Below, piece by piece: positions 1 through 64,000 of a stretch of DNA of 64,000 nt (position 1 is the first letter of the stretch; each line of letters starts with the position of its first letter). The notes under the pieces are model-generated. The model did not search any database. It was not told the origin of the DNA and saw only the letters and a list, made by a program, of their open reading frames with translations. A program made the position numbers and the translations under genes. Origin of the DNA: Streptomyces sp. NBC_00557 (GTDB taxonomy: Bacteria; Actinomycetota; Actinomycetes; Streptomycetales; Streptomycetaceae); the NCBI RefSeq assembly GCF_036345995.1, contig NZ_CP107796.1:5332001-5396000 (forward strand), given 5' to 3'.

Positions 1-726
1 GACCTTCCCGGCGATCAGCGGCTGCGTGTAGTACTGCATGGTCTGGATCACGCCGGTGACGACCGCGAACATCACGATCGGGGAGATGTTCGGCAGCGTG
101 ACGTACCGGAACCGCTGCCAGACCGAGGCGCCGTCCAGCTCGGCCGCCTCGTACTGCTCGGCCGGCACGTCCAGCAGCGCGGCCATGAAGATCACCATGA
201 GGTCGCCGATGCCCCACAGGGCCAGCAGGGTGAGGGCCGGCTTGGACCAGGCGGGGTCGTTGAACCAGCCCGGCGCCGGGATGCCCGCCTTCTCCAGGAT
301 CGAGTTCACCGGGCCGGTGCCGGGGTTGAGCAGGAAGGCGAAGGCCATGGTGGCCGCCACCGGCGGGGCGAGGTAGGGCAGGTAGAACAGGGTGCGGAAG
401 ACGCCCGTCCCCGTCTTGATCTTCGTGATGAGCAGGCCGATACCGAGCCCGAAGACGACCCGGAGGGTCACCATCACCAGCACCAGCCACAGGGTGTTGC
501 GCAGGGCCGGCCAGAACAGCGGGTAGTGCTCGAAGACATAGGCCCAGTTCTTGCCCCCGCTCCACGTCGGCGGCTTGAAGCCGTCGTAGTGCATGAAGGA
601 GAAATAGACCGTCGAGACCAGCGGGTACGCGAAGAACACCGCGAACCCGATCAGCCAGGGCGACATGAAGGCGAGAGTCCGCAGTGCCGACCGGCGGTGC
701 CTGGACGCCAGAGTGACCGTGCTCAT
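1..726 (-). CDS. csnF: Sugar ABC transporter permease, MalF/CsnF type (3' end outside window)
   Basis: Inner-membrane permease subunit of a binding-protein-dependent sugar importer. The 242 visible codons start at ATG 726 (MSTVTLASRHRR) and run off the left edge, so the C-terminus is missing. A first membrane segment (FMSPWLIGFAVFFAYPLVSTVYFSF) is followed by the long periplasmic loop typical of MalF proteins, then several more hydrophobic segments. The cytoplasmic EAA-type loop (YEAAELDGASVWQRF) that docks on the ATPase is present near residues 190-205. The start is 3 bases after the stop of the lipoprotein gene, so the two are one transcript. The symbol is inferred from the neighbouring ROK gene and its operator; the substrate is likely glucosamine oligomers but is not proven by sequence. 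Confidence 0.8.
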   Translation of the reverse strand, partial: MSTVTLASRHRRSALRTLAFMSPWLIGFAVFFAYPLVSTVYFSFMHYDGFKPPTWSGGKNWAYVFEHYPLFWPALRNTLWLVLVMVTLRVVFGLGIGLLITKIKTGTGVFRTLFYLPYLAPPVAATMAFAFLLNPGTGPVNSILEKAGIPAPGWFNDPAWSKPALTLLALWGIGDLMVIFMAALLDVPAEQYEAAELDGASVWQRFRYVTLPNISPIVMFAVVTGVIQTMQYYTQPLIAGKV

Positions 727-729
727 CGG

Positions 730-2076
730 CTACTTCGCCTGCGCGATGTCGGTGTCGATCTGTGCCGCCGTCTTCCTCAGGCCGGCCTTCAGGTCGGTGA
801 CCTTGCCGCTTTCGTAGTCGTAGCCGAACTGCTGGATCGTCACGAGGTACTGGCCGCCGTTGACGGAGGCGGGAGTCGTGGCGGAGTAGGGGTTGGCGGC
901 GATGTCCAGGAAGGTCTTGAAACGCGGGTCGTACTTCAGCTTGGGGGATTTCAGCGCGGCCAGCGTGGAGGGGACGTTGTGGATGTCGTTGGCGAATCCG
1001 ACCACCGCGTCCGTGTCCGTGCTGACGTACTTCACGAACTCCCAGGCCGCGTTCTGCTTGTGGCTGGTGGCGGCGATGCCCGCGATGGTGCCGGTGATGT
1101 AGCCCTTGCCGTACTGGTTCACCTGGTCGTCGGGCACGGGCAGCGGGGCGACCCCGATGCCGAACGCCGGCTTGGCCTGCTCGGCCATGCCGAGCCGCCA
1201 CTCGCCGTCGAGCTGCATGGCGACCTGGCCGGTGTGGAAGGGGTGCTTGGGGCCCCATTCGTCGCCGAGGGTGGCCCGGAACCTCTCCAGCTTCTGGAAT
1301 CCGCCGAGTTCGTCCACGAGCCGCTTCTGGAGTGCGAAGCCCTGCTGGAACGCCGGGTCCTTGGCGAGGTCGGACTTGCCGTCCTTGTCGAAGTACGTCG
1401 GCGAGAACTGCGCGAAGTAGTGCTCCGTGGTGGATTCCCAGCCGTGGTAGTCCGGCATGAATCCCAGCTGCTGGTAGCCGTCGCCCTGCGGAATCGTCAG
1501 CTTCTTGGCGTCGGCCTCGAACTCGGACCAGGTCTTCGGCGGACGCGCGATGCCGGCCTTCCGGAACGCGGTCTTGTTGTAGTAGAGCCCGTAGGCGTCA
1601 CCGAGCAGCGGCACCGTGCAGCGGTTGCCGTCGAACTGGGTGTACTCGTTCATCGGCTTCGGGAACGTCTTCTCCGGGTCGATCCCCGCTTTCTTGAAGA
1701 AGGGGTTGAGGTCGACCAGCGCGCCCGAGGAGCAGAACTTGCCCACGTTGTTGGTGGTGAACGAGGAGATCACATCCGGCGCCTTGTCGCCGCCGGACCG
1801 CAGCGCCTGGTTGATCTTGTCGTCGGTCATGTTGCCGACGACGTTCACGTGGATGTTGGGGTGCGCCTTCTCGAAGCCGGCGACCAGGGACTTGACCGCC
1901 TTGACCTCGTTCGGCGCGCTCCAGGCGTGCCAGAAGTTGATCGTCGTGTCCTTCGAGGCGTCGTCCGTGGCACCGGAGCCGGGCTGCCCCGTGCAGGCGG
2001 AGGCGGCGAGCAGGACGGCGCAGGCGGTCAGGGCGAAAGCCGCTTTTCGGGCAGCTGAGGGTACGGCTTCGGGCAT
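730..2076 (-). CDS. csnE: Sugar ABC transporter solute-binding lipoprotein (CsnE type)
   Basis: Extracellular solute-binding protein, family 1, 448 residues. The start at ATG 2076 has a good ribosome site (GGGAGA, 7 bases away). The N-terminus is a lipoprotein signal: basic residues, hydrophobic core, then LLAASAC with the lipidated cysteine at about residue 28. The mature part starts TINFWHAWSAPNE, the usual beginning of sugar-binding proteins, and contains WEFVKYVSTDT-like family 1 motifs near the C-terminus. It would be anchored outside the membrane and deliver sugar to the permease encoded 3 bases downstream. It lies between a ROK regulator and the permease, in the order csnR-csnE-csnF. 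The ATPase is not in this window; many such importers share a general MsiK ATPase encoded elsewhere. Confidence 0.85.
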   Translation of the reverse strand: MPEAVPSAARKAAFALTACAVLLAASACTGQPGSGATDDASKDTTINFWHAWSAPNEVKAVKSLVAGFEKAHPNIHVNVVGNMTDDKINQALRSGGDKAPDVISSFTTNNVGKFCSSGALVDLNPFFKKAGIDPEKTFPKPMNEYTQFDGNRCTVPLLGDAYGLYYNKTAFRKAGIARPPKTWSEFEADAKKLTIPQGDGYQQLGFMPDYHGWESTTEHYFAQFSPTYFDKDGKSDLAKDPAFQQGFALQKRLVDELGGFQKLERFRATLGDEWGPKHPFHTGQVAMQLDGEWRLGMAEQAKPAFGIGVAPLPVPDDQVNQYGKGYITGTIAGIAATSHKQNAAWEFVKYVSTDTDAVVGFANDIHNVPSTLAALKSPKLKYDPRFKTFLDIAANPYSATTPASVNGGQYLVTIQQFGYDYESGKVTDLKAGLRKTAAQIDTDIAQAK

Positions 2077-2117
2077 GGCGCGGTCTCCCAGCGGGACGGG
2101 GTGGGTGAGAGGGGGGC

Positions 2118-3329
2118 CTAGCGCGAGGTGTCGAAGACCTCGTCGCGGGTGGTGCCGAGCGCGGACTCCAGCGCGCCGCGCAGGACGGGGTGTTCGTGGA
2201 CGTCGCCGACGACCAGCCGGGGGCGGGCCGCGGCCAGCTCCGCCAGCTCGGCCTGGACGAGGGCGCGCAGCACCTCGCCGCCGGCCGTCAGTGCGGTGCC
2301 GCTGAGGACGACGAGTTCGGGGTCGAGGACGGAGACGAGCGAGGCGAGACCGGTGGCGAGCCGGGTCGCGTAGGTGCGCAGCAGCTCCCGGTAGGGGCCG
2401 GTGGCGTGGTCGGCGGCGCGGGCGACGAGGGCGGCGGCCACGTCCGGGTACGGCCCCGACGGCACGTCCGCGATGCCGAGTTCCCGGGCCAGCTTCGGTA
2501 CGGCCTGGGAGCCGGCCAGCTCCTGGTAGCCGCCGCTGTTGGCCTTGGTCACCTGCCGCACCAGGGGCGTGCCCGGCACCGGCAGGAAGCCGACCTCGCC
2601 GGCGCCGCCGGTCCAGCCCCGGTGCAGCCGGCCGCCGAGGACCAGGGCGGCTCCGAGCCCCTCCTGGTTCCACAGCAGCACGAAGTCGCCGTGGCCCCGG
2701 GCCGCCCCGAGCCGCTGTTCGGCGAGGGCGACGAGGTTGACGTCGTTCTCGTACTCCACCGGCATCGGCAGGGCGGCGGCGAGCTCGTCGAGCAGGCTGG
2801 GGGAGTGCCAGCCGGGCAGGTGGGAGGCGTAGCGCAGCCGGCCGGTGTTCGGGTCGAAGGCGCCCGGGGTGCCGATGACCAGCCGGTGCACGTCGGAGCG
2901 GGCGAGACCGGCGGCCTTGACGGCGCCGTCGAGGGCGTCGGTGACCTGCTGGACGACGGGCTGCGCCGGCCGCCGTCCCGGCGTGGGCAGTTCGAACTCG
3001 CCCACCGTGCGGCCGGTGATGTCGGCGACCGCGGCGCGGATGCGGGTGGGGGTGACGTCCAGCCCCGCGGCGTACGCGGCGCCGGGGTTGACCGCGTACA
3101 GCTGGGCGTTGGGGCCGGGGCGGCCCTCGCTGGTGCCGGTCACCCGGACCAGCCCGGCCGCCTCCAGGCGGGCCAGCAGCTGGGAGGCGGTCGGCTTGGA
3201 CAGGCCGGTGAGCTTCCCGATCCGGGTGCGCGACAGCGGACCGTGCTCCAGCAGCAGGTCCAGGGCGGCGCGGTCGTTCATGGCGCGCAGCACGCGCGGG
3301 GTGCCCGGCGTACCGGCGGTTCCTGCCAT
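2118..3329 (-). CDS. csnR: ROK-family transcriptional regulator, CsnR type
   Basis: Repressor of the downstream sugar uptake operon, 403 residues. It has an N-terminal winged helix-turn-helix (about residues 15-75; LSRTRIGKLTGLSKPTASQLLARL) followed by a ROK sugar-kinase-like fold (about 85-395). The ROK zinc cluster (CXCGX2GC) seen in the second ROK gene of this window (42527-43726) is absent here. It is first in the operon, 41 bases ahead of the solute-binding lipoprotein gene. A perfect 15-bp palindrome of the AGGAAA-N-TTTCCT type sits 92 bases upstream of its start, so autoregulation is likely. In Streptomyces coelicolor/lividans, CsnR controls chitosan-oligosaccharide uptake through this operator type. 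Identity as CsnR rests on operator, gene order and neighbourhood, not on a database search. Confidence 0.78.
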   Translation of the reverse strand: MAGTAGTPGTPRVLRAMNDRAALDLLLEHGPLSRTRIGKLTGLSKPTASQLLARLEAAGLVRVTGTSEGRPGPNAQLYAVNPGAAYAAGLDVTPTRIRAAVADITGRTVGEFELPTPGRRPAQPVVQQVTDALDGAVKAAGLARSDVHRLVIGTPGAFDPNTGRLRYASHLPGWHSPSLLDELAAALPMPVEYENDVNLVALAEQRLGAARGHGDFVLLWNQEGLGAALVLGGRLHRGWTGGAGEVGFLPVPGTPLVRQVTKANSGGYQELAGSQAVPKLARELGIADVPSGPYPDVAAALVARAADHATGPYRELLRTYATRLATGLASLVSVLDPELVVLSGTALTAGGEVLRALVQAELAELAAARPRLVVGDVHEHPVLRGALESALGTTRDEVFDTSR

Positions 3330-3420
3330 GGGTCGACACCTGCCCTTCCAGCCGCCCAGCTTCTCAGCGCCCCGGCGGGAACGTCCAGTCTTGGATCACT
3401 GGCCGACCGGAGATCACTGT

Positions 3421-3435
3421 TAGGAAACTTTCCTA
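3421..3435. promoter_or_regulatory. ROK operator palindrome (CsnR-type AGGAAA-N-TTTCCT)
   Basis: TAGGAAACTTTCCTA is a perfect inverted repeat with 7-base arms and one central base. It lies upstream of the csnR-type gene, where an autoregulatory operator is expected. It matches the AGGAAA-N-TTTCCT core known for the Streptomyces ROK regulator CsnR. Confidence 0.75.
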
Positions 3436-3528
3436 TTGGCGTGGGAGGAACGTAAGCCCAGGACGAAGGGGGCGTCAAGAGACGACGGCGCCGAGGAGAC
3501 GGAGTCGTTATCTCGGGGGCGCCGGGGC

Positions 3529-4154
3529 TCAGGCGTCGCGGAAGGGGGTGGTGTCGAGCGTGGGGTACGGCGCCGGGAGCGGGAGGGGCTCACCGAGGCT
3601 CACCTTGGTGTCGGTGGCGTAGTACGCCTCGGTGGGGTCGTCGCCGGGGGGATCGGGTCCGTGTAGCAGTGGGCCGACTTGGAGTGGCGGTCGATGAGGA
3701 CGTGGACGGGGATGCCGGCGGCGGCGTAGGTGCGGAACTTGGGGCCGGTGTCGGTCTCGTGGTCGGTGGAGGTGACTTCGCCGACCAGGGCGAGCAGGTC
3801 CGCGGGGTACCAGCCGGGGTGTGCGGCGTTGTGGGACTCGTCCGTGGGGCCGGGCTTGTGGCGCAGTGCGTACAGGTCCGGGATGAGCAGGGCCGCCGTG
3901 CCGCCGGTGCCGTCGGTGAATCGGTAGCCGTTGCCCGTGCCGACGTGCGGGGTCTGGCGGGATCGCAGCTGGAGGAGCAGGCTCAGGACGGCTTCGTTGT
4001 GCCCGTTGCCAGGCGGGGACTACGGTACGAGGGCCCGGCCCTCGATGAACTCGGGGCGTACGGGCATGGGCGAGACGGCTTCGTACGCCGCGAGGAGCCG
4101 GACGGGCTCCATGCGGTCCATCGGGTCCGGCTCGGGAGGTCGGTCGGTGGGCAT
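3529..4154 (-). pseudogene. Uma2-family putative endonuclease, broken by an amber codon and a frameshift
   Basis: The minus strand from ATG 4154 reads as a Uma2 (PD-(D/E)XK superfamily) protein: EFIEGRALVP, then an in-frame TAG at 4022-4020 (codon 45). The same frame continues with SPPGNGHNEAVLSLLLQL, the conserved Uma2 motif, and IPVHVLIDRHSKSAHCYTDP. Near the 3' end a C-run (six G on the plus strand at about 3646-3651) appears one base short. The expected tail DDPTEAYYATDTKVSLGE lies in the next frame and ends at 3529. Two independent lesions make this a pseudogene rather than a single sequencing slip. Uma2 proteins are abundant in Streptomyces and their role is unclear. Confidence 0.8.
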
Positions 4155-4238
4155 GGGCAGAACGATGGGGCACCCCGTGCGCGCCACGCGCCGGGATGCC
4201 CCACCTGTTCACTCGAACGAGTGTGCTGAACCGTTCCG

Positions 4239-5345
4239 TTACTTGGCCGGCGGTGCCGCTCGTCCCGGTGTGATGGGCGCCGTCGCCGCCACGCGGGGGG
4301 AGTCCGCGTCGGCGTACACCGAGGGGGCCGCCACCGCCGCCGTCGGGTCGGGGGTGTCCGCCGCGTCCTCCTCCGCGGTCGCACCGCCCACGATCCGGAT
4401 GCTCGCCCGGTCGAACGCCCGCTTGATCCGCCAGCGCAGCTCCCGCTCGACCGTCAGGGACTTGCCCGGCATGGTCCTGGCGGAGACGCGGACGACCATG
4501 GAGTCGATCAGGACCGAGTCCAGGCCGAGCACCTCGACCGGGCCCCACAGCAGCTCGTTCCAGGGCTCTTCCTTGCTCATGTGCTCGGCGACGTCGTCCA
4601 GCGTGGCCTTCACGTGGTCCAGGTCCTCGCTGGCCCGCACCGTCACGTCGACCCCGGCCGTGGCCCAGCCCTGGGAGAGGTTGCCGATCCGCTTGACCTC
4701 GCCGTTGCGGACGTACCAGATCTCGCCGTCCGCACCGCGCAGCTTGGTCACGCGCAGCCCGACCTCGATCACCTCGCCGGTGGCCACGCCCGCGTCGATC
4801 ACGTCGCCGACGCCGTACTGGTCCTCGAGGATCATGAACACGCCGGAGAGGAAGTCGGTGACCAGGTTCCGCGCGCCGAAACCGATCGCCACGCCGGCCA
4901 CACCGGCCGACGCCAGCAGCGGCGCCAGGTTGATCCGGAAGGTGCCCAGCACCATCAGCGCGGCCGTGCCGAGGATCAGGAAGCTCGCCACCGACCGCAG
5001 CACCGACCCGATCGCCGCCGCCCGCTGCCGCCGCCGCTCGGCGTTGACCAGCAGACCGCCGAGCGCCGAGCCCTCGCCGGACTGCGCCGCGCGGCCCATC
5101 CGGTCGATCAGCTTGGTGATCGCCCGCCGCACCACCGCGCGCAGCGCCACCGCCACGACCACGATCAGCAGGATCTGCAGGCCCATCGCGAGCCACGTCG
5201 ACCAGTTCTGCTCGACCCAGCTCGCCGCGTTCGTCGCGCTCTGCTGTGCGTCCTGGAGCGAGGGGACGGCCGGTTCCGTCGAGCCGGAGGGTGAGGGGGT
5301 CGGCGACGCTCCGGCGGCCGGCAGGACGGCGGGCAAGGACGACAC
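4239..5345 (-). CDS. MscS-family mechanosensitive ion channel
   Basis: Small-conductance mechanosensitive channel homologue, 368 residues, which releases solutes on hypo-osmotic shock. The start is GTG 5345 with GGAGG 8 bases before it. A Ser/Pro-rich N-terminus is followed by membrane helices at about 55-77 and 116-140, and the pore helix at about 145-170 (GVAGVAIGFGARNLVTDFLSG). Next comes the MscS beta domain (GDVIDAGVATGEVIEVGLRVTKLR) and a soluble C-terminal domain. The last 45 residues are Ala/Pro/Thr-rich and probably disordered. It is a single gene, divergent from the HNH nuclease gene. Confidence 0.9.
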   Translation of the reverse strand: MSSLPAVLPAAGASPTPSPSGSTEPAVPSLQDAQQSATNAASWVEQNWSTWLAMGLQILLIVVVAVALRAVVRRAITKLIDRMGRAAQSGEGSALGGLLVNAERRRQRAAAIGSVLRSVASFLILGTAALMVLGTFRINLAPLLASAGVAGVAIGFGARNLVTDFLSGVFMILEDQYGVGDVIDAGVATGEVIEVGLRVTKLRGADGEIWYVRNGEVKRIGNLSQGWATAGVDVTVRASEDLDHVKATLDDVAEHMSKEEPWNELLWGPVEVLGLDSVLIDSMVVRVSARTMPGKSLTVERELRWRIKRAFDRASIRIVGGATAEEDAADTPDPTAAVAAPSVYADADSPRVAATAPITPGRAAPPAK

Positions 5346-5693
5346 GGCAGGTACCTCCAGGTGCTGCGCGGTCCGGCCGGTGGGCGGTCAAGGTCTTCAA
5401 GGTCACGGAAAGGTCACCGGACGGACAGGGCCACCACACTAACGGGGCATTGTGTGTGCCCCGTGCGAATCCGCCAAGGAGGCGTACGGGAGAGACAGGG
5501 TTCACCCCGGCGTGAACAGGCGGGGACCCGGCCGGCTTGAACCGGGCGTGATCCGGGGGATGAATGGGGTGTGGTCGAAAACACTCCCAGCCCGTTACCG
5601 GGACATGGTGGCGCTTCCACCAGGCCTGAGGGGAGACTGACTGCAGATCGTCCCGGCGCGAGCCACGCGCCGCCGACGCCCAAGGAGGCACCC
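5346..5693. other. Intergenic region between mscS-like and HNH genes
   Basis: A 348-base divergent promoter region without a credible gene. It holds the ribosome site of the minus-strand channel gene, a short inverted repeat GTTCAC-6 bases-GTGAAC at 5500-5517 that could be an operator, and the AAGGAGG ribosome site of the HNH gene at 5682-5688. No other structure is evident. Confidence 0.5.
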
Positions 5694-6230
5694 GTGCCGC
5701 ATGTCCTGGTCCTCAACGCGTCGTACGAGCCGCTCGGCGTCGTACCGCTCCGCCGCGCGCTCGTCCTCGTCCTGGAGAACAAGGCCGTCTCCCTCGAGGA
5801 ATCCGGCGCCTATATGCACAGCGCATCCGTCACCGTCCCCGCACCCAGCGTGGTCCGGCTCAAGCGATTCGTCCGGGTTCCCTATCGGGGACCCGTTCCG
5901 CTCACCCGCCGAGCGCTCTTCGCGCGCGACGGAGGCCGGTGCATGTACTGCGGTGGCGTCGCAACCAGCGTCGACCACGTCATCCCGCGCAGCCGCGGGG
6001 GCAAGCACGTCTGGGACAACGTGGTGGCCTCCTGCCGCCGCTGCAACCACGTGAAGGCCGACCGCCATCTCGTCGAACTCGGCTGGCGGCTGCGGCACAA
6101 GCCGGCTCCGCCCACCGGCCTGGCCTGGCGCATCATCGGCACCGGTCACAGGGACCCGCGCTGGCTGCCCTACTTGCAGCCATACGGCGCGGACGATGCC
6201 CTGGCCCGGATCGACGGCATATCTGCCTGA
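5694..6230 (+). CDS. HNH endonuclease-domain protein
   Basis: HNH nuclease-fold protein, 178 residues. GTG 5694 is chosen because AAGGAGG ends 5 bases upstream and the sequence MPHVLVLNASYEPLGVVPLR is the conserved N-terminus of this actinobacterial family. The HNH/zinc unit is at about 83-118: CMYC (C83, C86), DHVIPRSRGG (D94, H95) and CRRCNH (C114, C117, N118). The cysteines would bind structural zinc; the His/Asn residues would bind the catalytic metal. The family is conserved and usually stands alone, and no partner is evident here. The cellular substrate is unknown. Confidence 0.88.
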   Translation: MPHVLVLNASYEPLGVVPLRRALVLVLENKAVSLEESGAYMHSASVTVPAPSVVRLKRFVRVPYRGPVPLTRRALFARDGGRCMYCGGVATSVDHVIPRSRGGKHVWDNVVASCRRCNHVKADRHLVELGWRLRHKPAPPTGLAWRIIGTGHRDPRWLPYLQPYGADDALARIDGISA

Positions 6231-6326
6231 CGAGATCCGGGCCTTCGCACACCCGCCGGCCGCCGCCGCGCGGCCACACCCGCCCATCGGCTCCGGGAGC
6301 CCCCCGCGCCCCCGGAGCCGGCCGGC

Positions 6327-7754
6327 TCACGCGTACCGCAGCCGGGCCGGGTCCGCCGAGCGGCGCAGCAGGGGCAGCGAGCCGGCCGCCGCCAGCAGGC
6401 AGCAGCCGTACACGGCGAGAGGAACCAGAAGCGCGGCGTACGGCACGGTGTGCGGGCCGCCGTCGACCAGTGAGCCGTACCCGGCGCCGATCGCCATGCC
6501 CGCCGCGCCCGCCGGCACCAGCGCGGGGGCCAGCGGCAGGGCCGTCTCCAGCAGCAGCGCCCGGCCGAGCACCGCCCGCGGCACCCCGGCGGCGACCTGT
6601 GCGGCCAGGCCGCTGCGGCGGTTCGCCACCGACTCGGCGGTGCCGACGGCGAGTCCGGACAGTGTGATCAGGAGGGCGACGAGGAGCGCGGCGCCCGTCA
6701 GGCCGATGCCCGTCGTGTAGAAGGCCGTGTCCGTGGCGAGCGAGTGGTCCCGGCTCGCCTCGCGCAGCTCGGCCAGAAGCGCCTGCCGGACCCCGACGAA
6801 GGCCGTACCGGCCAGTGTCACCAGCAGCACCGCCGCGTGGGTGCGGGCCGCCGCCCAGGGGTCGTCGCGCAGCCGCTCCGCAGCGATCAGCGTCGCCGCC
6901 CCGCGGGCCCGGCCCGCCAGCAGCCGCCCCACCGCCCCGGCCGCGCCCCCGGCCAGCCAGACCGTGCCCGCCCCGACCGCCAGGACCAGGGCGAACACCG
7001 TCAACGGCACCCGCCCGCGGTCGGTGCCGGAGGTGCTCGCCACGGACCACAGCCCGAGCAGCAGCACCAGCAGCACCCCGGCCGTGAACAGCAGCCCCGG
7101 CCCGCGCCCGCCGGCCGGGCGCACCCGGCGCACCCGGCCGAGCGGCGAGGCCACCACCCGGCGCAGCGCCAGCGCGCCCGCCGTCGCCCCGAGCAGCGGC
7201 ACCCCCAGCAAGACCAGTGCGAAGCCGGTCCACGTCCATCCGGTCGGAGCGCTCCACACGCCCAGCACGACGGGAACCGCGACGGCGCCGGCGAGCAGAG
7301 AGCCGAGCAGACAGGCCGGTCCGGTCTCCAGCGCGGCGATCCTGCGCACCTGCGCAGGGGTGGCCCCCGCCAGCCGCAGCCCGGCCAGCCTGCGGTCACG
7401 GTGCACGGCGCCGATCCGCGCGCACTGGCCCAGGAACCCGAGCACCGGCAGCAGCAGGAGCAGCAGGCCGGCGATCACTCCGGAGCGCTCGCCGGGGTCG
7501 TCCAGCAGGCCGTGGCCGAAGGGCACCCGGTAGTGCCCGTGCAGCGAGGCCAGGGCGACGGCGGCGAGCGCCGGCCCGGCGGCCGACGCCGCCCCGGCCG
7601 CGGTCAGCCCGAGCCGCCACCACTCCGGCCGCCCGGCTCCCCGCAGCAACCGCCAGGCCAGCCGCGCATCGCCCGCCAGACCGGCACGCACCCGCCCCGG
7701 ACCACCGGCGCGCGCCCCCTCCCGCGCGCCGCCGGCGCGTGGCTGCCCCGTCAT
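6327..7754 (-). CDS. FtsX-like ABC transporter permease
   Basis: Membrane subunit of an ABC exporter, 475 residues, very hydrophobic with about eight predicted helices, for example ALLVALLITLSGLAVGTAESVANRRSGLAAQVAAG in the C-terminal FtsX core. The start ATG 7754 has AGGAGG upstream at a suitable distance; a longer reading frame to 8081 overlaps the ATPase gene and is rejected. It follows the ATPase gene by 17 bases and both follow a PadR regulator gene, the usual layout for drug- or peptide-efflux systems. The substrate cannot be read from the sequence. Confidence 0.85.
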   Translation of the reverse strand: MTGQPRAGGAREGARAGGPGRVRAGLAGDARLAWRLLRGAGRPEWWRLGLTAAGAASAAGPALAAVALASLHGHYRVPFGHGLLDDPGERSGVIAGLLLLLLPVLGFLGQCARIGAVHRDRRLAGLRLAGATPAQVRRIAALETGPACLLGSLLAGAVAVPVVLGVWSAPTGWTWTGFALVLLGVPLLGATAGALALRRVVASPLGRVRRVRPAGGRGPGLLFTAGVLLVLLLGLWSVASTSGTDRGRVPLTVFALVLAVGAGTVWLAGGAAGAVGRLLAGRARGAATLIAAERLRDDPWAAARTHAAVLLVTLAGTAFVGVRQALLAELREASRDHSLATDTAFYTTGIGLTGAALLVALLITLSGLAVGTAESVANRRSGLAAQVAAGVPRAVLGRALLLETALPLAPALVPAGAAGMAIGAGYGSLVDGGPHTVPYAALLVPLAVYGCCLLAAAGSLPLLRRSADPARLRYA

Positions 7755-7771
7755 GCCGTCACCGCCTCCTC

Positions 7772-8467
7772 TCACAGCGCCACCCCCGCCGGCGCCACGG
7801 CGCCGTCGTGCAGCCGGGTCTCGCGGTCCGCGTAGGCCGCTACCTGGGCGTCGTGCGTGATCAGGAGCACCGCCGTGCCCGCTGTGCGGGCGCTGTGGAC
7901 GAGGGCCGTCATCACCTGTTCGGTGGCGAGGGAGTCCAGCGCGCCCGTCGGCTCGTCGGCGAAGACCACGCTGGGGCCGGTCACCAGCGCGCGGGCCAGG
8001 GCGACCCGCTGCGTCTGGCCGCCGCTCATCTCGCCGGGCCGCAGCGCCTGCTGTGCGCGCACCCCGAACCGCTCCAGCCACTCACCGGCCCGCTGCTGGG
8101 CCTCGGCGCGGCCGGCTCCCGCCAGCATCAGCGGCAGCGCCACGTTGTCCGCGGCCGTCAGCTCCGGGATCAGCTGCCCGAACTGGAAGACCACGCCGAA
8201 GTCGGTACGGCGCAGCTCGCTCAGCCGCTTCTCCGGGAGCCGGTCCAGCCGCTGCCCGGCATAGTCCACCGTGCCCGCGTCCGGCCGGACGATACCGGCC
8301 AGACAGTGCAGCAGCGTGGACTTGCCGCTGCCGCTGGGCCCCGTCACGGCAAGGATCTCGCCGGCGTGCAGGTCGACGCAGGCACCGCGCAGCGCCTGTG
8401 TCCTGCCGTGGGTCTTGACGAGGTCCCGGCCCGTGAGAACCGGGGCCGAGATGCCCTGTTCGCTCAT
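7772..8467 (-). CDS. ABC transporter ATP-binding protein, LolD/MacB type
   Basis: Cytoplasmic ATPase of 231 residues that powers the adjacent FtsX-type permease. Walker A GPSGSGKST is at residues 43-51, the Q-loop is FQFGQL, the signature is MSGGQTQR (LSGGQ type), Walker B is VVFADEPTGALDS and the switch histidine is in LLITHD. Full length for the LolD/MacB-like family. It is transcribed with the permease (17-base gap), and the PadR gene ends 22 bases beyond its start. Confidence 0.93.
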   Translation of the reverse strand: MSEQGISAPVLTGRDLVKTHGRTQALRGACVDLHAGEILAVTGPSGSGKSTLLHCLAGIVRPDAGTVDYAGQRLDRLPEKRLSELRRTDFGVVFQFGQLIPELTAADNVALPLMLAGAGRAEAQQRAGEWLERFGVRAQQALRPGEMSGGQTQRVALARALVTGPSVVFADEPTGALDSLATEQVMTALVHSARTAGTAVLLITHDAQVAAYADRETRLHDGAVAPAGVAL

Positions 8468-8489
8468 GCTGCGATGCCCCCCTGGTCGG

Positions 8490-9023
8490 TCATGCTCCGT
8501 CGACCTCCGCGGTCAGAGTGGTCAGCCGGGCCGCCGTGGTGTTCATCCAGCGGAGGTCGGCGTCGAGGTGGTTGATGGCGTAGTCGGCCGACAGCACGGT
8601 CGCCAGATCGGCGTCGCGGTCGGTCTTGACGGCCGTGAGCTGCCGCATCCGCTCCATGTGCGCGGCGCGCTGGGCCCGCAGATAGGCGGCCGGATCACCG
8701 CCCGCCAGGATCGACACGACGACCTTGGCGAAGATCTCGTTCGTCACGAAGGGCGCGGGCGGCGCGATCTCGGCCGCCCAGCGGGCGAGTTCACCCGCCC
8801 CGGCGTCCGTCGAGCGGTAGAGCGTCCGCTCCGGACCGCCGTCCGCGTCGGTGCCCTCCACCTCCGCGAGCCCGTCCCGGACCAGGCGCTGCAGGGTCGT
8901 GTAGACCTGCCCGTAGGCCAGCGGACGAGCCTGCGGGAAGCGTTCGTCGTGGCGTCGCTTCAGGTCGTAGCCGTGGCTCGGCCCTGCCGCGAGCAGCCCC
9001 AGAAGGATGTGGCGGGTGCTCAT
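8490..9023 (-). CDS. PadR-family transcriptional regulator
   Basis: Winged-helix regulator of 177 residues. The N-terminal PadR domain (about 1-80: HILLGLLAAGPSHGYDLKRR...YGQVYTTLQRLVRDGLAE) is followed by a C-terminal helical dimerisation region (VirR/PadR-like 2). ATG 9023 (MSTRHILLGL) is preferred because family members begin there; an upstream start at 9086 would add a poor-quality leader. It is first in a three-gene operon with the ABC ATPase and permease and most likely represses it. An inverted repeat just upstream of the start is its candidate operator. Confidence 0.88.
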   Translation of the reverse strand: MSTRHILLGLLAAGPSHGYDLKRRHDERFPQARPLAYGQVYTTLQRLVRDGLAEVEGTDADGGPERTLYRSTDAGAGELARWAAEIAPPAPFVTNEIFAKVVVSILAGGDPAAYLRAQRAAHMERMRQLTAVKTDRDADLATVLSADYAINHLDADLRWMNTTAARLTTLTAEVDGA

Positions 9024-9037
9024 GCCGATCATTATGC

Positions 9038-9057
9038 ACTGGATACATGTACTGAGT
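9038..9057. promoter_or_regulatory. Candidate PadR operator dyad
   Basis: Imperfect inverted repeat ACT-N3-TACATGTA-N3-AGT, centred 25 bases upstream of the padR-like start codon. PadR regulators commonly bind ATGT/ACAT dyads, so this fits autoregulation. Confidence 0.5.
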
Positions 9058-9201
9058 GAATAGTGATCAGTGCCATGACCGCACACCCCGGCCGTCCCCT
9101 GTTCGACCGGTTGGCGAGAGTGGTCGCGCCGTCTCGGGGTAGGCCTGCCGTAATCCGTTCAAAGCGACAGCAGCCGACCTGCCACCGACTAGGAGACCAC
9201 C

Positions 9202-9495
9202 GTGGCCGCACTGGCTCACCTCTCGTTCCCGGCCCAGGCGAAACCCGTGGCGGAGCCCTCCGCCGCCCCCTACGACGCTCCCGCCTGCGGATTCAGCGCG
9301 GAGAGCGCCTGCGCGCAGGCCCCGCTCACCAGTGAGCCGCCGCTGCCCGACGCCGAGCCCCTGACCAGTGAGCCGCCGCTCGCCGACGCCACCCCGGCGA
9401 CCAGCGAGTCGGACGCGTACGCCACGCCCTCGTACGAGGCCGACGACTTCCCCGCGCCGGCGTACGCGCCCGGCGTCCACGGCACGGGGGCGTAG
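9202..9495 (+). CDS. Small acidic Pro/Ser/Glu-rich protein, function unknown
   Basis: A 97-residue protein that I do not recognise. The start is GTG 9202 with AGGAG 7 bases upstream. The first 15 residues are mildly hydrophobic; the rest is rich in Ala, Pro, Ser, Glu and Asp, and should be disordered. A 12-residue unit, LTSEPPLPDAEP / LTSEPPLADATP, is repeated in tandem. Its TAG stop directly abuts the ATG of malQ, so translation of the two is probably coupled. It may be a leader or partner specific to malQ in this genus. Coding is supported by the ribosome site, third-position G/C and the abutting gene. Confidence 0.6.
   Translation: MAALAHLSFPAQAKPVAEPSAAPYDAPACGFSAESACAQAPLTSEPPLPDAEPLTSEPPLADATPATSESDAYATPSYEADDFPAPAYAPGVHGTGA
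9328..9390 (+). repeat. 27-bp direct repeat inside the small malQ-upstream gene
   Basis: Two nearly identical 27-base copies (9328-9354 and 9364-9390, starting ACCAGTGAGCCGCCGCT) with a 36-base period encode the tandem LTSEPPL unit of the 97-residue protein. Confidence 0.8.
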
Positions 9496-11667
9496 ATGAC
9501 CGCGGCGTCCGAGGACGTGGAGGACTTCGGGGACCTGGGGGACTTCGAGGACGAGGACCTCGCCCGGCTCGCCGGGCTGCACGGCGTCGCCACCTCCTAC
9601 AGCCCCGCCCCGGACCGTACGGTCGCCGTCCCCGCCTCCGCCGTGGCCGCCGCTCTGGCCGCCCTCGGCGTCGACGTGGCCGGGCCCGCCGCCGTACGCG
9701 CATCCCTCGCCGCACGGGAACGCGAACTGCGCGAGCGCCTGCTGCCGCCGACGCTCGTGCACTGGGCCGGCGACCCGCACGGCCCCGCCGCGCTCGCCGC
9801 GCTGCCGCCCGGCACCCGCCTGAGCGTCGAGACCGAGGAGGGGGAGGAGCGGGACACCGCCGCGGATCTGCCGCTCGGCGTCCACCGGGTCACCGCGGTC
9901 GCACCCGACGGGCGCACCGGCCACACCCACCTCGTCGTCGCCCCCGACCGGCTGCCCGCCCCGCCCGGACGCTCCCACGGCCTCCTCGTCCAGCTGTACT
10001 CCCTGCTCTCCCGCCGCTCCTGGGGCATGGGCGACCTCGGCGACCTCGCCGAGCTGGCCGGCTGGGCGGGCCGTACCGCCGGCGCCGGATTCGTCCAGGT
10101 CAACCCGCTGCATGCGGCCGTACCCGGCGAGCCCACCGACCCCTCCCCGTACCGGCCGTCGTCCCGCCGCTTCCCCGACCCCGTCCATCTGCGGATCGAG
10201 GACATCCCCGAGTACGCGTACGTCACCGACCGCGATCGGCTCGCCCCCCTGCTGGAGCGGGCCGAACGGCTGCGCGCCGCCGTCCTCGACAAGGGCGCCC
10301 TCATCGACCGCGACGCGGTGTGGGAGCTGAAGCGGGAGGCGCTGGAGATGGTCCTCGACGTCCCCCTCGGCCCCGGCCGGCAGGCCGCCTACGACGACTT
10401 CCGCGCCGCCCACGGCCAGGCCCTCGACGACCACGCCACCTGGTACGCCCTCGCCGAGATCCACGGCTCCGACTGGCGCCGCTGGCCCGAGGACCTGCGC
10501 GACCCCCGTTCGGACGCCACCGCGCGGGCCCGCGCCGAACTCGCCGACCGCGTCGCCTTCCACGCCCGTCTCGCCTGGCTCACCGACGGCCAGCTCCGCG
10601 CCGCCCAGCGCGTCGCGCTGGAGGCCGGGATGCCGGTCGGGATCGTGCACGACCTCGCCGTCGGCGTGCACCCCGACGGCGCCGACGCCTGGGCGCAGGC
10701 GGACGTCTTCGCCGCCGGCATGTCCGTCGGCGCCCCGCCCGACGCCTTCAACGCCCGCGGCCAGGACTGGGGCCTGCCGCCCTGGCGCCCCGACCGCCTC
10801 GCCGCCACCGGGTACGCCCCCTACCGCGACCTGCTGCGCGCCCTGTTCCGCTACGCCGGAGCCCTGCGCATCGACCACGTGATGGGCCTGTTCCGGCTCT
10901 GGTGGGTCCCGCGGGGCAGCGCGCCCACCGAAGGCACCTACGTCCGCTACGACGCCGACGCCATGCTCGCGGTCCTCGCCCTGGAGGCCACCCGCGCCGG
11001 GGCCGTCGTCATCGGTGAGGACCTCGGCACCGTCGAACCCGGCGTGCGCGAGACCCTCCAGCGGCGCGGCGTGCTCGGCACCTCGGTGCTGTGGTTCGAA
11101 CGCGACTGGGACGGCGACGGCCGCCCGCTGCCGCCCGACCGCTGGCGCGCCGACTGCCTGGCCACCGTCACCACCCACGACCTGCCGCCCAGCGCCGCCC
11201 GGCTCACCGGCGACCACGTCGAGCTGCGCGACCGCCTCGGCCTGCTCACCCGCCCGGCGGCCGAGGCACGCGCCGAGGCGGACGCCGACACCGCCGAGTG
11301 GCTCGCCCTGCTCGGCAGCCTGGGCCTGCTGGACCTGGCCGCGGCCGGACCGCCCGGCACCGACGAGGAGGAGGAGATCCGCGCCCTCCACCGCTTCCTG
11401 CTGCGCACCCCGGCCCGGCTGATCGGCGTCTGGCTCCCGGACGGCGTCGGCGACCGCCGCCCGCAGAACCTGCCGGGAACCTGGGACCAGTACCCGAACT
11501 GGCGGCTGCCCATCGCCGACCGCGAGGGCCGGCCCGTCCCGCTGGAGGAGCTGACGGCGTCACCCGGACTGAGGGCGCTGCTCGCCGTGTTCACGCAGGC
11601 CGGCGACGGATCGGGCGCCGGTACGGGACCCCGGGCGCGCGGCGTTCGGGGTGGTTCGCTAATTTGA
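9496..11667 (+). CDS. malQ: 4-alpha-glucanotransferase (amylomaltase), GH77
   Basis: Cytosolic amylomaltase of 723 residues that transfers alpha-1,4-glucan segments in maltodextrin and glycogen metabolism. GH77 motifs are clear: SWGMGDLGDLAELAGWA and NPLHA near the start of the barrel, the nucleophile Asp in ALRIDHVMG (D460), the acid/base Glu in IGEDLGTV (E508) and the third acid in TTHDLPP (D562). The N-terminus carries an acidic stretch (about residues 4-21) and a beta-rich domain before the barrel, as in the MalQ type of actinobacteria. ATG 9496 follows directly on the stop of the preceding 97-residue gene. Confidence 0.95.
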   Translation: MTAASEDVEDFGDLGDFEDEDLARLAGLHGVATSYSPAPDRTVAVPASAVAAALAALGVDVAGPAAVRASLAARERELRERLLPPTLVHWAGDPHGPAALAALPPGTRLSVETEEGEERDTAADLPLGVHRVTAVAPDGRTGHTHLVVAPDRLPAPPGRSHGLLVQLYSLLSRRSWGMGDLGDLAELAGWAGRTAGAGFVQVNPLHAAVPGEPTDPSPYRPSSRRFPDPVHLRIEDIPEYAYVTDRDRLAPLLERAERLRAAVLDKGALIDRDAVWELKREALEMVLDVPLGPGRQAAYDDFRAAHGQALDDHATWYALAEIHGSDWRRWPEDLRDPRSDATARARAELADRVAFHARLAWLTDGQLRAAQRVALEAGMPVGIVHDLAVGVHPDGADAWAQADVFAAGMSVGAPPDAFNARGQDWGLPPWRPDRLAATGYAPYRDLLRALFRYAGALRIDHVMGLFRLWWVPRGSAPTEGTYVRYDADAMLAVLALEATRAGAVVIGEDLGTVEPGVRETLQRRGVLGTSVLWFERDWDGDGRPLPPDRWRADCLATVTTHDLPPSAARLTGDHVELRDRLGLLTRPAAEARAEADADTAEWLALLGSLGLLDLAAAGPPGTDEEEEIRALHRFLLRTPARLIGVWLPDGVGDRRPQNLPGTWDQYPNWRLPIADREGRPVPLEELTASPGLRALLAVFTQAGDGSGAGTGPRARGVRGGSLI

Positions 11668-11672
11668 GACCC

Positions 11673-11957
11673 GTGGACAAGAAGAACGCCCTGCGCGCCG
11701 GCGCCCTGGCCGCCGGTACGACGCTGATGATGCTGCTCATGTCGTCCCCCGCGCTCGCGCTGACCCGCGACGACGGCGACGACCCCGGCCCCGGCCTGAG
11801 CGTCATCCAGACGCTGGGCCTCTACGTGCTGATCCCGCTCGCGCTGTTCGCCGTCATCGCCGGCCTGGTCATGGCGACGGACAAGTCGCACAAGAAGAAG
11901 GACGTCACCTCGTCCAACATCAGCGTGAAGTCCGGCTCCGACGCCGCCAAGGCCTGA
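11673..11957 (+). CDS. Small membrane protein with signal-like N-terminus
   Basis: A 94-residue protein starting at GTG 11673, five bases after malQ ends. The N-terminus (MDKKNALRAGALAAGTTLMMLLMSSPALAL) looks like a cleavable signal peptide ending ALA. A single membrane helix follows (about 50-70, TLGLYVLIPLALFAVIAGLVMAT), then a Lys/Ser-rich cytoplasmic tail. Function is unknown. The start and length are supported by good signal-peptide features; the spacing suggests it is read with malQ. Confidence 0.7.
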   Translation: MDKKNALRAGALAAGTTLMMLLMSSPALALTRDDGDDPGPGLSVIQTLGLYVLIPLALFAVIAGLVMATDKSHKKKDVTSSNISVKSGSDAAKA

Positions 11958-12083
11958 CCGGACACTAGTTCTTCCGCCGGGGGCGCCCGCCCTCCCGCGG
12001 TACGCGCGCGACGCCGTACCCGGGACAGGCCGGCGCCCTCGGCGCGTTCGCGTGCCGTCCGTCTCAACCGGGGTGCACGGGTG

Positions 12084-13550
12084 TCAGCCTCGCGGCAGGA
12101 GGCGGCACAGGGCCGCGGTGGCGAGGAGGAGCGCCGCGACGGCGAGCAGTCCGACGCGCATGCCCGGCAGGGAGAAACCGCCGCCGGGGCCGGAGAGCAG
12201 ACCGCCGAAGAGAGCGACGGCGAGCGCGCCGCCCGTCTGGCGGAACGAGTTCAGCAGCCCCGACGCGGTCCCCGCGCGCTCCCGCGGTACGGCGTCCATC
12301 AGCAGCGCGGTCAGCGCGGGCACCGCGAGCGCCCCGCCGACGCTCAGCGGCAGCAGCAGGACCAGCACCAGCCACACCGGCGTGTGCGCGGCCAGCGGCA
12401 GCAGGGCCAGCATCGCCAGGACGAAGACCAGCTGCCCGGCGACGATCACCGGCCGCCGCCCGATCCGCTCCGCCAGCCGCGGCGAGACCAGGTTGGTCGC
12501 CGTCACCACCGCCGACATCGGCACGAACATCAGCCCGGCCGCGATCCCGGGCATCCCGCGCAGCTGCTGGTAGTACAGCCCGAGGACGAAGATCCCGCCG
12601 TAGAAGGCGGCGTTGACGGCGAACCCGACAGCGAGCGGGACGGCCACCTCGCGCTTGGTGAGCATCTCCAGCGGGACCATGGGCCGGCGGTGCCGGGACT
12701 CCACCGCGCGGAAGGCGTACCCCGAGGCGACGGCGAGCACGGCGGACCCCAGCACGGGCGGGCTGGTCCAGCCCAGGTGGCCGCCCTCGATCACCGCGAA
12801 GGCCAGCCCCGCGAGGGCCAGTACGGCGGTGATCTGGCCGCCGCCGTCCAGCGCGGCGGGCCGCCGCGGGGAGCGCGGCACGCGGACCAGCAGGCCGAGG
12901 ATCACCGCGCCCACCGGGAGGTTGAGCAGGAACACGGCCCGCCAGCCGGCCGAGTCCGTGAGCAGCCCGCCCAGCACGGGACCCGCGGCCATCGCCACCG
13001 AGCCGCCCACCGTCCACAGCGCGATCGCCCGGGCACGCGCCCGCGCGTCCTCGTACGCCTGCCGGATCAGCGCCAGCGAGGCCGGCATCACGATCGCGGC
13101 CGCGCCGCCCTGCGCCACCCGCGCGGTGACCAGTACGCCGATGCCGGGCGCGAGCGCGCAGCCGAGGGAGGCCAGGGTGAACAGGGCGACGCCCCAGGCG
13201 TACGCGCGGCGGGCGCCGGCGCGGTCGGCGAGGGCGCCGGCGGAGAGCATCAGCGCGGCGAACATCAGCGTGTAGGCGTCCACCACCCACTGCAAGCCGG
13301 CCATCCCGCCGCTGAAGGAGTTCCGGATCGCGGGCAGGGCGATGTTCACGGCCGAGACGTCGACGGTGATCACGGTGAACCCGAGCAGCGACGCGACCAG
13401 CGAGACGCCGCTCCCGCGCGGGGCGGCGGCACCGGCGGGTGGCGCGGCCGGCCGGGCCCGGACCCGCCGTCGTCGCCGGACCGTGTGCTCCGTCGGCGCG
13501 GGGGCGGGTCCGTGGGCGGAGGCGGTGGACCGGGGCGGGGTGATCGGCAT
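12084..13550 (-). CDS. MFS drug exporter, DHA2 / EmrB-QacA type
   Basis: Proton-driven multidrug exporter, 488 residues. About 45 polar N-terminal residues precede the first helix (SLVASLLGFTVITVDVSAVNIALPAI, the DHA2 motif D1 with an acidic residue in TM1). Motif A is SAGALADRAGARRAYAWG and motif C-like sequence is AAGPVLGGLLTDSAGWRAVFLLNLPVG. Its length and pattern suggest a 14-helix member; the exact helix count needs prediction. It is divergent from an XRE/MmyB regulator gene (13787), which is its probable controller. Confidence 0.9.
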   Translation of the reverse strand: MPITPPRSTASAHGPAPAPTEHTVRRRRRVRARPAAPPAGAAAPRGSGVSLVASLLGFTVITVDVSAVNIALPAIRNSFSGGMAGLQWVVDAYTLMFAALMLSAGALADRAGARRAYAWGVALFTLASLGCALAPGIGVLVTARVAQGGAAAIVMPASLALIRQAYEDARARARAIALWTVGGSVAMAAGPVLGGLLTDSAGWRAVFLLNLPVGAVILGLLVRVPRSPRRPAALDGGGQITAVLALAGLAFAVIEGGHLGWTSPPVLGSAVLAVASGYAFRAVESRHRRPMVPLEMLTKREVAVPLAVGFAVNAAFYGGIFVLGLYYQQLRGMPGIAAGLMFVPMSAVVTATNLVSPRLAERIGRRPVIVAGQLVFVLAMLALLPLAAHTPVWLVLVLLLPLSVGGALAVPALTALLMDAVPRERAGTASGLLNSFRQTGGALAVALFGGLLSGPGGGFSLPGMRVGLLAVAALLLATAALCRLLPRG

Positions 13551-13786
13551 GGTGAATCCCTTGAGAGACGCCGTGACGGCGAGCGCGGTCGGTGGTGGTC
13601 GCGGCGGCAGCCGGCCGGGGCCGCGGTCCGGTGTCGTGCACCCCCTGGGCCCCGGCGGCCGGGCCGCCCGCTCTCAACTCTGGGCCGCCGTAAGGCCGTC
13701 CGGCAGACCGCGCTGTGCCGGGGGTGCCGCGTTCCTGGCCCTGACGCGGCCCCCCACGCCCCCGCCCCGCCTGTCACAATGGCGGG

Positions 13787-14671
13787 ATGGGGACCGCAGG
13801 GGACGCACGGGGCACCGAACTGGGCCGCTACCTGAAGGCCCGCAGGGCCCAGGTCCGCCCGGAGGACGTCGGTCTGCCGGCCGGTGCGGGCGTGCGCCGC
13901 ACTCCCGGACTGCGCCGGGAGGAGCTGGCCGCGCTGGCCGGGGTGAGCGTCGACTACTACATCCGCCTGGAGCGCGGCCGGGAGACCAACCCGTCCCCCG
14001 CCGTCGTGGACGCCCTCGGCCGCGCCCTGCGGCTGCGCGGCGACGCGTACGAACGCCTGCACGAACTCGCCGAGCTGGCTTCCGGCCGGGTCTCGGAGCT
14101 GCCCGCCTGCTCCGACCACACCGTCCGCGACTCCGTGCTGCGCATGCTGGAGTCAGTGCGCCCGCTGCCCGCCTATGTGGTCAGCCGGCACAACCGCGTC
14201 CTGGCCGCGAACCCGCCCGGCCGGCGGCTGCTGCCCGGCCTCTGGGACTGGCCCGAGGAGCAGCGCAACCTGACCCGCTACCTCTTCCTCCACCCGGTCG
14301 GCCGGACGCTCTACGAGCCGTGGGAGGAGACCGTCGCCCACTCGGTCGCGCATCTGCGGGCGGTCGCCGGGGCCGACCCGGACGATCCCGAACTGACCGC
14401 GCTCGTCGGCGAACTCGTCCTGAAGTCACCGGAGTTCGCGCGGCTGTGGGAACGGTACGACGTGTGCGAGCGCGGCGGCGGACAGAAGTGCTTCCGGCAT
14501 CCGGCGGCCGGCCCCATGACCCTGACCTACGAGGTCATGCGACTCGCCCGTACCGGCGGCCAGCGGATGGTGGTCTACCAGGCGGCACCCGGCACCCCCG
14601 ACGAGCGGGCCATGCTCCGCCTGGAGAGCGCGGACGCGCGCCGGGAGCCGGCGGAGCCGCTGGGCGTCTGA
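13787..14671 (+). CDS. XRE-family regulator with MmyB ligand-binding domain
   Basis: Transcription factor of 294 residues. The N-terminal helix-turn-helix is at about 12-85 (LRREELAALAGVSVDYYIRLERGR is the hallmark of this family), followed by the MmyB-like PAS-type domain (about 110-280; SRHNRVLAANPPGRRLLPG and NLTRYLFLHP). Such proteins usually repress a divergent oxidoreductase or transporter gene; here it is the MFS exporter at 12084-13550. A CACAAT box 6 bases before ATG 13787 suggests a leaderless message. Confidence 0.88.
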   Translation: MGTAGDARGTELGRYLKARRAQVRPEDVGLPAGAGVRRTPGLRREELAALAGVSVDYYIRLERGRETNPSPAVVDALGRALRLRGDAYERLHELAELASGRVSELPACSDHTVRDSVLRMLESVRPLPAYVVSRHNRVLAANPPGRRLLPGLWDWPEEQRNLTRYLFLHPVGRTLYEPWEETVAHSVAHLRAVAGADPDDPELTALVGELVLKSPEFARLWERYDVCERGGGQKCFRHPAAGPMTLTYEVMRLARTGGQRMVVYQAAPGTPDERAMLRLESADARREPAEPLGV

Positions 14672-14738
14672 CCGGTCCGGCGGGCAGACGCGGTCCCCGT
14701 CGGCCGGCGGGCGCGTCCGCCCTGTGCCGCGGCGCCGC

Positions 14739-15000
14739 TCAGGGGTGCGGCGCGGTCAGGTACCGCTGCACGGCCGTCCCGAGCCACGCCAGCAGCTCCG
14801 GACGGGTCAGCTCCCGCGCCGGCGGCAGCCGCAGCACACAGCGGGTCAGGGCCAGCCCGAGCAGCTGCGTGGCGCACAACGCGGCACGAGTGGGGACCTG
14901 CTCCGGGTCCGGGCACACCTGACGGGCCACCGGCAGCAGCTGGTCCCGGAAGATGCCCTGCATCCGCTCGGCCCCGGCCTGGTTGGTGGCGCCCGCGTCC
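14739..15000 (-). pseudogene. TetR-family regulator, C-terminal remnant
   Basis: Minus-strand reading ending at 14739 gives RMQGIFRDQLLP...CATQLLGLALTRCVLRLPPARELTRPELLAWLGTAVQRYLTAPHP. This is the C-terminal half of a TetR domain (the QLLGLALTRYVLRLPPL...QRYL pattern). There is no DNA-binding N-terminus and no start; the similarity stops around 14985-15000. The 5' part has been lost at a junction with a flavin monooxygenase remnant on the opposite strand. Confidence 0.7.
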
Positions 15001-15215
15001 CGGACGTGGCTTTGTCCGGCGGCCGGTTCGTGCTGATCGCCCCGGAGCCGTACGAGGCGGGCCCCGGGCGCGCGGACCGGCTGACCGTGGCGCACTGGGC
15101 GAGCGACCGCCGGACGACCGCGCTGGTCCGCCCCGACGGATACGCGGCCTGGGCCGCCGACGCGGCCGGCGCGGCGGACACCGAGACGGCGCTCACCGCG
15201 CACGTCGGAGTCTAG
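14987..15215 (+). pseudogene. FAD-dependent aromatic monooxygenase, C-terminal remnant
   Basis: Plus-strand reading ending at TAG 15213-15215 gives GGRFVLIAPEPYE...TTALVRPDGYAAWAAD. This is the C-terminal thioredoxin-like end of PheA/TfdB/MhpA-type flavin monooxygenases; the (L)VRPDGYxAWA motif is diagnostic. Only about 75 codons remain and no start or FAD-binding domain is present. Its left edge merges with the TetR remnant. Confidence 0.68.
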
Positions 15216-15718
15216 TGCGGCGCGTCCTGGGTTCCCGCGAGCAACTCCCGCAGCAGGCCGGCCAGTTGGCCGGCCTGTTCACCGTCGAGGCGGGACAGGG
15301 CCGCCTGCTGCACCGCCAGGCCGGCGCCGACCGCCCGGTCGATGACGTCGAGCCCCTTCTCGGTCAACGTCACCTTCAGGCCCCGGCGGTCGTGCGGGTC
15401 GGGGGAGCGGCGCAGCAGGCCGGCCTTCTCCAGCTTGTCCAGCCGGCCGGTCATCCCGCCGGTGGTCAGCATCAGGGTGGCCGACAACTGGCGCGGCGAG
15501 AGGGTGTACGGCTCACCCGCCCGGCGCAGGGTGGCGAGCACGTCGAACTCGCCGCGTGAGATGCCGTAGGGCTGGTACGCCTTCTCCATGCGGTCGCCCA
15601 TGAGGCGGGAGAGGCGGTAGATCCGCCCGAAGACCTCCATGGCCCTGGTGTCGAGGTCGGGCCGCACGGCCGCCCACTGGTCGATGATCGCGTCGACCGG
15701 ATCCTGTCCTGCGCTCAT
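15212..15718 (-). CDS. MarR-family transcriptional regulator
   Basis: Winged-helix regulator of 168 residues (ATG 15718, MSAGQDPVDA; a start at 15784 would read through the operator region and is rejected). It has the MarR core: YGISRGEFDVLATLRRAG, recognition helix LSATLMLTTGGMTGRLDKLEKAGLL and wing RSPDPHDRRGLKVTLTEKG. It is divergent from a DMT-type exporter gene with an 80-base gap holding two inverted repeats. Its stop overlaps that of the monooxygenase remnant on the other strand. Confidence 0.9.
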   Translation of the reverse strand: MSAGQDPVDAIIDQWAAVRPDLDTRAMEVFGRIYRLSRLMGDRMEKAYQPYGISRGEFDVLATLRRAGEPYTLSPRQLSATLMLTTGGMTGRLDKLEKAGLLRRSPDPHDRRGLKVTLTEKGLDVIDRAVGAGLAVQQAALSRLDGEQAGQLAGLLRELLAGTQDAPH

Positions 15719-15761
15719 GCGCCGAGTATCGCCTCCGCGGATATCGACGGCAAGAAAGTGG

Positions 15762-15789
15762 CTTGCAAACAAGTTGCTTAGCACTAAGC
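15762..15789. promoter_or_regulatory. Candidate MarR operators overlapping the DMT exporter promoter
   Basis: Two adjacent dyads: CTTG-N4-CAAG at 15762-15773 and GCTTAG-CA-CTAAGC at 15776-15789. The second overlaps a -10-like TAAGCT (15785-15790) located 8 bases before the exporter start GTG 15799. Binding would block the exporter promoter and perhaps the divergent MarR gene. Confidence 0.55.
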
Positions 15790-15798
15790 TAATTGGTC

Positions 15799-16737
15799 GT
15801 GAAGCGATCCGTCACCGTGTTCCTCACCGCGCTCGCCCCGGCTTCCTGGGGCACCACCTACGCCGTCACCACCACGTTCCTGCCGCCGGACCGGCCGCTG
15901 TTCACGGCGCTGGTGCGCGCCCTGCCCGCCGGGCTGCTCCTGCTGGCGCTGACCCGGGTGCCGCCCAGGGGCGGCTGGTGGTGGCGGTCCGCGGTGCTGG
16001 GGGCGCTGAACATCGGGGCCTTCTTCCCGCTGCTGTTCGTCTCGGCGTACCGGCTGCCGGGCGGGATGGCCGCCGTGGTCGGCTCGGTCCAGCCGCTGTT
16101 CGTCGTCGGCCTCTCGGCGCTGCTGCTGAGGCACCGCCCGGCACCGCGCACCCTGGTCACCGGTGTCGTCGCCGCGTTCGGCGTCAGTCTCGTCGTGCTG
16201 CGGGGGAGCGGAACGCTCGACGCGGTGGGCGTGCTCGCGGCCGTCGCCGCGACCGCCTCCATGGCGGCCGGCACCGTGCTGACCAAGCGGTGGGGCCGCC
16301 CGGAGGGCGTCGGCCCGCTGGCACTCACCGGCTGGCAGCTCACCGCGGGCGGCCTGCTCATCGCGCCGGTCGCCTTCCTCGCCGAGGGCGCACCGCCCGC
16401 CCTGGACGGCCGCGCCACGGCGGGCTACCTCTATCTCGCCCTGGTCAACACGGCGGTGGCGTACTGGCTCTGGTTCCGCGGCATCGGCCGGCTCACCGCG
16501 ACCCAGGTCGCCTTCCTCGGCCCGCTCTCCCCGCTGACCGCGGCCGTCACCGGCTGGGCCGCACTCGGACAGGCGCTCACACCGGTGCAGACGGCGGGCA
16601 TGGCGCTGGCGTTCGCGGCGACGCTGACGGGACAGCTCGGGGCAGGGCCCGGATCGTTCAGGAACGCTGAAAAGACCCGTCGAAAAGATTCGATGGACCT
16701 GACCGGTCCGGCGCTGCGACGGTGCCGGTGCTCATGA
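15799..16737 (+). CDS. EamA/DMT-family transporter
   Basis: Ten-helix drug/metabolite-type exporter, 312 residues, with two EamA repeats (about 5-135 and 145-285; LAPASWGTTYAVTTTFLPPDRP and NTAVAYWLWFRGIGRLTATQVAFLGPLSPL). GTG 15799 is preferred over TTG 15793 because a TAAGCT box lies 8 bases upstream, giving a leaderless start. The last about 25 residues (NAEKTRRKD...RRCRCS) are polar and in a less G/C-biased stretch, possibly a read-through tail. Control by the divergent MarR gene is likely. Substrate unknown. Confidence 0.85.
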   Translation: MKRSVTVFLTALAPASWGTTYAVTTTFLPPDRPLFTALVRALPAGLLLLALTRVPPRGGWWWRSAVLGALNIGAFFPLLFVSAYRLPGGMAAVVGSVQPLFVVGLSALLLRHRPAPRTLVTGVVAAFGVSLVVLRGSGTLDAVGVLAAVAATASMAAGTVLTKRWGRPEGVGPLALTGWQLTAGGLLIAPVAFLAEGAPPALDGRATAGYLYLALVNTAVAYWLWFRGIGRLTATQVAFLGPLSPLTAAVTGWAALGQALTPVQTAGMALAFAATLTGQLGAGPGSFRNAEKTRRKDSMDLTGPALRRCRCS

Positions 16738-16863
16738 CTCCCCGAGCGAGTCGTGACGGCGACGGCGGTCAGCGTCGGGAGCAGCGCGTCATCGCGTCGG
16801 CCCACGGCGCCCTGGCGTCCACTACCTTGGCCGTGGGCTGCGGGCGAAGGGCGGTGGCGGGCC

Positions 16864-17574
16864 ATGGGACGTGCGGCCACGGCGCTGGTGGTGCAGAACA
16901 CCGCGCACGGAGGGCCCGGGCGGTGGGGTGACTGGCTGGCCGAGGGCGGGGTCCGGCTCGAGGTGGTCCGGGGGGACGCGCAGGCGTTGCCGGCCCGGCT
17001 GGAGCATGACGCGCTGATCGTGCTGGGCGGCGCGTACCTGCCGGACGACGACGAGCGGGCGCCGTGGCTGCCGGCGACGCGGGCCCTGATGAGCCGGGCC
17101 CTGGACCGGAACACGCCCGTGTTCGGGATCTGCCTCGGGGGACAGATGCTCGCGCAGCTGGCGGGCGGCACGGTGGAAGCGGAGTACGGCGAACCGGAGT
17201 TCGGCAGCACCGCGCTGACCCTGCTCCCGGACGCGGCGCAGGACCCGCTCTTCGCGGGGCTGCCCACGCGGCCGACGGCGGTGGAGAACCACGTCGACGC
17301 CATCGTCCGGCTGCCCGCCGGGGCGCGGTGGCTGGTCCGCAGTGAGCGGTGTCCCTACCAGGCCTTCCGGGTCGGGGACGCGGCGTGGGGGGTGCAGTTC
17401 CACCCCGAGACCGGCCCGGACCGCATCGCGCGCTGGCCCGCAGGCCGGCTGGAGCGCTACGGAGTGGACCGGGCGCGGCTGCACCGCGACGCGCTGCGGG
17501 ACGATGCGGCTGCCTCCCGGGTGTGGCGGGAGGTCGCCCTGCGCTTCGCGGCACTGGTACGGGGCCACCGCTAG
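16864..17574 (+). CDS. Class I glutamine amidotransferase-like protein
   Basis: GATase1 domain protein of 236 residues (ATG 16864, MGRAATALVVQNT). The catalytic triad is intact: nucleophile Cys90 in FGICLGGQ, His180 and Glu182 in QFHPET. This is the GMP-synthase-like GATase1 family, in which a free-standing domain hydrolyses glutamine or gamma-glutamyl amides. No synthetase partner is adjacent, so the acceptor reaction is unknown. It is followed by a strong bidirectional terminator and convergent pepN. Confidence 0.87.
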   Translation: MGRAATALVVQNTAHGGPGRWGDWLAEGGVRLEVVRGDAQALPARLEHDALIVLGGAYLPDDDERAPWLPATRALMSRALDRNTPVFGICLGGQMLAQLAGGTVEAEYGEPEFGSTALTLLPDAAQDPLFAGLPTRPTAVENHVDAIVRLPAGARWLVRSERCPYQAFRVGDAAWGVQFHPETGPDRIARWPAGRLERYGVDRARLHRDALRDDAAASRVWREVALRFAALVRGHR

Positions 17575-17610
17575 CCGCGAAAACGCCGCGAAAAGGCCGC
17601 GAAAAAGACG

Positions 17611-17649
17611 GGCGGGGGCGCCCGGCACACGGTGCCGGGCGCCCCCGCC
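17611..17649. terminator. Bidirectional terminator between amidotransferase and pepN
   Basis: Perfect 18-base arms (17611-17628 and 17632-17649) around a 3-base ACG core, extremely G+C-rich, lying between two convergent genes. No U-tract, as is common in Streptomyces. Confidence 0.85.
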
Positions 17650-17660
17650 GGTCGTACGGC

Positions 17661-20237
17661 TTACCTGCCCGCCGCCGCGTCCGCCGCCTGGGCCTTCAGC
17701 GCGCGCTCGATGCCCGCGCGGGACTCCGAGACGAGGCGGCGCAGGGCCGCGTTCGGCTCGGCCGTGGCCAGCCAGGAGTCCGTCTTGGCGAGGGTGGCCT
17801 CGGAGACCTGGATCGCCGGGTACAGGCCGACGGCGATCTGCTGGGCCATCTCGTGGGAACGCGACTCCCAGACGCCCTTGAGGACCTCGAAGTAGGCGTC
17901 CGCGTACGGCGCCAGCAGCTCGCGCTGGTCGGTCTGGACGAACCCGCCGATCACCGCCTCCTGCACGGCGTTCGGCAGCTTGTCGGAGTCGATGACCGAG
18001 GACCACGCCTCCGCCTTCGCCTCCGGCGTGGGCCGGGCCGCGCGGGCGGTCGCCGCGTGGCGCTCACCGGCAGCCGTCTTGTCCCGCTCGTACTCCGCCG
18101 CGATCTCCGCCTCGTCGTAGCGGCCGACCGCCGCGAGCCGCTCCACGAACGCCCAGCGCAGCTCCGTGTCGACGGCCAGGCCCTCGATCGTCTGCGTGCC
18201 CTCCAGCAGCGCCTCCAGCAGGTCCAGCTGCTCCGGGGTGCGGGCCGTGGCCGCGAAGGCGCGGGCCCAGGCCAGCTGGTGGTCGCTGCCCGGCTCCGCC
18301 GCGCGCAGGTGCGCGAGCGTGGCGTCGGTCCAGCGGGTCAGCAGGGACTCGCGGGCGGCCGGGTCGGCGTACAGGTCGATGGCGAGCTTGACCTGGCGGT
18401 GCAGCGACTGCACCACGCCGATGTCCGACTCCTTGCCGATGCCGGACAGGACGAGGGAGAGGTAGTCGCGGGTGGCCAGCTCGGCGTCCCGCGTCATGTC
18501 CCAGGCCGAGGCCCAGCACAGGGCGCGCGGCAGGGACTCCGTGAAGTCGCCGAGGTGCTCGGTGACGACCCTCAGGGACTCCTCGTCCAGGCGGACCTTC
18601 GCGTACGACAGGTCGTCGTCGTTGAGCAGGACGACCGCCGGGCGGCGCTTGCCGGTGAGCTGCGGTACGGCCGTCAGCTCGCCGTCGACGTCCAGCTCGA
18701 TCCGCTCGGTCCGCACCAGCTTGCCCGAGTCGCCGTCGAGGTCGTACAGGCCGATGGCGATGCGGTGCGGGCGCAGGACCGGCTCGCCCTTGGCGCCGGC
18801 GGGCAGCGCCGGGGCCTCCTGGCGGACGGCGAAGGAGGTGACGACGCCCTCCGCGTCCGTGGCGATCTCCGGCCGCAGCACGTTGATGCCCGCGGTCTCC
18901 AGCCACTTCTTCGACCAGGTCTTCAGGTCGCGGCCGGAGGTCTCCTCCAGGGCGCCGAGCAGGTCGGACAGGCGGGTGTTGCCGTACGCGTGCCGCTTGA
19001 AGTAGGCCTGCACGCCCTTGAAGAACTCGTCCTCGCCGACGTAGGCGACCAGCTGCTTCAGCACCGAGGCGCCCTTGGCGTACGTGATGCCGTCGAAGTT
19101 GACGAGCACGTCGTCCAGGTCGCGGATGTCCGCCATGATCGGGTGCGTGGAGGGCAGCTGGTCCTGCCGGTACGCCCACGTCTTCATCGAGTTGGCGAAC
19201 GTGGTCCACGAGTGCGGCCAGCGCGAGCCGGGGGCGGCGGCCTGGCAGGCGATGGAGGTGTAGGTGGCGAACGACTCGTTCAGCCACAGGTCGTTCCACC
19301 ACTCCATGGTGACCAGGTCGCCGAACCACATGTGGGCCAGCTCGTGCAGGATCGTCTCCGCGCGGACCTCGTACGCCGCGTCGGTCACCTTGGACCGGAA
19401 GACGTACTGGTCGCGGATGGTGACCGCGCCGGCGTTCTCCATCGCGCCCGCGTTGAACTCGGGCACGAACAGCTGGTCGTACTTCTGGAACGGGTAGGCG
19501 TAGTCGAACTTCTCCTGGAACCACTCGAAGCCCTGCCGGGTCACCTCGAAGATCGCGTCCGCGTCCAGGAACTCGGCCAGCGAGGGCCGGCAGTAGATGC
19601 CGAGCGGCACGCTCTGCCCGTCCTTCTCGTACACGCTGTGGACGCTGTGGTACGGGCCGACGATGAGCGCGGTGATGTACGTCGAGATGCGCGGGGTCGG
19701 CTCGAAGACCCAGACGTTGTCCTGGGGCTCGGGCGTCGGCGAGTTGGAGACGACGGTCCAGCCCTCGGGCGCCCGCACGGTGAACTGGAAGGTGGCCTTC
19801 AGGTCCGGCTGCTCGAAGGAGGCGAACACCCGGCGGGCGTCCGGCACCTCGAACTGGGTGTACAGGTAGGCCTGGTCGTCGACCGGGTCCACGAACTTGT
19901 GCAGGCCCTCACCGGTGTTGGTGTAGGCGCAGTCGGCGACGACCCGGAGGACGTTGCGCCCCTGAAGCAGCCCCGGCAGGGCGATCCGCGAGTCCTTGAA
20001 GACCTCGGCCGGGTCCAGCGCGTCCCCGTTCAGCGTGATCTCGTGGACGGTCGGCGCGACCAGGTCGATGAAGGACTCGGCGCCGTCCCGGGCCACGTCG
20101 AAGCGCACCGTGGTCACGGACCGGTAGGTCGCGCCCTCCTGCGCGCCGGAGAGGTCGAGTTCGATCTCGTACGAGTCAACGGTGAGCAGCTCGGCCCGCT
20201 GCCGCGCCTCTTCGCGAGTCAGGTTTGTGCCAGGCAC
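17661..20237 (-). CDS. pepN: Aminopeptidase N, M1 family (lividans type)
   Basis: Cytosolic zinc aminopeptidase of 858 residues that removes N-terminal amino acids from peptides. GTG 20237 has GGAG at 8 bases and gives MPGTNLTREEARQRAELL. The M1 landmarks are present: GAMEN exopeptidase motif at 264-268, zinc site HELAH (H298, E299, H302) and the third ligand E321 in LWLNESF. The C-terminal ERAP1-like helical domain is complete. Length and sequence match the PepN of Streptomyces lividans. A second M1 paralogue lies at 33123-35702. It is transcribed toward the amidotransferase gene and ends 11 bases beyond the shared terminator. Confidence 0.96.
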   Translation of the reverse strand: MPGTNLTREEARQRAELLTVDSYEIELDLSGAQEGATYRSVTTVRFDVARDGAESFIDLVAPTVHEITLNGDALDPAEVFKDSRIALPGLLQGRNVLRVVADCAYTNTGEGLHKFVDPVDDQAYLYTQFEVPDARRVFASFEQPDLKATFQFTVRAPEGWTVVSNSPTPEPQDNVWVFEPTPRISTYITALIVGPYHSVHSVYEKDGQSVPLGIYCRPSLAEFLDADAIFEVTRQGFEWFQEKFDYAYPFQKYDQLFVPEFNAGAMENAGAVTIRDQYVFRSKVTDAAYEVRAETILHELAHMWFGDLVTMEWWNDLWLNESFATYTSIACQAAAPGSRWPHSWTTFANSMKTWAYRQDQLPSTHPIMADIRDLDDVLVNFDGITYAKGASVLKQLVAYVGEDEFFKGVQAYFKRHAYGNTRLSDLLGALEETSGRDLKTWSKKWLETAGINVLRPEIATDAEGVVTSFAVRQEAPALPAGAKGEPVLRPHRIAIGLYDLDGDSGKLVRTERIELDVDGELTAVPQLTGKRRPAVVLLNDDDLSYAKVRLDEESLRVVTEHLGDFTESLPRALCWASAWDMTRDAELATRDYLSLVLSGIGKESDIGVVQSLHRQVKLAIDLYADPAARESLLTRWTDATLAHLRAAEPGSDHQLAWARAFAATARTPEQLDLLEALLEGTQTIEGLAVDTELRWAFVERLAAVGRYDEAEIAAEYERDKTAAGERHAATARAARPTPEAKAEAWSSVIDSDKLPNAVQEAVIGGFVQTDQRELLAPYADAYFEVLKGVWESRSHEMAQQIAVGLYPAIQVSEATLAKTDSWLATAEPNAALRRLVSESRAGIERALKAQAADAAAGR

Positions 20238-20349
20238 GCGGTCATCTCCTCGATATGTGTCGGTTGCGTCATCCTTCCACGGGACCCGCGGGAAACGCGA
20301 TGTCCGGTTCCCGCCGGTCAGCGCGGCGGTCGGGCGGGACGCTGGCGGT

Positions 20350-20820
20350 ATGACGATCTACACGGCACTCCCGATTCCGTCGGGCACCCTGAAGGAACTG
20401 CGCACCTCCGACGACGCCGGCCGCCCCGCGGCCCCCTTCACCGACGAGGAGGGCGGCGCCCCGCTGCGCTGCTGCCTGCGCCACAGCGAGCCCGGCGAAC
20501 AGATCGCCCTGGTCTCCTACGCGCCGCTGCGCCGCTGGGCCGCCGAGACGGGCGCGGACCCGGGGGCCTACGACGAGCAGGGCCCGGTCTTCATCCACGC
20601 CGGCGACTGCCCCGGCCCGTCCGGCGCCGGCCTGCCCTTCACCAACGCCCACCGCACCCTGCGCCGCTACTCGGCCGACGGCCGCATCCTGGGCGGCCGC
20701 CTCGTGGACACCGGCTTCCCCTCCGCCCTCGCCGAGGCCTTCGCCGATCCTGAGGTGGCGCTGGTGCACGTGCGGGCGGTGGAGTACGGGTGCTTCCTGT
20801 ACGAGGTGCGGCGGGGCTAG
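20350..20820 (+). CDS. DUF1203 domain protein
   Basis: A 156-residue cytosolic protein matching DUF1203: CCLRHSEPGEQIALVSYAPL and GPVFIHAGDCPG are its typical motifs, with a paired Cys-Cys near residue 41. Start ATG 20350. Function is unknown in the family. The gene is convergent with asd, separated by a strong hairpin. Confidence 0.8.
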   Translation: MTIYTALPIPSGTLKELRTSDDAGRPAAPFTDEEGGAPLRCCLRHSEPGEQIALVSYAPLRRWAAETGADPGAYDEQGPVFIHAGDCPGPSGAGLPFTNAHRTLRRYSADGRILGGRLVDTGFPSALAEAFADPEVALVHVRAVEYGCFLYEVRRG

Positions 20821-20868
20821 GTCCTGTCCGCGGGCGACCGGGACCAGTCGGCGGGCGACCGGGGAAAC

Positions 20869-20906
20869 GGCGAGGGGCGGCCACGTGACCGTGGCCGCCC
20901 CTCGCC
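20869..20906. terminator. Bidirectional terminator between DUF1203 gene and asd
   Basis: Perfect 16-base arms (20869-20884 and 20891-20906) with a GTGACC loop, between convergent genes. Confidence 0.88.
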
Positions 20907-20914
20907 GCGGTGCT

Positions 20915-22824
<1,910 letters not shown>

Positions 22825-22825
22825 C

Positions 22826-23809
22826 ATGACCGCCGGGCAGGGAAGCGCGGGCGACGCGCGGGGCACGGGCGGTGAGGGGGACGCCGGGGGCGGCCCCGGT
22901 GCGCGCAGCGGCGGCGAGTACGGCGGTATGGACGCGCTGATGGCCGCGATCACGGGGGAGCCGCTGCCGGAGGAGGCCCGGCGGGACCCCGCCTTCCTCG
23001 CCCGGCACCGCGCGGCCGAGGCGGACGTGGCGGTGCTGAGGGATCAGCTGAGCCGGATCGCGCAGGCGCTGACCGGGGAGCCGGTGGAAGACGTGCCGGG
23101 GGAGCCGGAAAGGGGGCCGGCGGAGCAGGCGGAAGGTGCGCTGCGCCCCGGGGAACCGGTGACGCACGCCCGGCCGGCGTCCGCGCCCCGCGGTGGCGCG
23201 CGGCCGGTGCGTGCCGGGCGCCGGCCCCCGCGCCCCCCGCGTCCCGGCCGGCCCTCCGGGTCTCGCCGGGCGCTGCGGGTCGCGTTCGGGGCGCTCGCCG
23301 GGGCCGGGGCCTTCGCGCTGGTCGTCGGGTTCGGCTGGATGGTGACGCACTCCGGCGGCTCGGAGGACTCCGGTACCGCCGCGGCGGCCAAGAGCGCGGA
23401 CAAGAGCGCCGGCGATGCCCGGGCCGATGTCTCCGGGGACGACGGGCGGCCGTCCGACCCGGTACGCGCCCTGGCCTGCTCCCGGCTGGTCGTGGAGGGC
23501 ACCGTGGCGAAGGTGGAACCGCGGAGGCAGTCGCCCTGGAGCCGGATCACGCTGAAGGTGATCCGCTCCTACAAGCCCGCGCACGGACCCGCCCGGGTGA
23601 GCTTCCTGCTCGACGGCGGTGCGCGGCCGGCCCCGCGCGCCGGACAGCACGTCCTCGTCCAGGTCGGCGCGGGTCGGCGCAACGCGAGCGTGTGGGCCGT
23701 CGGAGACACCCGCGTGGCCGTGAACCGCGCGTGGGTCATCCAGGCCCTGCCCGCCTCCCGGCACACGACCTGCCCCGGCACCGGAGAGGCGCCCACCGGC
23801 AAGCCGTGA
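22826..23809 (+). CDS. Single-pass membrane protein, probable anti-sigma partner
   Basis: A 327-residue protein whose ATG is one base after the sigma factor stop, so translation is coupled. The cytosolic N-terminus (about 1-148) has a charged helix (FLARHRAAEADVAVLRDQLSRIAQAL) and a long Pro/Arg-rich linker. One membrane helix lies at about 149-172 (VAFGALAGAGAFALVVGFGWMV), and the extracellular C-terminal domain carries Cys residues near 219 and 319. There is no HX3CX2C zinc anti-sigma motif. The anti-sigma role is inferred from gene order and topology only. Confidence 0.7.
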   Translation: MTAGQGSAGDARGTGGEGDAGGGPGARSGGEYGGMDALMAAITGEPLPEEARRDPAFLARHRAAEADVAVLRDQLSRIAQALTGEPVEDVPGEPERGPAEQAEGALRPGEPVTHARPASAPRGGARPVRAGRRPPRPPRPGRPSGSRRALRVAFGALAGAGAFALVVGFGWMVTHSGGSEDSGTAAAAKSADKSAGDARADVSGDDGRPSDPVRALACSRLVVEGTVAKVEPRRQSPWSRITLKVIRSYKPAHGPARVSFLLDGGARPAPRAGQHVLVQVGAGRRNASVWAVGDTRVAVNRAWVIQALPASRHTTCPGTGEAPTGKP

Positions 23810-23838
23810 CCTCCTCGCAGAAGGCCCCGCGGTTTCCG

Positions 23839-24381
23839 TCAGCCTTCCTTGGAGCGTGCGTAGTGCCGTGAGGCCTTCGCGCGGTTGCCGCACGCCGCCA
23901 TCGAGCACCAGCGGCGGGTGCCGTTGCGGGACGTGTCGAAGAAGTGCAGGATGCAGCCGCCCCCGGCGCAGCTCCGGATCCGCTCCGGCGCCCGGGTGAT
24001 CAGCTCCAGGTAGTTCCGGGCGGCGAGCCAGGCCGGCCCCCAGGACGGGTCGGCGAACTCCGGCTCCTCGGCGGGGCCGTCCGCGGTCAGCCGGGCCCGG
24101 ATCCGCCCGTGTTCCAGTACGGCGTCCACGAGCGGCGCCGCCTCGGCCGGCGACCCGTCCACCGCCGCCTTGAGCGCCGCGCGCGCCTCGCGCAGATGAT
24201 CCAGCGCCTCGGGGCCGGCCGTGTGGTCCCCGGCCAGCCCGTTGCTCGCGAGCCACACCGCGAGGCCCTCCGTGCCGGCGAGCAGGTCCTGGGTGACGCC
24301 GTCCCGGTTCCAGCGGGTGTTGAGCAGATCGAGCGCGAGCGGCTCACCGGTGAGCGGACGGGGATCGCGGCTGGTGGGCAT
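23839..24381 (-). CDS. ABATE / CGNR zinc-finger protein
   Basis: Putative stress-related transcription regulator of 180 residues. The N-terminal ABATE domain (LALDLLNTRWNRDGVTQDLLAG) is followed by a C-terminal CGNR zinc finger: C-AGGGC-ILHFFDTSRNGTRRWCSMAACGNRAKASRHYARSK. ATG 24381 has GGAG 5 bases upstream; ATG 24405 is a weaker alternative. Divergent from the VOC gene, with a large dyad in the gap. Confidence 0.88.
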   Translation of the reverse strand: MPTSRDPRPLTGEPLALDLLNTRWNRDGVTQDLLAGTEGLAVWLASNGLAGDHTAGPEALDHLREARAALKAAVDGSPAEAAPLVDAVLEHGRIRARLTADGPAEEPEFADPSWGPAWLAARNYLELITRAPERIRSCAGGGCILHFFDTSRNGTRRWCSMAACGNRAKASRHYARSKEG

Positions 24382-24438
24382 GGGCACTCCTTCTGATCTA
24401 ACCACTCAAGTGTATGTCGCCGGTTGACCCTGTCGCCT

Positions 24439-24469
24439 CTAACCCCCTATTCTCGAGAACAACGGTTAG
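24439..24469. promoter_or_regulatory. Nested dyad between CGNR regulator and VOC genes
   Basis: CTAACC (24439-24444) and GGTTAG (24464-24469) flank a 10-base palindrome TTCTCGAGAA (24450-24459), all sharing nearly the same centre. It lies just upstream of the VOC start, a plausible operator for the divergent CGNR protein. Another CTAACC at about 24398-24403 lies near the CGNR start. Confidence 0.5.
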
Positions 24470-24489
24470 GTATCCCGAAGGGAAGAACC

Positions 24490-24936
24490 ATGGCCCCGCA
24501 CCTCGCGCACGCAGGACTGAACGTCACCGACCTCGACCGCTCCCTCGCCCTCTACCGCGACCTCCTCGGCTTCGCCGTGCTCGCCGAGGGCAAGGAGGAC
24601 GGCCGGCGCTGGGCGATGCTGGGGGAGCCCGGCGGCGCCCCGCTCGTCACCCTCTGGCAGCAGGCGCAGGGGTCGTACGACAGCGGCCGGTCCGGACTGC
24701 ACCACCTCGCCCTCGCGGTCGACTCGATCGACCGCGTCCGCGCCTACGAGACCGCGCTGCGGGCCGCCGGAGTGGACTTCGCCCACGACGGCGTGGTCGC
24801 CCACCGCGAGGGCGGCGCCACGGGCGGGATCTTCTTCCACGACCCGGACGGCATCCGCCTGGAGATCTCCGCCCCGCTCGGCCCCGACGGCGCCACGGCC
24901 CCCCACGCGGACGCCCCGACCTGCGGCTTCTTCTAG
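24490..24936 (+). CDS. VOC-family (glyoxalase/dioxygenase-fold) protein
   Basis: A 148-residue vicinal-oxygen-chelate protein: LAHAGLNVTDLDRSLALYRDLLGF and LHHLALAVDSIDRV start the two beta-alpha modules, and FFHDPDGIRLEIS is the closing metal-ligand segment. Candidate metal ligands are His7, a His in LHHLA and the Glu in RLEIS. Start ATG 24490. It is followed after 2 bases by a PPOX-fold gene, so they are one transcript. Substrate unknown. Confidence 0.85.
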   Translation: MAPHLAHAGLNVTDLDRSLALYRDLLGFAVLAEGKEDGRRWAMLGEPGGAPLVTLWQQAQGSYDSGRSGLHHLALAVDSIDRVRAYETALRAAGVDFAHDGVVAHREGGATGGIFFHDPDGIRLEISAPLGPDGATAPHADAPTCGFF

Positions 24937-24938
24937 TC

Positions 24939-25817
24939 ATGGGCGCCTATCACGCGGGCTCGCTCGCCCTGCAGGACCTCCTGGGCGTCCGCGACCGCGC
25001 CGCCCACGTGGGCCGCTCCCTCGGCCAGGACATCAAGCCCGTCGCGGCGGCCTTCCTGGAGACGCAGCCCCTGCTGGTGGTGGGCGCGGCGGAGCCGGCG
25101 ACGGGGCGGGTGTGGGCGTCGGCGCTCACGGGGCCGCCGGGCTTCGTCCGCGCGACGGGGCCCCGTCAGGTGTCGGTGCTCACGGACACCGGACGGCTCG
25201 CCACCGCGCTGAAGACCCCCGGCACGCCCGTGGGCACCATCGCGCTGGACCCGCGGACCCGCCGCCGTATGCGCGTCAACGGCCGCCTGCGGCCGACGCC
25301 GAGGGGGTTCGCGGTGGAGGCGGACCAGGTCTTCTCCAACTGCCCCAAGTACATCCAGCGCAGGGCGTCGTACGAGACGGTCGCCGGCCGCACGCCCGCC
25401 ACACCCCGGCGGACCACCGAACTCACCACCGGGCAGGAGGAGTTCATCCGCGCGTCCGACACCTTCTTCCTGGCCACGGTCCACCCCGGCGGAGCCGACG
25501 CCAGCCACCGGGGCGGCAACCCGGGGTTCGTCCGGGTCACCTCCCCCCGCGAACTGACCTGGCCGGACTACCCCGGCAACGCCATGTTCCTGTCCCTCGG
25601 CAATCTGCGCAGCGACCCCCGCGCGGGACTGCTCTTCCTCGACTGGACCACCGGCACCACCCTGCAGCTCACCGGGGAGGCGCACACCGAGTTCACCGCC
25701 GGGGGCGACCGCAGCGTCCGCTTCACCCTCACCGAGGCCCTGTGGACCCCGGCCGCCCTGCCGCTGCGCTGGCCGGCGCCCGGATACTCACCGGCGAACC
25801 CCGACGTCCCGCGCTAA
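24939..25817 (+). CDS. Pyridoxamine 5'-phosphate oxidase-fold protein
   Basis: A 292-residue FMN-binding split-barrel protein (ATG 24939, MGAYHAGSLALQDLLG). Typical segments are FFLATVHPGGADASHRGGNPGFVRV and NLRSDPRAGLLFLDWTTGTTLQLTGEA, the MoxR-associated/PNPOx-like pattern. The middle of the protein (KYIQRR) agrees with the long PPOX class rather than PdxH. It probably binds FMN or F420 and acts on a small oxidisable substrate. It is encoded between VOC and NUDIX genes in a tight plus-strand row. Confidence 0.82.
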   Translation: MGAYHAGSLALQDLLGVRDRAAHVGRSLGQDIKPVAAAFLETQPLLVVGAAEPATGRVWASALTGPPGFVRATGPRQVSVLTDTGRLATALKTPGTPVGTIALDPRTRRRMRVNGRLRPTPRGFAVEADQVFSNCPKYIQRRASYETVAGRTPATPRRTTELTTGQEEFIRASDTFFLATVHPGGADASHRGGNPGFVRVTSPRELTWPDYPGNAMFLSLGNLRSDPRAGLLFLDWTTGTTLQLTGEAHTEFTAGGDRSVRFTLTEALWTPAALPLRWPAPGYSPANPDVPR

Positions 25818-25826
25818 CGTCCGCCC

Positions 25827-26312
25827 ATGCGACGGAACTTGAGGGTGGCGGCCTACGCCGTGTGCGTCCGCGACGAACAGATCCTCCTGGCCCGCTCACC
25901 CGCGCCCGACGGAACCCCCGAGTGGGTGCTGCCGGGCGGCGGCATGGAGCACGGCGAGGACCCGTACGACACCGTCCGCCGCGAGGTCATGGAGGAGACC
26001 GGTTACCGCATCGAGGTGACCGGTCTCCTCGGCGTCGACTCCTTCCGGCTCGTCCAGGGCGCCCGCTTCGGCCGCCGCACCGACCACCACGCCCTGCGTC
26101 TCGTCTACGAAGGAGAGGTCGTCGGCGGCGAACTCCGGTACGAGGTGGGCGGGTCCACGGATTTCGCCGCCTGGCAGGATCTCTCGGCCGTGCCGGGCCT
26201 GAACCGGGTGCCCGTGGTCGACACCGCGCTGCGGCTGTGGCGGGAGCGCCCCGCGCACGGCCACCTCACCGCCGGGACCCCTCCCGTACCCCAGGAGGTG
26301 AACGGGGAGTGA
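25827..26312 (+). CDS. NUDIX hydrolase
   Basis: A 161-residue nucleoside-diphosphate-linked moiety hydrolase. The Nudix box is complete at about 38-60 (GGMEHGE-x7-REVMEETGY), supplying the metal-binding glutamates. Start ATG 25827, nine bases after the PPOX stop. Substrate cannot be assigned; such single-domain actinobacterial proteins often clean oxidised nucleotides. Confidence 0.9.
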   Translation: MRRNLRVAAYAVCVRDEQILLARSPAPDGTPEWVLPGGGMEHGEDPYDTVRREVMEETGYRIEVTGLLGVDSFRLVQGARFGRRTDHHALRLVYEGEVVGGELRYEVGGSTDFAAWQDLSAVPGLNRVPVVDTALRLWRERPAHGHLTAGTPPVPQEVNGE

Positions 26313-26513
26313 CCGTCTCCCGGCCGCGCGCGATCCACTCCGTGACCGCGGCCGGTACCCGGTGATCCACGTACGGTGATCGGCGCTGCGCGTTGCCGCC
26401 GCGTTCACGCGCAGGTCATCCCCGGTGCCAACGATCCAAGGCGAGCGGGGCGTTCGCGCAGGCGACGGCCCGCGACCACTGCCGACGCGTTCGCACTCGG
26501 GGAGATCGCGCCA

Positions 26514-28268
26514 ATGTCGCGCATACGCTCTGTCGCCGCCTCCACTGCTTCCAGCCTGGGGGTCAACCGCCGTACCGTCCTCGCCGCCGCCGGAGCGGTC
26601 TCGCTCTCCGCGGGCGTCGGCTACGCCCTCCGCCCCACCGACAGCGAGGCCGCCACCGCGGCGGCGCCGGTCGCCCACTCCCGGCAGGCCGGCCCGGCCG
26701 CCCTCGCCCCGTACACCAAGGGCACGACCCTCGCCTCCGTCGCCGCACCGCGGAACAGCTCCGGCTACCGGCGGCTCGGCGACGGTGCGGGCTGGAGCCG
26801 GGTCGTGCGCAGCGAGCTGGCCGCCCCCAAGTCCGGGCGGGCGGGCCGCCGCAGGACGCTCGCGGCGTTCGTGCAGTTCACCGACCTGCATCTGCAGGAC
26901 GTGCAGCACCCGCTGCGGCTGGAGTACCTGCGCTCCACCGATGTGCACGCCTGGCGCCCCCAGGAGGCGCTCACCGTGCAGGGCGCCGTCTCGCTGGTGG
27001 AGCGGGTCAACGCGCTGCGCGGCGCCCCCGTCACCGGCGCCCCGCTCCACTTCGTGATGACGACCGGCGACAACACCGACAACAACGCCCACTCCGAGCT
27101 GGAGTGGTTCATGAAGGTGATGAGCGGCGGCCGCATCACCCCCAACTCCGGTGACCCCAAGCACTACGAGGGCGTGCAGAACAGCGGCATGAAGCTGTAC
27201 TGGCAGCCGGAGTCCACCACCCGCGACAACGACAAGGCGCTCGGCTTCCCGCACCTGAACGGCTACCTGGCCGCCGCGATCCGGGAGGTGCAGAGCCCCG
27301 GCCTGAAGCTGCCCTGGTACTCGACCGTCGGCAACCACGACGCCCTGCCGCTCGGCTGCTACGGCTCTCACGGCGACCCCTATCTCGCCGAGGCGGCCAT
27401 CGGCGGCAAGAAGCTGTTCGACGTCTCCGCCGCCGACGCCAAGAAGCTCCAGGACGCCATCAAGAAGGCCACCGACCCCAGGGGCGCCGGCTACCGCGAC
27501 TTCCTCAAGGCGCACGCCCGTTCCATGCGCTCGGTCACGCCGGACGAGAAGCGCGCCCCCTACACCCAGGCCGACTACCTCAAGGCCCACCTGGACCCCG
27601 CCCACCAGGGACTCGGCCCGGTCGGGCACGGGTACTCCTCGGCCAACCTCGACGCGGGCACCCAGTACTACGCCTTCCGCATCTCCGACGACGTCATCGG
27701 CATCAGCCTCGACACCACCGACGCCGGCGGCCACTACGAGGGCTCCATCGGCACCGCCCAGCTGAAGTGGCTGGACAAGACGCTGAAGGACAACAAGGAC
27801 TCCTACGCCGTCGTCTTCAGCCACCACACCAGCAAGACGATGGACAACACCCGCCCCGACCCGGCCCGTCCGGGCGAGAAGCGGCACGGCGGCGCCGAGG
27901 TGGTCTCGGTGCTGAACGCCCACGCCAACGTGCTGGCCTGGGTGAACGGCCACATCCACAAGAACGTCGTCACCCCGCACCAGGCCTCCGGCGGCCGCTC
28001 CTTCTGGGAGATCTCCACCGCCTCGCACGTCGACTACCCCCACCTCGCCCGCATCATCGAGCTGGTGGACAACAAGGACGGCACGCTCTCGGTGTTCACC
28101 ACCCTGATCGAGTCGGCCGCCCCGCACCGCACCGACTTCGCCGACCTCTCCCAGACCGGCCTCGCCGCCCTCTACCGCGAGCTGGCCTTCAACGCCCCCG
28201 GCGCCAACAAGACCCTGGCGGGCAGCGCGGCCGACCGGAACACCGAGCTGGTGCTCAAGAAGGGCTGA
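26514..28268 (+). CDS. Tat-exported metallophosphoesterase
   Basis: Secreted phosphoesterase of the TIGR03767 type, 584 residues. The twin-arginine signal is clear (NRRTVLAAAGAVSLSAGVGYAL, residues about 18-40). The calcineurin-like metal site is visible in order: DLHLQD, TGDNTDN, VGNHDALP, FSHHTSK and NGHIHKN. A FHAX-like linker region (KTMDNTRPDPARPGEKRHGG) lies before the last motif. ATG 26514 gives the intact Tat signal, so the longer upstream frame is rejected. Likely active outside the cell on a phosphodiester or phosphomonoester. Confidence 0.92.
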   Translation: MSRIRSVAASTASSLGVNRRTVLAAAGAVSLSAGVGYALRPTDSEAATAAAPVAHSRQAGPAALAPYTKGTTLASVAAPRNSSGYRRLGDGAGWSRVVRSELAAPKSGRAGRRRTLAAFVQFTDLHLQDVQHPLRLEYLRSTDVHAWRPQEALTVQGAVSLVERVNALRGAPVTGAPLHFVMTTGDNTDNNAHSELEWFMKVMSGGRITPNSGDPKHYEGVQNSGMKLYWQPESTTRDNDKALGFPHLNGYLAAAIREVQSPGLKLPWYSTVGNHDALPLGCYGSHGDPYLAEAAIGGKKLFDVSAADAKKLQDAIKKATDPRGAGYRDFLKAHARSMRSVTPDEKRAPYTQADYLKAHLDPAHQGLGPVGHGYSSANLDAGTQYYAFRISDDVIGISLDTTDAGGHYEGSIGTAQLKWLDKTLKDNKDSYAVVFSHHTSKTMDNTRPDPARPGEKRHGGAEVVSVLNAHANVLAWVNGHIHKNVVTPHQASGGRSFWEISTASHVDYPHLARIIELVDNKDGTLSVFTTLIESAAPHRTDFADLSQTGLAALYRELAFNAPGANKTLAGSAADRNTELVLKKG

Positions 28269-28362
28269 GAGTCACCCGACCGGCCCAGCGCCGGGCAACC
28301 TCGGGCATGCGGCGCCGGTTTCCTCCCCCGACCGCACCGGACAGCACAGGTTGGGGGAAGAC

Positions 28363-29490
28363 ATGCGCGTACGCACGACCCTGGTGGCCGCCACGGCCGT
28401 ACTCCTCACGGCGGCCCTCGCGGCGCCGGCCGCCGCCACGGCCGGAGACCACGGGCACGCGGCCACCGGCACCGCCCTGCAGGCGGCGGTCGCGGCCGGC
28501 GTGCCCGGGGTGACCGCCACCGCCGAGGACGGCCACGGCACCTGGTCCGCGACCGCCGGCGTGGGCGACATCGGCACGGGCCGGCCGCGCTCGGCCGCCG
28601 ACCGGTACCGCGTCGGCAGCATCACCAAGACCTTCGTCGCCACCGTGCTGCTCCAGCTGGAGGCGGAGGGCCGGCTCTCGCTGGACGACACGGTGGACGA
28701 GTGGCTGCCGGGCGTCGTGCGCGGACACGGCCACGACGGCCGGCACATCACCGTCCGGCAGCTGCTCAACCACACCAGCGGCGTCTTCGACTACACCAGC
28801 GACCCCGGCTTCTACCGGTCGGTCTTCACCGAGGACGGCTTCCTGCGGCACCGCTACGACACCCACACCCCCGGCGAGCTGGTGCGGACCGCCATGCGGC
28901 ACCGGCCGGACTTCGCTCCGGGCGCCTCCTGGAAGTACTCCAACACCAACTACGTCCTGGCCGGCATGGTGATCGAGAAGGTGACGGGGCACCCGTACGC
29001 CACCGAGATCGAGCGCCGGATCATCGCGCCGCTGCGGCTGCGGGGCACCTCCGTTCCCGGCACCCGCAGCACCGTGCCCCGGCCGAGCAGCCGCGCCTAC
29101 TCGAAATTCACCGATCCGAAAGGCCCGGCCCGCGACGTCACGGAGCTGAACCCGTCGCTCGCCTCCGCCGCCGGTGAAATGATCTCGGACTCCGCCGACC
29201 TCGATCGTTTCTACAGCGCACTGCTCCGCGGAAAACTCCTGCCGCCCCGGCAGCTGACGGAAATGAGGACCACCGTCGAGGCCACCGGAATCCCCGGCGC
29301 GCGCTACGGCCTCGGGATCATGGACACGCGCCTGAGCTGCGGTGTTCATGTGTGGGGCCACAACGGCGGAATCCACGGCTCGCAGTCCTCGGCGGTCACG
29401 ACGGCGGACGGTGAGCACGCGATCGCATTCAATTTCAACGGCGACTGGGCCGGGGATCCCGAGTCGGTGATCGACGCGGAATTCTGTTAG
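28363..29490 (+). CDS. Secreted serine hydrolase, class C beta-lactamase / DD-carboxypeptidase family
   Basis: A 375-residue exported hydrolase. The signal peptide is 1-27 (LVAATAVLLTAALAAPAAATA). The penicillin-binding-type catalytic set is present: S86-I-T-K89, Y192-S-N194 and H333-N-G335. ATG 28363 has GGGGGAAG upstream. The family includes D-alanyl-D-alanine carboxypeptidases and esterases. Odd feature: from about 29090 to the end, codons become A/T-rich at third positions (AAA, ATT, GGA, TTT), unlike the first two thirds, which suggests a mosaic origin. Confidence 0.88.
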   Translation: MRVRTTLVAATAVLLTAALAAPAAATAGDHGHAATGTALQAAVAAGVPGVTATAEDGHGTWSATAGVGDIGTGRPRSAADRYRVGSITKTFVATVLLQLEAEGRLSLDDTVDEWLPGVVRGHGHDGRHITVRQLLNHTSGVFDYTSDPGFYRSVFTEDGFLRHRYDTHTPGELVRTAMRHRPDFAPGASWKYSNTNYVLAGMVIEKVTGHPYATEIERRIIAPLRLRGTSVPGTRSTVPRPSSRAYSKFTDPKGPARDVTELNPSLASAAGEMISDSADLDRFYSALLRGKLLPPRQLTEMRTTVEATGIPGARYGLGIMDTRLSCGVHVWGHNGGIHGSQSSAVTTADGEHAIAFNFNGDWAGDPESVIDAEFC

Positions 29491-29617
29491 CCACCGTTTC
29501 ATTCGCGTCATTCCGTGTTAACGCGGACGCAATGTCCGTACCGCCTCATATCGGCTAACCCGCTGAGGACGGGGTTGGCTCGATCTTTTTGATCATTCTT
29601 GCAAGGCGGGTGGTCGC

Positions 29618-30991
29618 GTGCGCGCGAGGCACGGACTGCGGGTGCTGTCGGTCTACGAGGGCTTCTTCTCCGGAGGAGCCCGGATCGTGCACAGCGACGT
29701 CGTACGGGGACTGGCCGAGGGCGGCCAGTCCCACCAGGTACTCAGCATCCACGACGAGGTCCGGCGCGAGGCCACCCGGCAGCGCATGGAGGACGACCAC
29801 TGCTACCGGGCGCTGACCGCCGGCGGCATCGGCGTCACCTCGCTCGGCCGCAGCGCGGGCCTGGCCGACGGCGCGCTCGCGGCGAACGTTTTCAGCGGGC
29901 CCGAGCTGGCCGAAACCGCTCGGTCGATGGCCGGGGCGGATGTGATCCTCTCCCTGAAGGAGCAGCCGCTGGCCCTGCTCAACCAGGCCGGCCTGCCCCG
30001 CCGCCCGGTCGTGGTCTGCCTGCACCGCTCCGACCCGGAGAACCAGGGCCCCGCCCTCGACCAGCTCAAGGCCGCCCTCGCCGACGGCACGGTGGCCGCG
30101 TGCGTGTGCTGCGCCGAGTCCACCCGGGCCGCCTACGAGGCCGCCGGCGTCCCGGGCCGCTTCCTGCACGTCATCCCCAACGGCGTCGACCTGCTCCGCT
30201 TCCGCCCCGACCCCGCCGCCCGCCTCGCCGTGCGCGCCGCCCTCGGCATCGCGGACCGGGCGCCGGTGATCGTCTTCGCGGCCCGGTACGCCGCGATGAA
30301 GAACGTCCCGCTGCTGCTGAGGGCGGCCCGCGCCTGGCTGGCCCGCGAGGGCGGCGGGCACCTGCTGATGTGCGGCGCCGGGATGACCCCCGGCAACCCG
30401 GGGCTGCGTGCCGACCTCGCCGAGGCCTTCGCCGACGCGCCGTCCCTCACCGGGCGGGTGCACCTGCTCGGCGTACGGCACGACATGCCGGCCGTGTACG
30501 CCGCCGCCGACGTCGTCGCCCTGACCTCCGTGTTCGGGGAGGCGGCGCCGCTGTGCCTGATCGAGGGCATGATGTGCGGCGCGGTCCCGGTCACCACGGA
30601 CGTCGGCGACAGCGCGGACATCGTCACCGGCCACGGCTTCGTCACCCCGCCGGACCCGGGCGCCATCGCCCTGGCCTGGACCGCGGCGGCCGCCGGCCGC
30701 ACACGACTGGCCCCGGCGCTTCTGGCCGCCCGCGAGCGGTTCAGCCGCACCCGCATGATCGCCGCGTACGCCGGGCTGCTGGACGAGGTGTATGCCGCGC
30801 ACGTCGCCGGGCGCGAGGTCGTCGCGCCGCACGCCCCGGCCGCCGTATCGCCGGCCCTCCCGGAGGGCGAGGCCGCCCAGTACGCCTTCGCCGGCGAGGC
30901 CGGGCTCCTCCAGGGCCCCTCGCCCCTCGACACGCCCGGCCTCGAGGGGCGTCCCGGCCTGGTGGGCGAGGAGGGGACGGACGAGCGGTAG
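29618..30991 (+). CDS. Glycosyltransferase family 4-like protein (GT-B)
   Basis: A 457-residue retaining GT-B glycosyltransferase. The N-terminal acceptor domain starts RVLSVYEGFFSGGARIVHSDVV, the mid-protein switch is VIPNGVDLLRFRP, and the donor-binding half has VFAARYAAMKNVPLLLRAA and the EX7E region FGEAAPLCLIEGMMCGAVPVTTDVGD. The last about 50 residues are acidic and probably disordered. No nucleotide-sugar genes are adjacent; the acceptor is unknown. It ends 10 bases from the convergent esterase gene. Confidence 0.88.
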   Translation: MRARHGLRVLSVYEGFFSGGARIVHSDVVRGLAEGGQSHQVLSIHDEVRREATRQRMEDDHCYRALTAGGIGVTSLGRSAGLADGALAANVFSGPELAETARSMAGADVILSLKEQPLALLNQAGLPRRPVVVCLHRSDPENQGPALDQLKAALADGTVAACVCCAESTRAAYEAAGVPGRFLHVIPNGVDLLRFRPDPAARLAVRAALGIADRAPVIVFAARYAAMKNVPLLLRAARAWLAREGGGHLLMCGAGMTPGNPGLRADLAEAFADAPSLTGRVHLLGVRHDMPAVYAAADVVALTSVFGEAAPLCLIEGMMCGAVPVTTDVGDSADIVTGHGFVTPPDPGAIALAWTAAAAGRTRLAPALLAARERFSRTRMIAAYAGLLDEVYAAHVAGREVVAPHAPAAVSPALPEGEAAQYAFAGEAGLLQGPSPLDTPGLEGRPGLVGEEGTDER

Positions 30992-31001
30992 CGGGGCGCG
31001 G

Positions 31002-31811
31002 TCAGGAGACCCGGTCGAGCGCCGCGAGATAGCCGCGGGCCTGGCCGCGGGCCGTGGGGTGGTACGACGAGGTCAGGGACAGCAGGTCGACGCTGTGCAG
31101 CCAGGGGGTGCCGGAGCAGATCTCGTGGCCGGCGAAGGCGGCGCGGACGTCGGCGAAGGCGAAGCCGTGGGCCGCGGCACGCCGGGCGATCACCGCGTCG
31201 AGCTGGTCCACCGCGCGGTTCAGGTCGGCCCGCTCGCTGTCCTGGAGGCCGGACCGGCAGGTGCCGTTGATCCGGTACAGATGCGGATAGCCGAGCACCA
31301 CGACCCGGGCGGCGGGAGCCCGGTTCCTGATGGCCGAGTAGAGCCGGTCCAGGGCGGCCGGGAGGGGTCCGTCCAGGGCGGAGCGGGCGCCGGCGACGGC
31401 GGACCGGCACAGCCCGGCGCCGCCCACCGCGCACGTCGTCATGACGGAGGCGAAGCCCACGTCGCCGCCGCCGACGGTGAGGGTGACCAAGCGCGTGTGC
31501 GGGCCGAGCGAGCCGAGCTGCTGGGCCAGGACGTCGCCGGCCCGGGCGTGGTCGCAGGCGGCGAACGCGAAGGACGTCATCCTGTGGGCCTCGGCCCACA
31601 GCACGGGATACGCGTGGCTGCTGCGCTTGCACTCCGGCCGGCCGGGGAGGTAGTCGCCCGCGCCGACACCGGAGGAGTAGGAGTCGCCGAGGGCCGCATA
31701 GCTCACGGCCGCTGGCCTGGGCGCCGCCTGCGCCGTCACGGGGGCGGCGGCGAGGCAGGCCGCGGCGAGCACCAGGGCGGACGTACCCGCGGCTGTCCGG
31801 TTGTGTCGCAT
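31002..31811 (-). CDS. Secreted SGNH-family esterase/lipase
   Basis: A 269-residue exported SGNH hydrolase. The signal peptide ends about residue 30 (AAPVTAQAA). Block I GDSYSSG carries the nucleophile Ser44, block III is VGGGDVGF, and the catalytic His251 is in SYHPTARGQ. The pattern matches Streptomyces secreted GDSL esterases with three disulphide pairs. ATG 31811 and ATG 31820 are both possible starts; neither has a strong ribosome site. Confidence 0.88.
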   Translation of the reverse strand: MRHNRTAAGTSALVLAAACLAAAPVTAQAAPRPAAVSYAALGDSYSSGVGAGDYLPGRPECKRSSHAYPVLWAEAHRMTSFAFAACDHARAGDVLAQQLGSLGPHTRLVTLTVGGGDVGFASVMTTCAVGGAGLCRSAVAGARSALDGPLPAALDRLYSAIRNRAPAARVVVLGYPHLYRINGTCRSGLQDSERADLNRAVDQLDAVIARRAAAHGFAFADVRAAFAGHEICSGTPWLHSVDLLSLTSSYHPTARGQARGYLAALDRVS

Positions 31812-31877
31812 ACCTCTCATCTTTCGTGGCCCGCACGGCACCGCCCGCGAAGCTCCTCCGTTCGGGTGACGCGGTCC

Positions 31878-32915
31878 CTACCGGGGCAGCACCACGACAT
31901 AGGCCGCCGGATCCCGGTCGGCGGCGGCCATCAGGGCCGTGCGCACCACCGCCGCCTGCTGCTCCATCCCCTCCCTGAGCTTCTTGGGGGTGATGTGGAC
32001 GACCGTGATCCCGAGCCGTTCCAGGTACTCGCGCTTGCGCGCGTACTCCGACCACAGCTCGTCGTCGTCCTGCCGGGGCGCCCGCGTGTCCAGCTCCACC
32101 GCCACCGCCTGGTCCGGCCAGTACGCGTCCAGGCCGCCGAGGTGCGGGCCGCCGGGCAGCCGCAGGTCGACGTTCCACACCGGGTCGGGCAGGCCGTACT
32201 CGCGGACCATCCGGTACAGGCGGTTCTCGGCGATCGAGCGGCCCTCCGCCACCAGCGCGTCCACCGCGTCCACCACGTGCGGCCGGCTCAGCAGCTTCGC
32301 CTGCGTCAACTCCCGCACCACGGCGGCCGGTTCGCAGTGGCCGCCGCGCACCGCCTCGGTCAGCAGCCGCCGTACCGCCTCCGCGTCCGACGGCTCCGCC
32401 ACGGCGTCCGCCAGCGCCCGCGGCACCGGCGCCACCGGCAGGCCCGTCACCGCGACCGGGGTGGGCAGGGCGGCGGTGCGCAGCACGCGGACGTAGCCGG
32501 TGGAGCGCAGCCGGCGCAGCCGCGGCACCAGCACGTCGACGCGGTCCAGGGAGAGCAGCGGCGGGGTGGCGGAGAAGCCGTGCAGGGTGAGGGCCGCGAG
32601 ACCGGTGATCACCGCCTCCGCGTACACCGGGCGGTGCGGTTCCTGCGCCGTGGGCTGGGCCGGGACGCCGGGCGCGGACGCGCGGGCCGCGTACAGCAGG
32701 GCCCCGTGCAGACGCTCCTCGCTCGTGGGCGGCCCCGGGCGCAGCAGGACCACGTTCGGCAGCAGCATCTGCCAGGGTCCGCCGGGGCGGCACTGCTCGT
32801 TCAGCTCGGCCGTCGTCACACCGTGCGAGCGCAGCTGAGCCGTCGTCAGGACACGGCGGTGGACGGGGGACAGATGCCGGAGAGGGCGGGGGGAGAGCGG
32901 GGTGTTGTGCGTCAT
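31878..32915 (-). CDS. AbiEi-like protein with Vsr/DUF559-like C-terminal nuclease fold
   Basis: A 345-residue protein. The N-terminus resembles AbiEi-type antitoxin/regulator folds (LTTAQLRSHGVTTAELNEQCRPGGPWQMLLPNVV, then GLAALTLHG). The C-terminal third looks like a PD-(D/E)XK / very-short-patch-repair nuclease: GLDAYWPDQAVAVELDTRAP followed by REYLERLGITVVHIT. This domain pair is common in actinobacteria and usually stands alone; no AbiEii toxin gene is adjacent. ATG 32915 (MTHNTPLS) is preferred over GTG 32942. Function is unproven. Confidence 0.65.
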   Translation of the reverse strand: MTHNTPLSPRPLRHLSPVHRRVLTTAQLRSHGVTTAELNEQCRPGGPWQMLLPNVVLLRPGPPTSEERLHGALLYAARASAPGVPAQPTAQEPHRPVYAEAVITGLAALTLHGFSATPPLLSLDRVDVLVPRLRRLRSTGYVRVLRTAALPTPVAVTGLPVAPVPRALADAVAEPSDAEAVRRLLTEAVRGGHCEPAAVVRELTQAKLLSRPHVVDAVDALVAEGRSIAENRLYRMVREYGLPDPVWNVDLRLPGGPHLGGLDAYWPDQAVAVELDTRAPRQDDDELWSEYARKREYLERLGITVVHITPKKLREGMEQQAAVVRTALMAAADRDPAAYVVVLPR

Positions 32916-33027
32916 GGCGTCGAGATTCCCGCGCCGGGTCACACCGGTAACCGCTGTTACACGCCCGTCGAGAAATGCGGACGATGCGGGACTAAAGGTC
33001 AGGTGTTCGGATGCCGACCGGGGACGG

Positions 33028-33065
33028 GTAACCCCTGGTCCGATCGGGTGCGGACCAGGGGTTAC
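33028..33065. terminator. Strong hairpin downstream of the second pepN
   Basis: 15-base perfect arms (33028-33042, 33051-33065) with an 8-base loop, lying 58 bases beyond the stop of the minus-strand aminopeptidase gene and upstream of the AbiEi-like gene. Confidence 0.8.
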
Positions 33066-33122
33066 GGTTCTGTTTGACCGAATTTCGTAACGGTCGCCGG
33101 CCGGGCAGGCTCAGGCCAAGGG

Positions 33123-35702
33123 TCAGTGGCCGGCGGCCGACGCGTCGCACGCCTGTGCCCGCAGCGCCCGCGCCAGGTCGTCCCGCGCCTCCAGCACCAG
33201 CCGGCGCAGCGCCGGCGCCGCGTCCGCGTGCTCCCGCAGCCACGCGTCCGTCGCCTCCAGCGTCTCGGCACGGTCCTGCAACGCCGGGAACAGACCCCGC
33301 ACGACGTCCATGCCGATCTGGATCGACCGCTCCCGCCAGACCCGCTCGATCGCCGCGAAGTACAGCGGTGCGTACGGCGCGATCAGCTCCCGCTGCGAGG
33401 GCTGGCCGAAGCCCGCGATCGTCGCCTCCACCAGCGCGTTCGACAGCGTGTCGGACTCCACCACCTGTGCCCAGGCCTGCGCCTTGACCGCCGCCGACGG
33501 GCGGGCCGCCAGACACCGGACCTGGTGGCGCTTGCCGGACGCCGTGTCGTCGCGGGCCAGTTCGGCCGCCAGCGCCGACTCGTCCGCCGCCCCGTGCGCG
33601 GCCAGCGGCTCCAGGAACGCCCAGCGCAGCTCCTGGTCCACCTTCAGGCCCTCGATCTCCGTGGTGCCGTCCAGCAGGTCCTGCAGCAGCTTCAGGTCCG
33701 GCTCGGCGGAGGCCACGGTCGCGTAGAACCGCGCCCAGGCCAGCTGCTGCTCGCTGCCCGGCGCGGCCGCCCGCAGCTCCCGCAGCGCTCCCTCGGCCAG
33801 CAGGTCGCCGCCGGCCGCCCGCCACTCGGGCGCCGCGTAGTGCACCAGCGCCGAGTTCGCCCACGCGTGCAGCATCTGCAGCACGCCGATGTCGGACTCG
33901 CGGCCCGCGAACCGCAGCACCAGGCCGATGAAGTCCCGCGCCGGCAGCAGCGCGTCCCGGGTCATGTTCCACAGCGCCGACCAGCACAGCGCCCGGGCCA
34001 GCGGGTCGGTCAGCGCGCCCAGGTGCTCCTTCAGCGTGGCCAGCGAGGTGTCGTCGAAGCGGGTCTTGCAGTACGTCAGGTCGTCGTCGTTGACCAGGAC
34101 GAGCTCCGGGGCCTCGGCGCCCGCGGCGTCCCGGACGACCGTGCGCGGCTCGTGCACGTCCGTCTCCACGCGCGCGTACCGCTCGAGCGCGCCCTCGCCC
34201 GTGCGCCGGTACAGGCCCACCGCGATCCGGTGCGGGCGCAGCTCGGGATGCGACTCGGGCGCCTCCTGCACCACCGCCAGCTCCGCCACGCGGCCCTCGG
34301 CGTCCAGCAGCACCTGCGGGGTCAGCGAGTTGACCCCGGCCGTCTGCAGCCAGGACCGCGCCCACGCCGACATGTCCCGGCCGCTGGTCTCGCCCAGCGC
34401 CGACAGCAGGTCGCCGAGCCGGGTGTTGCCGTAGGCGTGCCGCTTGAAGTAGCGGCGGGCGCCCTCCAGGAACGCGTCCTGCCCGACGTACGCCACCAGC
34501 TGCTTGAGCACCGAGGCGCCCTTGGCGTAGGTGATGCCGTCGAAGTTCAGCTTGGCGTCCTCCAGGTCACGGATGTCCGCCGTGATCGGGTGCGTGGAGG
34601 GCAGCTGGTCCGCGCGGTACGCCCAGGCCTTGCGGCGGTTGGCGAAGGTGATCCAGGCGTCCTTGAAGCGGGTCGCGCCCACGTTCGCGAAGGTGCCCAT
34701 GAAGTCCGCGAAGGACTCCTTCAGCCACAGGTCGTCCCACCACTCCATGGTGACCAGGTCGCCGAACCACATGTGCGCCATCTCGTGCAGGATCACGTTG
34801 GCGCGGGCCTCGTACGACGCCTGGGTCACCTTGCCGCGGAAGATGTACTCCTCGCGGAAGGTCACCAGGCCCGGGTTCTCCATCGCGCCCAGGTTGTACT
34901 CGGGCACGAACGCCTGGTCGTACTTGCCGAACGGGTACGGGTAGTCGAAGTGCTCGTGGAAGAAGTCCAGGCCCTGCTTGGTGACCAGGAAGACGTCCTC
35001 GGCGTCGAAGTGCGGGGCCAGCCCCTTGCGGCACATCGCGCCGAGAGGGATCTCCAGCTTGGTGCCGTCCTCGAAGGAGCGGGTGTAGGAGTCGGTGACG
35101 TAGTGGTACGGCCCCGCCACCACGCACGTGATGTACGTCGAGATCGGCTTGGTCTCCGCGAACCGCCAGACGCCGTCGGCGAGTTCGCCCGCGCCGTTGC
35201 TCCACACCGTCCAGCCCTCGGGCGCCCGCACCTCGAATCGGTACGGCGCCTTCAGGTCCGGCTGCTCGAAGTTGGCGAAGACGCGGCGGGCGTCGGCCGG
35301 CTCGTACTGGGTGTAGAGGTAGACCTCGCCGTCCTCCGGGTCGACGAAGCGGTGCAGGCCCTCGCCGGTGCGGGAGTAGGCGCACTGCGCGTCCACCACC
35401 AGCTCGTTCTCCGCGGCCAGGTCCTCCAGCGCGATCCGCGCGCCGTCGAAGACCTCGCCCGGGTCCAGGTCCCGGCCGTTCAGCGACACCGCGGTGACGC
35501 TCGGCGCGATGAGATCGGCGAAGGTGGAGGCGCCCGGCTCGTTGCAGCGGAAGCGGATCGTGGTCACCGAGCGGAACGTGCGCGGCTCGCCGTCCCGGTC
35601 GCCGACGGCGGACCTGAGGTCCAGGGACACGTCGTACCCGTCTACGGACAGCAGGGCGGCCCGTTCCCGGGCCTCGTCGCGGGACAGATTCTCACCGGGC
35701 AC
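33123..35702 (-). CDS. Aminopeptidase N paralogue, M1 family
   Basis: Second zinc aminopeptidase of 859 residues in this window. GTG 35702 is chosen because GAGGGAG lies 8 bases upstream and the product then starts MPGENLSRDEARERAALL, parallel to the first PepN; a GTG at 35711 would lie on the ribosome site. GAMEN is at 272-276, HEMAH at 306-310 (H306, E307, H310) and the third zinc ligand E329 in LWLKESF. Both halves align visibly with 17661-20237, so this is an ancient duplication with intact catalytic residues. Substrate preference may differ. Confidence 0.94.
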   Translation of the reverse strand: MPGENLSRDEARERAALLSVDGYDVSLDLRSAVGDRDGEPRTFRSVTTIRFRCNEPGASTFADLIAPSVTAVSLNGRDLDPGEVFDGARIALEDLAAENELVVDAQCAYSRTGEGLHRFVDPEDGEVYLYTQYEPADARRVFANFEQPDLKAPYRFEVRAPEGWTVWSNGAGELADGVWRFAETKPISTYITCVVAGPYHYVTDSYTRSFEDGTKLEIPLGAMCRKGLAPHFDAEDVFLVTKQGLDFFHEHFDYPYPFGKYDQAFVPEYNLGAMENPGLVTFREEYIFRGKVTQASYEARANVILHEMAHMWFGDLVTMEWWDDLWLKESFADFMGTFANVGATRFKDAWITFANRRKAWAYRADQLPSTHPITADIRDLEDAKLNFDGITYAKGASVLKQLVAYVGQDAFLEGARRYFKRHAYGNTRLGDLLSALGETSGRDMSAWARSWLQTAGVNSLTPQVLLDAEGRVAELAVVQEAPESHPELRPHRIAVGLYRRTGEGALERYARVETDVHEPRTVVRDAAGAEAPELVLVNDDDLTYCKTRFDDTSLATLKEHLGALTDPLARALCWSALWNMTRDALLPARDFIGLVLRFAGRESDIGVLQMLHAWANSALVHYAAPEWRAAGGDLLAEGALRELRAAAPGSEQQLAWARFYATVASAEPDLKLLQDLLDGTTEIEGLKVDQELRWAFLEPLAAHGAADESALAAELARDDTASGKRHQVRCLAARPSAAVKAQAWAQVVESDTLSNALVEATIAGFGQPSQRELIAPYAPLYFAAIERVWRERSIQIGMDVVRGLFPALQDRAETLEATDAWLREHADAAPALRRLVLEARDDLARALRAQACDASAAGH

Positions 35703-35843
35703 GGACGGCACTCCCTCGTGATCGCGTGGATGAGACGGAACAGGACCGATCCTGCCATGTGCACCTGACGGGGGTCATCAGGGAATGCCGGTCGCGAGGG
35801 CGTCGTTGAGGCTGGGAAAAGCGCCTTTTCGCTGAGGAGAGCC

Positions 35844-36494
35844 ATGTCCGAGTCCGGCAAGACCCCCGTCGACTTCTGGTTCGACCCGCTGTGCCCGTGG
35901 GCCTGGATGACGTCCCGCTGGGTGCTGGAGGTGGAGAAGGTCCGGGACATCGAGGTGCGCTGGCACATCATGAGCCTCGCCGTCCTCAACGAGGACAAGC
36001 TGGACGAGCTGCCCGAGGAGTACCGGGAGATGCTCGCGACCAAGGCCTGGCAGCCGGTGCGCGTGGTCACCGCGGCCTGGCAGAAGCACGGTGCGGACGT
36101 CCTCGGCCCGCTCTACACCGCCCTCGGCACCCGCATCCACAACAACGGCGAGGGCCCGACCCTGGAGGCCGTCGCCGGCGCCCTCGCGGACGTCGGCCTG
36201 CCCGCCGAGCTGATCGACTACGCCGAGCAGGAGGACTTCGAGTTCGACGCCGAGCTGCGCGCCTCCCACAAGGAGGGCATCGAGAAGGTCGGCCAGGACG
36301 TCGGCACCCCGGTGATCGCGCTGCCCGGCCCCGACGGCGAGCAGATCGCCTTCTTCGGCCCGGTCGTCACCCCCGCCCCCAAGGGCGAGGAGGCGGCCCG
36401 CCTGTGGGACGGCGCCGTCGCCGTCGCCTCGGTCCCGGGCTTCTACGAACTGAAGCGCACCAGGACCAAGGGGCCGGACTTCAGCAACCTTTAG
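35844..36494 (+). CDS. DsbA-family protein, mycothiol-dependent nitroreductase (Rv2466c) type
   Basis: A 216-residue thioredoxin-fold DsbA-like protein (ATG 35844, GAGGAG upstream). The active-site segment is FWFDPLCPWAWMTSRW, with Cys17. The helical insertion and cis-Pro loop (VGTPVIALPGPDGEQIAFFGP) match the mycobacterial Rv2466c family, which uses mycothiol. In Rv2466c the motif is CPWC; here the second Cys is Ala20, so any redox chemistry would be monothiol. It lies next to a superoxide dismutase relic, fitting an oxidative-stress neighbourhood. Confidence 0.85.
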   Translation: MSESGKTPVDFWFDPLCPWAWMTSRWVLEVEKVRDIEVRWHIMSLAVLNEDKLDELPEEYREMLATKAWQPVRVVTAAWQKHGADVLGPLYTALGTRIHNNGEGPTLEAVAGALADVGLPAELIDYAEQEDFEFDAELRASHKEGIEKVGQDVGTPVIALPGPDGEQIAFFGPVVTPAPKGEEAARLWDGAVAVASVPGFYELKRTRTKGPDFSNL

Positions 36495-36505
36495 TCCGCA
36501 CACCG

Positions 36506-36958
36506 TCACCTGGGCGACGACGTCGGGAGCGGTACGCCCGGCTTGAGGAAGAACAGGCCGGTGATCCTGCCGCTCCCGTCGAAGCTCACGCGGAACTCAC
36601 CAGCGCTGTGCTGCATGCGCAAGGGCACGCTGACCACCGTGTACCGGCCGGTCTTCGTGTCCTTGGGCTTCTCGTGCGACTCGTAGTGCCCGAACTGGTC
36701 CTGGTAGGCCTCCCACAGCTGCCCCAGCGCGTCCGGCGACAGGTGCCCCCGCACGTCGGCGTCGAAGTGGGCGGTGGCGGCCCGGTAGTGGCCCTTCACG
36801 ATGGCGTCGAGCGTCTTCAGGGCGACGGCGTCGTTCTTGGGAGCGGCCAGTGCGGAACCGGCGGCCGGCAGCAGCGCGGCCAGGGCCAGCGCGACCGAGG
36901 CGGCCGCCACCAGGACCAGCCGCCGCCTGCCGCGGGCTGCGGTGTCTTTGTCGGACAT
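36506..36958 (-). CDS. DUF3887-like membrane-anchored or secreted protein
   Basis: A 150-residue protein with an N-terminal membrane/signal segment (about 16-38, [25 protein letters not shown]) and a single DUF3887-type domain ([46 protein letters not shown]). ATG 36958 is preferred over 36994, which would read into relic sequence. DUF3887 often precedes hydrolase domains; here it is alone. Convergent with the DsbA-like gene, 11 bases apart. Confidence 0.75.
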
Positions 36959-37024
36959 ACAGCCCATCGTGCCCCACCCGTCCCGGCCCCGCATGCCGGA
37001 ACCTCCCTGGCCGGGAGGACACGC

Positions 37025-37165
37025 ACCCCAGCCGGAGCCCTGCGTGGTGGCGGCGGCCTCGACCAGCTGCGCCTTGAAACCGGCGAAGGAGCCGAAGGAC
37101 TCGGCGACGGCGTCCGCCAGGTCACCGCGTCGCAGGTGGGCGCCGGTGCCGTGGTGGGGACTCAG
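37025..37165 (-). pseudogene. Superoxide dismutase (Fe/Mn type) relic, about 47 codons
   Basis: On the minus strand, immediately overlapping the permease stop, the sequence reads [26 protein letters not shown] and [20 protein letters not shown]. This is the middle of an iron/manganese superoxide dismutase (the DAIxxxFGSFxxFKxxFxxAA...GSGWG signature). All metal ligands lie outside the relic, and there is no start codon. Similarity stops at both ends, at about 37025 and at the permease end. Streptomyces usually have sodF here, so this is most likely a decayed native gene. Confidence 0.75.
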
Positions 37166-38547
37166 CGCTGGGCGCGGGCCCGCTGCCAGAGGTAGCCGAC
37201 GACCGCCAGGACCACCGTCATGCCGCCGGTGGACAGCAGCTGCACCCGGGTGTCCGGCTCACGGGCCATCAGGACGAAGATCGTGGCCATGCCGGCCAGC
37301 GCGACCCAGGTCAGCCAGGGGAACGCCCACATGCGTACGACCAGCTTCTCGGGGGCCTCGCGCTCGATGCGGCGGCGCAGCAGCAGCTGGGAGACCGCGA
37401 TGAAGATCCAGACGACCAGGATGACCGCGCCGATCATGTTCAGCAGCCAGGGGAAGACGTCGTTCGGGCGCCAGTAGCTCAGCAGCACGCAGACGAAACC
37501 GAAGAAGCAGGACGTGAGCACCGCGATCCGGGGCACCCCGCCGGACAGCCTGGCCAGCGCCTTCGGGCCCTGGCCGCGCTCGACCAGCGAGTAGGCGATG
37601 CGCGAGGAGCCGTAGATGTTGGCGTTCATCGCGGACAGCAGGGCGACCAGGACGACCACGTTCATCAGCCGGCCCGCGCCGGGGATGCCGAGGTGGTCGA
37701 GCGTGGCGACGTACGGGCCCTTCGCCACGACCTCCGCCGAGTTCCAGGGGACGAGGGTGACCACGACGGCCATCGAGCCGATGTAGAACAGGGCGATGCG
37801 CCACATGGCGGTGCGGACGGCGGAGGCCACGCCGCGCACCGGGTTCTCGGACTCGGCCGCCGCGATGGTGACCGTCTCCAGGCCGCCGTAGGCGAAGACG
37901 GAGGCGAGCAGGCCGACCAGCAGGCCCTGGTTGCCGTGCGGCATGAAGTCGGTCAGGTTGGCGGCGCCGGGGGAGTGGGTGCCGGGCAGCACCCCGGCGA
38001 TGGCCAGCACCCCGAGGACCAGGAACAGGCTGATCGCGCCCACCTTCAGCGCGGCGAACCAGAACTCGAACTCGCCGAAGTTCTTCACGGCGGCCAGGTT
38101 CGTCCCGCAGAACACCACCATGAACAGGGCCACCCACATCCACTGCGGGGTGCCCGGCAGCCAGCCCTGGACGATGTGCGCGGCGCCGATGCCCTCCAGG
38201 CCGACGGCCGTGCACAGCAGCACCCAGAAGGACCAGCCGGCGGCGAAGCCCGCCCAGGGGCCGATCGCCCGCTCGGCGTGCGCGGAGAAGGAGCCGGAGG
38301 ACGGGTAGGCGGCGGACATCTCGCCCAGCATCCGCATCACCAGCATCACCAGCAGGCCGGAGAGCGTGTAGGCGATCACGATGGACGGCCCGGCGGCGGC
38401 GATACCCGCCCCCGAGCCGACGAACAGACCCGCGCCGATGACCCCGCCGAGCGCGATCATCGACAGATGGCGCTGCTTGAGGCCGTGGGAGAGGGAGACG
38501 CCGTCCTGCTGCTGCGGCGGCGTCTCGGTGGTCGTGCTGGTGGGCAT
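37162..38547 (-). CDS. Amino acid permease, APC/AAT family
   Basis: Twelve-helix amino acid:proton symporter of 461 residues. It has the AAT family signature: [24 protein letters not shown] then [19 protein letters not shown], and ends [28 protein letters not shown] 38547 ([11 protein letters not shown]) is preferred over an upstream start at 38643. It is a close paralogue of the permease at 46526-47953. Its last codons overlap the superoxide dismutase relic, so the DNA after its stop is relic sequence. GABA, aromatic or basic amino acids are possible substrates. Confidence 0.9.
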
Positions 38548-38669
38548 GGGCGGGGCTCTCCGGGCAGGGCAAGGGCGGGCAAAACGCCGCCAGTCTGGGC
38601 GGCCCGTCCGCTCACGCGAAGGAGCCGCCCAGTATCCGGACACCCGGCGTACGCAGGGTGAACGACCGA

Positions 38670-39566
38670 TTACGCCGCCGTGGGTACCGGCGTGTAGTGC
38701 GAGGCGTCGCCCTCGATCGCGTAGCTCTCCTTGCCCTCGATGCCGACCGGGACGTCACCGGCGACGGTCACCCGGTGCAGCCGGCGCGGCCGTCCGTCGT
38801 AGTTGTCGATGGCGTAGTGCTGCGTGATCCGGTTGTCGAAGAGGACGAGCTCGTTCTCCGCCCAGCGGTGACGCAGGATGTTCTCCGGCCGGGTGACGTA
38901 CGCCTGGAGCAGGTCGAGCACCTTCCGGGACTCGCCTGCCGACAGGCCGGTGATCCGCTGTGCGAACCCGCCGATGAACAATCCGCGTTCGCCGGTCAGC
39001 GGATGCACCCGGACCACCGGGTGGACCGTGCGGTAGGTGATCGACGTGAACTGGGCCCGCTGGGCGGCCTTCTCCTCGTCGATCTCCTCGTCCGGGACGG
39101 CGTAGTCGTAGTCGTTGGTGTGCTCGGCCCACAGGGTGTCGGCGAGGCGGCGCAGCGGCTCGGGCAGGTCGCGGTAGGCGGCGGCCGCGTTCGCGATCAG
39201 GGTCTCGCCGCCGTACGGCGGGACGGTGATCGAGCGCAGGGTGCTGGCCTGCGGCGGGTTCAGGACGAAGGTGACGTCGGTGTGCCAGTGGTTGGCGCGG
39301 CCCCGCTCGCTGTCGACGGGCAGCACGTTGGGTGCGCCGTCGACCGCGCCGACCGTCGGGTGGGCGGTGGTCAGGTCGCCGAAGTGCCGGGCGAAGGCCT
39401 GCTGCCCGGCGTCGTCCAGCCCGGCGGCGTCGAACACCAGCGCCTTGTGGACGTTCAGGGCCTCACGGATCGCCGCGACCTGCTCCGGGGCGAGCGGCCG
39501 GGTGATGTCGACGCCGGAGACGCGGGCGCCGATGCGTGCGGTGACCTTGGTGATCTCGATGGACAT
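38670..39566 (-). CDS. TauD/TfdA-family alpha-ketoglutarate dioxygenase
   Basis: Fe(II)/2-oxoglutarate-dependent dioxygenase of 298 residues. The iron site is H95-x-D97 (WHTDVTF) and the distal His250 (ITQHYAIDNY), with Arg in RRLHRVTV for the co-substrate carboxylate. Such enzymes release sulfite or sulfate from taurine, alkanesulfonates or alkyl sulfates. It lies downstream of and in the same direction as ssuA-ssuC-ssuB, so its role is probably desulfonation of what that transporter imports. Sequence resembles the alkylsulfatase (AtsK) as much as TauD; the exact substrate is open. Confidence 0.88.
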   Translation of the reverse strand: MSIEITKVTARIGARVSGVDITRPLAPEQVAAIREALNVHKALVFDAAGLDDAGQQAFARHFGDLTTAHPTVGAVDGAPNVLPVDSERGRANHWHTDVTFVLNPPQASTLRSITVPPYGGETLIANAAAAYRDLPEPLRRLADTLWAEHTNDYDYAVPDEEIDEEKAAQRAQFTSITYRTVHPVVRVHPLTGERGLFIGGFAQRITGLSAGESRKVLDLLQAYVTRPENILRHRWAENELVLFDNRITQHYAIDNYDGRPRRLHRVTVAGDVPVGIEGKESYAIEGDASHYTPVPTAA

Positions 39567-39596
39567 GTACGGGTCCTCTCCAGGTGAAGGCGGGGC

Positions 39597-39731
39597 TCAG
39601 GTACTGGGGGTCGGGACGGGGCGGGCCGTGGCGCTCCCGGAGGCCGGGCGCGGCCGTAGCAAGGTGAACGGCTCCAGTGCGCCGGCCGGCCGCTGGGCGG
39701 GGTTGCCCCACAGCTGGGGGCTCTGTGTCAC
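39597..39731 (-). CDS. Possible 44-residue peptide coupled to ssuB
   Basis: A GTG start at 39731 overlaps the TGA stop of the ATPase gene (GTGA) and has GGAGG inside that gene at a proper distance. The 44 codons have strongly G/C-biased third positions. The product is Pro/Arg-rich (PQLWGNPAQRPAGALEPF) and is not recognised. It could be a small operon member, a remnant of a larger gene, or noise. Confidence 0.3.
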   Translation of the reverse strand: MTQSPQLWGNPAQRPAGALEPFTLLRPRPASGSATARPVPTPST

Positions 39732-40462
39732 CGGTGGTCCTCCGTGACGCCCAGTGCCGCCAGCAGCCGCTCGCGGTACTCGCCCAGCACCGGCTCGCGG
39801 TAGGAGCGCGGATGGGGGTGGTCGATGGCCAGGTCGAGGGCGATCCGGCCCCGGTCCAGGACGAGGACGCGGTCGGCGAGCACGATGGCCTCGTCCACGT
39901 CGTGGGTGACCAGCAGCACGGACGGCCGGTGGCGCTGCCACAGGGCGCGCAGCAGGTGGTGCATCCTGATCCGGGTCAGCGCGTCCAGCGCGCCGAACGG
40001 CTCGTCCGCCAGCAGGAGTTCGGGCTCGCGGACCAGGGAGCGGGCCAGCGCGGCCCGCTGGGCCTCGCCGCCGGACAGCTCACCGGGCCAGGCCCGCTCG
40101 CGGCCCTCCAGGCCGACCTCCGCGAGGGCGGCCCGGCCCCGCTCCCCGGCATCCCTGCCGTCCGCGCCCAGCAGGACGTTGTCCAGCACCCGCCGCCAGG
40201 GCAGCAGCCGGGAGTCCTGGAAGACGACCGACACCCGCTCCGGCGCGCTGATCCCCCCGCCGCCCGCGACGCCGTGGTCGAGCCCGGCGATGGCCCGCAG
40301 CAGGGTGCTCTTGCCCGAGCCGCTGTGTCCGAGCAGGGCCGTGAACTGGCCCGCGGGCAGGTCGAGGTCGATGCCGTCGAGGACCGTACGGCCGTCGAAC
40401 GACCGGGACAGGCCCTGGATGCGTACGGCCGGCGGGGTCAGTTGCCCAGTGTGCGGCGCCAC
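39728..40462 (-). CDS. ssuB: Sulfonate-type ABC transporter ATP-binding protein
   Basis: Cytoplasmic ATPase of 244 residues. Walker A GHSGSGKST is at 45-53, the Q-loop is VVFQDSRLLPW, the signature LSGGEAQR, Walker B LLLADEPFGALD and the H-loop VTHD; this is the SsuB/TauB/NrtD subfamily. GTG 40462 has GGAGG 8 bases upstream and overlaps the 3' end of the permease gene by 25 bases. It would energise import of alkanesulfonates or taurine. Confidence 0.9.
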   Translation of the reverse strand: MAPHTGQLTPPAVRIQGLSRSFDGRTVLDGIDLDLPAGQFTALLGHSGSGKSTLLRAIAGLDHGVAGGGGISAPERVSVVFQDSRLLPWRRVLDNVLLGADGRDAGERGRAALAEVGLEGRERAWPGELSGGEAQRAALARSLVREPELLLADEPFGALDALTRIRMHHLLRALWQRHRPSVLLVTHDVDEAIVLADRVLVLDRGRIALDLAIDHPHPRSYREPVLGEYRERLLAALGVTEDHR

Positions 40463-41283
40463 GACAGCACCCTCCGTTCGATCAGACGGACCACGCTGTC
40501 GGAGACCAGGCCGAAGACGCCGTAGATCAGCAGGCCGACCAGGATGACGTCGGTCTGGCCGTAGTTCTGCGCCTGGAACATCAGGTAGCCGAGGCCGTTG
40601 GTGGCGTTGATCTGCTCCAGTACCACCAGGCCCAGCCAGGAGCCGGTCACCCCGAGCCGGAGCCCCACGAAGAATCCGGGCAGCGCGCCGGGGATCACCA
40701 CCTGGCGGACGAAGGCGAGCCGGGACAGGCCCTGCACCTCGGCGAGTTCGACGTACCGGCCGTCGATGCCGGACAGCGCGGCATGCGTGTTCAGATAGAC
40801 CGGGACGTAGACGACGATCGCGATGATGGCGATCTTGAAGGTCTCCCCGATGCCCAGCCAGAGGATGAACAGAGGGATGAGTCCGAGGGTCGGGATCGCC
40901 CGGTTGAGCTGCACGGTCCCGTCGATCAGCGCCTCCCCGGTGCGGCTGAGCCCGGAGGCCAGCGCGAGCAGCACGCCCGCGGCCAGTCCGATCGCGAAGC
41001 CGTATCCGGCCCGCTCCAGGGAGGTCAGGATGTCGGTGGGCAGGGTGCCGCCGGCCCACAGCCGGCCCGCGGTCCCGAGTACCGTCCAGGGCGCGGGTAC
41101 GGCACCCGTGTCGAGCGCTCCGGCGGCCGAGGCGGCGGCCCACAGGACGAGCAGGAGGAGCGGGCCGGTCAGCCGGGCGGCGGGCAGCCGGCGGCCGGGG
41201 GAGAGGCGGCGGCGCCTGCGGACCCGGCCGGGCTCGGCGGCGGCCCGCGCCGGTGCGGCGGTCGTCGTGGTCACGGCGGTCAT
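40438..41283 (-). CDS. ssuC: Sulfonate-type ABC transporter permease
   Basis: Inner-membrane permease of 281 residues, with about 35 basic N-terminal residues then about six helices and the BPD_transp_1 EAA segment (VELAEVQGLSRLAFVRQVVIPGALPGFFVGLRLG). It belongs to the SsuC/TauC/NrtB family. ATG 41283 overlaps the TGA stop of the binding-protein gene (ATGA), so translation is coupled. Confidence 0.9.
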   Translation of the reverse strand: MTAVTTTTAAPARAAAEPGRVRRRRRLSPGRRLPAARLTGPLLLLVLWAAASAAGALDTGAVPAPWTVLGTAGRLWAGGTLPTDILTSLERAGYGFAIGLAAGVLLALASGLSRTGEALIDGTVQLNRAIPTLGLIPLFILWLGIGETFKIAIIAIVVYVPVYLNTHAALSGIDGRYVELAEVQGLSRLAFVRQVVIPGALPGFFVGLRLGVTGSWLGLVVLEQINATNGLGYLMFQAQNYGQTDVILVGLLIYGVFGLVSDSVVRLIERRVLSWRRTLGN

Positions 41284-42320
41284 TTCCGGTACTCCTCCGG
41301 TACGGCCCTGGCGGCGATCGGCTCGAAGCGGTGGTCGAAGAGCGAGGAGACGTCGAACTTCTTCACGAACCCGCCCGCGGCGAGCAGGTCGGCCGTCTCC
41401 TGCTCCCACCTGATCGCCTCGTCCCAGCTGGGCGGGAAAAGAGGCTTGTTGGCGAGCTTCGAGATGCCCCGCGCCTGCTGCGGCGTCAGGTTCTGCGTCC
41501 TGACGTAGAACTCCTCGTTCCAGACGTCCGCATGCTCGTACTGCCACACCTGGCCCCGCGCCCACGACGGGATGTAGGCGGCGATCGCGGCGGCCTTCGC
41601 GGGGTCGTTCAGCACCGACTGCGGGGCCCACAGCAGGTTGAGCAGGTCGACGACGTCGGTGGGAATGGTGCGGGCGCCCTTCGCCTCGTACTGCTTCAGG
41701 TAGGCGGGCGCCTGGCTGTTGGCGAGCGGAGCCACGTCGACCTGCCCGGACTGCAGCGCGGTGAGGAACTGGTTGCTGGTCAGCGGCACCAGCGTCACCT
41801 CGTCGTACGTCAGGCCCGCCTGCTTCAGCGCCCGCAGCAGTACGACCCCCTGGGCCTGGCCCTGCGAGAAGGCGAGCCGCCTGCCCTTGAAGTCGCCGAC
41901 CGTGCGGATGTCGCTGCCGGGCTTGGTGGCGAAGAGGTAGTTCGGCCTGCGGGTGAGGTCGATCGCCACGATCTTGGCGTCGAAGCCCTGGTAGTGCGCC
42001 TGGATCGGCGGGATGCCGGCGTTGTTGGCCACATCCAGGGACCCCGCGCGGAAGGCGTTGATGACATCGGGACCGGCCCCGATGTTCACCCAGCTCGACA
42101 CCTTGAACGGCAGCGCCGGCAGCTTCGCCAGCCGGAACTGCAGTTGCTGGACGTTCTGGTAGGAGGCGATCCTCAGGCTGGTGCCGGCCGGGACCTTGCC
42201 GGCGAGCGGCCTGGTGGCGGCGCCCTTGGCGTCGGCCGAGGCGTCGCCCTTGGCGCAGCCGCCGAGGCCCACGGCGGCGGACGCGCCCAGCAAAGAGGCA
42301 AGAAACACACGACGGTGCAT
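41280..42320 (-). CDS. ssuA: Sulfonate-type ABC transporter substrate-binding lipoprotein
   Basis: A 346-residue NrtA/SsuA/TauA-type binding protein. The N-terminus is a lipoprotein signal with a basic pair (MHRRVFLASLLGASAAVGLGGC, lipobox Cys at 22). The mature domain has typical NMT1-like segments (VDVAPLANSQAPAYLKQYEAKGARTIPTD). Start ATG 42320. First structural gene of the ssu operon; its leader holds short cysteine-rich ORFs, suggesting control by sulfur supply. Alkanesulfonate and taurine homologues cannot be told apart by eye. Confidence 0.87.
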   Translation of the reverse strand: MHRRVFLASLLGASAAVGLGGCAKGDASADAKGAATRPLAGKVPAGTSLRIASYQNVQQLQFRLAKLPALPFKVSSWVNIGAGPDVINAFRAGSLDVANNAGIPPIQAHYQGFDAKIVAIDLTRRPNYLFATKPGSDIRTVGDFKGRRLAFSQGQAQGVVLLRALKQAGLTYDEVTLVPLTSNQFLTALQSGQVDVAPLANSQAPAYLKQYEAKGARTIPTDVVDLLNLLWAPQSVLNDPAKAAAIAAYIPSWARGQVWQYEHADVWNEEFYVRTQNLTPQQARGISKLANKPLFPPSWDEAIRWEQETADLLAAGGFVKKFDVSSLFDHRFEPIAARAVPEEYRK

Positions 42321-42416
42321 GGGAGAACTCCCCGAGACAAAGGAGGGGAAAGGCAGGAAGAATTCCGGATCGAGAAACCGGAGACAAAAACAGGAAGAGA
42401 GCCGGAAACGCGCGCT

Positions 42417-42443
42417 TCACGCGCGGCAACGCGTCAGCAACAA
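42417..42443 (-). CDS. Possible second leader peptide of the ssu operon
   Basis: A TTG-initiated 8-codon ORF (MLLTRCRA) overlapping the stop of the 12-codon ORF just upstream. It also carries a Cys near the end. Short, with a weak start; real translation is uncertain. Confidence 0.25.
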   Translation of the reverse strand: MLLTRCRA

Positions 42444-42472
42444 AGGGTGCGACAGCTTGTCAGGGGGCTCAT
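42434..42472 (-). CDS. Candidate cysteine-rich leader peptide upstream of ssuA
   Basis: ATG 42472 encodes 12 residues, MSPLTSCRTLCC, with three Cys in the last six. The ORF ends 113 bases before ssuA. Upstream is TTGACA (42504-42509) and a weak -10-like AACATC (42479-42484), placing the transcript start close to the ATG, so the ORF would be nearly leaderless. Ribosome stalling at Cys codons when cysteine is scarce could expose the ssuA start, as described for cysteine-rich upstream ORFs in mycobacteria. This is inference. Confidence 0.5.
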   Translation of the reverse strand: MSPLTSCRTLCC

Positions 42473-42526
42473 GACCAGGATGTTCCTGCCTTGAACCGAT
42501 CCCTGTCAACATTCCGAGTTTCTGAA

Positions 42527-43726
42527 TTAAATACCCTCAGGTGACACGCCCAGCGGATCCCGGAACACCACGTCGAGCATGACCGATCCACCGGCCACCG
42601 CCAGCACGGAATCCGGGAAGCTCGTCGGCACGACGGCGGCCGCACGCCGTGTCCCCACCGCCTCCCGCAGCGCGCTCAGGCAGTCCTCGAAATGGACCAC
42701 CCCCACCTCGGTCACCACCACGGTCTCCGGATTGAGCACGTCCAGCAGCAGTCCCGCCGCCCGCCCGGTGGCACGGGACCGCTCCACCAGCAGCCGCCGG
42801 GCCACCGCGTCCCCGGCCGCCGCCGCGGCCACCACCCGCATCGGACCGGCCGCGCCGGCCACCCCGGCCGCACCTGCCCGCCGGCACAACGTCCGTTCGC
42901 TCAGCTCCACTTGCAGGCAGCCGGTACGGCCGCACGGGCACGGCTCGCTGCCGCCCGGCACCGGCAGATGCGCGATCGCCCCGGCCGCCGAGCGCGGCCC
43001 GTGGTGCACCTCGTCATGGGTGGCGAAGGCCGCGTCGACCACGTTGCCCACGAACAGGTGCAGCACGCTGCCGCTGCCCCTGGCCCGACCGAACAGCCGC
43101 TCCCCGTTCACCAACGCCCGCGCGTGGCCGTCCACATGGACCGGCAGGCCGGTGCGGGCGCCGAGCAGCTCCCGCACCGGCACCTCACGCCAGCCCAGCA
43201 GCTCGTGCTCGACCACGGTGCCCGTCTCCCGGTCCACCCAGCCGCCGGCCGCCACCCCGACGCCCAGCGGCCGCCGGCCCGGCACGCCGGCGAGCAGCCC
43301 GGCGAGGCCCTCGGCGGCCCGGGCCAGCACCCAGCCGGGATCGGTCCGCTCGTGCCCCAGCTCCCGCCGGGCCACCACCCGGCCCCGCAGATCCAGCAGC
43401 GCCACCGTCGTGTACGGCACGGCCACATGCACCCCGGCGACCAGGAACCGTCGGTCGTCCAGGTCGACGGGTACGTGCGGCCGGCCCACCCTGCCCGAGC
43501 GGCGGGGCACGGCGGACTCCCGGATCAGGCCCAGACCGGCGAGCCGGGCGCAGTGCTCGGTCACCGACGCGGGCGACAGCCCGGTCAGCCGGGCGATGGT
43601 GCTGCGCGCCACCGGCCCGTGCTCCAGCACGGTCCGCAGCACGACACGGGCGCTGGTACGCCGCCGGTCGCCGTCGGCGGCACGCGGAAGGGGCGGGGCC
43701 GAAGGGGACACCGCGGTACGGGGCAT
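42527..43726 (-). CDS. ROK-family transcriptional regulator
   Basis: A 399-residue ROK repressor/activator with a winged helix-turn-helix (about 25-80, VARSTIARLTGLSPASVTEHCARLAGLGLI) and a ROK domain carrying the zinc cluster CPCGRTGCLQ. ATG 43726 has a GAGGAC ribosome site. It sits between the ssu operon and a leader ORF, on the same strand, so it may control sulfonate uptake, an unusual job for a ROK protein. It lacks close similarity to the csnR-type protein at 2118-3329 beyond the family fold. Confidence 0.88.
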   Translation of the reverse strand: MPRTAVSPSAPPLPRAADGDRRRTSARVVLRTVLEHGPVARSTIARLTGLSPASVTEHCARLAGLGLIRESAVPRRSGRVGRPHVPVDLDDRRFLVAGVHVAVPYTTVALLDLRGRVVARRELGHERTDPGWVLARAAEGLAGLLAGVPGRRPLGVGVAAGGWVDRETGTVVEHELLGWREVPVRELLGARTGLPVHVDGHARALVNGERLFGRARGSGSVLHLFVGNVVDAAFATHDEVHHGPRSAAGAIAHLPVPGGSEPCPCGRTGCLQVELSERTLCRRAGAAGVAGAAGPMRVVAAAAAGDAVARRLLVERSRATGRAAGLLLDVLNPETVVVTEVGVVHFEDCLSALREAVGTRRAAAVVPTSFPDSVLAVAGGSVMLDVVFRDPLGVSPEGI

Positions 43727-43801
43727 GGGGGACCGTCCTCGGGAACGGGGGCCGACACGACTCGGAGCTGTACGAGCAGAGGCGCGCCGGGTGGTCCGCC
43801 C

Positions 43802-43888
43802 CTACCCCGGGCGGCGACAGGTGGCCGTGCCCTGGCGTCGCAGGTCGACATAGCGACGCGAGGTGAGATACCGGGCCTGGGCAACCAT
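43802..43888 (-). CDS. Candidate leader peptide (28 residues) upstream of the ROK gene
   Basis: ATG 43888 encodes 28 residues containing LTSRRYVDLRR and TATCRR, ending at 43802, 75 bases before the ROK start. This resembles the conserved actinobacterial putative leader peptides with an RR(H/Y)VDL core and a Cys near the C-terminus, often found ahead of sulfur-metabolism genes. A -10 box TAGCTT (43896-43901) lies 7 bases before the ATG, the classic leaderless arrangement. Confidence 0.65.
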   Translation of the reverse strand: MVAQARYLTSRRYVDLRRQGTATCRRPG

Positions 43889-43895
43889 GCGGAAG

Positions 43896-43901
43896 AAGCT
43901 A
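43896..43901 (-). promoter_or_regulatory. -10 box of leaderless leader ORF
   Basis: TAGCTT, 7 bases upstream of ATG 43888 on the minus strand; no convincing -35 hexamer. The rest of the gap up to bioY (about 43902-44180) shows no further clear structure. Confidence 0.5.
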
Positions 43902-44180
43902 GCAAAACACCCCGAGGCTGCCCAGACGGCGCCCGACGGGCGAGACGGGCCCGACTGCGCTTTGGCCGGACCCTACAGACGGTCCGTCAGCCGGTGAGGT
44001 AGCGCGGCCCACGCCACCTCAGTGACCGGCATCACGCCAAACCCGGTGTAGCCGCCACCCTTTGTCCGGAGCCCACCAAGCCCCGGTGCACGCCTTTGTC
44101 GGCCGGTGACGGTGATCGGCGCGCGGGGCGCGGTATAGCGTCACGGTGTTCCCATCTGCCCACACACCCGCGGAGTCCCC

Positions 44181-44762
44181 ATGAGCACCGCCACCGCCAC
44201 AGCTCGCCCCGGCGCAGTCCTCGCCGACCTGCTCCCCGCGTCCCGCGTCCGCGACGCGGCCCTCGTCGTCGGCGGCGCCGTGCTCACCGGCCTGGCGGCC
44301 CAGGTGGCCGTCCCCGTGCCCGGCTCCCCGGTGCCGGTGACCGGCCAGACCTTCGCCGCGCTGCTCGTCGGTACCGCGCTCGGCGCCCGCCGCGGCTTCC
44401 TCTCCCTCGCCCTGTACGCGCTCGCCGGCGTCGCGGGCGTTCCGTGGTTCGCGGGCGGCGCCTCCGGCGCCGGCATGGTCTCCTTCGGCTATGTCCTCGG
44501 CATGGTGCTCGCCTCCGCCGCCGTCGGCGCCCTGGCCCGGCGCGGGGCGGACCGCTCGCCGCTGCGCATGGCCGGCGCGATGCTCCTCGGCGAGGCGATC
44601 ATCTACGCCGTCGGCGTGCCCTACCTGGCCCTCGCCGCCCACGTCTCCCTCACCGAGGCGGTCGCCCTGGGCCTCACCCCGTTCCTGCTCGGCGACGCCC
44701 TGAAGGCCGCGCTGGCGATGGGCGCGCTGCCCACCGCCTGGAAGTTCGCGAACAAGCGCTAG
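44181..44762 (+). CDS. bioY: Biotin transporter BioY
   Basis: S component of the energy-coupling-factor biotin importer, 193 residues, about six membrane helices. The conserved BioY segments are present: VPVPGSPVPVTGQTFAALLVGTALGARRG, LYALAGVAGVPWFAGG and GEAIIYAVGVPYLA. ATG 44181. No EcfT/EcfA genes are adjacent, so it may work alone or with shared ECF units. Followed by a convergent hairpin. Confidence 0.92.
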   Translation: MSTATATARPGAVLADLLPASRVRDAALVVGGAVLTGLAAQVAVPVPGSPVPVTGQTFAALLVGTALGARRGFLSLALYALAGVAGVPWFAGGASGAGMVSFGYVLGMVLASAAVGALARRGADRSPLRMAGAMLLGEAIIYAVGVPYLALAAHVSLTEAVALGLTPFLLGDALKAALAMGALPTAWKFANKR

Positions 44763-44785
44763 ACGCGCCGCGGTTTCCGCGCAAC

Positions 44786-44828
44786 AGGCCCGCCGGATTT
44801 TTCAGGGCTCCCCGACCCCGGCGGGCCT
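44786..44828. terminator. Terminator between bioY and the Fpg/Nei gene
   Basis: 11-base arms (44786-44796 and 44818-44828) with a 21-base loop containing a T-run, between convergent genes. Confidence 0.6.
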
Positions 44829-44868
44829 CTTGCGCGTCCCGGCGCCCCACGGGCCGGTGGTGGTTCCC

Positions 44869-45684
44869 TCAGACTCCGGTCTTCTGGCAGGTGGGGCACC
44901 AGAAGAGGTTGCGGGCGGCGAGGCCGGCGGTGCGGATCTCGTCGCCGCAGACGTGGCACGGCAGGCCGGCGCGGCGGTACACGTACACCTCGCCGCCGTG
45001 GTCGTCCACGCGGGGCGGGCGGCCCATGGCCTCCGGGGTGTGCTCGGGCCGGACGGTGTCGATCCGGTTGTTCCGGACGCCCTCGTGCATCAGCTCGACG
45101 AGGTCCGCCCACAGGGCGTCCCACTCGGCCGGAGTGATGTCCCTGCCCGCGCGGTACGGGTCGATGCCATGCCGGAACAGCACCTCGGCGCGGTAGACGT
45201 TGCCGACACCGGCGACGGTCTTCTGGTCCATGAGCAGCGCGGCGATCGTGGTCCGGCTGCGGGAGATCCTGCGGTACGCCTCGGCCGGGTCGGCGTCGTC
45301 GCGGAGCGGGTCGGGGCCGAGGCGGTCGTGGACGGCCTGCTTCTCGGCGCCGGTGACCAGCGCGCAGGTCGTGGGGCCGCGCAGGTCCACGTACGCGGTG
45401 TCGTTCGCGAGGCGGAGGCGGACGGTGTCGGCCGGCGGCGGCGCGGGGGCGTCACCGAAGGCGACCTTGCCGAAGAGGCCGAGGTGGATGTGGACCCAGT
45501 CGGCGTCCCGGAAGCGGAGGAAGAGGTGCTTGCCGTGGGCCTCGGTGGCCGTCAGCGGGGCCGAGTCCAGAAGTGCGGCGGCGTCGGAGAACTTGCCCTG
45601 CGGGCTGGTGACGCGCGGGGCGGTGCCGAGGAACCGCTCGGCGTAGTCCCGGGCCAGCCGGTGAATGGTGTGCCCTTCCGGCAC
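44869..45684 (-). CDS. Fpg/Nei-family DNA glycosylase
   Basis: Base-excision repair glycosylase/AP lyase, 271 residues. GTG 45684 gives MPEGHTIHRL, placing the catalytic Pro2 and Glu3 at the true N-terminus; longer frames would hide them. Conserved residues are in VAGVGNVYRAEVLF (H2TH domain), and the zinc finger is C243-x2-C246...C263-x2-C266. The Nei2/Nei-like actinobacterial class is likely; substrate oxidised pyrimidines or AP sites. Ribosome site GAAAGGAC. Confidence 0.93.
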   Translation of the reverse strand: MPEGHTIHRLARDYAERFLGTAPRVTSPQGKFSDAAALLDSAPLTATEAHGKHLFLRFRDADWVHIHLGLFGKVAFGDAPAPPPADTVRLRLANDTAYVDLRGPTTCALVTGAEKQAVHDRLGPDPLRDDADPAEAYRRISRSRTTIAALLMDQKTVAGVGNVYRAEVLFRHGIDPYRAGRDITPAEWDALWADLVELMHEGVRNNRIDTVRPEHTPEAMGRPPRVDDHGGEVYVYRRAGLPCHVCGDEIRTAGLAARNLFWCPTCQKTGV

Positions 45685-45790
45685 GGCGGGGTGTCCTTTC
45701 CTGCGGTTCCGCCCGGCGGTCCGCGGGCGCGACGACCACGACCGCCGGACGGCTCGTCCGGCGGAGCGGGGCAGGCGGGGATCCGGGGGC

Positions 45791-46276
45791 CTAGCTCTGG
45801 GGGTGGTGCGCCGGGATCGGGGGCAGGTCGCCCGTCGTCTCGTATGCCGACAGCATGTCGATCCGCCGCACGTGACGCTCGTCACCGGAGAACGGCGTGT
45901 TGAGGAAGACCTCGACGAACTTCGTCGCCTCCTCCGTGCTGTGCATGCGCGCCCCCACCGCGACCACGTTGGCGTTGTTGTGCTGCCGCCCCAGCGCCGC
46001 GGTCTCCTCGCTCCAGGCCAGCGCCGCCCGCACGCCCTTCACCTTGTTCGCGGCGATCTGCTCCCCGTTGCCGGAGCCGCCGATCACGATGCCGAGGGCG
46101 TCGGCGTCCGCGGCCGTGCGCTCCGCGGCGCGCAGGCAGAAGGGCGGGTAGTCGTCCTGGGCGTCGTAGATGTGCGGACCGCAGTCGACGGGCTCGTGCC
46201 CCGCCGCCTTGAGCCACTCGACGAGGTGGTTCTTCAGTTCGTAGCCAGCATGGTCGGAGCCGAGATACACGCGCAT
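45791..46276 (-). CDS. rpiB: Ribose-5-phosphate isomerase B
   Basis: Interconverts ribose 5-phosphate and ribulose 5-phosphate, 161 residues (ATG 46276). GSDHAGYELK opens the protein, and the active site reads GGSGNGEQIAANK at 66-78. The usual Cys of this loop is Gly, with Glu72 as the expected base, as in the mycobacterial RpiB class. HNNANVVAVGARMHS and DERHVRRIDML complete the pattern. Confidence 0.94.
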   Translation of the reverse strand: MRVYLGSDHAGYELKNHLVEWLKAAGHEPVDCGPHIYDAQDDYPPFCLRAAERTAADADALGIVIGGSGNGEQIAANKVKGVRAALAWSEETAALGRQHNNANVVAVGARMHSTEEATKFVEVFLNTPFSGDERHVRRIDMLSAYETTGDLPPIPAHHPQS

Positions 46277-46404
46277 GCCATGAGTGTGACACGCGCACCA
46301 CCGGGCAGCAGCCTCGGGTGGCCGCACCCGCCGACGCGGCCCGCCGGCACTCCGCCGACGCGTCCCTGGCCAGGAAAAATGTGAGCGACGCCATAGAACC
46401 TCAA

Positions 46405-46447
46405 GGGAACCTCAAATAACAATACGGATTCAGAGGTTCCCGAATCC
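46405..46447. promoter_or_regulatory. Overlapping dyads upstream of the second amino acid permease
   Basis: GGGAACCTC (46405-46413) pairs with GAGGTTCCC (46433-46441) across 19 bases, and GGATTC (46426-46431) pairs with GAATCC (46442-46447). The two stems are mutually exclusive. GAACCTCAA is also repeated directly just before them. This lies 79 bases before the permease start, in an unusually A/T-rich gap. Confidence 0.45.
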
Positions 46448-46525
46448 ATTCACCTCGGATTCACTGGACCGACTCGTACACCGCTCGTGCGGGACGCTCA
46501 CCCCTGGCGCAAAGGAATTCCGTCC

Positions 46526-47953
46526 ATGACCCCTGGTTCGGGCCTTCAAGCAGGACTCAAGAACCGCCACCTGACGATGATCGCGATCGGTGGCGTCATC
46601 GGGGCCGGCCTCTTCGTCGGCTCCAGCACCGGTATCGCCACCGCGGGACCGGGCATTCTGTTGTCCTACGCCCTCGTCGGCACCCTCGTCGTCCTCGTGA
46701 TGCGGATGCTCGGCGAGATGTCCGCCGCGAACCCCACCTCCGGCTCCTTCTCCGAGCACGCCGACCGTGCCCTCGGCCGCTGGGCCGGGTTCTCCATCGG
46801 CTGGCTCTACTGGTTCTTCTGGGTCGTCGTGCTGGCCGTCGAGGCCACCGCCGGCGCCAAGATCCTCTCGGGCTGGGTCCCGGCCGTGCCGCAGTGGGGC
46901 TGGGCGCTCATCGTGATGACCGTGCTGACCGCGACCAACCTGGTCTCCGTCGGCTCCTACGGCGAGTTCGAGTTCTGGTTCGCCGGCATCAAGGTCGTGG
47001 CGATCGCCGCGTTCATCGCCATCGGTCTGCTGGCCGTCTTCGGCGTGCTTCCGGGGGTGCACGCGGACAAGGCGTCCTTCGGCAACCTGACGCACCACGG
47101 CGGCTTCCTGCCGCACGGCCCCGGCGCCATCCTCACCGGCGTGCTGCTGGTCGTCTTCTCCTTCATGGGCAGCGAGATCGCGACCCTGGCGGCCGGCGAG
47201 TCCGAGGACCCGCAGCGCGCGGTCACCAAGGCCACCAACAGCATCATCTGGCGGATCGGCGTCTTCTACCTGGGCTCGATCCTCGTCGTCGTCTCGCTGC
47301 TGCCGTGGAACGACCCGTCCCTCGAGAAGCAGGGCTCCTACGTCGCCGCGCTCAACTCGCTCGGCATCCCCGACGCCGGCCAGATCATGAACGTCGTCAT
47401 CCTGACGGCGGTGCTGTCCTGCCTCAACTCCGGCCTCTACACCGCCTCCCGCATGGCCTTCTCGCTCGGCCAGCGCGGTGACGCCCCGAAGTCGTTCGCC
47501 CGCACCACCGCGCGCGGCGTGCCGATGGCGGCGATCCTGGCCTCGGTCGTGTTCGGCTTCGTGGCCGTCTTCTTCAACTACGAGTTCCCCGACACGATCT
47601 TCCTCTTCCTGCTCAACTCCAGCGGCGCCGTGGCCCTGTTCGTCTGGCTGGCGATCTGCTTCTCCCAGCTGCGGATGCGCCGGATCATCCAGCGCGAGGC
47701 GCCGGAGAAGCTCGTCGTGAAGATGTGGCTCTACCCGTATCTGACCTGGGTGACGGCCGCCTTCATCGTCGGCGTCCTCGGCTACATGCTGACCGACACC
47801 AAGGGCGAGAGCAGCGGCCGCACGACCGTGCTGCTGTCGGTGGGCGTCGCGGTGGTCGTGGTGCTGATCGCCCTGGTGAAGGAGAGCATCGCGGCCAAGC
47901 GCCGCACGGCCTCGGCCGTCGAGGCCCCGGCCGACAAGGTCTCCGTCGGCTGA
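46526..47953 (+). CDS. Amino acid permease, APC/AAT family (second paralogue)
   Basis: A 475-residue amino acid:proton symporter. The same AAT signatures as in 37162-38547 are present ([63 protein letters not shown]). ATG 46526 with AAAGGAA about 9 bases upstream. The C-terminal tail is polar. GABA/aromatic/serine-type substrates are typical for AAT members. The upstream gap holds paired dyads suggesting regulated expression. Confidence 0.92.
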   Translation: MTPGSGLQAGLKNRHLTMIAIGGVIGAGLFVGSSTGIATAGPGILLSYALVGTLVVLVMRMLGEMSAANPTSGSFSEHADRALGRWAGFSIGWLYWFFWVVVLAVEATAGAKILSGWVPAVPQWGWALIVMTVLTATNLVSVGSYGEFEFWFAGIKVVAIAAFIAIGLLAVFGVLPGVHADKASFGNLTHHGGFLPHGPGAILTGVLLVVFSFMGSEIATLAAGESEDPQRAVTKATNSIIWRIGVFYLGSILVVVSLLPWNDPSLEKQGSYVAALNSLGIPDAGQIMNVVILTAVLSCLNSGLYTASRMAFSLGQRGDAPKSFARTTARGVPMAAILASVVFGFVAVFFNYEFPDTIFLFLLNSSGAVALFVWLAICFSQLRMRRIIQREAPEKLVVKMWLYPYLTWVTAAFIVGVLGYMLTDTKGESSGRTTVLLSVGVAVVVVLIALVKESIAAKRRTASAVEAPADKVSVG

Positions 47954-47983
47954 CCGGCCCTCACCTTCCCTCCCCTCACGGCC

Positions 47984-48016
47984 ACAGCACGGTGAAGCAT
48001 CCCTTCACCGTGCTGT
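47984..48016. terminator. Terminator after the amino acid permease
   Basis: Perfect 13-base arms (47984-47996, 48004-48016) with a 7-base loop, serving the permease and the convergent Eis-like gene. Confidence 0.87.
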
Positions 48017-48043
48017 CGGCCGTCGGGAACAAGGAGCGGCCGT

Positions 48044-49288
48044 CTAGAACCCGTGCGGCAGCCAGGGCGCCACCGGAGAGCCGAACGCCACGGACGCCTC
48101 CGTCAAACACCCCGGCCGCAGCTCCCGCACCCGGCCGGCCGCCGCCAGCGACAGCAGCGTCACCCCGCCGAGGTACGCGGCACCCAACTCCCGTACGGAC
48201 AGCGACAGGTCGGGAGCGTCGGTGGTGCGCTCGCACGACGCGCCCTTGGTGTCGCCCGTCAGCCGCCAGCGCCCCGCGTTCCACGGGCAGAAGGCGTCCT
48301 CCACCTCCAGCACCACGTCCACGGGCGCCTGATACGTGCGGGCCGACAGCGCCGCACCGACGTCGACCAGACGGACGTACGCGTCGTCCCGCAGGCGGGG
48401 GCGGCAGCGGCGGGGGTCCGAGACCAGGTACCGCCAGGCGTCGTCGACCGGCCGCGACCCCACCGACAGCGTCGTCATCAGGTCGATGCCGAACAGGAAC
48501 CGCCACAGCGCCGCCTCCGTGACCGGATCCAGCGCGGCCAGGTCCCTCAGCTTCACCGTGCCGTCGTGCCCGCTCTCGCCCCAGCCCAGCTTGGTGCTGT
48601 AGCGGACGTACCCGGTGATCTCGCCGTCCCGCTCGGCGACCGCGCACTGCAGCGCCGACGCCCCCTCCCGCTCGCTCGCGGGGTCGAGGAGACCGGCCCG
48701 CTCCCAGCCGGGCTGCCGGGCCAGCATCCCGGGCCGCCGCGGCACCAGCGCCGCGTACACCGCCTCGCAGGCCGGGAGGACCTCGGCGGGCGACGCGTAC
48801 CGCAGGCGTACGTCGTCCACGCCGGGCGGCAGGGTCAGCGTGACCCGGCCCGTGTCGATCTCGGCGGTCGTACGGAAGGTCGCCGCGCCGTACCCGAAGC
48901 GGCCGTAGATCGCCGGCTCGGACGCGGTCAGCACCGCCAGCGGCTCGCGGCCCAGCGCCCGTACGTCGTCCAGCTGCCGGCGCATCATCGCGGTCAGCAC
49001 CCCGCGCCGCCGGTGCGTGCCCGCCACGCCGACCATGGTCACCCCGGCCGCCGGGACCGCCGCCCCGCCCGGCACGGTCATCCGGAAGCTGAACGCGCCC
49101 GCCGTGCCGACGATCTCGTCCCCGTCCCAGGCGGCCAGGGAGCGGTCGAACTCGGTGAGCGACCTGTCCAGCTCGCGCTCCTCGGCCGGTGGCGGCGGGG
49201 CTCCGAAGGCGCGGTACAGCACGGCGTACCACCGGTCCCAGTCGGACTCGCGCAGCACCCTCAACTCGGTTACCCGGTCAGACCCCAT
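48044..49288 (-). CDS. Eis-type GNAT acetyltransferase
   Basis: A 414-residue Eis-family acetyltransferase: N-terminal GNAT domain with the acetyl-CoA loop VGVAGTHRRRGVLTAMMRR, a middle GNAT-like domain and a C-terminal SCP2-like domain, ending in Phe414 whose carboxylate is the family's general base. In mycobacteria Eis acetylates aminoglycosides and other amines. ATG 49288. Single gene, convergent with the permease. Confidence 0.92.
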   Translation of the reverse strand: MGSDRVTELRVLRESDWDRWYAVLYRAFGAPPPPAEERELDRSLTEFDRSLAAWDGDEIVGTAGAFSFRMTVPGGAAVPAAGVTMVGVAGTHRRRGVLTAMMRRQLDDVRALGREPLAVLTASEPAIYGRFGYGAATFRTTAEIDTGRVTLTLPPGVDDVRLRYASPAEVLPACEAVYAALVPRRPGMLARQPGWERAGLLDPASEREGASALQCAVAERDGEITGYVRYSTKLGWGESGHDGTVKLRDLAALDPVTEAALWRFLFGIDLMTTLSVGSRPVDDAWRYLVSDPRRCRPRLRDDAYVRLVDVGAALSARTYQAPVDVVLEVEDAFCPWNAGRWRLTGDTKGASCERTTDAPDLSLSVRELGAAYLGGVTLLSLAAAGRVRELRPGCLTEASVAFGSPVAPWLPHGF

Positions 49289-49462
49289 GGGCCATGCCTA
49301 TCAGCGGGCCGCGGGCCGGGCCAGCGAATTTCCCGCGGGCGGCGGCGCGACGGCGCCCGGTGCCGTTCACTGTGAGACGCACCGCGAAGCCCAACCCCGC
49401 ACGGGGGACAAGTGGGACCACCCGTGCCAAGCAGCCGGTCCGATGGATAGGGTCGCGAACTA

Positions 49463-50635
49463 ATGGCAGCAGGACGAGAGCGGCGATCGAAGGCCGAGAC
49501 GCTGACGGCCCGGTGGCGGATGCAGTGGCACCGGGCCCGGACCGGCCTGCGCAGAAGCGCCGTCGACTACTTCCGCGGCGACGGCTCCGACTGGATCGCG
49601 TTCGCCGGGCTGCTGCTCACCATCCCCCTCCTCATGGCCGTGACCCTGGTCGACTCGGTGTGGTGCTCGCCGGCCACCCTGGTGCTGCCCATCGTCGCGG
49701 GCGGGCTGCTGCTGCGCCCGGCGAGCCTGCTCGGCCTGTACGCGGCCGCCGCGACCGCGCTGATCGTGGAGTCGGTGCGGCTCGGCCCCTACACCGAGGG
49801 GCCGTCACGGGTCACCCCCGGCGTGGTGCTGGTGGTGGCCGCCTGCGGTTTCTTCGGGCTGCTCACGGCCCAGTTCCGCAGCCGGGTCGGGGTGCCCTGG
49901 CGGCGCGGCGGCACCATGCTGTTCGACCTGCGCGAGCGGATCCGGGTGCAGAGCAAACTGCCGAAGCTGCCGCAGGGCTGGCACCACGAGATGGCGCTGC
50001 GGCCGGCCGGCGGCCAGTCCTTCTCCGGTGACTTCGTCGTCGCCGCGCGGACGAACGGCGGCCGCACCCTGGAAGTCGTCCTCACGGACGTGTCCGGCAA
50101 GGGCATGGACGCCGGATCGCGCGCCCTGCTGCTGTCGGGCGCCTTCGGCGGCCTGCTGGGCTCCCTGCCCCCGCACGCCTTCCTCCCGGCCGCCAACGGC
50201 TATCTCCTCCGCCAGGACTGGGAGGAGGGCTTCGCCACCTCCATCCATCTCGTGCTGGACCTCGACTCCGGGGACTACGAGCTGTACTCCGCGGGCCATC
50301 CGCCGGGGCTGCAGCTGAGCGCGGGCAGCGGACGCTGGGAGGAGAAGGCCGCCGAGGGACCGCTGCTCGGCGTGTACGACGGCGCCCAGTTCGACCCCGT
50401 GAAGGGCTCCCTGCGCCCCGGGGACGTGCTGATGCTCTTCACGGACGGCCTGGTGGAGACCTCCGACCGGGACATCGTCGAGGGCATCGACCGCCTCACC
50501 GGCGAGGCCGACCGCTATGTCGCGGGCGGCTTCCACGGCGCCGCCTGGCACCTCATCGAGGCCGTCGCGAAGGACGTCAACGACGACCGGGCCCTGCTGC
50601 TGATCTGCCGCCAGGCGACGGCGGCGCCCCGCTGA
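49463..50635 (+). CDS. Membrane SpoIIE/PP2C-type serine phosphatase
   Basis: A 390-residue phosphatase. About 45 polar residues precede two to four membrane helices (about 47-130), followed by a cytoplasmic PP2C-like SpoIIE/RsbU domain (about 165-385). The metal-binding motifs are GDFVVA, LTDVSGKGMDAG, HPPGL and LFTDGLVET...NDDRALLL. Such enzymes dephosphorylate anti-sigma-factor antagonists. ATG 49463; a TAGGGT box lies about 10 bases upstream. No anti-sigma gene adjoins it. Confidence 0.88.
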   Translation: MAAGRERRSKAETLTARWRMQWHRARTGLRRSAVDYFRGDGSDWIAFAGLLLTIPLLMAVTLVDSVWCSPATLVLPIVAGGLLLRPASLLGLYAAAATALIVESVRLGPYTEGPSRVTPGVVLVVAACGFFGLLTAQFRSRVGVPWRRGGTMLFDLRERIRVQSKLPKLPQGWHHEMALRPAGGQSFSGDFVVAARTNGGRTLEVVLTDVSGKGMDAGSRALLLSGAFGGLLGSLPPHAFLPAANGYLLRQDWEEGFATSIHLVLDLDSGDYELYSAGHPPGLQLSAGSGRWEEKAAEGPLLGVYDGAQFDPVKGSLRPGDVLMLFTDGLVETSDRDIVEGIDRLTGEADRYVAGGFHGAAWHLIEAVAKDVNDDRALLLICRQATAAPR

Positions 50636-50661
50636 GCGGCGCCCCGGGCCACACTGGGGCG

Positions 50662-51123
50662 ATGACACCACTCACGCTCGCACAGGTCGAGGCCGTCGCC
50701 CGCGCCGCCCACGAGGGCCGGACCGACAAGGCGGGACGGCCGTACGCCGAGCATCTCGCCGCCGTCGCCGCCGGGGTGCGCGCCCGGGGCGGCGATGCGG
50801 AGCAGATCGCGGCGGCCTGGCTGCACGACTCCGTCGAGGACGACGCGCTCAGCCGCCAGTGGCTCGAACAGGCGGCGCTGACCGCGCGGACGAAGGCCAT
50901 CGTGGACGCCCTCACCAGACGGCCGGGGGAGGAGCCGGAGGCGTACGCCCGGCGGATCCTCGCCACGGACGGCGCGCGGCTGGTGAAGGAGGCCGACCTC
51001 GCGCACAACGCCGACCCGCGGCGGCTCGCCGCCCTGGACGAGCCGACCCGGACGCGACTGACCGAGAAGTACGCCCGGATGCGCGCCCTTCTCGGTCTGC
51101 CGGAGCCGGCTCCTAGGCGCTGA
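50662..51123 (+). CDS. HD-domain protein (RelA/SpoT hydrolase-like)
   Basis: A 153-residue HD-type phosphohydrolase-like protein. Metal ligands: His31 (YAEHLAAV), His55-Asp56 (AAWLHDSVED) and Asp in VKEADLAHN. The pattern is like SpoT/MESH1-type (p)ppGpp hydrolases but short. Its stop overlaps the 3' end of the minus-strand acyltransferase gene by 11 bases. Confidence 0.8.
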   Translation: MTPLTLAQVEAVARAAHEGRTDKAGRPYAEHLAAVAAGVRARGGDAEQIAAAWLHDSVEDDALSRQWLEQAALTARTKAIVDALTRRPGEEPEAYARRILATDGARLVKEADLAHNADPRRLAALDEPTRTRLTEKYARMRALLGLPEPAPRR

Positions 51124-52354
51124 CCTTCTCCCGCTCGCGCTCCTGCTGCCCGCGCCGGCGGGCGACTTCGGCCGCGTCCTGCTTGAACGCCCACTCCATC
51201 CGCGGCTCCATCGCGAACCGGAAGACACGCTGGACGGGCTTGGTGCACAGCACGGTCACGGCGGCCCCCGCGAGGAGGGTCACCAGGATCTCGCCCAGCG
51301 GCCGGTGCAGCCAGGCGTGGTCGAACAGGCCGCGGTAGTCGGCGAACTTCACCAGGAAGCCGTGCAGCAGATAGCCGTACAGGGTGCCCGCGCCCAGGGC
51401 CGTGAACCACGTCCTGCGGCGCGGCACCCAGGAGTAGAAGCAGGCCGTCAGCAGCAGCGAGCAGCCCATCAGCGCCAGCGTCATCACCGGGCCGCACCAC
51501 CAGGGCGCACCCAGCTCCTGCGCCGCGTCACGGTGGTAGAACCACGCGGTGTTCATACGCGGCACCGCCCACCAGCCGACCACCAGCGCGGCGGCGAACA
51601 CCGGCACCGCGGCGATCCGCACCGAGCGGCGGCGCACCCGCTGGAAGTGCTCGGGCTTCATGCACAGGCCGAGCACGAAGTACGGCAGGAACTGCAGGAC
51701 GCGCTGCAGATCCAGGTCGTCGCCGATGTTCGGGGTGACGGACGCCAGCATGGCGATGCCGAGGGCGACCGCGAACGGCGAGCGCACCAGCTTCCAGATC
51801 GGCGTCGTCAGCCGCCAGACGAACAGGGCGACCAGGAACCAGGTCAGATACCAGGGGTCGAGGAGGCTGATCTCCTCGTGCGAGCCCGTGATGAGGTTCT
51901 TGAACGTCGGGTACGCCGTCTCGAACAGGACGTACGGCACCACGACACCGGTGATCAGCCGCTTCAGCCGGTCCGGGCGCATGTCGAAACTGCGCGAGAA
52001 GTAGCCAGAGATGATGATGAACGCCGGCATGTGGAAGCAGTACACGACGGTGTAGACCGCCTCCAGGATCCGGCTGTCGCCCTTGAGCGGCTCCCAGGAG
52101 TGACCCATCGCGACGAGCACGATCGCCAGGTACTTGGCGTTGTCGAAGAACGCGTCGCGCTGTTTGCCGGCCGGCTGCCGGGTGCCGGGTTTTTCACCGG
52201 GTCTGTCCGCCTTCGCCGGGCCCTCCTGCGCACTCATCGGGGTACGCGGACCGGGCACTCCGGCCGCCGGCGACTGCGCCGGGGGGAGCGGCCTGCGGTT
52301 CTGGCCGGGGGACGGGGCGGCGTCAAACATCTCAGGCACCCTAGCGTTGTCCAT
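51113..52354 (-). CDS. Acyltransferase 3 family membrane protein
   Basis: A roughly 413-residue integral membrane acyltransferase (Acyl_transf_3/OafA-like fold). After a long Pro-rich N-terminus the core begins RDAFFDNAKYLAIVLVAMGHSWEPL, with the family His, then ten or so helices (PAFIIISGYFSRSF, YLTWFLVALFVWRL). It could modify a surface glycan or lipid. Starts at 52381, 52354 and 52330 are possible; 52354 is used. Convergent with the HD gene. Confidence 0.8.
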   Translation of the reverse strand: MDNARVPEMFDAAPSPGQNRRPLPPAQSPAAGVPGPRTPMSAQEGPAKADRPGEKPGTRQPAGKQRDAFFDNAKYLAIVLVAMGHSWEPLKGDSRILEAVYTVVYCFHMPAFIIISGYFSRSFDMRPDRLKRLITGVVVPYVLFETAYPTFKNLITGSHEEISLLDPWYLTWFLVALFVWRLTTPIWKLVRSPFAVALGIAMLASVTPNIGDDLDLQRVLQFLPYFVLGLCMKPEHFQRVRRRSVRIAAVPVFAAALVVGWWAVPRMNTAWFYHRDAAQELGAPWWCGPVMTLALMGCSLLLTACFYSWVPRRRTWFTALGAGTLYGYLLHGFLVKFADYRGLFDHAWLHRPLGEILVTLLAGAAVTVLCTKPVQRVFRFAMEPRMEWAFKQDAAEVARRRGQQEREREKVSA

Positions 52355-52771
52355 GGGATTTCGTAAAACCCCAGCCGTCATTCCTGGTTATCGCCTTCGG
52401 GTACCCGCTGATTTACAGAACTTGCCTGCCCTGTCTACGTGATGACAGGCACACGGGAGCCGTCGGATCACCCTCGATGTCCCGATTCATCCCCACTAAA
52501 TGGGGCATACGGCGTCTCTGTGTCATCAATTCGAATTACCTGCACACAGGATGTGTGGAGGCGGCAACGAAGTCGCGTAATTCCCGCGGCGGTCACGCAC
52601 CGGCGACCCGGTCGAATTACCGTGCGGCGCATCGCCCGCACCGGTCCGGTGTCCGACGTTGTGTCACGGTCCGCATGGGCGGGCCGGGTTGGTGGCACGA
52701 TGGTTCTGGCGGGGGTGCGCGGGCCGTACCTCCGGGCCGGGAGAGCGGACCGACCGAGGGTGTGATCAGTT
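52355..52771. other. Intergenic region upstream of the 64-residue gene
   Basis: 417 bases between divergent genes without a credible gene, less G+C-rich than its surroundings. A small hairpin CCCCA-CTAAA-TGGGG lies at 52491-52505. No promoter is assigned with confidence. Confidence 0.4.
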
Positions 52772-52966
52772 GTGGCCATTTCACTGTCTGTGGTGCTGCT
52801 GTTGGCGATCATCCTTGTAGTGCTCCTGAGAGGGGGCAACATCAAGGCGGGCCCCGCGATCGTCGCGGTCCTCTTCGGCTTCTTCCTCGCGTCGACCGGC
52901 ATGGCCCCGTCCATCGACCGCTTCCTGAACTCGATAGCGGACTCGATCAGCTCGATCAAGTTCTGA
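52772..52966 (+). CDS. Small membrane protein, 64 residues
   Basis: GTG 52772 encodes a hydrophobic protein with two membrane segments (ISLSVVLLLAIILVVLLRGG and AIVAVLFGFFLASTGMAPS) and a short polar C-terminal helix. Codons have high G/C third positions. Function unknown; not recognised as a toxin or phage protein. Confidence 0.7.
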   Translation: MAISLSVVLLLAIILVVLLRGGNIKAGPAIVAVLFGFFLASTGMAPSIDRFLNSIADSISSIKF

Positions 52967-53079
52967 CGGGACGGGCCCCGGGGATTCGCCGACGGGGCGT
53001 ACGGCCTCCGAGCCGACCGGGGCGGCTGCACGGCGTCCGGGCCACCGACGCATACGGAGCCGACACGGCACCGCCGGGC

Positions 53080-53520
53080 CCGGCCCCGGACCTGCCTGAG
53101 GCGCGGCCCTGCTCCCGCCTGAGGCCCGGCCCCGGTCCTGCTGAGGCCCGGCCCGGGACCCGCACGAGGCTTGGCCCCGGCCTGCCTGAGGCCGGGCCCC
53201 GGCCCCGGTCTCGCACCCCGAACATGAAGGTGATCCGGTGCCGTTCGATCATCTCGAGGGTCGTCCCGGGGTCGAAGGCCTCGGCCAGGACGCAGGCGCC
53301 GCCCTTGAGCAGGACCGGCAGGGTGAGGCCCGGCCCCGGTCCTGCTGAGGCCCGGCCCGGGACCCGCCTGGGACCCGCACGAGGGTCGGCCCCGGTCCCG
53401 CCTGGGGCCCGGCCCCGGATCAGCCCGAGGCCCGGCCGCGGCCCCGGTCCCGCCCGAGGGCCCAGGTCCCGGTCTCGCCTGAGGCCCGGTCCGGTCCCCG
53501 CCCGAGGCACGGCCCCGCCG
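53080..53520 (+). repeat. Degenerate GAGGCCCGGCCCCGG tandem-like repeats
   Basis: Ten or more diverged copies of a unit near TGAGGCCCGGCCCCGGTCC, spaced 20-50 bases. Two exact 44-base copies are at 53118-53161 and 53324-53367, flanking the ligase relic. Unit length varies and there are no unique spacers, so it is not a CRISPR. Confidence 0.75.
53214..53327 (-). pseudogene. Acyl-CoA ligase (AMP-binding enzyme) relic, 38 codons
   Basis: The minus strand reads LPVLLKGGACVLAEAFDP followed by LEMIERHRITFMFGV. This is a conserved internal segment of fatty-acyl-CoA ligases (LL..GG..VL...FDP...L..IE...TF.FGVP). Both ends pass abruptly into repeat DNA. It cannot encode an enzyme and is a captured or decayed fragment. 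Confidence 0.75.
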
Positions 53521-53750
53521 AAGCGGGACAGGGCCTCGTGGCCGGGTGGGGAGCCGCGGGGAACTCCATCGGGCACGCGCCGGGCACGGCGGGCCCGACG
53601 CTTCCGGAGAATCGCCGCCCTGCCCTGCCGCCGATGACCGCACACCGCTTCCCGCCGCCCGGTCGGCCGGCCCTGGTCCCGCGCGCCGCCCGCGCCGCCG
53701 GCCGAAGGGGTACGCCGGGGACACGGAGGGCTGAGCGGCCCCCGGAACGG

Positions 53751-53796
53751 CCGAAGGCCCAGGGAGAGGAAACCAACCTCTTACCTGGGCCTTCGG
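53751..53796. terminator. Terminator of the tRNA-Gly gene
   Basis: Perfect 13-base arms (53751-53763, 53784-53796) with an inner GAGAGG/CCTCTT stem, eight bases beyond the 3' end of the leftward tRNA-Gly gene. Confidence 0.85.
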
Positions 53797-53803
53797 CATC
53801 GAG

Positions 53804-53874
53804 AGCGGGCGACGGGAATCGAACCCGCGTAGCTAGTTTGGAAGACTAGGGCTCTACCATTGAGCTACGCCCGC
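53804..53874 (-). tRNA. tRNA-Gly(UCC)
   Basis: Minus-strand cloverleaf: acceptor GCGGGCG paired with CGCCCGC, D arm GTAGCTCAATGGTAGAGC, anticodon loop CTTCCAA with anticodon UCC, T arm GGGTTCGATTCCC. The CCA end is not encoded. Confidence 0.95.
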
Positions 53875-54050
53875 GACAGTGCGCCGCAGGTCGGTGACCG
53901 CGGCACTGGAAGGCATCGTAGCGGGTCGGCCGCCGCGGAGGCCAACGAGTTGATCCGGAGAGCCGCCGCGGTCCCGCCTCCCCGGGCGCGGCCTCGCGGA
54001 ATGCGGCCGACGCCGTCGCCCGGTGCATGTACCCTACGTGTCGCACCAGA

Positions 54051-54127
54051 CGGGGTGTGGCGCAGCTTGGTAGCGCGTCCGCTTTGGGAGCGGAAGGCCG
54101 TGGGTTCAAATCCCGCCACCCCGACCA
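54051..54127 (+). tRNA. tRNA-Pro(UGG)
   Basis: Plus-strand cloverleaf: acceptor CGGGGTG paired with CACCCCG, anticodon loop with UGG, T arm GGGTTCAAATCCC, discriminator A and an encoded CCA (54125-54127). No duplicate of its 3' end is visible, so no integrated element is attached here. Confidence 0.95.
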
Positions 54128-54156
54128 CCGGCTCGACGGCACCTGATGATCGCCTT

Positions 54157-54185
54157 TTGGGGCGCTGACCGGCTGCGGTTACTAT
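54157..54185 (+). promoter_or_regulatory. Probable promoter of tig
   Basis: TTGGGG at 54157-54162 and TACTAT at 54180-54185 with a 17-base spacer, about 120 bases upstream of the trigger factor start. Confidence 0.5.
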
Positions 54186-54306
54186 GCAAGCTGCGCGCCC
54201 GTGTGTCCCGGCCCTCAGGGCCCATGAACTCCTCCGGGCGGCGAAATCCGCCGGACCTGTCTGGCTCCGGCAGAACCCAAGCAGTCAGCCACAAGGAGAC
54301 CGAACC

Positions 54307-55686
54307 GTGAAGAGCGCCGTGGAGACCCTGAACCCGACCCGGGTTCGGCTCACTGTCGAGGTGCCCTTCGAGGAGCTCAAGGACAGCCTCGACGCGGCGT
54401 ACAAGAAGATCAACCAGCAGGTCACGGTGAAGGGCTTCCGCAAGGGCAAGATCCCCGCCCGGGTCATCGACCAGCGGTTCGGTCGGGGCGCCGTGCTCGA
54501 GGAGGCCGTCAACGACGCGCTTCCGAAGTTCTACACCGAGGCGGTCAACGAGGCGGAGCTGAGCCCGCTCGGCCAGCCCGAGGTCGACATCACCGAGCTG
54601 AAGGACGGCGAGACGCTGAACTTCACCGCCGAGGTCGACGTCCGCCCGGCCCTGGAGATCCCGGACTACTCCGGCATCGAGGTCGAGGTCGACGCCGTGG
54701 AGGTGACCGACGAGGACGTCGAGAAGTCCGTGGAGCAGCTGCGTGAGCGCTTCGCGTCGACCACCCCCGTCGAGCGCGCCGCCGAGGACGGCGACGTCGT
54801 CACCATCGACCTGCAGGCCAAGGTCGACGGCGAGGTCCTCGAGGACGGCATCGCCAACGGCGTCTCCTACACCATCGGCTCCGGTGAGCTGCTCGACGGC
54901 ATCGACGACGCCGTCAAGGGCCTGTCCGCGGGCGAGGAGGCCACCTTCACCTCCGAGCTGAAGGGCGGCTCCGCCGCGGGCAAGGAGGCCGAGGTCACCG
55001 TCAAGGTCACCCAGGTCGCCAAGCGTGAACTGCCCGAGCTGGACGACGACTTCGCGCAGCTCGCCTCCGAGTTCGACACGCTGGAGGAGCTGAAGGCCGA
55101 CAGCCGCAAGCGCCTCGCGAACATGAAGCAGTTCGACCAGGCCACCCAGGCCCAGGAGCGCGTCCTGGAGAAGCTGCTCGAGCTGGTCGAGGTCCCGGTC
55201 CCCGAGAAGCTGCTCGAGGACGAGATCAACACCCGCAAGCACAACCTGGAGCACCACCAGCTGGCGCAGATGGGTCTCACCCTCGACAAGTACCTGGAGA
55301 TCCAGGGCAAGACCGCCGAGGAGTTCGACGCCGAGACCCGCGAGGCGGCGATCAAGGGCATCAAGACCCAGTTCGTCCTGGACGAGCTGGTCAAGAAGGA
55401 GCAGCTCAACGTCAACCAGGAGGAGCTCACCGAGCACCTCATGCGGCGCGCCGCCTCCTCCGGCATGTCCCCCGACCAGTTCGCCCAGGCCGTCGTCGAG
55501 GGCGGCCAGGTGCCGCTCCTGGTCGGCGAGGTCGCCCGCGGCAAGGCCCTGGCCGTCGTGGTCGAGGCCGCCACGGTGAAGGACACCAACGGCGAGATCG
55601 TCGACCTGGACGACGAGGAGGACGAGGAGACGCCGGCCGAGGCCGCCGAGGCGTCGGAGACGTCCGAGGAGAACGCCGAGGGCTGA
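54307..55686 (+). CDS. tig: Trigger factor
   Basis: Ribosome-bound chaperone and peptidyl-prolyl isomerase, 459 residues. The ribosome-binding loop GFRKGKIP is at 43-50. The FKBP-like domain (about 150-240) and the helical C-terminal arms follow. The tail (about 430-459) is highly acidic (DLDDEEDEE). GTG 54307 has AAGGAG 9 bases before it. It is upstream of clpP1, as in other actinobacteria. Confidence 0.97.
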
Positions 55687-55718
55687 CCGGCCCTACGGCG
55701 CCTGTGAGGCACGTACAG

Positions 55719-55747
55719 CGGGCCCTGGGGACTTTCCCCGGGGCCCG
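55719..55747. terminator. Terminator of tig
   Basis: 12-base arms (55719-55730, 55736-55747) with one G-T wobble and an ACTTT loop, 32 bases after the stop. It implies clpP1 has its own promoter. Confidence 0.85.
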
Positions 55748-55773
55748 TTCGTCGTATGCGGGGCGGCGGCCGG

Positions 55774-55825
55774 CCCCAGGGGCGCGGGGCTGTACCGACA
55801 TGCGGCTCCGCCGCGTGGGCGCGGA
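55774..55825. repeat. Streptomyces interspersed repeat element (AGGGGCGCGGGG type)
   Basis: The stretch CCCAGGGGCGCGGGGCTGTA followed by GCGGCTCCGCCGCG is a form of a short repeat found between genes throughout Streptomyces. A related copy lies at 62692-62750. It contains its own hairpin GCGGC-TCC-GCCGC. Confidence 0.6.
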
Positions 55826-55979
55826 CACCCCCCTCCACCCGCACCTGGACGATCATCCGCACCACCCCCCCGCAAACCGCCCCCGGCGCCCGGCGGAGCC
55901 GCTACGCCCCCGGCGAACACCCGCATTCCCGGGATTCCCCGAAGGGACCATCGCGTTAGGGTCCATGAAAGGCAGAACA

Positions 55980-56639
<660 letters not shown>

Positions 56640-56706
56640 CCGGCCCGGCCACGCCACGCACCGCGACGACACCAGCCCCCCGAACGCCACCAGGACGGTG
56701 AACCCC

Positions 56707-57372
56707 ATGAGCAACTTCCCCGGCGCCGCCAGCGGCATGTACGAAGGGCCCCGCCCCGACAGCCGCTATGTCATCCCGCGCTTCGTCGAGCGCACCTCCC
56801 AGGGCATCCGCGAGTACGACCCGTACGCGAAGCTCTTCGAGGAGCGCGTGATCTTCCTGGGCGTCCAGATCGACGACGCCTCCGCCAACGACGTCATGGC
56901 GCAGCTGCTGTGCCTGGAGTCGATGGACCCCGACCGGGACATCTCGATCTACATCAACAGCCCCGGCGGCGACATGACCGCCCTCACGGCGATCTACGAC
57001 ACGATGCAGTTCGTGAAGCCCGACATCCAGACGGTCTGCATGGGCCAGGCGGCCTCCGCCGCGGCCATCCTGCTCGCCGCCGGCACGCCGGGCAAGCGCA
57101 TGGCGCTGCCGAACTCCCGCGTGCTGATCCACCAGCCGGCGGGCTCCACCGGCCGCGGTCAGCTCTCCGACCTGGAGATCATCGCGAACGAGTTCACCCG
57201 GATGCGTACGCAGCTGGAGGAGATGCTGGCCAAGCACTCCAACCGGCCGATCGAGCAGGTCCGCGAGGACATCGAGCGGGACAAGATCCTCACGGCCGAG
57301 GAGGCGCTGGAGTACGGCCTCGTCGACCAGATCATCTCCACCCGCAAGCTGAACAACGCCGCGGTCCGCTGA
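56707..57372 (+). CDS. clpP2: ATP-dependent Clp protease proteolytic subunit 2
   Basis: Second peptidase subunit, 221 residues, which joins ClpP1 in a mixed tetradecamer. Triad: Ser117 ([11 protein letters not shown]), His142 (LIHQPAGS), Asp191. ATG 56707 ([14 protein letters not shown]). An oddity: the oxyanion-region segment reads [14 protein letters not shown] where SPGGS is common. It follows clpP1 by 67 bases, and a very long hairpin separates it from clpX. Confidence 0.96.
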
Positions 57373-57390
57373 CCCGGCACGGCATACCAC

Positions 57391-57442
57391 GGGCCCCCCT
57401 TGGCAGGGCCCACCTCAAAGTGAACCCTGCCAAGGGGGGCCC
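57391..57442. terminator. 18-bp-stem hairpin between clpP2 and clpX
   Basis: Perfect 18-base arms (57391-57408 and 57425-57442) with a 16-base loop, 19 bases after clpP2. It is a terminator or attenuator, so clpX levels can be set apart from clpP1-clpP2. Confidence 0.85.
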
Positions 57443-57542
57443 GAACACGGGGCCCGGCAAGGTACCGTCGACATAAGGCAGCACCAGGAGCCGCTGGACT
57501 CGAAAGCGTCCGGGCGTCTCCCAGGCGAAGGGGAAGCACACC

Positions 57543-58829
57543 GTGGCACGCATCGGTGACGGCGGCGATCTGCTCAAGTGCTCGTTCTGCGGCAAGAGCC
57601 AGAAGCAGGTCAAGAAGCTCATCGCAGGGCCCGGTGTGTACATCTGCGACGAGTGCATCGATCTCTGCAACGAGATCATCGAGGAGGAACTCGCCGAGAC
57701 GAGCGAGGTGCGCTGGGAGGAACTCCCGAAGCCCCGCGAGATCTACGAGTTCCTCGAGGGCTACGTGGTCGGCCAGGAAGCGGCGAAGAAAGCCCTCTCG
57801 GTCGCGGTGTACAACCACTACAAGCGGGTCCAGGCGGGCGAGAACGGCGGCGCGAGCGGCCGTGACGACGCCATCGAGCTGGCGAAGTCCAACATCCTCC
57901 TGCTGGGCCCCACGGGCTCCGGCAAGACCCTCCTCGCGCAGACCCTGGCCCGCATGCTGAACGTCCCCTTCGCGATCGCCGACGCGACGGCGCTGACGGA
58001 GGCGGGCTATGTCGGCGAGGACGTCGAGAACATCCTGCTGAAGCTGATCCAGGCGGCGGACTACGACGTCAAGAAGGCCGAGACGGGGATCATCTACATC
58101 GACGAGATCGACAAGGTGGCCCGCAAGAGCGAGAACCCGTCGATCACCCGTGACGTCTCCGGCGAAGGCGTCCAGCAGGCCCTGCTGAAGATCCTCGAGG
58201 GCACCACGGCCTCGGTCCCGCCCCAGGGCGGCCGCAAACACCCCCACCAGGAGTTCATCCAGATCGACACGACGAACGTCCTGTTCATCGTGGGCGGCGC
58301 CTTCGCGGGCCTGGAGAAGATCATCGAGGCGCGGGCCGGCGCGAAGGGCATCGGCTTCGGCGCGACCATCCTGTCCAAGCGCGAGCTGGAGTCCAAGGAC
58401 GTCTTCGAGGACGTCATGCCGGAGGACCTGGTCAAGTTCGGCATGATCCCCGAGTTCATCGGCCGTCTGCCCGTGATCACCTCGGTCCACAACCTCGACC
58501 GCGAGGCCCTGCTGAAGATCCTGGTGGAGCCCCGCAACGCCCTGGTCAAGCAGTACCAGCGCCTCTTCGAACTCGACGGCGTGGAGCTGGACTTCGAGCG
58601 CGAGGCCCTGGAGGCCATCGCCGACCAGGCCATCCTCCGCCAGACCGGCGCCCGGGGCTTGCGCGCCATCATGGAGGAAGTCCTCCAGGGCGTCATGTAC
58701 GAGGTCCCGTCCCGCAAGGACGTGGCCCGCGTCGTCATCACAGCCGACGTGGTCCTCTCCAACGTCAACCCGACCCTGATCCCCCGCGACGCGCGGGGCC
58801 GCGGCTCGGGGGAGCAGAAGTCGGCGTAA
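57543..58829 (+). CDS. clpX: ClpX AAA+ unfoldase
   Basis: ATP-dependent unfoldase that feeds ClpP, 428 residues. The N-terminal C4 zinc domain has C13, C16, C35, C38. Walker A GPTGSGKT is at 122-129, the pore loop is GYVGEDVEN, Walker [14 protein letters not shown] and sensor motifs [13 protein letters not shown] 57543. It has its own upstream region of about 100 bases after the hairpin and ends at a convergent terminator. Confidence 0.97.
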
Positions 58830-58844
58830 CCGCCGCAGACACGC

Positions 58845-58880
58845 CGAAGGGGCCCCGGTCGACCGACCGGGGCCCCTTCG
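58845..58880. terminator. Terminator after clpX
   Basis: Long inverted repeat between convergent genes: arms of at least 15 bases (58845-58859, 58866-58880). Confidence 0.85.
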
Positions 58881-58897
58881 CGTCAGGACCTACGGGG

Positions 58898-59866
58898 TCA
58901 GGCCTTCACCCGCACGTCGTTGCGCAGCTTCGCGGCCAGCTGGGCGGCGTCCTCCATCGAGGTGCTCTTCCCCGCAGCCATTCCCGCCATGTCGAACGAG
59001 ATGACGTACGCGACAGTGCTGTGGTCGGCCCATGCACAGACCGGCATGGTGATCGTCTTGCCCGACTCGCTGCTCTCGATGGACTGGCACTTCATGACGC
59101 CGTTCGAGAAGCCGGAAGGCGACATCTTCTGCGGGCTGCCGACGAGCTTGCCCTTGGAGGCAGAAGTGTCCTTCTGCGACTCCTCCTTCATCATCGCGAA
59201 CATCCCGTCGACGACCTTCTCCGGGTCGTTGACCGTGCCGTACACCCCGGAGAAGCTGAGGCTCTTCGCGGTGAAGCCCGAGCCGGAGGTGTAGCCGGCG
59301 CTCACGTCCTTCGGGTTCTCGACGCCGAGCGCCTCCGTTTTCTTCAGGTCGTCCTGGCTCATGCCGTCGGAGGAGTCGCCTTCCGACTTCTTGTACGTCC
59401 CGTTGATCACCGTCGCCTGAGCGACCAGCTTGTGCGGGCCGTCGTCCGCCACGCTTCCGCTGCCGCCGCTGCCCCCGCCGATCGCGAAGGCCACGCCCAC
59501 CGCCACGGCCGCCACCACGGCCACCGCGCCGATGATCAGGCCCGTCTTCTTCTTGCCGCCGCCCGCCTGCGGCGCCTGCGGCATGCCGTAGGGCTGCTGC
59601 TGGCCGTACGGGTTCGGCTGCTGCGGCACGCCCTGCTGCGGGTAGCCGCCCTGCTGCGGGTAGCCGTACCCCGGCTGCGGCGGCGCAGCCGGAGGCGCCT
59701 GCTGCGGGTAGCCGTAGCCGGGCTGCGGGGCCTGCGGCTGCTGGCCGTACGGGCCCGGCTGGCCGTAGGGCCCCGGCTGGCCGTACGGACCGGGCTGCCC
59801 CTGCTGGCCGTAGGGACCCGGCTGCTGGGGCTGCCCGCCGTACGGGCCCGGCTGGTTGTTGCTCAT
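58898..59866 (-). CDS. Pro/Gln/Gly-rich single-pass membrane protein
   Basis: A 322-residue protein. The N-terminus (about 1-115) is a low-complexity cytosolic region of repeated GQPGPYG / QPGYGYPQQ units. One membrane helix is at about 120-143 ([24 protein letters not shown]), and the extracellular domain (about 150-322) has two Cys. It is the common actinobacterial PYG-rich design of unknown function. ATG 59866 has GGGGGAA upstream. Convergent with clpX. Confidence 0.82.
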
Positions 59867-59990
59867 TTCTGGGTTCCCCCTTGGATGCTTATGTGTTCCT
59901 GACATCCTGGCCCAGCCCCGGGCAACGCACGGCACCGGGGGCCGCACCGTTACAGAACAAACGCGTTTCGGGACCACCCCGTGACCCCTC

Positions 59991-59996
59991 TAAACT
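59991..59996 (+). promoter_or_regulatory. -10 box of leaderless valS
   Basis: TAAACT lies exactly 7 bases before GTG 60004, so transcription should start at or next to the start codon. Confidence 0.55.
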
Positions 59997-60003
59997 GACC
60001 CCC

Positions 60004-62628
60004 GTGACCGAGAACGCTCAGCAGCAGCCACCCGCGCCCGCCACCGAACTGCCGACCCAGTACGCGCCGGCCGATGTAGAGGGGCCGCTGTACGAGCGCT
60101 GGGTAGAGCGGGGCTACTTCGAGGCGGACGAGAAGAGCGACAAGCCGCCGTACACGATCGTCATCCCGCCGCCGAACGTCACGGGCAGCCTGCACCTCGG
60201 GCACGCCTTCGAGCACACCCTCATCGACGCCCTGACGCGCCGCAAGCGCATGCAGGGCTACGAGACGCTGTGGCAGCCCGGCATGGACCACGCCGGCATC
60301 GCCACGCAGAACGTCGTCGAGCGCGAGCTGGGCAAGGAAGGAAAGTCCCGGCACGACCTCGGCCGTGAGGCGTTCGTCGAGCGCGTCTGGCAGTGGAAGG
60401 CCGAGTCCGGCGGGCAGATCTCCGGGCAGATGCGCCGCCTCGGCGACGGCGTCGCCTGGTCCCGTGAGCGCTTCACCATGGACGAGGGCCTCTCCCAGGC
60501 CGTCCAGACCATCTTCAAGCGCCTCTACGACGACGAGCTGATCTACCGCGCCGAGCGCATCATCAACTGGTGCCCGCGCTGCCTGACGGCCATCTCGGAC
60601 ATCGAGGTCGAGTACCAGGACGACGACGGCGAGCTCGTCTCCATGAAGTACGGCGACGGGGACGACACCATCGTCGTCGCCACCACCCGCGCCGAGACGA
60701 TGCTCGGTGACACCGCCGTCGCCGTCCACCCCGACGACGAGCGCTACAAGCACCTGGTCGGCAAGCTCATCAGGCTCCCGCTGACCGACCGCTCCATCCC
60801 GGTCGTCGCCGACACCCACGTCGACCCCGAGTTCGGCACCGGCGCCGTCAAGGTCACCCCGGCCCACGACCCGAACGACTTCGAGATCGGCCAGCGGCAC
60901 GACCTGCCGTCCATCACCGTGATGGACGAGCACGCCGTCATCACCGTCCACGGCCCCTTCCAGGGCATGGACCGCCTGGAGGCCCGCTCGGCGATCGTCG
61001 CCGCGCTGCGCGCCGAGGGCCGGATCGTCGCCGAGAAGCGGCCGTACGTCCACTCCGTCGGCCACTGCTCGCGCTGCAAGACCACCATCGAGCCGCGCCT
61101 GTCGATGCAGTGGTGGGTCAAGGTCGGCCCGCTGGCCAAGGCCGCCGGCGACGCCGTCCGCGACGGCCGCGTCAGGATCCATCCGCAGGAGATGGAGAAG
61201 CGGTACTTCGACTGGGTCGACAACCTCCACGACTGGTGCATCTCGCGGCAGTTGTGGTGGGGCCACCGCATCCCGGTCTGGTACGGCCCGAACGGCGAGG
61301 TCGTCTGCGTCGGACCCGACGACGAGGCCCCGACCGGCGAGGGCTGGCACCAGGACACCGACGTCCTCGACACCTGGTTCTCCTCGGGCCTGTGGCCGTT
61401 CTCCACCCTCGGCTGGCCCGAACAGACCGAGTCGCTCGCGAAGTTCTACCCGAACTCCGTCCTGGTCACCGGCTACGACATCCTCTTCTTCTGGGTCGCC
61501 CGGATGATGATGTTCGGCCTGTACGCGATGGACGGCACCCCGCCGTTCCACACCATCGCGCTGCACGGCATGGTCCGCGACCAGTTCGGCAAGAAGATGT
61601 CGAAGTCCTTCGGCAACGCGGTCAACCCGCTGGACTGGATGGACAAGTACGGCTCCGACGCGCTCCGCTTCACCCTCGCGCGCGGCGCCAACCCGGGCGT
61701 CGACGTCCCGATCGGCGAGGACTGGGTCCAGGGCTCCCGCAACTTCGCCAACAAGATCTGGAACGCCACCCGCTTCGCGCTGATGAACGGCGCCACGGTC
61801 GAGGGCGAGCTGCCGGACGCGTCGAAGATGTCGGCGACGGACCGCTGGATCCTCTCCCGCCTGAACTCCGTCGTCGCCGAAGTCGACGCCTACTACGACG
61901 ACTTCCAGTTCGCCAAGCTGTCGGACGCCCTGTTCCACTTCGCGTGGGACGAGGTCTTCGACTGGTACGTCGAGCTGTCCAAGACGGTCTTCCAGGCGGG
62001 CGGCGAGCCGGCCGAGGTCTCCAAGCGGGTCCTGGGCGAGGTCCTGGACGTCACCCTGAAGCTGCTGCACCCGGTGGTCCCGTTCGTCACGGAGACCCTG
62101 TGGACGACGCTGACGGGCGGCGAGTCCCTCGTCATCGCCGAGTGGCCGAGCGACAGCGGCTTCCGCGACCGGGCCGCCGAGCAGGAGATCGAGACCCTCC
62201 AGTCGGTCATCACCGAGGTCCGCCGCTTCCGCGCCGACCAGGGCCTCCAGCCCGGCCAGCGCGTCCCGGCCCGCCTGACGCTCGACGGTACGGCCCTCGC
62301 CCCGCACGAGGCCGCCATCCGCCAGCTGCTGCGCCTGCAGCCGGAGGGCGAGAACTTCACGGCCACGGCCACCCTGCCGGTCGCCGGCGCCGAGGTCGCG
62401 CTCGACCTCTCCGGCACGATCGACGTGGCCGCCGAGCGCAAGCGCCTCGCGAAGGACCTTGCGGCCGCGGAGAAGGAGAAGGCCCAGGCCACGGCCAAGC
62501 TCGGCAACGAGGCGTTCCTGGCCAAGGCCCCGGAGAACGTGGTGGACAAGATCCGCACGCGGCTCGCCAAGGCCGAGGAGGACATCACCCGCATCCAGGC
62601 CCAGCTGGAGAAGCTGCCGCAGGCGTAA
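60004..62628 (+). CDS. valS: Valyl-tRNA synthetase
   Basis: Class I synthetase that charges tRNA-Val, 874 residues. The HIGH-type motif is HLGH (64-67) in [17 protein letters not shown], and the KMSKS signature is at 531-535 ([10 protein letters not shown]). Editing domain ([17 protein letters not shown]), anticodon-binding domain and C-terminal coiled coil ([25 protein letters not shown]) are complete. GTG 60004. Followed by a hairpin and folC. Confidence 0.97.
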
Positions 62629-62640
62629 GGGCTCGTACGA

Positions 62641-62684
62641 CGCCGAAGGCCCCCGTACCTTCGAGGTACCGGGGGCCTTCGGCG
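62641..62684. terminator. Terminator of valS
   Basis: 19-base arms (62641-62659 and 62665-62684) with one bulged base and a short loop, 12 bases after valS. Confidence 0.87.
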
Positions 62685-62691
62685 CCCCGTG

Positions 62692-62750
62692 AGGGGCGCG
62701 GGGAACTGCGCGAGCAACCACGAAGGACCTGCAGCCGGTCGACAGGACAA
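62692..62750. repeat. Streptomyces interspersed repeat element (AGGGGCGCGGGGAACTGCGC type)
   Basis: AGGGGCGCGGGGAACTGCGC followed by a [26 protein letters not shown] segment is the common form of a short repeat found after many Streptomyces genes. It lies directly after the valS terminator. Confidence 0.7.
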
Positions 62751-62804
62751 GCCACCCCATACCGGCGCCGCCAAGCCACCGCACCCTTTGTCGGTGCCGC
62801 TCCG

Positions 62805-62810
62805 TAGACT
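62805..62810 (+). promoter_or_regulatory. -10 box of leaderless folC
   Basis: TAGACT lies exactly 7 bases before GTG 62818, the same leaderless layout as valS. Confidence 0.55.
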
Positions 62811-62817
62811 GGGCCCC

Positions 62818-64000
62818 GTGAGCGACCCGAACGGCACCGACCAGCCCGACCCCCTCGACAGCTTCGACGAGATCATCGCCGAGGAGACCACCCGTGACCC
62901 CGACCTCGCGGTGATCGAGGCCGGCAGCCGCACCCTGCGCACCCAGGGGGGCCCGCCGCAGGCCGACGTACCCGCCCGGCCCGAGGACCCCGAGGTCGAC
63001 AAGGCCCTGCGCGAGGTCGAGGCCGAGCTGGCCACCCGCTGGGGCGAGACCAAGCTGGAGCCGTCGGTCAGCCGCATCTCCGCGCTGATGGACGTCCTGG
63101 GCGAGCCCCAGCGCTCCTACCCCTCGATCCACATCACGGGCACCAACGGCAAGACCTCCACCGCCCGCATGATCGAGGCCCTGCTCGGCGCCTTCGAGCT
63201 GCGCACCGGCCGCTACACCAGCCCCCACGTGCAGTCGATCACCGAGCGGATCAGCCTGGACGGCGGCCCGATCTCCGCCGAGCGCTTCATCGAGACGTAC
63301 GACGACATCAAGCCGTACGTGGAGATGGTGGACGGACAGCAGGAGTACCGGCTGTCGTTCTTCGAGGTCCTCACCGGCATGGCGTACGCGGCCTTCGCGG
63401 ACGCGCCGGTCGACGTGGCCGTCGTCGAGGTCGGCATGGGCGGCTCCTGGGACGCCACCAACGTGATCGACGGAGATGTCGCGGTGATCACCCCGATCGA
63501 CCTCGACCACACCGACCGCCTCGGCGAGACGACCGCGGAGATCGCCGGCGAGAAGAGCGGCATCATCAAGCAGGACGCGACCGTCATCCTGGCGCAGCAG
63601 CCGGTGGAGGCGGCGCAGGTGCTGCTGAAGAAGGCCGTGGAGGTGGACGCCACCGTGGCCCGCGAGGGCCTGGAGTTCGGCGTCGTCGCCCGGCAGGTCG
63701 CCGTCGGCGGGCAGCTGCTCACGCTGCGCGGACTCGGCGGCGAGTACCCCGAGGTGTACCTCCCGCTGCACGGCGCCCACCAGGCGCACAACGCGGCCGT
63801 CGCCCTCGCCGCCGTCGAGGCGTTCTTCGGGGTCGGCGCCCAGCGCGCCGAGCCGCTGGACATCGACACCGTCCGCAAGGCCTTCGCGGCCGTCTCCTCG
63901 CCGGGCCGCCTGGAGGTCGTACGGCGCTCTCCGACCGTCGTGCTGGACGCCGCGCACAACCCGGCGGGGGCGCGGGTGACGGCGGAGGCGGTGCAGGAGG
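62818..64000 (+). CDS. folC: Folylpolyglutamate/dihydrofolate synthase (3' end outside window)
   Basis: Adds glutamate to dihydropteroate and to folates. About 394 codons are visible from GTG 62818; the C-terminus is beyond the window. The ATP loop is ITGTNGKTS (about 106-114), with SPHVQSITERI, VEVGMGGSWDATN and DLDHTDRLG following the Mur-ligase fold. The first 70 residues are an acidic, poorly conserved extension. Placed after valS as in other Streptomyces. Confidence 0.96.
   Translation, partial: MSDPNGTDQPDPLDSFDEIIAEETTRDPDLAVIEAGSRTLRTQGGPPQADVPARPEDPEVDKALREVEAELATRWGETKLEPSVSRISALMDVLGEPQRSYPSIHITGTNGKTSTARMIEALLGAFELRTGRYTSPHVQSITERISLDGGPISAERFIETYDDIKPYVEMVDGQQEYRLSFFEVLTGMAYAAFADAPVDVAVVEVGMGGSWDATNVIDGDVAVITPIDLDHTDRLGETTAEIAGEKSGIIKQDATVILAQQPVEAAQVLLKKAVEVDATVAREGLEFGVVARQVAVGGQLLTLRGLGGEYPEVYLPLHGAHQAHNAAVALAAVEAFFGVGAQRAEPLDIDTVRKAFAAVSSPGRLEVVRRSPTVVLDAAHNPAGARVTAEAVQE

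Follow-up and report, generated by a model that had tools for sequence, protein, structure and literature searches.

The locus analysed here raises the question whether a very short open reading frame (ORF) on the minus strand, ahead of a gene for a ROK family regulator, is a gene in its own right and, if so, what its translation might sense and which genes it might control. It lies in a stretch of 64,000 nt from Streptomyces sp. NBC_00557 (NZ_CP107796.1, 5,332,001-5,396,000), called the window here, and all coordinates are positions within this stretch. Translation of 43802-43888 gave 28 codons followed by TAG, corresponding to the peptide MVAQARYLTSRRYVDLRRQGTATCRRPG and then the stop; upstream of the leader, bioY is located in the opposite orientation. 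The arrangement described in the original prediction was found again: the hexamer TAGCTT (43901-43896) is followed by 7 nt and the ATG at 43888, the stop codon ends at 43802 and leaves a gap of 75 nt to the ROK start codon at 43726, and the ROK gene precedes an ssu operon with genes of the SsuA, permease, ATPase and TauD types (Table 1). The cysteine, which had been described as C-terminal, is residue 24 of 28; it is the sole one in the peptide and not part of a run. We consider it fairly probable that this ORF encodes a leader peptide acting in cis, by which the ROK-ssuACB-tauD operon is attenuated in response to cysteine.

Table 1. Features of the leader-ROK-ssu locus (window coordinates). 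Counts for the ssu and tauD neighbours refer to loci with enough sequence (80, 78, 78 and 77).
Feature	Position	Strand	Basis and remarks
Leader ORF, 28 codons and TAG	43802..43888	-	Translation; kept in 78/80 and 30/30 ROK loci
TAGCTT, -10-like hexamer, 7 nt 5' of the leader ATG (43888)	43896..43901	-	TAnnnT spacing in relatives
GTCTGGGCAG block	43918..43927	-	Alignment conservation; putative role
Core-motif residues V-D-L (codons 14-16)	43841..43849	-	VDL in 57/57 leaders of 28 aa
Proposed sensor codon: TGT at codon 24, for the Cys located 8 residues past the L of VDL	43817..43819	-	TGT in relatives
Stop-codon hairpin, 5' arm AGGGGCG	43797..43803	-	Homologous helix covaries in relatives
Stop-codon hairpin, 3' arm CGCCTCT	43778..43784	-	Pairs with the 5' arm 43797-43803
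Shine-Dalgarno-like GAGGA of the ROK gene	43736..43740	-	Sequence; most orthologues have this or a similar one
ROK family regulator, 399 aa	42527..43726	-	PF00480, E 3e-27; MarR-like HTH below cut-off
SsuA-type binding protein	41280..42320	-	TIGR01728, E 1.5e-28, below its cut-off; PF09084; 80/80 loci
SsuC-type permease	40438..41283	-	PF00528; 78/78 loci
SsuB-type ATPase, 244 aa (putative)	39728..40462	-	Sequence; 78/78 loci
TauD-type dioxygenase	38670..39566	-	PF02668, E 1.8e-60; 77/77 loci

Judged by its conservation among orthologues, the leader ORF is real, deeply conserved and not a product of chance. A first draw of 80 orthologous ROK loci from named genomes, the best 80 of 131, contained the ORF in 78 cases, and the two other loci are contig ends at which 11 and 96 nt precede the matched part of ROK. 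The leaders of this draw were located via the ROK gene, using patterns without a cysteine requirement. The second draw comprised 199 genomes of the genus, 83 of them with a ROK match and 43 at an identity of at least 74% (own genome included); the ORF was present in all 30 loci examined out of these 43, with a pattern that did require a cysteine, and both draws overlap in species. The occurrence of the ORF upstream of orthologous ROK genes, on which the original prediction had been made to depend, was hence observed in both sets. Mean conservation in an alignment of 79 rows was 0.90 for the leader, 0.90 for the GTCTGGGCAG block, 0.87 for the -10 hexamer and 0.73 for the gap between leader and ROK; the stretch from -129 to -40 just upstream, which partly includes the GTCTGGGCAG block, averaged 0.56. 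Another block at approximately 44018-44078, between bioY and the leader, has a mean conservation of 0.80 and is possibly a promoter or operator of bioY.

The peptide matched the model NF042934 ('putative leader peptide') with 23.5 bits and an E value of 3.1e-5, which is below the cut-off of 27 (21.7 bits in the genome search), and NF042933 (Ms5788A) with 11.9 bits and an E value of 0.13, below the cut-off of 45. An orthologue of the leader in genome G104, just ahead of its ROK gene, passes the NF042934 cut-off with 32.1 bits. On these scores the leader is a divergent relative of NF042934, in line with the likeness to sulfur-linked leader peptides of actinobacteria that had been proposed, and therefore neither the leader nor its likely function is new in kind. 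At E<=0.001, NF042934 matched 41 of 41 genomes of the genus and 141 of 196 genomes of the class (60 of 81 genera), but none of 14 controls; at E<=10, matches also appeared in 10 of the 14 controls, none of them above the cut-off. Each Streptomyces genome carries 3 to 14 matches at E<=0.001, and the genome analysed here has 14 at E<0.04, nine of which exceed the cut-off. One ORF was checked behind eight of its 13 other leaders. Genes related to sulfur thus lie behind other leaders of this genome, the ORFs checked being those for cysteine dioxygenase, a cysteine-synthase-like PLP-enzyme, flavin reductase, sulfite/nitrite reductase, a luciferase-like monooxygenase, rhodanese, TauD and a 2OG oxygenase. 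Three leader matches of this genome (L015, L022, L016) lie on one strand within less than 5 kb (G000:C1:1132444-1137183), L016 being its sole parsed leader without a cysteine at +8 from the L of VDL, and two others (L023, L019) are placed back to back in divergent orientation (G000:C1:8175947-8176433). NF042933 and NF042934 hit identical places in many genomes, and thus look like parts of one family.

Transcription likely starts at the leader ATG. The 3' end of the TAnnnT motif is separated from the ATG by 7 nt in 66 and by 6 nt in 13 of the 79 ROK-clade leaders, and the -10 motif TAnnnT of S. lividans lies upstream of the transcript start at a mean distance of 6.3 nt, 17% of the transcripts being leaderless (PMC8079986); it is this agreement in spacing that makes a start at the ATG likely. 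The GTCTGGGCAG block includes a possible -35 element, CTGGGC, with a spacer of 18 nt. The leaderless start of the original prediction finds support in the promoter spacing, but a scan of the locus for the strict sigma-70 consensus gave no promoter match. A leaderless start as a rule for the whole leader family was rejected, as the TAnnnT spacing occurred in only five of 13 parsed leaders of the own genome and in seven of 29 leaders of a genus sample.

The order of genes in more distant relatives bears on the question of what the leader controls. In a second ROK clade, which heads an ssu operon as well, 14 of 20 loci with 49-55% identity have a separate leader ahead of ROK, typically of the form MQRSAHLTTRGHVDLKRVCSAACHRA. 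TTGACC is present in these 14, and 7 nt separate the ATG from TACGTT, replaced by TACCTT in one locus; the ROK gene follows. SsuA relatives are present in 14 of 14 of these loci, and in the only one tested (L140) a flavin reductase gene (PF01613) lies between ROK and the SsuA relative. The remaining six loci have a TauD relative beside ROK, and the pattern search upstream of ROK yielded no leader in them; this pattern demanded a cysteine 3-12 residues past the motif and can miss leaders. At L156 the leader was missed by the pattern and was placed 3' of the ROK gene by the family search. Six loci with 47-49% identity (L153, L155, G001, G003, G022 and G054) likewise have the leader 3' of the ROK gene. 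We conclude from this gene order that the leader belongs to a sulfur operon, in which ROK is the first gene after the leader in two clades. Since the leader sits after ROK at those other ROK genes, it probably controls the whole ROK-ssu operon and not the regulator alone, with ROK and the ssu genes presumably forming a single transcript. A role in sulfur metabolism is plausible for the ROK protein of the window, because the ROK proteins CysR and SsuR of C. glutamicum activate the use of sulphate and sulphonates (PMC2580772); the ROK domain and the constant ssu neighbours would fit a regulator of the SsuR type.

A further hint at what might be sensed comes from a single codon. The cysteine codon at +8 was TGT in 79 of 79 ROK-clade leaders (72 distinct), including 57/57 leaders of 28 aa, and UGU was found at +8 in 14/14 leaders of the second ROK clade as well. 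For the wider family, leaders were gathered regardless of codon and mostly as the top-scoring match per genome (141 loci, 136 parsed, 129 distinct). A cysteine at +8 was lacking in two of the 129 distinct leaders, and the codon was UGU in 127/127 of the others. The other cysteine codons within the same leaders comprised 144 UGC vs 41 UGU, with UGC:UGU ratios at single positions of, e.g., 56:6 at +1, 34:9 at +6 and 10:9 at +9 (Fisher test for +8 against other cysteine codons, p 2e-51, relatedness ignored). The ROK orthologue genes themselves use UGU for 31 of 494 cysteines. Other near-invariant residues of the leaders are not locked to one codon, with D encoded by GAC in 103 and by GAT in 26 cases and R(+2) by CGC in 77, CGT in 22 and CGG in 18 cases. 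The NF042934 and NF042933 models partly select for the place of the cysteine at +8, but not for its codon. In the 79 ROK-clade leaders, the cysteine is separated from the stop codon by four residues in 61, three in 14, six in three and nine in one, and two of the 14 leaders with the three-residue distance have a second cysteine. Codons 11-18 of the leader (43858-43835) contain the uncommon CGT in 57/57 and CGA in 50/57 leaders, CGA making up 1.8% of the Arg codons in ROK genes; due to the complementarity of CGUCGC and GCGACG in this segment, the leader itself may additionally fold.

Both tRNA-Cys genes found carry the anticodon GCA, so that UGU is expected to be decoded by wobble. They were called by ARAGORN on the loci covering 68 tRNA matches in the genome; one match was not called and was assigned by eye to Gly (TCC). 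The two genes, L339 (G000:C1:5036708-5036781) and L309:1390-1463, agree at 31 of 74 positions without gaps. Of 31 genomes of the genus, 28 match L339, one of them weakly; several show partial extra matches at distances between about 100 bases and some 15 kb, which may mark an integration site. The UGU rule did not turn up in the open-access literature searched, mostly by general queries, and may be stated in Canestrari 2020.

Between the leader and ROK, a hairpin begins at the leader stop codon. The gap of 75 nt in the window compares with about 62-99 nt in most orthologues and 31 to over 100 nt in others. Aligning all 78 distinct rows together left too many gaps for a consensus fold; the rows were then split by stop type, with 12 long ones omitted. 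Pair counts come from 27 of the 78 rows, which were hand-picked and all have TGA stops except L062 and L093, the window's own leader being of the TAG type. In these rows 137 of 137 cells of the stop hairpin were paired, two pairs were doubly changed, and GC, UA and CG alternate at one pair. No slid version and none of 500 shuffles attained the covariation score, whereas 62 of 500 shuffles attained the two doubly changed pairs when these were counted alone. Three of the 27 rows (L052, L065, L075) are misaligned and were mostly set aside; by eye, they place GAGGCC opposite GGTCTC. The stop hairpin was also present in the consensus of the 26-row TAG group, where each position was paired in 19 to 25 of the 26 rows. 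Tested on single sequences, the strength of the stop helix did not exceed that of shuffles (4/75 at p<0.05). A switch sequestering the Shine-Dalgarno site was rejected, as the energy for opening the ROK start with the ribosome at the cysteine codon vs the stop codon differed little and inconsistently over 78 sequences. A long competing helix ahead of the Shine-Dalgarno site, seen by eye, did not rise above shuffles and was discarded. The terminator scan found none between leader and ROK and one site in the promoter region (43926-43911). A plasmid match was not found.

Taken as a cysteine attenuator, the locus would operate as follows. Transcription would begin at or beside the leader ATG, as the promoter spacing suggests, and the leader would be translated without a Shine-Dalgarno site. 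The ribosome would then reach the single UGU codon, eight codons past the Leu of RR-H/Y-VDL-x-R. A shortage of charged or fully modified tRNA-Cys would be expected to make it halt at UGU with the motif in the exit tunnel; otherwise, it would run on to the stop codon, which forms the 5' end of the conserved hairpin. Depending on which of the two positions the ribosome takes, the RNA upstream of the ROK start would fold differently, and downstream expression would change. We infer stalling, cysteine sensing and the direction of control, with expression expected to rise when cysteine is short, for the sulfonate transporter genes as well as for the regulator that likely acts on them. The originally predicted coupling of cysteine availability to the regulator is thus kept as a conditional claim, strengthened by the codon-specific cysteine, but it would probably concern the whole operon and not the regulator alone. 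The nascent chain participates in ribosome halting by known arrest peptides. The fixed spacing of a peptide motif and one codon suggests that the nascent chain takes part here as well.

Several other explanations for the conserved ORF have to be weighed. Short ORFs are common in G+C-rich DNA, and a chance ORF would thus be no surprise in itself; its conservation in 78/80 and 30/30 loci rules this reading out. Plain translational coupling, in which the leader merely loads ribosomes for the ROK gene with no cysteine sensing, agrees with the short gap of 75 nt and with the coupling by comparable small ORFs discussed in PMC4633059. It leaves the peptide motif, the cysteine and the UGU in 79 of 79 leaders unexplained, and we regard it as unlikely.

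The near invariance of many third codon positions in the leader and the covarying hairpin could also be expected if a conserved RNA or DNA element, either regulator-binding or riboswitch-like, were under selection and the ORF incidental to it. Such an element is quite unlikely, as the leaders of the second clade and others keep the peptide motif with different codons, and a comparison of 43500-44300 with Rfam gave no family at its cut-off and one sub-threshold match on the other strand. The very high conservation of the peptide would suit a small protein acting in trans; we consider this very improbable in view of the 3 to 14 family matches per Streptomyces genome, located before different genes in the own genome, and of a conservation at the codon level that would be unexpected for such a protein. 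A cis-acting cysteine attenuator is the reading that we follow here. Tentatively, and with more doubt than conviction, we hypothesize that the actinomycete leader family as a whole represents a two-part ribosomal sensor, in which R-x-H-V-D-L-x-R stands at a fixed distance from an obligatory UGU and sulfur status would be read by wobble decoding, i.e. by tRNA-Cys charging or a sulfur-containing modification beside the anticodon, and not by cysteine counting; in this locus, it would set the sulfonate regulator and its targets. Matches to the leader family occur in 141 of 196 sampled genomes of the class. With an invariant codon at a set distance from the motif, an exchange of UGU for UGC, leaving the peptide the same, would separate codon from peptide sensing.

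The open-access literature searched, mostly by general queries, yielded no leader peptide upstream of a ROK gene, and we found no earlier description of the leader-ROK-ssu arrangement, although the leader itself is of a known kind. If our reading is true, a single step at the RNA level would let cysteine supply set the sulfonate genes together with their likely regulator. Predictions of cysteine leaders without terminators exist for Mycobacterium, P. acnes and B. longum (PMC1262725), ribosome occupancy of a cysA2 leader was observed in M. smegmatis (PMC4633059), and attenuation of cysteine genes by leaders of the same class is reported for M. smegmatis (Canestrari 2020, according to PMC9031893 and PMC13236596). 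With the NF042934 family, the window leader shares the position in a small ORF before sulfur genes and the core that we describe for this family, R-x-H/Y-V-D-L-x-R-x5-C with the cysteine at +8; unlike the members above the cut-off, the window copy scores below it and heads a ROK-ssu operon. The mycobacterial leaders of the Ms5788A type (NF042933) likewise have VDL followed by a UGU cysteine at +8, and some places match both models, but they carry several cysteine codons near the stop, whereas the window leader has one and no poly-Cys run.

SsuR and CysR of C. glutamicum are ROK-type regulators of sulphonate and sulphate use, a role that is plausible for the ROK protein of the window, and their own transcripts are leaderless. 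In contrast to the proposed control by a leader peptide, which the available part of that report does not mention for them, these ROK genes are under McbR, and ssuR also under CysR (PMC2580772). The amino-acid attenuators of Streptomyces and other actinobacteria share with our locus a leader peptide, often leaderless, that contains regulatory codons (PMC8079986, PMC1262725). The window leader differs from them in having no terminator-like site between it and the gene behind it and in combining a single fixed codon with a peptide motif.
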